From a virus, in IMG/VR virus record IMGVR_UViG_3300032316_000337, positions 1 to 22,697 of that record: 22,697 nt of DNA; one strand, written 5' to 3'. The first letter of the stretch is position 1. Each line of letters starts with the position of its first letter. Below are positions 1-22,697 of this stretch, one piece after another. The notes beneath the pieces were generated by a model that was given only the letters and a program-made list of their open reading frames with translations, searched no databases and was not told the DNA's origin. Made by a program: the position numbers and the translations under genes.

Positions 1-1164
1 ACCACCCCGTCCACCTACGTCGCCACGACCACAGCGGCATATTACGGCCCGCGCTTTGATTACGACCCTGTAACGCTTGCGCCAAGGGGCTTGCTGATCG
101 AAGAGCAGCGGGTGAATTTGTTGCTTAATAGCACGGGATTTGGGGCAAACTGGGCTTCTGGGGCGAACTCAACTGTAACTGCAAACGGTGGTTCAGCGCC
201 GGATGGCACCACTGCTGCGACACAGATTACACTAGTATCCGGTGTATCAAACAACCGTTACCTCGCCACCTCTGTAACTGTGACTTCGGGGTCGGCGTAT
301 ACTTTCTCTGTTTTTGTCAAGACGGTATCCGGCGCACTATTTCAAGCTGTCATACTGTTTGGGGCCACGGGTTCAGCGCGGGGCTGGTTAAACACATCAA
401 CCGGCGCTATCAGTGGGCTTACGTCTACAAATTACACAGGCGTGTCGATGGTAGCCACCAATTACGGTAATGGGTGGTGGCGCGTCGCACTAACTGCGAC
501 TGTCGTGACTGATATAGCTGTACAAGTTGAGACAGATCAGGCGTCTGCATCCGGCAACTATAGCGCTGCGCCCGGAGATGGCTATTTATTCTGGGGCGCA
601 CAACTCGAAGCAGGCTCCTTCGCCACCAGCTACATCCCCACAGTCGCCAGCCAAGTGACACGCAGCGCAGACGTAGCGTCGATGACAGGCACGAACTTCT
701 CTAGCTGGTATAACGCCAGCGAGGGTACGTTTGTGACTTCGGCTGATGCCGCTGCTTCGGGGGTAAACCGCGTTATTGTTGGCGGCGGCGCTCTTCCGAT
801 CTATCCGAATTACGTTCGGGCCGTAAACACTGGCGCAATATTTGATGGTAGCAGCGCAACGCCAACAGCAAACACTGTAACGACAGCCGCATTTAAGTTA
901 GCTACTGCGTACCAATCACCTACGTCGTATGCTTGCCTTGATGGCGGCGCAGTCAGTACAGGGTCTTACAACGGCAATTTTGCTTCTTTGACAAGCATTT
1001 CACTTGGCAATTCGGGAACTAGTACGCTATTCCTCAACGGCCACATCCGCTCCATTGCGTACTTCAACACGCGGCTTACAAACACCCAGCTACAGCAACT
1101 GACCGCACCGCCACTGGTCACGACACTCAGCCTCGACTTTATCAATGGAATATACGACGCATGA
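1..1164 (+). CDS. Tail/head spike fibre protein with carbohydrate-binding-like modules (5' partial)
   Basis: The reading frame is open from base 1, so the TTG at 91 is internal and the true start lies upstream. The visible 387 residues begin with the junction signature FDYDP..L.P.GLLIEEQRVNLL, followed by a beta-rich carbohydrate-binding-like module (Ser/Thr-rich, with WWRVALTATV and YLFWGAQLEAGSFATSY) and a LamG/concanavalin-like module ending in LFLNGHIRSIAYFNTRL. This resembles proteins annotated as phage head spike fibre domain proteins, which sit on the virion surface and bind host glycans. The last residues, LSLDFINGIYDA, look like the opening strand of the next repeat unit, which continues in the downstream gene. 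That gene starts at an ATGA overlap. Family assignment is from memory of the signature; the exact ligand cannot be told. Confidence 0.75.
   Translation, partial: TTPSTYVATTTAAYYGPRFDYDPVTLAPRGLLIEEQRVNLLLNSTGFGANWASGANSTVTANGGSAPDGTTAATQITLVSGVSNNRYLATSVTVTSGSAYTFSVFVKTVSGALFQAVILFGATGSARGWLNTSTGAISGLTSTNYTGVSMVATNYGNGWWRVALTATVVTDIAVQVETDQASASGNYSAAPGDGYLFWGAQLEAGSFATSYIPTVASQVTRSADVASMTGTNFSSWYNASEGTFVTSADAAASGVNRVIVGGGALPIYPNYVRAVNTGAIFDGSSATPTANTVTTAAFKLATAYQSPTSYACLDGGAVSTGSYNGNFASLTSISLGNSGTSTLFLNGHIRSIAYFNTRLTNTQLQQLTAPPLVTTLSLDFINGIYDA
95..120 (+). repeat. 26-bp perfect repeat shared by the two spike genes, copy 1
   Basis: These 26 bases, coding for the IEEQRVNL junction peptide, are identical to 1861-1886 in the next gene. 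A second, less perfect pair (about 595-680 and 2326-2408, encoding WGAQ.EAGSFATSYIPTVAS) marks the far edge of the same module. Identical module borders could serve as recombination points for swapping binding domains. Confidence 0.8.
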
Positions 1165-2864
1165 CAAACTATACATTCCAATCGCTATTCACCTTCACGC
1201 GCACCACCGCTGCGACGTTCGTTGGCAGCAATGGCCTGATCCAGACAACGCCAGCCAGCGTGAACTTGCTGCTGCAAAGTCAGGCGCTGGAGATCACTTG
1301 GTCGCGGGGTAATATACTTGCCTTCGGTTCTGGGTCAGTAATAGACGCCATTGCCGCTCCCGACGGAACAACGACAGCGGAATTTATTGTGCCAGACACA
1401 ACTGGCGGCGTGGCGCATTTCATGGCGCAGTCAGTAACTCACACTGCTGCCAGCTACACTATCTCGGCATATGTAAAAGCTGGCGCATACTCCAAGTTTG
1501 CCTTCCGTGAAAATACCACCGCTGGCAACTACGCAACATTCAACATCGGCACTGGCGCGGTTATTGAAACCAACGCTACAGCTTCTATCCAAAACGCAGG
1601 CAATGGCTGGTATCGCTGCACCTTAACCTACACTGGCGCTGCTGTTTCGCAGACTATGGGCCTTTATGTTCTCCCCGCTAGCTACACTTCAGGATCGCCA
1701 CATCTTTTCTTTTGGGCAGGAGATGGCACGTCTGGTCTATATATGTGGGGCGTTCAAGACGAACTCGGCAGCACAGCCACCACCTACACCCGCAACAACG
1801 GCGGCGTATACCCAGCACGCTTTGACTACGACCCCGCCACGCTCCAGCCGAAGGGCATCTTGATCGAAGAGCAGCGGGTGAATTTGCTGACGTATAGTGA
1901 GCAGTTTAATGATGTTAGCTGGATAAAAGCACGGGTTTCAATTACTGCTAATGCTACCGCATCCCCTGACGGAACGATTTCGGCAGATAAATTGGTTGAA
2001 GATACTGCTACCAATACACACGTTGCTTTTAAGGCGTCTGGGATAGCCAGCGGCACGCACACACTGTCTGTTTATGCCAAAGCTGACACTCGCGGATGGC
2101 TGTGTTTTGAGACAGATACATTAAACACTAGAGCATTTTTTAATATCGCAACAGGTGTTTTAGGGACGATTGGATCGGCGGTTACTGCTACAATAACTAA
2201 CGCTGGCAACGGTTGGTATCGCTGCACAATAACTGGCGCGTTTTTAGGAAATATATACTTAGCACCTGCTTCTGCGAACAATGTTGTTAACTACACCGGC
2301 GACGGCACAAGCGGCATCTTCATCTGGGGCGCACAAGTCGAAGCAGGCGCATTTGCCACAAGCTATATACCAACAGTCGCCAGCACAGTGACACGGGCGG
2401 CTGACGTATGCACCATCACCGCGCCGCTGTTCGCGCCTTGGTATAATGCTACGCAGGGGACGTTTGTTGTGAAAGCGAATGTTTTTGCCATCGCTTCGCA
2501 GAATGTGTTTAACGCAAACGATGGATCGGGCGCGAACCGGATTGTTCATTTTGCAGTCAATACATCATCTCAATACACAGTCACCGCTAGTTCAGTAGAT
2601 CAAGTGCTTTTGCAGCCGGGGACAATCTTGACAAATGCTGTCTACAATTTTGCATCTGCTTATGCAGCAAACAATTTTGCAGCCTCAATCGGGGGTGGGG
2701 CAGTGGTATCGGATACCTCTGGCTCCGTTCCAACAGGGTTGAACAAGTTGAGCATCGGAACGAGTGCTGCTGCCACAGCCGGTTACCTCAACGGCCACAT
2801 CCAATCCATCCAATATTACCCCGTCCGCCTTGCGGACTTCCAGCTACAGGCGTTAACGACATGA
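1161..2864 (+). CDS. Tandem spike fibre protein with two carbohydrate-binding-like modules
   Basis: This 567-residue protein is a paralogue of the upstream gene. It opens with FTFTRTTAATFVGSNGLIQ, then carries module A (about residues 30-215, with GNGWYRCTLTYTG and GLYMWGVQDELGS), the FDYDP..LIEEQRVNLL junction (about 225-243), module B (about 244-425, with GNGWYRCTITGAF and GIFIWGAQVEAGAFATSY), and a C-terminal LamG-like domain ending GYLNGHIQSIQYY. Modules A and B are plainly duplicated. I infer a glycan-binding surface fibre. In relatives that I recall, the FTFTR segment is preceded in the same protein by an LDF.SG strand; here that strand lies at the end of the upstream gene, so the two genes may be a split single protein. 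The start ATG overlaps the upstream stop (ATGA). Base composition is lower in GC than in the genes downstream. Confidence 0.75.
   Translation: MTNYTFQSLFTFTRTTAATFVGSNGLIQTTPASVNLLLQSQALEITWSRGNILAFGSGSVIDAIAAPDGTTTAEFIVPDTTGGVAHFMAQSVTHTAASYTISAYVKAGAYSKFAFRENTTAGNYATFNIGTGAVIETNATASIQNAGNGWYRCTLTYTGAAVSQTMGLYVLPASYTSGSPHLFFWAGDGTSGLYMWGVQDELGSTATTYTRNNGGVYPARFDYDPATLQPKGILIEEQRVNLLTYSEQFNDVSWIKARVSITANATASPDGTISADKLVEDTATNTHVAFKASGIASGTHTLSVYAKADTRGWLCFETDTLNTRAFFNIATGVLGTIGSAVTATITNAGNGWYRCTITGAFLGNIYLAPASANNVVNYTGDGTSGIFIWGAQVEAGAFATSYIPTVASTVTRAADVCTITAPLFAPWYNATQGTFVVKANVFAIASQNVFNANDGSGANRIVHFAVNTSSQYTVTASSVDQVLLQPGTILTNAVYNFASAYAANNFAASIGGGAVVSDTSGSVPTGLNKLSIGTSAAATAGYLNGHIQSIQYYPVRLADFQLQALTT
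1861..1886 (+). repeat. 26-bp perfect repeat shared by the two spike genes, copy 2
   Basis: This is identical to 95-120 and lies at the junction between modules A and B of the second spike gene. The flanking bases differ on both sides, so the identity is confined to the junction peptide. Confidence 0.8.
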
Positions 2865-3142
2865 CAGACTTATATCTCAAAACCCTGACCGAAGAGGACA
2901 TGGACGCAGCCTTGCTTGAGGCTGGCGTCATCGACGACGAGGGCAACCCGACGCCGGACTTCTCCGTCGATCAGATTGGCCCGTTCACGAAAGTCATTGG
3001 CTACGACGAAGAGGGCGAACCAATTGAGGAATATTATCCCGATTGGCACACCAACCTTCGCGGCAGCTTCGATGAGGATCAGTTGGCGCTGTTGACGCCA
3101 TTGACCGTCGAGCCAGTCGTGCCTTACCGCGTCTGGGCGTGA
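2861..3142 (+). CDS. Small acidic phage protein, unknown function
   Basis: This 93-residue, strongly acidic protein (many Asp/Glu, e.g. DLYLKTLTEEDMDAALLEAG and GYDEEGEPIEEYYPDWHTN) starts at an ATGA overlap with the spike gene. I see no signal peptide, membrane segment or catalytic motif. Small acidic proteins directly after a fibre gene are often fibre assembly or attachment factors, and its tight coupling to the spike gene is consistent with this, but nothing in the sequence proves it. Confidence 0.6.
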   Translation: MTDLYLKTLTEEDMDAALLEAGVIDDEGNPTPDFSVDQIGPFTKVIGYDEEGEPIEEYYPDWHTNLRGSFDEDQLALLTPLTVEPVVPYRVWA

Positions 3143-3843
3143 TGGACAACGCGTTCGACCTCCGGCTGTTCAAAGCCAAGAACCACATCGACGACGCGCT
3201 GGGCGTGCGTCCGATGCCTAGTCAGCGCGTGCCCAACCTCGGACCGGTGCCCAACCAACAGCCAATGCAGATACCGGGCAACCCGCAGCTCACCCCGCAG
3301 GGTATGGCCGTCTCAGGCCAACGGCAGGTCGGCCCCGGCATGGTCAGCGGCGGCGCGATGGTCGGCCCTCAAGGCTTTGGCGGCGGTGGCGTTAACTACA
3401 GCGCGCCGGTCGCGGGCGGTCAGCTCAATGTCGGCGCGTCGATGGACCCTCGCATGAAGATGGCCCAGATGCAGGCACAGTATAATCGCGGCCCGTTCAG
3501 CGTGGGCGCGCAGTATCAGCCGGGCGCTGGCGTCTCTGGCGGCGTCGGCTATCGGCAGGCGTTTGCCAAGGGCGGCCTCGCGATGGCCGAGGGCGGCGCA
3601 TGGACGCGTAAAGAGGGGCAGAACCCCGAGGGCGGCCTTAACGCCAAGGGCCGCGCATCGCTGCGCGCTCAGGGCCAAGACATCAAGCCGCCCGTCAGCG
3701 CCAAGCAGGCGAAGAAGTCACCGAAGGCCGCCGCACGTCGCAAGTCATTTTGCGCAAGAATGACAGGGATGGAGGGGCCGATGGAGGACGACAAGGGTCG
3801 CCCGACACGTAAAGCACTATCACTACGCAAATGGGATTGTTGA
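3142..3843 (+). CDS. Gly/Pro/Gln-rich virion-associated protein with C-terminal DUF6321 domain
   Basis: The ATG at 3142 overlaps the previous stop (TGATG); a GTG one codon earlier is an alternative start. About residues 20-140 are low complexity, rich in Gly, Pro, Gln and Met, with repeated GPGMVSGG/GAGVSGGVG-type runs. The C-terminal part matches what I recall of DUF6321: NPEGGLNAKGRASLRAQG, then RRKSFCARMTGMEGP, then KGRPTRKALSLRKWDC at the very end. DUF6321 has no known function but recurs in phages of aquatic bacteria. A FAKGGL peptide stands just before the domain. The protein ends in Cys, as does the protein at 4023-4418. I infer a virion or DNA-associated role from its basic C-terminus and its late-operon position. 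Confidence 0.7.
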   Translation: MDNAFDLRLFKAKNHIDDALGVRPMPSQRVPNLGPVPNQQPMQIPGNPQLTPQGMAVSGQRQVGPGMVSGGAMVGPQGFGGGGVNYSAPVAGGQLNVGASMDPRMKMAQMQAQYNRGPFSVGAQYQPGAGVSGGVGYRQAFAKGGLAMAEGGAWTRKEGQNPEGGLNAKGRASLRAQGQDIKPPVSAKQAKKSPKAAARRKSFCARMTGMEGPMEDDKGRPTRKALSLRKWDC

Positions 3844-3844
3844 C

Positions 3845-4021
3845 ATGAGCGATTTTGCAGTAAAACCCGTATGGGAAAAGAAACGCCCGAAGGATCTCGG
3901 CAAGCCGAAAGATCTGTCGGTAAAAAAGAAGAAATCTGCTAAGGCTCGCGCCAAGGCGGCTGGACGACCCTACCCAAATCTCGTTGATAATATGGCTGCG
4001 GCCCGCAAGAAAGGTAAGTGA
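3845..4021 (+). CDS. Small Lys-rich basic protein (58 aa)
   Basis: A short ORF begins with ATG one base after the preceding stop and ends one base before the next ATG. It reads MSDFAVKPVWEKKRPKDLGK, then a run of Lys-rich sequence (VKKKKSAKARAKAAGRPYPN), and ends NMAAARKKGK. The protein is extremely basic, which suggests binding to DNA or to an acidic partner. The tight fit between two coupled neighbours and the conserved-looking AKAAGRPYPNLVDN segment make it a real gene despite its size. No family function is known to me. Confidence 0.75.
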   Translation: MSDFAVKPVWEKKRPKDLGKPKDLSVKKKKSAKARAKAAGRPYPNLVDNMAAARKKGK

Positions 4022-4022
4022 C

Positions 4023-4418
4023 ATGGACGGTTTTAAAGACAGCACCAGAATGAAGTACATGTGTGGAGGCCCAGTGAAGAAGGCACGTGGCGGCATGATG
4101 GACGAGGGCATCTCCACGCGCCCCACAACGGACAGTGGCCGTCGCATGACGGACGCAGAACTCGGCATGACACCGGGCGGCGTAGACCCCGCCAAGAAGA
4201 AGCCAGTAGCAAAAGGCGTGGGCGCTATGTCTAACCGCGACATGGAACGCGCCAAGGCAGCGAAGCGCGTAAAAGGCATGAGCGACTTAGAGCGGGCGCG
4301 GGTTATGCCTGCCCGTCCGTTGCCCATGAAAAAAGGTGGCGTGCCCGCGCACAGCGATCGTCCGATGATCCGCCGCAACAAGGGCGGCCTGACCGCAATG
4401 CCAAAGGGCAAGTGCTAA
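4023..4418 (+). CDS. Basic Met/Gly/Lys-rich phage protein, unknown function
   Basis: I start this gene at the ATG at 4023, one base after the previous stop, giving 131 residues; an upstream in-frame start at 3984 would overlap the preceding gene heavily and is less likely. The protein is Lys/Arg/Met-rich, with repeated glycine turns: MCGGPVKKARGGMMDEG near the N-terminus and RRNKGGLTAMPKGKC at the C-terminus. It also contains MTDAELGMTPGGVDPAKKK. Like the DUF6321 protein two genes upstream it ends in Cys and carries an A[KR]GG-type motif. It is the last gene before an intrinsic terminator. The function is unknown; a virion or nucleic-acid-associated role is a guess from its charge. Confidence 0.65.
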   Translation: MDGFKDSTRMKYMCGGPVKKARGGMMDEGISTRPTTDSGRRMTDAELGMTPGGVDPAKKKPVAKGVGAMSNRDMERAKAAKRVKGMSDLERARVMPARPLPMKKGGVPAHSDRPMIRRNKGGLTAMPKGKC

Positions 4419-4426
4419 CATAAAAG

Positions 4427-4456
4427 AACTGCCCGCCTTGCTGGTGGGCAGTTTTT
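4427..4456 (+). terminator. Rho-independent terminator
   Basis: An 11-bp stem (AACTGCCCGCC, 4427-4437, pairing with GGTGGGCAGTT, 4443-4453, one G-T wobble) with a 5-base loop is followed by a T run (4452-4456). It lies 8 bases after the stop of the preceding gene and is the only strong terminator I found in the window, so it ends the spike/DUF6321 transcription unit. Confidence 0.9.
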
Positions 4457-4483
4457 GCGCTATACAACCCACGCTAGAGGTGC

Positions 4484-4513
4484 TTGCTGTCATCGGCTTG
4501 CTGCTGCGATAAC
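4484..4513 (+). promoter_or_regulatory. Possible promoter for the next operon
   Basis: In the 74-base gap after the terminator, TTGCTG (4484-4489) is followed after 18 bases by GATAAC (4508-4513), preceded by an extended -10 TGC. GCTTGCTG occurs twice here (4482-4489 and 4496-4503), which could be an operator-like direct repeat or chance. A start point is expected here because a terminator precedes it, but the boxes match the consensus only moderately. Confidence 0.3.
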
Positions 4514-4530
4514 AATCTGGGCACACAACT

Positions 4531-5517
4531 ATGGCATTTTCTAACACGGTTTCGCAGACGGTTTTCAATACGCGGCGCGTCATTGACAACGCGATCCGTC
4601 GTTGCAAACTGACGGCGCAACAGATCAGCGCCGAACACATCGACATAGCCAACGACCAGCTATATCTGTTCCTGTCCGACTTGGCCAACCAAGGCGCGCC
4701 GCTGTGGTGCATCGAGAAGCAGATATACCCGCTGTACGACGGCGTGGGCGACATCACAATGGCCGACGGCACCGTCGATATTCTGAACAGCAACTTCCGC
4801 ACGCTCCAGCCGGTGACCGGCACCAACACCACCACGTCAACGACGCGCACAGTTGCCTTCACCACAGACATTTTTGTATCTACAGTCGGTATATACTGGA
4901 CGGCCGCCGCCGTGCCTGTCGCCCTCGAGCGTTCGGACGACGGCGTGACGTGGTTCACCATCCAAACCGAGACGCCAACCGCCGTCGCGGGCGAGTGGAC
5001 GTGGTTCGATCTGGACAGCAGCGTAGCGGCCCCATACTTCCGCGTCCGCGCGACGACAGGGACGCTCAGTTTCAGCCAAATCTATCTGGCCAACACGCCG
5101 ACCGAGATCCCGTTGGCGCGCATGAACCGCGACGACTACACGAATTTGCCAAATAAGGCGTTCCAGTCGAACCGCCCGCTGCAATTTTGGTTCGATCGGC
5201 AAGTCAACAACCCAATAATGCACATGTGGCCGGTGCCAAACGAGGCCGCCACCGTCTGCCAGATCGTCGTGTGGCGTCAGCGCTACATTATGGACGTCGG
5301 CACCATGACGCAGGACGTCGAAGTGCCGCAGCGCTGGCTTGAGGCCATCGTCGCCGGCTTGGCGGCCAAAATGGCGCTTGAATTGGTCGAGGTTGACGTC
5401 AATATGATACCAATTCTGGACCAAAAGGCTGCCTCGGCCCTGTACATCGCGCAAATGGAAGAGCGCGACAACAGTCCGATGATGATTGCCCCCAATATTT
5501 CGCCGTACACAAGGTAA
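4531..5517 (+). CDS. Virion structural protein, probable head-tail adaptor/tail accessory factor with a beta-sandwich insert
   Basis: The 328-residue protein starts MAFSNTVSQTVFNTRRVIDN and has a helical N-terminal part (1-70) with NDQLYLFLSDLANQG and IEKQIYPLYDG. An inserted beta-sandwich follows (about 105-195: STVGIYWTAAAVPVALERSD, then VTWFTIQTE and PYFRVRATTG), which looks like an F5/8 type C or galactose-binding fold. The remainder returns to a structural core with RPLQFWFDRQVNNPIMHMWP and a helical end (WLEAIVAGLAAKMALELVEV). Proteins with this core occur in podovirus neck modules. I infer a neck or adaptor component. No Shine-Dalgarno is obvious. It opens the operon after the terminator. 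Confidence 0.55.
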   Translation: MAFSNTVSQTVFNTRRVIDNAIRRCKLTAQQISAEHIDIANDQLYLFLSDLANQGAPLWCIEKQIYPLYDGVGDITMADGTVDILNSNFRTLQPVTGTNTTTSTTRTVAFTTDIFVSTVGIYWTAAAVPVALERSDDGVTWFTIQTETPTAVAGEWTWFDLDSSVAAPYFRVRATTGTLSFSQIYLANTPTEIPLARMNRDDYTNLPNKAFQSNRPLQFWFDRQVNNPIMHMWPVPNEAATVCQIVVWRQRYIMDVGTMTQDVEVPQRWLEAIVAGLAAKMALELVEVDVNMIPILDQKAASALYIAQMEERDNSPMMIAPNISPYTR

Positions 5518-5526
5518 TTTAGCGCC

Positions 5527-5757
5527 GTGCCTGTATATCTCAACACACGCGGGAAGACCACACTCGGTATCGGCATTTGCGGCCGTTGCAGCCGCAAGTT
5601 CTCGCTTGACGACTTGTATCCAGACCCGAACTACCCCGGTTTGCGCGTCTGCAAGGACGACATGGACGAGTACGACCCGTATCGCCTACCCGCGCGGCAG
5701 CCTGAAGTCATTGCGCTTCAGTATCCGCGCCCCGACACACCGTTGGACGGTGTATGA
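5527..5757 (+). CDS. Small Cys-motif (zinc-ribbon-like) phage protein
   Basis: The protein has 76 residues with a GTG start nine bases after the previous stop. It carries C18-x2-C21 in GIGICGRCSRKF and a third Cys at 42 in GLRVCKDDMDEYD; an Asp nearby could be the fourth metal ligand, since no fourth Cys exists. The C-terminus is Pro-rich (YRLPARQPE). The pattern resembles half-zinc-ribbon proteins seen beside neck genes in podoviruses; I cannot name a function. It overlaps the next ORF at ATGA. Confidence 0.65.
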   Translation: MPVYLNTRGKTTLGIGICGRCSRKFSLDDLYPDPNYPGLRVCKDDMDEYDPYRLPARQPEVIALQYPRPDTPLDGV

Positions 5758-5969
5758 TGGAAATTTCAACGCTTGAGCCTATCGGTCCCAGTCTGTCTGG
5801 TGTCTCGACTGTTGCCGCGCGTGTAGATCTTGTCCGCCTGACGGCAGACTTGAGCCACACCACGGAAACACAAGGCGTGCTCCCCTTGTCCCGTGGCGGC
5901 ACCGGCGGCGGCCTGTCTCCTACCGCCGGTGCCACACATTGCGAAGTAAAGGATTACCATAATGGCTGA
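5754..5969 (+). CDS. Short ORF with fibre-type GGTG motif, possible fibre remnant or leader
   Basis: The ORF has 71 residues and begins at an ATGATG overlapping the previous stop; the second ATG (5757) is an alternative. The N-terminal part (EISTLEPIGPSLSGVSTVAA) precedes GVLPLSRGGTGGGL, the same GGTG fibre motif that recurs in the long fibre at 9999 and in the next gene (PTGGTGAATLTGY). The last 18 residues look unstructured and overlap the next start by 8 bases. It may be a small trimer-collar component or a truncated relic of a fibre whose repeats continue in the next gene. Existence as a protein is likely but unproven. Confidence 0.5.
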   Translation: MMEISTLEPIGPSLSGVSTVAARVDLVRLTADLSHTTETQGVLPLSRGGTGGGLSPTAGATHCEVKDYHNG

Positions 5970-6672
5970 CGTAAAAATCTCAGGTCTCCCCGCCGCCACT
6001 ACGCCGCTGGCGGGCACCGAACTCTTCGAGGTGGTTCAGTCTGGCGCGAGCAAGAAAGTCGCCGCGAGCGACATCGCGGCCACCGCCGCGAACGTGCGCA
6101 CTGTCCCCACTGGCGGCACCGGCGCGGCGACGCTGACCGGCTACGTCAAGGGCAACGGCACGGCGGCCATGACGGCCTCCGCGACTGTGCCTTTTTTAGA
6201 TGTCGCGGGCCGCGCGTATATCTTGGCTTACGACGTAAATGACCAGACAGGCAGCACGACAGTGGCCACTGCGGTCAGGATGGCGACAACCAGTTTTGGG
6301 GCTGGTATCACCATTGCGCCGGACGCAAGCGCCAACCTAACGCGCATCACGTTTGCTGCGGCAGGCACCTACATGCTCGCGCCAAGCCTTCAGTTCAAAA
6401 ACACCGACACAAACGACCACGACGCCACCATTTGGTTCCGCAAAGACGGGACCAATATCGCAAATTCTGCCTCAATTATGAACATACCAAGGGCCGCAGA
6501 TGGTGGGGCGGCGCTCTTCCAGATTGTATTTAACGAGCAAGTTACTGCGGGTCAGTACATCGAGGTCATGTGGCTCCCTGAAAACACCGCCGTAACCATC
6601 GACTTCCTCGCCGCAGGGGCAGTCGCCCCCGCCATACCCTCGGTAATTCTGGCTGCGCAAAGGATCGCGTAA
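5962..6672 (+). CDS. Short tail fibre with C1q/TNF-like C-terminal domain
   Basis: The N-terminal segment (MADVKISGLPAATTPLAGTE, then LFEVVQSGASKKV) is a common fibre head-binding module. It is followed by PTGGTGAATLTGYVKGNGTA, a fibre-repeat motif. From about residue 80 to the end (236) the sequence reads as a beta jelly roll: GITIAPDASANLTRITFAAA, GTYMLAPSLQFKN, ATIWFRKDGTNIANSA, FNEQVTAGQYIEVMWLPEN and a final SVILAAQRIA strand. This matches the strand order of C1q/TNF-like domains that cap several bacterial and phage fibres as trimeric receptor-binding tips. The assignment rests on pattern and not on a search. It overlaps the short ORF upstream, and its stop overlaps the next start (TAATG). 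Confidence 0.65.
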   Translation: MADVKISGLPAATTPLAGTELFEVVQSGASKKVAASDIAATAANVRTVPTGGTGAATLTGYVKGNGTAAMTASATVPFLDVAGRAYILAYDVNDQTGSTTVATAVRMATTSFGAGITIAPDASANLTRITFAAAGTYMLAPSLQFKNTDTNDHDATIWFRKDGTNIANSASIMNIPRAADGGAALFQIVFNEQVTAGQYIEVMWLPENTAVTIDFLAAGAVAPAIPSVILAAQRIA

Positions 6673-7034
6673 TGATTGAAGAACTTATCAGCCGCGTGTT
6701 CTACGCACGGAATGTTGCACACTTTGAACATTGGCGCGCCAAGGGCGAAGGCAGCTACGCCAAGCACAAGGCGCTGGGCCACTTTTACGACGACGTCATA
6801 GACGCCATCGACAGGCTCGTAGAGGCGTACCAAGGCGCGTTCAGCCTCATCGGCAACATACCAGCCCCGAAAGTCACTGAGCGTGACGTGCTGAAGCTCC
6901 TAGAGGCTGACGCGGACTGGATCGAGCAGAACCACGAGGCCGTCTGCAAGGGCAACCGCGCCGTGGCCAACCTCGTGGACGGTGTCACAGAAGTGTATCT
7001 ATCAACCATCTATAAGCTACGGAACTTGAAATGA
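6672..7034 (+). CDS. DUF5856 family, Dps/mini-ferritin-like protein
   Basis: The 120-residue, largely helical protein (MIEELISRVFYARNVAHFEH start) fits DUF5856 as I recall it. Its first helices align without gaps to the Dps ferroxidase region. H20-W21, K24-G25, H32, D47 and E51 have the same spacing as E. coli Dps H51-W52, R55-G56, H63, D78 and E82 (steps of 12, 15 and 4). The position of Dps D67 is G36 here, with H37 beside it. The C-terminal half (ADWIEQNHEAVCKGNRAVAN, then EVYLSTIYKLRNL) resembles the last Dps helices. A metal-binding four-helix bundle is therefore likely; whether it oxidises iron, stores it or serves in the virion is unknown. It lies between a fibre gene and the lysis cassette, coupled to both. 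Confidence 0.7.
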   Translation: MIEELISRVFYARNVAHFEHWRAKGEGSYAKHKALGHFYDDVIDAIDRLVEAYQGAFSLIGNIPAPKVTERDVLKLLEADADWIEQNHEAVCKGNRAVANLVDGVTEVYLSTIYKLRNLK

Positions 7035-7195
7035 ACGATGATGACTTAAATGTTCGCCTGTCTACACATGAAGCCGTATGTGCCGAACGGTGGCGTGAAA
7101 CTATCATGCGTATTAAACGCCTCGAAAATACCAGCTTAGGCGTGGCTGGGGCAATCATTATGCTGCTTATCGGCATAATTATGAAGATGAACTGA
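7031..7195 (+). CDS. Small membrane protein, XhlA/holin-like (54 aa)
   Basis: The ATG overlaps the preceding stop (ATGA), and the stop is one base before the endolysin ATG. The N-terminal half is charged and helical (ERWRETIMRIKRLE), followed by one membrane segment, LGVAGAIIMLLIGIIM (about 36-51), and the short tail KMN. A short coiled-coil plus a C-terminal membrane span is the layout of XhlA-type proteins, which act with holins in lysis. Its place directly before an endolysin supports this. It could instead be a pinholin- or antiholin-like regulator. Confidence 0.7.
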   Translation: MNDDDLNVRLSTHEAVCAERWRETIMRIKRLENTSLGVAGAIIMLLIGIIMKMN

Positions 7196-7196
7196 C

Positions 7197-7589
7197 ATGA
7201 GCATTATACTTGGCACACGTTCGCTGGCACGCCTTGAAGGTGTACACCCAGATCTCGTCCGCATCGTGAAGAAGGCCGCCGACATATCGGACCTTGACTT
7301 TACCGTTTTGGAAGGGCTGCGCACAGTCGAGAGGCAGAAAGAGTTAGTGAAGCAGGGCGCGTCGAAGACGATGAACTCGCGACACCTGACTGGCCACGCG
7401 GTTGATCTGGCACCAATGATTAACGGTAAAATATCTTGGGACTGGCCACTCTACAAACGGCTGGCCAAGACAATAAAGGCCGCTGCGGCGGTCGAGAGAT
7501 TGCCACTTCAGTGGGGTGGTGATTGGCGCACGTTCAAAGACGGCCCGCATTGGGAACTGCCTTGGGCGTTTTATCCGAAGGGAAAGTAA
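7197..7589 (+). CDS. Endolysin, M15-family L,D-/D,D-type zinc peptidase
   Basis: The 130-residue protein has the M15C (VanY/Ply-like) zinc site: H63 and D70 in SRHLTGHAVDLAP and H118 in DGPHWELP, with D115 as the likely catalytic acid. Upstream, TVLEGLRTVERQKELVKQG is the standard substrate-cleft segment of phage M15 endolysins such as that of T5. It cleaves peptide cross-links or stem peptides of peptidoglycan; whether it acts as an L-Ala-D-Glu or a D-Ala-D-Ala enzyme cannot be told. There is no signal peptide, so it depends on the adjacent holin. The length is typical for the family without an extra wall-binding domain. Confidence 0.92.
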   Translation: MSIILGTRSLARLEGVHPDLVRIVKKAADISDLDFTVLEGLRTVERQKELVKQGASKTMNSRHLTGHAVDLAPMINGKISWDWPLYKRLAKTIKAAAAVERLPLQWGGDWRTFKDGPHWELPWAFYPKGK

Positions 7590-7590
7590 A

Positions 7591-7767
7591 ATGAAGATCG
7601 TATCTTGGTTAGTAAATCGTTTGAAGGAGCCTAGCACATACGCTGGCTTCGCCGGCATCGCATTGGCCTTCGGCCTGTCCGACGCAGAGTGGGCAACCAT
7701 CTCCACGGCCGTCGCCGGTCTGGCTGGCGTAGTCGCCATGCTCCTGTCTGAAACACCCGCCGAATAA
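7591..7767 (+). CDS. Holin
   Basis: The ATG at 7591 is preceded by AAGGGA and gives 58 residues; a more upstream in-frame start would overlap the endolysin. The sequence starts MKIVSWLVNRLKEPSTYAGF and has two hydrophobic helices (about 19-30 and 37-52, STAVAGLAGVVAMLL) separated by LSDAEW, and a short polar tail. The LKEPSTYAG start and size fit small two-span holins found beside M15 endolysins in proteobacterial phages. It forms the membrane lesion that releases the endolysin. Its stop overlaps the Rz start by one base. Confidence 0.8.
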   Translation: MKIVSWLVNRLKEPSTYAGFAGIALAFGLSDAEWATISTAVAGLAGVVAMLLSETPAE

Positions 7768-7979
7768 TGAAGTTCCTGACGGCCTTGCTGGGTATCATCA
7801 ACAAGCTCTTAGGGCTTTGGGATGAAAACCGTTGGAAGCGGCAAGGCCGTCAGGAAACCATTAAGGAGATGAACGATGCCATCAATCGTCAAATCGAACT
7901 GGGCGAGGCTGCTGTCAACGTCCCTGATCCTGAGCGCGACGAGCGGCTGCGCAACCGTTTCGACCGCTCCCGTAAATAG
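7767..7979 (+). CDS. Rz: Rz-like i-spanin
   Basis: The 70-residue protein has an N-terminal membrane helix (MKFLTALLGIINKLLGLW) followed by a charged, helical periplasmic part (RQGRQETIKEMNDAINRQIE, then DPERDERLRNRFDR). This is the layout of inner-membrane spanins, which pair with an outer-membrane lipoprotein to fuse the membranes in the last step of lysis. It is short for an Rz. The Rz1 gene begins inside it in another frame and overlaps it by 104 bases. Confidence 0.8.
   Translation: MKFLTALLGIINKLLGLWDENRWKRQGRQETIKEMNDAINRQIELGEAAVNVPDPERDERLRNRFDRSRK
7863..7869 (+). promoter_or_regulatory. Strong ribosome binding site for Rz1 inside Rz
   Basis: AAGGAGA within TTAAGGAGAT lies 6-7 bases upstream of the ATG at 7876. 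It is a near-perfect Shine-Dalgarno, set in the coding region of Rz, and it fixes the Rz1 start. Confidence 0.85.
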
Positions 7980-8109
7980 TTACTGCGCCATTGCAAAACC
8001 CATCACCTACGACGCGACAAAAGACACACCTGAAACGGTAGCCGAAGTCGAACTACATAACGGTGTTTTCGTTTGCTTGTGCGAGGATGACTGCCCGAAA
8101 GGCAAGTAA
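7876..8109 (+). CDS. Rz1: Rz1-like o-spanin lipoprotein
   Basis: The protein has 77 residues and a signal peptide (NWARLLSTSLILSATSGCAT) with a lipobox-like Cys at 25. The -3 residue is Thr rather than the usual Leu/Val/Ile. The mature part continues APVNSYCAIAKPITYDATKD and ends with three close Cys residues (67, 69, 73). The YCAIAKPI.YD..KDTPETV segment is one I associate with Rz1-type proteins of alphaproteobacterial phages. The gene starts in a different frame within Rz, as in many spanin pairs, but extends 130 bases past it. It would span the periplasm with Rz. The stop abuts the next ATG. Confidence 0.8.
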   Translation: MPSIVKSNWARLLSTSLILSATSGCATVSTAPVNSYCAIAKPITYDATKDTPETVAEVELHNGVFVCLCEDDCPKGK

Positions 8110-9291
8110 ATGCCAGCCATCTTAGCGATAGACCAAGAGTTGTACAAATATTGTACGCCTCGCCAAAAGGAAATCCTCGAGGCCATAGAGCGTCTTGGAA
8201 GTGCCAAGGCTGCGTCCATTGAATTGGGTATTAACATGGGCGGCGCAAGTGACGCCTACATTGCTGTTAAAAAGAAGGCGGCGCTGTACGGCTACGCGCC
8301 AGAGCATGACTTTACACGGCCCGTGCCCGACGGCTTTATCGCCAAGGGCGTATCGACCTACTACGACAAGGAGGGCAAGCCCACCGGCCAGTGGGTCAAG
8401 GCGTCTGCCGACGTGGCTCGGCAGCAAGAGATGTTCGCAGCCGCCGTGAACGCGATGGCGAACACGTTGCCGCGCCTCGATCCAATCATCGCGCCAGAGC
8501 AGTTCAACGCCGACCTGCTGACGATGTACACGCTAACCGACGCGCACATCGGCATGCTCGCATGGCACCGCGAGAACATGCAGGCCGACTGGGACTTGCA
8601 GATAGCCGAGGCGGTCATCGTCGGCTGCTTCGAGCAGATCATCAAATCCTCGCCAGACAGCGAGACGGCCATCCTGAACCAGCTCGGCGACTTGCTGCAC
8701 TACGACGGCCTGTCGGCCGTCACACCGACCAGCGGGCACGTCCTCGACGCCGACGGCCGCTTCACCAAGATGGTCGAAGTCGCCGTGCGTGTGCTGCGCC
8801 GCATCATCAATATGCTACTGGCCAAGCACAAAAACGTCCACGTCATCCTCGCCGAAGGCAACCACGACATGGCCTCGTCCGTCTGGCTGCGCACGATGTT
8901 CAAGGCGCTGTACGAGAACGAGCCGCGCATCACCGTCGATGACAGCGCGCTGCCGTACTACGCCTATGAATTTGGCGACGTCATGTTGACCTTTCACCAC
9001 AGCCACTTGAAGAAGTTCGGCGCGATGCGCGAAATCATCCCCGCCATGTTCTCCGAGATATGGGGCCGCACGAAGAAACGCTACTGCCACACAGGGAACT
9101 ACCACCACACCAAAGAGGAGGAACATGCAGGGATGAAGGTCTTCCAGCACCCCACACTCGCCGCACGGGACGCATACGCCTCTCGCGGCGCGTGGTTCTC
9201 GGACAGGGAGGTGTGCTCGATCACGTACCATAAAAAGTTCGGGCAGGGGATGCGTGTGTACGCTTGCCCTGAAATGCTGGATGCCGTATGA
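8110..9291 (+). CDS. Metallophosphoesterase with N-terminal helix-turn-helix
   Basis: The N-terminal 55 residues (TPRQKEILEAIERLGSAKAA, then AYIAVKKKAALYGYAPEH) form a helix-turn-helix-like DNA-binding region, followed by a GVSTYYDKEGKPTGQWVKAS linker. The catalytic part has the metallophosphoesterase motifs in order: D144-A-H146 (TLTDAHIGM), G193-D194 (NQLGDLLHYDG), G250-N-H-D253 (AEGNHDMAS), a His cluster at 296-299 (TFHHSHL) and GNYHH at 329-333. This family contains phosphodiesterases and nucleases of the SbcD/Mre11 type; a DNA or nucleotide substrate is plausible given the HTH. It sits between the lysis and neck genes and is not an obvious virion protein. The start abuts the Rz1 stop. 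Confidence 0.85.
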   Translation: MPAILAIDQELYKYCTPRQKEILEAIERLGSAKAASIELGINMGGASDAYIAVKKKAALYGYAPEHDFTRPVPDGFIAKGVSTYYDKEGKPTGQWVKASADVARQQEMFAAAVNAMANTLPRLDPIIAPEQFNADLLTMYTLTDAHIGMLAWHRENMQADWDLQIAEAVIVGCFEQIIKSSPDSETAILNQLGDLLHYDGLSAVTPTSGHVLDADGRFTKMVEVAVRVLRRIINMLLAKHKNVHVILAEGNHDMASSVWLRTMFKALYENEPRITVDDSALPYYAYEFGDVMLTFHHSHLKKFGAMREIIPAMFSEIWGRTKKRYCHTGNYHHTKEEEHAGMKVFQHPTLAARDAYASRGAWFSDREVCSITYHKKFGQGMRVYACPEMLDAV

Positions 9292-9334
9292 TGAGTGCGG
9301 GTTTTCTGATGCGCAAAACGTAAAAATCTGATAT

Positions 9335-9339
9335 AGGGG
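9335..9339 (+). promoter_or_regulatory. Ribosome binding site of the adaptor gene
   Basis: AGGGG lies 6 bases before the ATG at 9346, in a 54-base gap (9292-9345) that is AT-rich around 9310-9335. This is one of the few non-coding gaps in the window. A GATATA at 9330 could be a -10 element, but no fitting -35 is visible. Confidence 0.5.
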
Positions 9340-9345
9340 CGCGTT

Positions 9346-9999
9346 ATGGCCACTGCGATGACATTCACGACGTTACAGCAAGACGTGCAGCGCTATCTTG
9401 AGCGCGGCAACACCCTTGCGTCCGACCCCATTGTCTTCGAGCAAATCCCGCGCCTAATCAACCTCGCCGAACGCCGCATCGCCCGCGAGCTTAAAGTTGA
9501 GGGCTTCATCAACGTCGTGACCGGCACGCTCTCTCCGGGCCAGTCCGTCTACCCCAAGCCCGACCGCTGGCGCGACACGGTGTCGATCAACATCGGCACA
9601 GGCGCGACTTTTAATGACCGCAAAATCATATTCTCCCGCGTGTATGAATATCTGCGCTCCTACTGGCCAAACGCCTTGGAGACGGACACGCCGCTGTTCT
9701 ACAGCGACTATGACTACAGTCACTGGCTGTTCGCGCCGACGCCGGACGCCGCATATCCATTTGAAATCCTGTATTACGAGTTGCCGCCATTGCTTGACGA
9801 TAGCGTGCAGACCAACTGGATTACCGAATACGCCCCGCAGCTTCTGCTTTACGGCACGCTGGTTGAGGCAACGCCGTTCCTGAAGAACGACGAACGCATC
9901 CCAGTTTGGCAGAGCATGTACGACCGCGCGGCGGCAATGTTGAACGGCGAAGATCTCGCCAAAATCTTAGACCGATCCGCCGTGCGCAAGGAGGCATAA
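9346..9999 (+). CDS. Head-tail adaptor, SU10-adaptor-like
   Basis: The 217-residue protein starts MATAMTFTTLQQDVQRYLER and continues with IPRLINLAERRIARELKVEG and SPGQSVYPKPDRWRD. The middle is beta-rich (IIFSRVYEYLRSYWP, then FAPTPDAAYPFEILYYELPP) and the end helical (EYAPQLLLYGTLVEATPFLK, then WQSMYDRAAAML). The LINLAERRIAREL signature and size fit the SU10-like adaptor family that sits between portal and nozzle in podoviruses. The gp10-like nozzle at 14666 in the same window supports a neck role. Its stop overlaps the next start (TAATG). Confidence 0.7.
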   Translation: MATAMTFTTLQQDVQRYLERGNTLASDPIVFEQIPRLINLAERRIARELKVEGFINVVTGTLSPGQSVYPKPDRWRDTVSINIGTGATFNDRKIIFSRVYEYLRSYWPNALETDTPLFYSDYDYSHWLFAPTPDAAYPFEILYYELPPLLDDSVQTNWITEYAPQLLLYGTLVEATPFLKNDERIPVWQSMYDRAAAMLNGEDLAKILDRSAVRKEA

Positions 10000-12794
10000 T
10001 GTCCACGTCATTTACACAGGTTTTCGGTGGTACGACAATCTACCCCTCGGACGTATCGTACCTCCCCCTCGCGCTGACCAGCGACATATCCCTTGAGTGG
10101 CCGCTTGAGGCCACCACCGGCAATAACGTCGTCGCGCGCATCATCGACGTCACACCGACAGGGCCATTCACCATAACCTTGCCCGACGCGCTGTCGGTTG
10201 GCGTCGGACAGACGATCCTGTTCAACAACCTCGGCCCCAACACAATCACCGTTGACAATGCCGCCGGCAACGCAATCCTGAGCATCGGCGCGGGCGAACA
10301 GTGGCAGTGCTACCTCATCAACAACACCACCGTCGGCGGTGTCTGGCGCACGTTCCGCTACGGCGCTGCCGTAGCGCAGGCTCAGGCCGCCGCACTGGCG
10401 GGCGCGGGTCTAATCGCAGACGGATCGGAGCTTGCGCAGAATTACGAGGTCATCGACTTTTCCATCACGCCGTACAGCTTGACTGCCCCTGACCGCGCGA
10501 GGGTCTTCGTCTGGGCCGGCGGCCTCGGCACGCTCAACTTGCCGACCGCTGTCGCCGCCGGCGACGGTTGGTTTGTGCAAGTCCGCAACGGCGGGCAGGG
10601 CGACCTGACCGTCGACCCGTCCGGCTCCGAGCTTATCAACGCGGCAGCCACGCTGCTCTTGCAGCCGGGCGACAGCGCCGTCATTGTAAGCGACGGCGTC
10701 CAGTGGTACACCATCGGCCTCGGTCAGCAGGCGGTCTTCGCGTTCGACTACACGACCATTGCCGTCACTGGCGGTACGTACACACTGAGTGGGTCAGAAC
10801 TTAATCGGATTGCGTATAGGTTCAACGGCGCGCTGACGTCCAACGTCACCGTCGTTGTCCCCGCCACGGTGCAGCAATACTGGGTAAACAACGCCACGAC
10901 GGGCGCGTTTACGTTGGGCCTTCAGGCCTCGGGTAGCGCGACCACCACTCTGGTCACTCAAGGCGCGACGGCCATCCTGTATTCCGACGGCACGAACATC
11001 ATCTCGGCCACCACCTCGGCGGCCTTTGCGGGTACAGTCCCCATTTCCCAAGGCGGCACAGGCGCAGTCAACGCGCCCTCGGCGCTGACCAACCTCGGCG
11101 GCACGGGTATCGGCACGTCGGTCTTCACGGCAGCCACGACGGCTGCGGCGCGCTCCGCCATCGCGGCGGCGGCCTCTGGCGCTAACAGCGACATCACGTC
11201 ACTGACGGGCCTCACGACGCCACTGAGCGTCGCGCAAGGCGGCACCAACGCCATAACGGCTGGAGCTGCGCGCACAAGCCTCGGCGCGGCGGCAAGCGGC
11301 TCAAACGCAGACATCACGGCTTTGACTAACGCGGCAGGCATTCAGATCGGCGCGCCTACGCTTGGCGCGCAAGGTGTGGGCACCATTAACGCCACGGGCC
11401 TGTTCATCAACGGCGTGGGCGTCGGCACGGGTTCAGGCTCGGTGACCAGCGTCGCGGCGACCGTCCCGTCGTTCCTGTCCGTGACCGGTTCGCCAATCAC
11501 GACGTCGGGCACGTTGGCAATCTCGCTGTCGGGCACCGCGCTCCCTGTCGCCAACGGCGGCACGGGCCAGACCACGTACACCGACGGGCAGTTGCTTATT
11601 GGCAACACCACGGGCAACACGCTTACGAAGGCGACGTTGACGGCTGGGTCGGGCATCAGCATCACGAACGGCGCGGGTGGCATCACCATCGCGTCTACTG
11701 CCGGTAGTGGCACTGTCACCTCGGTCTCCGGCTCAGGCGGCACCACGGGCCTTACCTTAACTGGCGGTCCGATTACAACCAGCGGCACTTTGACCCTCGG
11801 CGGGACGCTCGCCGTTGTTAATGGCGGCACTGGCGCGACCAGTGTCTCTGGCGCTCGGCTCAACCTCGGTGCGGCTGGCTCTGGCGCTAACTCCGACATC
11901 ACGTCGCTCACCGGCCTGCTCACGGCACTTAGTATCGCACAGGGCGGCACAGGCGCGACTGACGCGACCACCGCTCGGACTAATCTCGGCGCGGGTACGG
12001 TCACTTCAGTTGCCGGCACTGGCACTGTAAGCGGCTTGAGCTTGAGCGGTACTGTTACCACTTCGGGGTCTCTGACGCTTGGCGGCACGCTCGCCGTCAC
12101 GGCGTCTAACTTTGCGTCACAAACGGCCAACACGTTCTTGGCTGCGCCGAATGGCACGGCTGGCGTTCCGACATTCCGCGCTATTGTCGCGGCGGACGTT
12201 CCGACCCTTAACCAGAACACGACTGGGACGGCATTGAACGTCACCGGCACAGTCGCCGTGGCCAACGGCGGCACAGGCGCAACGACTTCAGGCGGGGCGC
12301 TCACCAACCTCGGCGCTTACGCGGCCAGCAACCCATCTGGCTTTACCTCGAACACCGGCACTGTCACATCTGTCGGTGGCACTGGCTCTGCCAACGGCCT
12401 CAGTCTTTCAGGCACGGTCACAACGTCGGGCAACTTAACGCTTGGCGGTTCGGTTACATCCGTCGCATCTGGTGCTACCATCGACAGCATCGTTATTGGA
12501 TACCGGAACATTCCCCGTTCTACGACAACTACCACCGCTGTGGTAGGTGATGTCGGCAAGTGCATTGCGGTTACTGCGGGCATAACAATTCCTAACAGCA
12601 CGTTTGCTGCGGGTGATGCGGTTTCAATATACAACGACAGTGCTGCTGCCATTACGATTACAGCAGGGGTCACAACGCTCCGCCTCGCAGGAACCGCCAC
12701 CACAGGCAACCGCACACTGGCTGCGCGGGGTATGGCAACGGTCTGGTTCAACAGCGCGACAGAGGCAGTTATCTCTGGCGCGGGAGTTACATAA
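9999..12794 (+). CDS. Long tail fibre with GGTG repeats
   Basis: I start at the ATG at 9999, which overlaps the adaptor stop; this gives 931 residues. Residues 1-130 form an N-terminal attachment region (FTQVFGGTTIYPSDVSYLPL), and then come beta-rich units with a shared plan (PFTITLPDA, GQTILFNNLGPNTITVDNA; later GLGTLNLPTAVAAGD and NVTVVVPATVQQYWVNNATT). From about 347 to 817 the shaft consists of six GGTG/GGTN units of the type PISQGGTGA...AL.NLG and four GTVTSV..G...SG..TTSG.LTLGG units. The last 100 residues (GYRNIPRSTTTT, then GKCIAVTAGITIPNSTFAAG) form a recurrent fibre C-terminal domain. Codon choice shifts from GGC towards GGT near 12470. It is a trimeric receptor-seeking fibre, followed directly by a tip adhesin. 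Confidence 0.85.
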   Translation: MSTSFTQVFGGTTIYPSDVSYLPLALTSDISLEWPLEATTGNNVVARIIDVTPTGPFTITLPDALSVGVGQTILFNNLGPNTITVDNAAGNAILSIGAGEQWQCYLINNTTVGGVWRTFRYGAAVAQAQAAALAGAGLIADGSELAQNYEVIDFSITPYSLTAPDRARVFVWAGGLGTLNLPTAVAAGDGWFVQVRNGGQGDLTVDPSGSELINAAATLLLQPGDSAVIVSDGVQWYTIGLGQQAVFAFDYTTIAVTGGTYTLSGSELNRIAYRFNGALTSNVTVVVPATVQQYWVNNATTGAFTLGLQASGSATTTLVTQGATAILYSDGTNIISATTSAAFAGTVPISQGGTGAVNAPSALTNLGGTGIGTSVFTAATTAAARSAIAAAASGANSDITSLTGLTTPLSVAQGGTNAITAGAARTSLGAAASGSNADITALTNAAGIQIGAPTLGAQGVGTINATGLFINGVGVGTGSGSVTSVAATVPSFLSVTGSPITTSGTLAISLSGTALPVANGGTGQTTYTDGQLLIGNTTGNTLTKATLTAGSGISITNGAGGITIASTAGSGTVTSVSGSGGTTGLTLTGGPITTSGTLTLGGTLAVVNGGTGATSVSGARLNLGAAGSGANSDITSLTGLLTALSIAQGGTGATDATTARTNLGAGTVTSVAGTGTVSGLSLSGTVTTSGSLTLGGTLAVTASNFASQTANTFLAAPNGTAGVPTFRAIVAADVPTLNQNTTGTALNVTGTVAVANGGTGATTSGGALTNLGAYAASNPSGFTSNTGTVTSVGGTGSANGLSLSGTVTTSGNLTLGGSVTSVASGATIDSIVIGYRNIPRSTTTTTAVVGDVGKCIAVTAGITIPNSTFAAGDAVSIYNDSAAAITITAGVTTLRLAGTATTGNRTLAARGMATVWFNSATEAVISGAGVT
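11040..12450 (+). repeat. Coding repeats of the fibre shaft
   Basis: Two interleaved degenerate repeat types are visible in translation: six GGTG/GGTN collar units (first at about 11040, last at about 12260) and four GTVTSV...TTSG.L units (the last ends near 12450). DNA identity between units is partial, with shared blocks such as GGCGGCACAGGCGC. They are protein-level shaft repeats and not a CRISPR array. Confidence 0.8.
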
Positions 12795-13474
12795 TGAGCG
12801 GTATTCAAATGGCGCTGCTGGGTGCCGCGTCACCTTTTGTGCCAATCACCGAAACCTTTACGGCCAGTGGGACTTCTACGGTCCCATCAGGCTATACCAC
12901 GGCAACCATCGAAGTATGGGGCGCGGGTGGTGAGGGCGGCGCATCCGCAGCTACCAATGGTAGCGCGGGGGGCGCTAGTAGCGTTTCTGGTACTGGCTTG
13001 ACGACGATGACAGCAAATGGGGGCGGCGGTGGCCTTGCAGCTAGCTCACCATTCCCAGATGGCGCTGGAACCGGGGGAACAGCCTCTGGCGGCAACACTA
13101 CTAACACCACAGGCGCTAGTGGTGGTGCTGGTGGTAACAACACTAACGTAGGTGGTACTGGTGCTAATGGAACCAACGGAAGTATCTCTGGGGGAACTGG
13201 AGGTGCTGGTGCAACCGCAACATCAGGCAGTGTTGCTGGTGGTGATGCTACGGCTCCCGGTGCTGGCGGCGGTGGCGGTGCGCGCAATATAGTTGTTATG
13301 TGTAACCCGGTGCTAAATGGTGGCGGTGGGGGCGGTGCTGGTGGTTATAGTAAAACTATAATAACAACGCTAACCCCCGGTACGGTATTAACTGTCACTG
13401 TTGGCCTGCTTGTTAACGGTGTGGGTAACGGCGGTGCTGGTGCCGATGGTCGCGTCATCATCGCATATACATAG
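12794..13474 (+). CDS. Glycine-rich tail-fibre tip adhesin
   Basis: The 226-residue protein starts with a beta segment typical of the glycine-rich tip domain (ETFTASGTSTVPSGYTTATI, then EVWGAGG). About 130 residues follow that are mostly Gly, Ala, Ser, Thr and Asn in runs such as GGAGGNNTNVGGTGANGTNG. The end, GGGGGAGGYSKTIITTLTPG, TVLTVTVGLLVNGVG and ADGRVIIAYT, is the standard closing motif of Gly-rich phage tip proteins. The arrangement of a long fibre followed by a Gly-rich protein resembles the gp37/gp38 adhesins of T-even relatives, in which polyglycine helices present variable recognition loops. GGT-rich codons differ from the backbone. It couples to the fibre by TAATG. Confidence 0.75.
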   Translation: MSGIQMALLGAASPFVPITETFTASGTSTVPSGYTTATIEVWGAGGEGGASAATNGSAGGASSVSGTGLTTMTANGGGGGLAASSPFPDGAGTGGTASGGNTTNTTGASGGAGGNNTNVGGTGANGTNGSISGGTGGAGATATSGSVAGGDATAPGAGGGGGARNIVVMCNPVLNGGGGGGAGGYSKTIITTLTPGTVLTVTVGLLVNGVGNGGAGADGRVIIAYT

Positions 13475-13479
13475 AGGAG
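13473..13479 (+). promoter_or_regulatory. Strong ribosome binding site at the entry of the AT-rich cassette
   Basis: AGAGGAG lies 8 bases before the ATG at 13488 and overlaps the stop of the adhesin gene. Most neighbours rely on stop/start overlap and lack such a site. It shows that the true start is 13488 and not the earlier in-frame start at 13401. Confidence 0.8.
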
Positions 13480-13487
13480 TAAATATT

Positions 13488-13799
13488 ATGTTAACATATC
13501 AAATGCAGTTTAACGCAAAAGTTGAGTCAATCAATCTGGAACAAAGGCAGTTAGTTGTTGAGTATTTCGATCCTCACGGGGGTAAAAGTATACGCGCTGC
13601 GCTAGGCTTTAATTTTGACGCAACAGCGGATGATTTACGGCAGCTTGTTGTGGATGCCACTCCGCACACTCGTTTTCACGATAGGAATGAAGAGGTTAAA
13701 GCCATCCAAGAACGAAACATCGACCTTCAACAGTTAGAAGTTATTGTCGGTGAGGATATGGAGTACAACCTACCTACATTTAATAACGAAGTGATCTAA
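13488..13799 (+). CDS. Unknown 103-aa protein of the AT-rich cassette
   Basis: The start is set by a strong Shine-Dalgarno. The N-terminal half is beta-like (MLTYQMQFNAKVESINLEQR, then QLVVEYFDPHGGKSIRAALG), the second half mixed and acidic (DDLRQLVVDATPHTRFHDRN, then LQQLEVIVGEDMEYNLP). I recall similarly sized proteins with a MLTY..QF.A.VES start next to fibre genes in aquatic phages, which would suit a small fibre-associated or assembly protein, but I cannot name a family. GC is about 37% in a sampled line, far below the flanks. The stop overlaps the cupin start (TAATG). Confidence 0.65.
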   Translation: MLTYQMQFNAKVESINLEQRQLVVEYFDPHGGKSIRAALGFNFDATADDLRQLVVDATPHTRFHDRNEEVKAIQERNIDLQQLEVIVGEDMEYNLPTFNNEVI

Positions 13800-14077
13800 T
13801 GCTCAAAGATCGTAATATCACGTTTGGTGAGTTAAACACCACGATATACGACCTTGAATTTAAGGGTGATTGCTTGCCGGAACACAGGCATCAAATAGGC
13901 GAGACACACATTACAATATGCGCAAGAGGCGTGGTAGATATCGTAACGCCTGAGTGGACAAAAACCCTTACGGAAGGCAATATTATCGAGTTTTACCCGT
14001 TGCAGTCACATGCAGTTGTTGCCCTTACCGATAATTGCAGAATAGTAAACATACCGACTTCATATGCTAAACCATAA
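13799..14077 (+). CDS. Single-domain mini-cupin
   Basis: The 92-residue beta protein has both cupin motifs. Motif 1 is G23-x5-H29-x-H31-x3-E35 (GDCLPEHRHQIGETHITI) and motif 2 is G60...P67...H71...N79 (EGNIIEFYPLQSHAVVALTD). H29, H31, E35 and H71 would bind one metal ion. It is near the minimum size for a cupin barrel. Cupins range from sugar isomerases and epimerases to dioxygenases and regulatory sensors, so no reaction can be assigned. Its setting between a fibre-tip module and a methyltransferase suggests small-molecule or glycan work, or a stabilising role in the particle. It has no signal peptide. It overlaps the methyltransferase gene by 14 bases. Confidence 0.75.
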   Translation: MLKDRNITFGELNTTIYDLEFKGDCLPEHRHQIGETHITICARGVVDIVTPEWTKTLTEGNIIEFYPLQSHAVVALTDNCRIVNIPTSYAKP

Positions 14078-14666
14078 TGATTTCATACAAAAGTACACAA
14101 AGCTACAGTATCTTTCTTTTGTCCCAGAGATAAGATTATTTACTAGCAAAGAGAAAACCATGCACGACATGCTAAAACAAGAGTTAGGTAATAATACTGC
14201 AAGGCCCTATTGGACGCAATCTTGGGCTGGAGGGTTAGCGCTGTCTCGATATGTTATAGATAATCCTGATACTGTAAAGGATAAGCATGTTATTGATTTT
14301 TGTTCTGGGTCCGGTATTGTAGGTATTGCGGCAGCTATGTCAGGCGCTGCAAGAGTAACGTGCGTTGATACTGATACTATTGCTCTTAGTTCTTCCTTGC
14401 TTAATGCTAAAGCTAACAAAGCTAACATTGATGTTTCGGAAACAGTTATTGAGGGGGATATATTACTAGCGGGTGACCCAGAAGTTAAAGCCGATGTCTT
14501 TAATATAATAAAAAACACAGGTTCTTATATTGGGTGTCCTACCAGAAACAAAAGCTACTTAGATGAATTTGATACGGTAACTTCATACGTTATAGACACC
14601 GAGGAGTTCCAAAATAGTATTACATACATTCTAAGCAGCGCGCATTTACGCCCACGAGGTACCTAA
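14064..14666 (+). CDS. SAM-dependent methyltransferase, ETFB lysine methyltransferase-like, with reduced core
   Basis: The 200-residue protein starts at the ATG at 14064 inside the cupin gene. PYWTQSWAGGLALSRYVIDN (48-67) followed by HVIDFCSGSGIVGIAAAMSG (75-94) is the pre-motif and motif I of the METTL20/ETFB-KMT and Nnt1-like group, with D78 and G82/G84 for SAM and D102 (VDTD) in motif II. SYIGCPTRNKSYL (154-166) matches the family's late IGDPGRAYL strand. Between ADVF (143-146) and that strand I see only seven residues; relatives have a longer stretch there with a D/GD..Y motif that shapes the target site. The enzyme may be altered or inactive. GC is about 38%. Its stop overlaps the nozzle start (TAATG). 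Confidence 0.75.
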   Translation: MLNHNDFIQKYTKLQYLSFVPEIRLFTSKEKTMHDMLKQELGNNTARPYWTQSWAGGLALSRYVIDNPDTVKDKHVIDFCSGSGIVGIAAAMSGAARVTCVDTDTIALSSSLLNAKANKANIDVSETVIEGDILLAGDPEVKADVFNIIKNTGSYIGCPTRNKSYLDEFDTVTSYVIDTEEFQNSITYILSSAHLRPRGT

Positions 14667-16366
14667 TGGCCGAGAACATTGTCCAAATCAAGTCGCTCCC
14701 CGGCATTAAGCGGGACGGCACCAAGTTCGAGGGCGACCAGTACGTTGACGGGCAGTGGGTTCGTTTTCAGCGCGGGCTGCCGCGTAAGATGGGCGGCTAC
14801 CGTTCGATAAACAAGTTCCTTCGCGGCTTGCCGCGCGCGCTCACCGAATATACACAGGATCTGCTGACGTACATCCACGCCGGATCGTCAGACCGCCTCG
14901 AGCGTTTCTTCATCGACGGCACGTACAACACCAGCATCATCACAGATCGCACACCCTTCGCCGGCTTCACAGTAGACGACGCAAACATGTGGCAGTTCGC
15001 CACGGCGTACGACACGAACAACGGCAACCAGATTGTCGCGCAAGTCGCGCCGAACCTCAACTGCATCTGCAACAGTGAGGGCGGCGCGGTATTCGTCGGC
15101 GACCTCCTCGGCACGACGGCATTGACACAAGTCACCGCAGTGCCGGCTAACTTCAGCGCCACTGGCGGCGTCGTCACGCTGCCACCCTACACGTTCGCCT
15201 TCGGCAATGACGGCTACGCGGCGTGGTCCGTGCCGAACAACCCGTCGGACTTCACGGGATCTGGCGCGGGTAATGCGTACATTACGGGGCAAAAGATCGT
15301 CAAGGCGATGCCACTGCGCGGCGGGCCGGGCAACAGTCCCTCGGGCCTGTTCTGGTCGGCAGACAGCCTCATTCGCGGCACGTACGTCGGTGGCACTGCG
15401 GTGTTTCAGTTCGACACAATCAGCGCGCAGTCGTCGATCCTGTCGTCCAACAGCGTCATCGAGTATGACGGCATCTTCTACTGGATTGGCACCGACCGCT
15501 TTCTGACGTTTAATGGCGTCGTGCGCGAGGTCGAGAACAACCTCAATCTGAACTTTTTCTTCGACAACCTGAACTATGCGCAGCGCCAGAAGGTGTTCGC
15601 GATGAAGGTGCCGCGCTTCGGCGAGATATGGTGGTGCTTCCCGTTCGGCGACAGCATCGAGCCGAACCACGCCGTCTGTTACAACGTGCGCGAAAACACG
15701 TGGTACGACACCGCACTACCCAACGGCGGACGCGGCGCGGGCATCTTCCCTGCCGTGTTCCAAAAGCCGCTGATGTCTGGCGTGCTTCCTGACTTCCTGC
15801 CTACGGACACTCGCGTCACCGAGCAATACTACGGCGACCAAGACGCTACGCCGTCGCTCGCATTGGACTTCATCACACCCCTGTACGTGGCACATGACTG
15901 GCTCAATGCTGGCACCCGCATCACAGAAGACGAAAACGTCCGCATCACCGAAGATAGCGGAGATCCGCAATATAAGTTCTGGGTTCACGAGGTCGGCACG
16001 GACGAGATTGACGGCCTGACGCTCAACCCGATACAGTCGTACTTCGAGACGGCCGACCTGTGCCTGCCAGTCACGGCGCAGAAAAACAAGGCCCTTCAGG
16101 TGTTGATGCTTGAGCCAGACTTCGTGCAGAGTGGCGACATGGTGGTGCAAGTCATGGGTCGCGCCAACGCTCGCGCGCCCGAAGTTAACGGCATTCCTAT
16201 GACATTTGTTGAGAACCCGCAGACGCCGCAAGAGCAGGTCGTCTTCTTGAAGACGCAGCGCCGCGAACTGCGCTTTCGTTTCGAAAGCAACACCCTCGGC
16301 GGAAATTATCAGATGGGCTTGGTCCTTGCGCACTTGCAAGAGGGCGATGGCACAACTTTAGGATGA
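14666..16366 (+). CDS. Packaged-DNA stabilisation/nozzle protein, P22 gp10-like
   Basis: The 566-residue protein begins IVQIKSLPGIKRDGTKFEGD, then YVDGQWVRFQRGLPRKMGGY, the signature of the P22 gp10 (Phage_stabilise) group. The body consists of repeated beta blades, for example VIEYDGIFYWIGTDRFLTFN, then EIWWCFPFGDS and HAVCYNVRENTWYDTALPNG, in keeping with the beta-propeller of gp10 and podovirus nozzle proteins. C-terminal strands (VVFLKTQRRELRFRFESNTL) end the protein. It closes the portal channel after packaging and connects to the tail. It returns sharply to high GC (about 62%) at its first codons, marking the edge of the AT-rich cassette. It overlaps the next gene at ATGA. Confidence 0.75.
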   Translation: MAENIVQIKSLPGIKRDGTKFEGDQYVDGQWVRFQRGLPRKMGGYRSINKFLRGLPRALTEYTQDLLTYIHAGSSDRLERFFIDGTYNTSIITDRTPFAGFTVDDANMWQFATAYDTNNGNQIVAQVAPNLNCICNSEGGAVFVGDLLGTTALTQVTAVPANFSATGGVVTLPPYTFAFGNDGYAAWSVPNNPSDFTGSGAGNAYITGQKIVKAMPLRGGPGNSPSGLFWSADSLIRGTYVGGTAVFQFDTISAQSSILSSNSVIEYDGIFYWIGTDRFLTFNGVVREVENNLNLNFFFDNLNYAQRQKVFAMKVPRFGEIWWCFPFGDSIEPNHAVCYNVRENTWYDTALPNGGRGAGIFPAVFQKPLMSGVLPDFLPTDTRVTEQYYGDQDATPSLALDFITPLYVAHDWLNAGTRITEDENVRITEDSGDPQYKFWVHEVGTDEIDGLTLNPIQSYFETADLCLPVTAQKNKALQVLMLEPDFVQSGDMVVQVMGRANARAPEVNGIPMTFVENPQTPQEQVVFLKTQRRELRFRFESNTLGGNYQMGLVLAHLQEGDGTTLG

Positions 16367-16599
16367 TCGACCCGCGCAACATGACTTGGCAAGACTGGGC
16401 CTGTTCGGTTATACTGTCGGTTAACGACGCGTGGGCCTTTGGCACGCCTCCAGACGAGGCCAAGTGGCAAGGTTGGGCGATTGGGCTGTTGCGTGCCTCA
16501 CCATTTACGCAACAAATTATTCCCGACCCATATCAGTTCTCTGATTGGCGTGAGTGGGGAATGCGTGTATATCCGATGCTCGAAGGTACAAGCTCATGA
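16363..16599 (+). CDS. Small Trp-rich phage protein, unknown function
   Basis: The 78-residue protein starts at an ATGA overlap with the nozzle gene and itself overlaps the next gene by ATGA. It is rich in Trp (MIDPRNMTWQDWACSVILSV, then EAKWQGWAIGLLRASPF and FSDWREWGMRVYPML). It has no clear membrane span or catalytic motif. Small proteins with a DPRN.TW..WA start occur in the same place in related phages; a structural or scaffolding role is possible but unproven. Confidence 0.7.
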   Translation: MIDPRNMTWQDWACSVILSVNDAWAFGTPPDEAKWQGWAIGLLRASPFTQQIIPDPYQFSDWREWGMRVYPMLEGTSS

Positions 16600-18722
16600 A
16601 TTACATCCCCGGCTTCAGTAACTATCTGCAAGCGTCCGTACCGCGCTACGCCCAAGGCGGACGTGCGCGGTACGATGAAGATATTTACGACATGGGCGGT
16701 TACGCCGCTCCGTATGTTGCACCGCCTATCATGGGTATCGGATCTCCTGCTGCGGCTACTGCGGCGCCTACTGAAGTACCGTTCGATCCTAGCACGTTTG
16801 ATCTTAGCAAACTTGATTTTAGTGGCTTTAGCGGCATTGATGATAGTCTTTACGGATTAAACTTTGCGTCAAACTTTGGCGGTGGCGCGATGGGCGGCAT
16901 TTATAAAGACGATCCAAATACGGAATACATTACCGCACCAATATCTAATAGAGGGGATTTCACGTCGCCATCGGGCAATGTGTTCGTCATGAGAGCCGAC
17001 CAGCCGGTGCGCCTTGTTGACCGTAACACCAACAAAGTTGTGTTCGAGGGTGTAGGTTACGACGCTGCGCGTAAGGCAACCGAACTCGGCCAAGGCATAA
17101 CCGACGCGAGGGGGCGCAAGGCGAATTACATCATTCAAACCGCAAACCCGTCAGGTGAGTTCACAACTGTCGCACACGAGAATAGAAACAAGACTTTTCT
17201 TGGCGAAGTTGCCAATGTCGTTGGCACGGCGTTGCCAATCGCAGTCAGTTTAATACCCGGTCTGCAATTTGCTGGACCCGTTCTCTCTGCCGCCCTTGCA
17301 GGCGGCGCAGGCGCGGCGTTGAAGGGCGACGACATCCTTAAAGGCGCACTGATTGGTGGCGCTACCGCAGGTATAACAAGCGGCACTGGCCTTGATAAAG
17401 CAATCGGCGGGGCCTTGAGCGGCGTTGGCAAAGGCGTAACACAAGGCGTAACACAAGGCGCAGCACAAGGCTTAGGCAATGCTGCGGGCGATATTGTCGT
17501 CACCGGTCTTTCAAAGGGTTTACAGGCCGCAGGCGGCGCGCTTGGTCAAGCGGCTTTATCGCAAGTAGGCAAAGCGGGCTTGAGCGAAATCACTGGCTAT
17601 AAACCGCCTGCTGAACAGTTTGCGCAACAGCCACTGCCACCGGCATTCCAACCACCCGTAGACGACACCATTAACGTAATTGCGAACAAAGCTGCGTCCG
17701 CTGTCCCGAACTACGGCGGCGCGCTGGCCAACGCATTCGCTCCCATAGCTACTGACTTCTTACCCAAGGGCGGGTTGCCTGAACCCCTACCGTCGGAACC
17801 TATGGCACCAGAACCCGTGGACGACAGTATCATTGTCAACGCTAACCGAGCGTCTGGATCGGGCTTGCCCTTCGGCGCGTCGCTCCCTGTGCCTGTTGAT
17901 GCGATACTTTCAGGCGCGCTGACCGCAGCACAACCCGCAACAACGCAACAGCCTGAAACTGTGCAAGCGGTAGAGGAAGAGCCGGGTACCATTGTCACCG
18001 GTGCGGAAAGTCTCACCCCAGAAGAAATGCTCGCCGCTTTGGGCGGCGTGGGCGGTCTCGCCGCCGCCACGGCGGGTGGTGTGCCTACTGACCCTGCAGC
18101 GGCAGAGAAGGCTGACGCAGAAGCCAAGAAGAAGAAACTCGGCCTCGAAGAGTATCTGCGCCTTGCGGGCCTCGCCTCTGGTCTCCTCGGCGGTGCCGCT
18201 GGTGGTGGCTCAGGACAAACCGGCAGGTACGGCGGCAGCGGCTCGGGTCGCTTGAACCCAATCTTCTCGGCCAAGCTGCCGCCCGCCAGCGGCCTTGGTG
18301 TCATCGGCGCAAACCGCACCCCGCGCGCACTGGGCGACCAAGACTGGTTGACATACGGCACGCGGCCTGAGCTTAACTTCTACGACTACGCGGCGCAGCC
18401 CGTACCGAACAACCCCGCCGGCCCAATCATGCGCACGGAGGAGCCTGTAAACTTTGCCCGTGGCGGTCGCACTGAATTTGCAGTCAACGGCCCCGGCACG
18501 GGGCGCAGCGACGACATCCCTGCGGTGTTGTCCGACGGCGAGTACGTCATCGACGCCGAGACTGTCGCCCTGTTGGGTGACGGGTCGAGCAAGGCCGGCG
18601 CAAAGAAGCTGGACGAGCTTCGAGTTAAAGTTCGTAAACACAAGGGCAAGAAGTTGGCAAAGGGCCGTTTTAGTGCTAATGCCAAGAGGCCTGAAGCATA
18701 TCTGTCTGGAGGACGCGTTTAA
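16596..18722 (+). CDS. Large virion protein with glycine zipper and repeated TonB-box-like peptides
   Basis: I start at the ATG at 16596 (ATGA overlap), giving 708 residues. Residues 1-200 are mixed, with RYAQGGRARYDED near the start. Residues 205-330 are a long Gly/Ala zipper (LIPGLQFAGPVLSAALAGGA, then KGALIGGATAGITSGTG), the kind of sequence that can insert into membranes. Four short peptides of the form D.I.V.A recur: 298-304 (GDIVVTG), 356-366 (DDTINVIANKA), 409-419 (DDSIIVNANRA) and 464-472 (GTIVTGAES). A Pro-rich linker separates the zipper from the C-terminus. There NFARGGRTEF is followed by a conserved block, RSDDIPAVLSDGEYVID, ETVALLGDGSSKAGAKKLDE, shared by virion proteins of many aquatic phages. 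I infer an internal or ejected virion protein. Confidence 0.65.
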   Translation: MNYIPGFSNYLQASVPRYAQGGRARYDEDIYDMGGYAAPYVAPPIMGIGSPAAATAAPTEVPFDPSTFDLSKLDFSGFSGIDDSLYGLNFASNFGGGAMGGIYKDDPNTEYITAPISNRGDFTSPSGNVFVMRADQPVRLVDRNTNKVVFEGVGYDAARKATELGQGITDARGRKANYIIQTANPSGEFTTVAHENRNKTFLGEVANVVGTALPIAVSLIPGLQFAGPVLSAALAGGAGAALKGDDILKGALIGGATAGITSGTGLDKAIGGALSGVGKGVTQGVTQGAAQGLGNAAGDIVVTGLSKGLQAAGGALGQAALSQVGKAGLSEITGYKPPAEQFAQQPLPPAFQPPVDDTINVIANKAASAVPNYGGALANAFAPIATDFLPKGGLPEPLPSEPMAPEPVDDSIIVNANRASGSGLPFGASLPVPVDAILSGALTAAQPATTQQPETVQAVEEEPGTIVTGAESLTPEEMLAALGGVGGLAAATAGGVPTDPAAAEKADAEAKKKKLGLEEYLRLAGLASGLLGGAAGGGSGQTGRYGGSGSGRLNPIFSAKLPPASGLGVIGANRTPRALGDQDWLTYGTRPELNFYDYAAQPVPNNPAGPIMRTEEPVNFARGGRTEFAVNGPGTGRSDDIPAVLSDGEYVIDAETVALLGDGSSKAGAKKLDELRVKVRKHKGKKLAKGRFSANAKRPEAYLSGGRV
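17433..17468 (+). repeat. Three tandem 12-bp coding repeats
   Basis: GGCGTAACACAA occurs twice in a row, followed by the variant GGCGCAGCACAA. They encode GVTQ-GVTQ-GAAQ within the glycine zipper, so copy number can change without breaking the frame. Confidence 0.85.
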
Positions 18723-19783
18723 TGGCTGTCAGTTCATTCCTAGCCGAAGGGGCCGCAATCCCGCAAGGCTCGGCCCTCACGGACATGACCAAGCAGACGG
18801 TGATGCCCGAGTGGTACACCAACTACGCGATGGACGTCCTGTCGGGGCAGAGGGCCTTGGCCAACCGCCCGTACGAGACCGCGCCAATGCCGCGCGTCGC
18901 GGGCTTCACGCCGACGCAGCAGCAGGCCTTCGGCATGACGGGTCAAGCAGCCTCGGCCTACCAGCCTCTGTTCGGACAGGCTACAGGCGTCGCGCAGAGC
19001 GCCGCAAACGCACCGGGCGCGTTAAACACCGCGCAGCCGTTCTTGACGCAAGCCGGTCAGACATCCGTGTCGAACATCGGCCAGTACATGAACCCGTACA
19101 ATGAGGCCGTTGTCAGCCGCATCGGCGAGCTGGGTCGACGCAACTTAAATGAAGTACTCTTACCTGAAGTTGAAGGCCGCTACGTCAAAGCGGGTCAACT
19201 CGGCTTTGGCCCCCGCGACGAGAACGTGGGCGGAACTCCCTCGGGCATGATGCTTGATTTGGGACGCACCCTCCGTGACACAAACGCCGACATCCTCGCC
19301 GCGCAAAGTGCGGCGCTAAAGTCTGGGTTTGGCGAGGCCGCAGGGCTTGCAGGCTCCGACCTCAGCCGCTTCGGCACTCTTGCAGGCACGGCTGGCGATC
19401 TGGCGCGGGCGCAGCAGCAACAGCAGCTCGCCGCCTCTGGCGCTCTGTCCACCCTCGGCGAGCAGGCGCAGTCGCTCGGCCTCACTGGCGCGGGTGCGCT
19501 TAGTGGCGTCGGTGCGCTGGAGCAGCAGCAGGGCCAGAAGAACCTCGACGTCGCATACGGCGACTTCCTGCGTCAGCAGGGCTACCCGCAAGAGCAAATC
19601 AACAACATGATAAACACCTTCAAGGGCGTTGCCACTGGCGTTCCGAGTGCGACGCAAGAGTATGGCATATCACCGTCGGGCGTTAAACAGGAATACCCAG
19701 CAAGCACGGCGTCGCAGATTGGCGGTGCCTTAACTGGCGCGGCGGGCATTATAGCCGACCTTAAAAAAGCGGGGGTCTTTTAA
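18722..19783 (+). CDS. Virion protein, probable internal/ejection protein
   Basis: The 353-residue Ala/Gln/Gly-rich protein starts at TAATG overlap. Near the N-terminus, VMPEWYTNYAMDVLSGQRAL and FTPTQQQAFGMTGQAASAYQ form a recurrent segment of podovirus internal virion proteins. The middle (FLTQAGQTSVSNIGQYMNPY, then RIGELGRRNLNEVLLPEVEG) and the long helical Gln-rich part (ARAQQQQQLAASGALSTLGE, then LEQQQGQKNLDVAYGDFLRQ) suggest extended helices. The end (GGALTGAAGIIADLKKAGVF) is hydrophobic and could contact membrane. By place and composition it fits the set of proteins that leave the capsid ahead of DNA, as P22 gp7/gp16/gp20 do, but no direct homology is visible. Confidence 0.6.
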   Translation: MAVSSFLAEGAAIPQGSALTDMTKQTVMPEWYTNYAMDVLSGQRALANRPYETAPMPRVAGFTPTQQQAFGMTGQAASAYQPLFGQATGVAQSAANAPGALNTAQPFLTQAGQTSVSNIGQYMNPYNEAVVSRIGELGRRNLNEVLLPEVEGRYVKAGQLGFGPRDENVGGTPSGMMLDLGRTLRDTNADILAAQSAALKSGFGEAAGLAGSDLSRFGTLAGTAGDLARAQQQQQLAASGALSTLGEQAQSLGLTGAGALSGVGALEQQQGQKNLDVAYGDFLRQQGYPQEQINNMINTFKGVATGVPSATQEYGISPSGVKQEYPASTASQIGGALTGAAGIIADLKKAGVF

Positions 19784-21036
19784 TGGACGAGGAAATCGAA
19801 GGCGGCCTCGCCGCCGGTGCAGACACCGAAGACGACACCAACACTGGCGCTCTGTCAGTGCTTGGCGCTGCGAGTGTCCGCGATGCCATGAAGAAGCGCT
19901 CCGACATTGCTGATGAACGGAAAAAGTATTACGACGACCTCGCGTTGAAGACGCGAGAGCGCCGCGAGGGGCCGTCGTTCAGTGAGCGCATGTATCAACT
20001 GTCATCCGCGTTTTTTGCGCCGACATCGACGCGCGGCTTCAGCGGTGTTGCGGGCAACGTCCTGCCTGTTTTAGCGGCGCAACAGAAGGCCCAACGCGAA
20101 GGCGAGATTAAGCGAGAGGACGCGCTCAGGGCGTTGGCCGCCGCGCAGCTTGCGCAGCGCGAAGGTCTGGCCGAGCAAGAACTTGAAACTGAGCTGGAGC
20201 TTTTCAAACTTAACCGGCCAAAACCGTCAAGGGTTGTAGGAAACACAACTATCGGCGGAGTGCCTTCCGTAATTATGCAAGACGCCGATGGTAACATCAC
20301 CACCAAACCTCTTGCTGGTGAAACCGCTGGTGGGACCTCTAACAAGGCTCCGCTTACCGGAAAAACGGAAACCCGTGGCGGCGTTGTGGGATATTACGAC
20401 GAGAGTGGCGTTTGGAAGCCGCTACCGCCGCGCCCAGAGAAGGAAACATTCCGCCCCGCCACGCCAGAAGAAGCAGCAATGTACGGCGCGGCGACAGGTC
20501 AAATCTCGAACCTAACGGGTAAGTTCATACCGGGCGTTGCGCCGAAGCCACGCGATCTGAAGCCAAAAGAAATTCAGATGCTGACTGAAGCCGAGCAACT
20601 TATTGCTACGGGCGAACAAGCCATACGGGATTTCACCCGCGCACTTGAGTTAAACCCCACTGCATATTCTGGCGGCCTTGCGACAACGCGTAAGGCTATC
20701 GGTTCCGCGACATCAAGCTCCGACCCCGCGTATTTGGCCACTGAAGAGTTTGTGAACTTGACAACCCAAAACGCATTGAACGCCTTGAAGACAACATTTG
20801 GTGGAAACCCAACAGAAGGCGAACGCAAAATCTTGCTAGAAGTTCAAGGTTCTATTGGCCTGCCTCCGCCAGCCCGCGAACGTATTTTGCGCAGGGCGTT
20901 GGGCGTTGCGCAAAACGTCGTCAGGCGGAATAAAGCGATGATACCTAGAATACAGGGCGGCTACTATTCAACTCGCACCGACGGGTCACAAGGCAAACCA
21001 GCGACTAAACCGCGCGTCATTAATTGGAACGACTAA
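19783..21036 (+). CDS. Virion protein with coiled-coil N-terminal half, probable ejection protein
   Basis: The 417-residue protein starts at TAATG overlap. An acidic lead (MDEEIEGGLAAGADTEDDTN) is followed by a long charged helical stretch (ADERKKYYDDLALKTRERRE, then KAQREGEIKREDALRALAAA, QLAQREGLAEQELETELELF), a likely coiled coil over about residues 35-150. The centre is beta or loop (SRVVGNTTIGGVPSVIMQDA, then GVVGYYDESGVWKPLPPRP) and the C-terminal third is helical again (KEIQMLTEAEQLIATGEQAI, then FGGNPTEGERKILLEVQGSI). I do not recognise a named family. Its place between two other large virion proteins suggests an internal core or ejection protein. Confidence 0.6.
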   Translation: MDEEIEGGLAAGADTEDDTNTGALSVLGAASVRDAMKKRSDIADERKKYYDDLALKTRERREGPSFSERMYQLSSAFFAPTSTRGFSGVAGNVLPVLAAQQKAQREGEIKREDALRALAAAQLAQREGLAEQELETELELFKLNRPKPSRVVGNTTIGGVPSVIMQDADGNITTKPLAGETAGGTSNKAPLTGKTETRGGVVGYYDESGVWKPLPPRPEKETFRPATPEEAAMYGAATGQISNLTGKFIPGVAPKPRDLKPKEIQMLTEAEQLIATGEQAIRDFTRALELNPTAYSGGLATTRKAIGSATSSSDPAYLATEEFVNLTTQNALNALKTTFGGNPTEGERKILLEVQGSIGLPPPARERILRRALGVAQNVVRRNKAMIPRIQGGYYSTRTDGSQGKPATKPRVINWND

Positions 21037-21037
21037 T

Positions 21038-22697
21038 ATGCCGAGAAACGTAACCGTTACCCTTAGCAGTGGCGAGGCGCTCCAGTTTGCCAACGTGCCT
21101 GACGACGTCACGCCGGATCAGATACAGGCGCGCGCTGAAAGCGAAAGCGGTGGCGCTACGGTCGTGTCCATTGATGGTGGCCAACCCTCGGCCCAGCCTG
21201 CTGGTGCTGCGCCTGCCGACGGCGCGCCGACAACCGCTGACGCCGTGCCGATGGACGGCGTCGCCCCGCAGGCGCCGCAAGAGGATGTCGCTGGTTACGA
21301 GAGCGCTCTGCGCGGCCTGTACCAACAGTACGCCGAAAAGAAACAGCCCTTCAACGCGGCGGACATATCGGCATTAGCAAGTAAGTATAACGTCGGGCAA
21401 ATAAGCAACTTGGGCGAGATCGAAGACTTTTACAATAAGTACGGCACGCTGAACCCGTCGCTGAAATCCGTGTCGCTGGACGCGCCAGCGGCACCTACAC
21501 CTACGCAAGACGAGATGGTAGGTGCGGTGCCGCAGGGCAGCAGCAACGCGCAGCGCGCCCGTGCGTTTGCTAAGGGTTTTGCGTTTGACTTTAACGACGA
21601 GATTGAGGCAGCCGCGCGCGCGTTCATGTCGGGTGAAATGTCCGTTGACGAATACTATCGCCTCAAGAAACAAATCAACGACGACTACAACGCGTGGGCC
21701 AAAGCGAACCAAGGCGAGGCTTTCGGCCTTGAACTAGGCGGCGGTATTGCCAGCTCGTTCTTGCCTCTTGGCGCGGTCACCAAGGGGTTTCAGATAGGAT
21801 CTAAGGGCTTCCAAGCAGGCTCTCGGATGGCCAATGTCGGCGCGCGTGCAGCGGCCTCTGGCGCGCTGTCTGGCGCAGTATCCGGCGTCGGTCAGGCGGA
21901 GGGTCTGACTGACATACCCATGTCCGCTCTCGGAAACGCGACTATGGGTGCAGTAACCGGCGCAGGCTTTGGAAAACTTGCGGAGTACGGCGGCCGTGGA
22001 GCCTCTATTGCCGCGCAAAAATTTAAAGAGAAATTCGGACCGGGCCTTGAGGTTTACGACGACGTGTCTGGTCAGTTTGTGCGCGTGCCCGAAATCCCAC
22101 TGACAGCGGCGGATCGCAAGGCGGCGGAGATACTAACCGAAGCGGCTGGGGCACAAGGACCACAACGCGCGATTGGTCTCACCGCGTTAGCGAACCGGCA
22201 GGGCGTGCCGACGAGATTGGGTACGGCCTCTCCGCGCATGACCGCGCTTACTGAGAAGGTGGCAGGGAAGCCGAGTTCGGGGCAAGAGGAACTTATACAA
22301 AACTTGATCGAGACGCGTGTCGCGACACCTGAACGCGTGAGCGTACAGGCTGAAGCGGCGCTGCCCGGCGCAAAGGATTATTTCGGCGAGGAAGAGGCCA
22401 TCACAGATCGCCTTCGCGCCATCGGCAACACCGAATACCAACGCGCTTACGCCGTGGGCGAAGTCAGCGATCCGACAATCGCGGCCATCATAAACAATCC
22501 GTCGCCTGTCATCCGCAGCATATGGCAGTCCACAAAGAACCTCGCCCAGTTGAAGGGCAGCGACCTTCGCATGGGTATGGAGCCTGTCCTTGACGCGGGC
22601 GGGGCTTTGGTTGGCCTTGCACCAACACCAAACGCGATACCAGACGTTGAGGCACTTGATCTGTTTAAGCGCGCACTCGATGACCGTATCGAAAAAG
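21038..22697 (+). CDS. Large virion/ejection protein (3' partial)
   Basis: The ATG at 21038 follows the previous stop by one base and the frame stays open to the end of the window, so at least 553 residues are coded. The N-terminus (MPRNVTVTLSSGEALQFANV, then PDDVTPDQIQARAE) is a small beta-alpha unit found at the start of many giant internal virion proteins of aquatic phages. A Pro/Ala-rich linker leads to FAFDFNDEIEAAARAFMSGE, then ELGGGIASSFLPLGAVTKG and an Ala/Gly-rich zipper (RAAASGALSGAVSGVGQAEG, then GNATMGAVTGAGFGKL). The rest is helical. This layout fits a DNA-ejection protein that crosses the cell envelope; any lytic domain would lie beyond the window. Confidence 0.65.
   Translation, partial: MPRNVTVTLSSGEALQFANVPDDVTPDQIQARAESESGGATVVSIDGGQPSAQPAGAAPADGAPTTADAVPMDGVAPQAPQEDVAGYESALRGLYQQYAEKKQPFNAADISALASKYNVGQISNLGEIEDFYNKYGTLNPSLKSVSLDAPAAPTPTQDEMVGAVPQGSSNAQRARAFAKGFAFDFNDEIEAAARAFMSGEMSVDEYYRLKKQINDDYNAWAKANQGEAFGLELGGGIASSFLPLGAVTKGFQIGSKGFQAGSRMANVGARAAASGALSGAVSGVGQAEGLTDIPMSALGNATMGAVTGAGFGKLAEYGGRGASIAAQKFKEKFGPGLEVYDDVSGQFVRVPEIPLTAADRKAAEILTEAAGAQGPQRAIGLTALANRQGVPTRLGTASPRMTALTEKVAGKPSSGQEELIQNLIETRVATPERVSVQAEAALPGAKDYFGEEEAITDRLRAIGNTEYQRAYAVGEVSDPTIAAIINNPSPVIRSIWQSTKNLAQLKGSDLRMGMEPVLDAGGALVGLAPTPNAIPDVEALDLFKRALDDRIEK

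Follow-up and report, generated by a model that had tools for sequence, protein, structure and literature searches.

In Alteromonas phages A5, V22 and P24, a tail fibre and its cognate chaperone form a shared host-recognition module (PMC10579305). Such fibre and chaperone modules are the nearest known system to the arrangement described here, which lies in a 22,697-nucleotide stretch of viral DNA (the window; IMG/VR virus record IMGVR_UViG_3300032316_000337, positions 1 to 22,697). In both, a receptor-binding fibre and a small downstream helper are exchanged jointly between phage families. The module seen in the window, however, adds a small four-histidine (4-His) cupin, joined in six lineages by a methyltransferase; its adhesin and helper types also differ, and the phages that carry the cupin module are uncultured aquatic ones. 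Adhesin module exchange as such is already known; the added enzyme-like genes are the new part. A search of the open-licence literature found no cupin family accompanying tail tips, no cupin-tail fibre module, cupin-methyltransferase pair, P-x-V-I tail or cysteine link.

Each part of the module has its own described counterparts. T-even gp38-type adhesins, for example those of S16 and PP01, contain polyglycine helices. The window adhesin resembles them by composition, with a Gly-rich tip, variable loops between glycine tracts and a separate gene ending the fibre operon, whereas its best Pfam match is Gly_rich_2, below the cut-off, and no gp38 sequence match was seen. To our knowledge, neither a cupin nor a methyltransferase has been described beside gp38. 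The phage cupin shares a small single-domain fold and metal-site histidines with TM1459, an Mn 4-His cupin, and with the uronate-acting KdgF (TMq mostly 0.7-0.82, VIA Z 11.7-13.3; KdgF E 5e-5 by profile), but identity is 14-22% and the H-x-H-x5-H ligand spacing is peculiar to the phage family; we know of no tie of TM1459 or KdgF to phage tails. The methyltransferase has motif I and the surrounding core in common with PrmA and METTL20-METTL21-type enzymes, while its post-II motif is GDP[EA] or SSL[FS]Y in phages, not D-x-x-Y, and its N-terminal FVPE[IM]+L signature is phage-specific.

A four-gene unit in the fibre-nozzle slot

The original prediction described an AT-rich three-gene cassette at 13488-14666, and this cassette is real, with coordinates and overlapping frames as claimed (Table 1). 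P0005 and the cupin gene overlap by 1 nt, the cupin and methyltransferase genes by 14 nt, and the methyltransferase and nozzle genes by 1 nt at a TAATG joint; an AGAGGAG is located 8 nt ahead of the P0005 ATG. The GC of 13488-14666 is 0.41, against a mean of 0.585 (SD 0.038, minimum 0.50) for 379 windows of equal length elsewhere in a phage of about 58% GC. By gene, GC is 0.42 for P0005, 0.42 for the cupin and 0.39 for the methyltransferase, against 0.59 for the nozzle gene; the low GC that had been reported thus stands, at 0.39-0.42 instead of 35-40%. GC3 follows the same course, with 0.41, 0.43 and 0.32 for the three genes and 0.78 for the nozzle gene. The proposed check by windowed GC and codon usage therefore found a step, and the step is sharp at the right edge, exactly at 14666, confirming by both GC and GC3 the abrupt change that had been placed at the TAATG.

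Table 1. Genes of the fibre-nozzle region of the window
Feature	Position	Strand	Remarks
Tail fibre gene	9999..12794	+	GC3 0.73; native podovirus-type, upstream of imported unit; neighbour relation in nozzle relatives
Gly-rich tip adhesin (P0003), 226 aa	12794..13474	+	GC3 0.42; looks chimeric
P0005, 103 aa	13488..13799	+	Small protein in tail-fibre assembly protein position; C-terminus NEVI
Small 4-His cupin (P0001), 92 aa	13799..14077	+	H29, H31, H37, H71 invariant; model pLDDT 93.9
Class I SAM methyltransferase (P0002), 200 aa	14064..14666	+	PrmA/METTL-like; post-II GDPE replaces DxxY
Nozzle/virion structural protein (phrog_3287)	14666..16366	+	GC3 0.78; right border of exchange slot

The left edge, by contrast, falls within or at the border of the adhesin gene and not at 13488. 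The GC3 of the adhesin gene is also low, although glycine codons prop up its overall GC to 0.58, and the imported unit is therefore the adhesin plus the trio. We dropped the picture of a cassette placed between the nozzle gene and an unrelated adhesin, since the adhesin is a member of the unit. The N-terminal ~40 residues of the adhesin resemble the tips of the podovirus relatives L066 and L046, and the remainder has 58% identity to the adhesin of one locus, L092, and 47% to that of another, L100, each of which comes ahead of the same trio. The adhesin gene thus looks chimeric from its sequence, and a recombination joint inside it, by which the tip domain would have been swapped together with its followers, explains both composition and homology. 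An assembly chimera is unlikely because a second contig (3300037189_002042) is 100% identical to the window over 12,838 bases. At the other end of the unit, the methyltransferase has a C-terminal extension (window 14634-14666, about SSAHLRPRGT) that is missing in L092 and L100 and GC-richer than the remaining gene, possibly a remnant of an earlier gene in the slot.

Relatives of the window nozzle protein were found in 80 loci at 67-100% identity, and in Caulobacter phages RW, GB2A, RLK and KcrB at 53%. Among these relatives the stretch between fibre and nozzle genes is tightly packed and highly variable, holds 0-3 small genes of differing kinds and often closes with the same TAATG or an ATGA joint. 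The trio was absent from the 79 other nozzle relatives, whose slot holds 0-3 other genes, and within the window's own lineage it is carried by one viral population only (the window and contig 3300037189_002042). The trio has arrived recently in the window lineage, where it is seated in a regularly exchanged slot.

Outside this lineage, a scan with P0005 led to L092/L093, a phage of 41% GC, and a small P0005 alignment to six contigs (L098-L103) of a bog phage of 38% GC, in which a DnaB-like replicative helicase and a primase adjoin the module. Both lineages, represented by L092 and L100, have the order Gly-rich adhesin, P0005 homologue, cupin and methyltransferase at 34-74% identity to the window. 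Identities to L092 are 58, 64, 74 and 45%, and to L100 47, 47, 54 and 34%, for the four genes in that order; they drop in parallel over all four, as expected of a unit inherited or transferred whole. Scanning with a methyltransferase alignment recovered these loci and added L187. In three further lineages (L187, L134 and L119) an adhesin is followed by a different small protein, a cupin and a methyltransferase, and in every locus from the methyltransferase query the cupin lies directly upstream of the methyltransferase. Adhesin and helper genes are thus shared between otherwise unrelated phages, the window phage with its Caulobacter phage RW-like nozzle and the phages of L092 and L100, and the co-occurrence of all three genes with a receptor-binding tip is conserved as had been anticipated. 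Together with the step in GC and codon usage, this answers both refutations set out in the original prediction in its favour. The four-gene module itself is well supported, and an artefact of a single population is ruled out by the recurrence of its order in diverged lineages.

Two of the loci deserve separate mention. In L094 (positions 1-480), a P0005 homologue lies right behind the end of a Gly-rich adhesin with neither cupin nor methyltransferase adjoining; its C-terminus is NEEV where P0005 has NEVI, and glycosyltransferase-like genes follow on the other strand. L187 (IMGVR_UViG_3300037189_012887, 150 kb) carries its own adhesin-cupin-methyltransferase variant and was recovered from the metagenome that also yielded the window's twin; its phage may share hosts with the window phage.

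The cupin family and its small partner

An alignment-based scan of viral contigs gave 185 cupin relatives, from which 63 distinct sequences were examined, 62 of them aligned for residue invariance. H29, H31, H37 and H71 are invariant in 62 of 62, as are D24, G44, W53, G60, R81 and N84. In the usual motif 1, G(X)5HXH(X)3-4E(X)6G, the glutamate position is taken by H37, whereas H29, H31, H71 and both glycines are conserved, which makes the family a 4-His cupin variant. The complete signature of a metal site points to a metal-binding cupin, as originally proposed. With the PF07883 (Cupin_2) profile, 53 of 60 relatives match (best 9.9e-7), the window cupin alone falling below the cut-off (0.088). 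Its model, built on an alignment of 58 sequences, predicts a jelly roll of nine strands. The best PDB matches of the model are cupins (Foldseek E 5e-7), small metal-binding ones such as TM1459 (Mn) and KdgF. The histidines that the thiol-acting 3-His iron site of cupin thiol dioxygenases (CDO/ADO type) would require are present, ADO is also among the VIA matches of the model (Z 12.9, rmsd 4.3), and one cupin relative matches PCO_ADO at 0.0075.

The family is rare among catalogued genomes. One of 50,697 phage records has the cupin, an uncultured podovirus from a spring in which it again lies behind a tail fibre, and 84,980 prokaryote genomes gave two relatives only, each in a phage-like region of a metagenome-assembled genome (one from Comamonadaceae, one from Acidithiobacillales). 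The statement that none of the three genes belongs to a known tail set consequently needs qualification: the cupin is a family of tail-fibre neighbourhoods, though an undescribed one. In MW202640.1 (L004:8720-9001), a 93-aa ORF ending GEAPAVI fits the conserved cupin neighbourhood, and the annotated 51-aa CDS at 8754-8909 is apparently in the wrong frame. The window encodes at 7031-7195 a small protein like the 56-60 aa protein directly behind the L004 cupin; the likeness consists of a short LNSHEAVC..R motif and a membrane end, in a lysis-type region in both phages.

Nearly every cupin is preceded by a small protein of 60-165 aa, itself behind a long fibre or a Gly-rich adhesin. These partners are of many unrelated kinds, some of which match tail-fibre assembly or tail-fibre PHROGs (phrog_105, 188, 1766). 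P0005 itself matched no PHROG and nothing significant in Pfam, and its model is poor (pLDDT 59.6), too low for a structure search; it is placed directly downstream of the adhesin, as tail fibre assembly/chaperone proteins are. For the partner of the L169 cupin, no relatives were found in named phages. What many partners share is their C-terminus, which in 44 of 62 follows the strict pattern P-[NDTA]-V-I, plus or minus one residue. Among 13,123 ORFs, a P-[NDTAVS]-V-I(G/A/E) terminus occurs in 46, and 43 of these precede a cupin; permuted tail patterns turn up 0-6 times and never at a cupin. The three exceptions, small fibre partners themselves (L089:4084-4311, L147:6112-6348 and L165:3434-3691), each have a cupin elsewhere in the locus, and their valine codon is GTA or GTC, not GTG.

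The conservation of this tail can be read at two levels. In some loci the partner stops 13 nt inside the cupin gene, such that the tail sequence codes for both proteins, and in others it stops at the cupin ATG, where GTG ATC is similar to a portion of a Shine-Dalgarno sequence. Because the tail overlaps the start codon or ribosome site of the cupin in most loci, part of its conservation is at the nucleotide level, and selection at that level certainly contributes. A pure ribosome-site effect is weakened by the two overlap phases and by the three genes with GTA or GTC codons that no cupin follows. A peptide-level link between the tail and the cupin is likely on these three cases, which come from related phages.

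The methyltransferase

The methyltransferase (METHYLTRANSFERASE) retains an intact motif I and an intact core around it, and its Pfam matches are to PrmA (3.5e-11) and Methyltransf_16 (9.7e-6). Its solved relatives by profile are PRMTs, PrmA (6.9e-12) and METTL21-type lysine methyltransferases (METTL21A 2.7e-9). The prediction of a protein-methyltransferase-like enzyme accordingly holds, as a class I enzyme nearest to protein methyltransferases. The post-II motif of such enzymes is D/E-x-x-F/Y. It stands at the end of beta-4 and has been implicated in substrate recognition (PMC10238732). In the window the corresponding residues are GDPEV, in L092 GDPAL and in L100 GDPEQ, while L187, L134 and L119 have SSL[FS]Y and the nearest bacterial relative has ADVLY. 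All phage copies therefore have an altered post-II motif, departing from that of Methyltransf_16/ETFB-KMT. Host ETFB, once suggested as a target, is unlikely, because the aromatic part of the DVLY post-II that the bacterial relative keeps is lost in the window, replaced by GDPEV. We read the altered motif as a substrate specificity of its own, though it may also reflect lost activity; we did not adopt a degraded methyltransferase as an explanation, GDP[EA] being common to three lineages and motif I intact.

The methyltransferase is absent beside 57 of the 63 distinct cupins, which makes its action optional. A profile of the six-lineage methyltransferases found no further ones in the loci examined, except for the bacterial relative in L007, and among named phages its relatives were limited to contigs that bear the label 'Acinetobacter phage MD-2021a' plus a single match, short and weak. 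One of the contigs so labelled (L007, CAKLQH020000021.1) carries folP, folD, glpK, glpD and tRNAs and looks like a bacterial chromosome segment.

Tip cysteines and possible roles of the module

All six methyltransferase-bearing adhesins contain cysteine, in most cases an MC, a CxC or a single C placed a little ahead of a glycine tract. The idea of a link to cysteine is post hoc, as it came from reading these six and was then tested on the other loci. Cysteine is present in 56 of 57 distinct cupin-linked fibre or adhesin ends, against 63 of 116 fibre/tip proteins of cupin-free nozzle relatives, and CC or CxC in 19 of 57 against 3 of 116 (Fisher 4e-8). Without the six discovery loci the counts are 50 of 51 for cysteine and 16 of 51 for CC/CxC (P = 4e-7), and at the family level the CC/CxC difference has P = 0.016 (30% identity) or 0.0014 (50%). 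Random placement of the same cysteines gave a mean of 1.9 clustered proteins and reached 19 in 0 of 2000 trials. CCC was seen in 7 cupin-linked and 0 cupin-free proteins, and the clusters are found in Gly-rich and in other fibre types. Other Gly-rich ORFs in the cupin loci have cysteine in 19 of 22 and clusters in 2 of 22 (P=0.045). Since the cupin-free control tips all belong to a single phage group and cysteine is also frequent in these other Gly-rich ORFs, cysteine richness could be general to these phages. When the adhesins of the window, L092 and L100 are compared, their most variable loop keeps one fixed position, the cysteine C170. The CCC motifs lie in exposed-looking tip loops upstream of the cupin in L110, L120, L133, L141, L145, L157 and L169, across Gly-rich and other types.

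The explanation that we prefer, held tentatively and with somewhat less than even confidence, is an exchangeable host-recognition module in which the cupin, sometimes with the methyltransferase, matures the adhesin tip. In this reading, adhesin, assembly-type protein, cupin and methyltransferase moved jointly into the fibre-tip slot of a podovirus that resembles Caulobacter phage RW, the donor being a distantly related phage with AT-richer DNA. P0005 would be a fibre-assembly protein that guides the cytoplasmic cupin to its fibre during assembly, possibly via the conserved C-terminal tail. We infer a tip-modifying chemistry with a tip cysteine as the prime candidate substrate: the cupin may act on the adhesin tip, most plausibly on one or more conserved loop cysteines, through oxidation or through metal loading or protection of thiols. 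The methyltransferase, which a minority of the phages carry, could methylate the same tip or the assembly protein as a second step. As a result, the receptor-binding surface would be matured or masked. Of the three targets named in the original prediction for such an accessory unit (the adhesin, a host protein or a small molecule), the adhesin is favored by linkage, host ETFB is disfavored, and a small molecule leaves the linkage to the adhesin unexplained.

The main rival to tip modification is a cap with a structural role alone, which we consider unlikely, if far from negligible. P0005 and the cupin would here act as a chaperone or cap in two parts, one that remains on the tip or shields it; the metal would do no more than stabilise the jelly roll, and the methyltransferase would be a loose passenger, as its absence from most cupin loci would allow. 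Some small partners do match fibre-assembly PHROGs, CENP-C cupins, which are not enzymes, head the list of structural matches, and the chaperones that Alteromonas phages share across families together with their fibres have been proposed as transient caps (PMC10579305). Four invariant histidines in a family otherwise 35-45% identical nevertheless exceed the needs of stability, and a cap leaves the link to tip cysteines unexplained.

It is distinctly improbable that the two proteins are metabolic or host-directed enzymes (for sugar or surface modification, superinfection exclusion or host protein methylation) riding in a recombination-hot-spot slot. The slot is highly variable in relatives, KdgF-type cupins of sugar metabolism are the closest solved sequences, and jumbo phages and cyanophages have cupins and methyltransferases in surface-decoration clusters (PMC7824862), but dozens of distinct loci have the cupin behind a pair of fibre and small protein instead of scattered among metabolic genes, and placement in a tail operon with overlapping frames suits assembly better. 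Accidental linkage in a selfish or neutral AT-rich insert without joint function, to which carriage by a single viral population of the window's lineage might point, is very improbable, given that at least three diverged lineages keep the gene order with comparable overlaps, that all four genes diverge in parallel and that the metal ligands are conserved.

Tail tips set phage host range and are usually viewed as plain folded proteins. If a conserved enzyme-like pair travels with the tip to mature it, as in our preferred reading, some phages would complete their receptor-binding surface by chemical means, and such finishing would escape both sequence-based host prediction and recombinant tips made without the partner genes. 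The broadest form of this idea, a widespread undescribed tail-maturation system in which a 4-His cupin, with or without a methyltransferase, is addressed via the P-x-V-I tail of interchangeable fibre-assembly proteins and chemically alters Cys clusters located in variable loops of receptor-binding tips, is doubtful; if true, phages would bind hosts with non-standard amino acids. As the cupin family is rare in named phages and common in aquatic viral contigs, the finding concerns a large uncultured share of phages.
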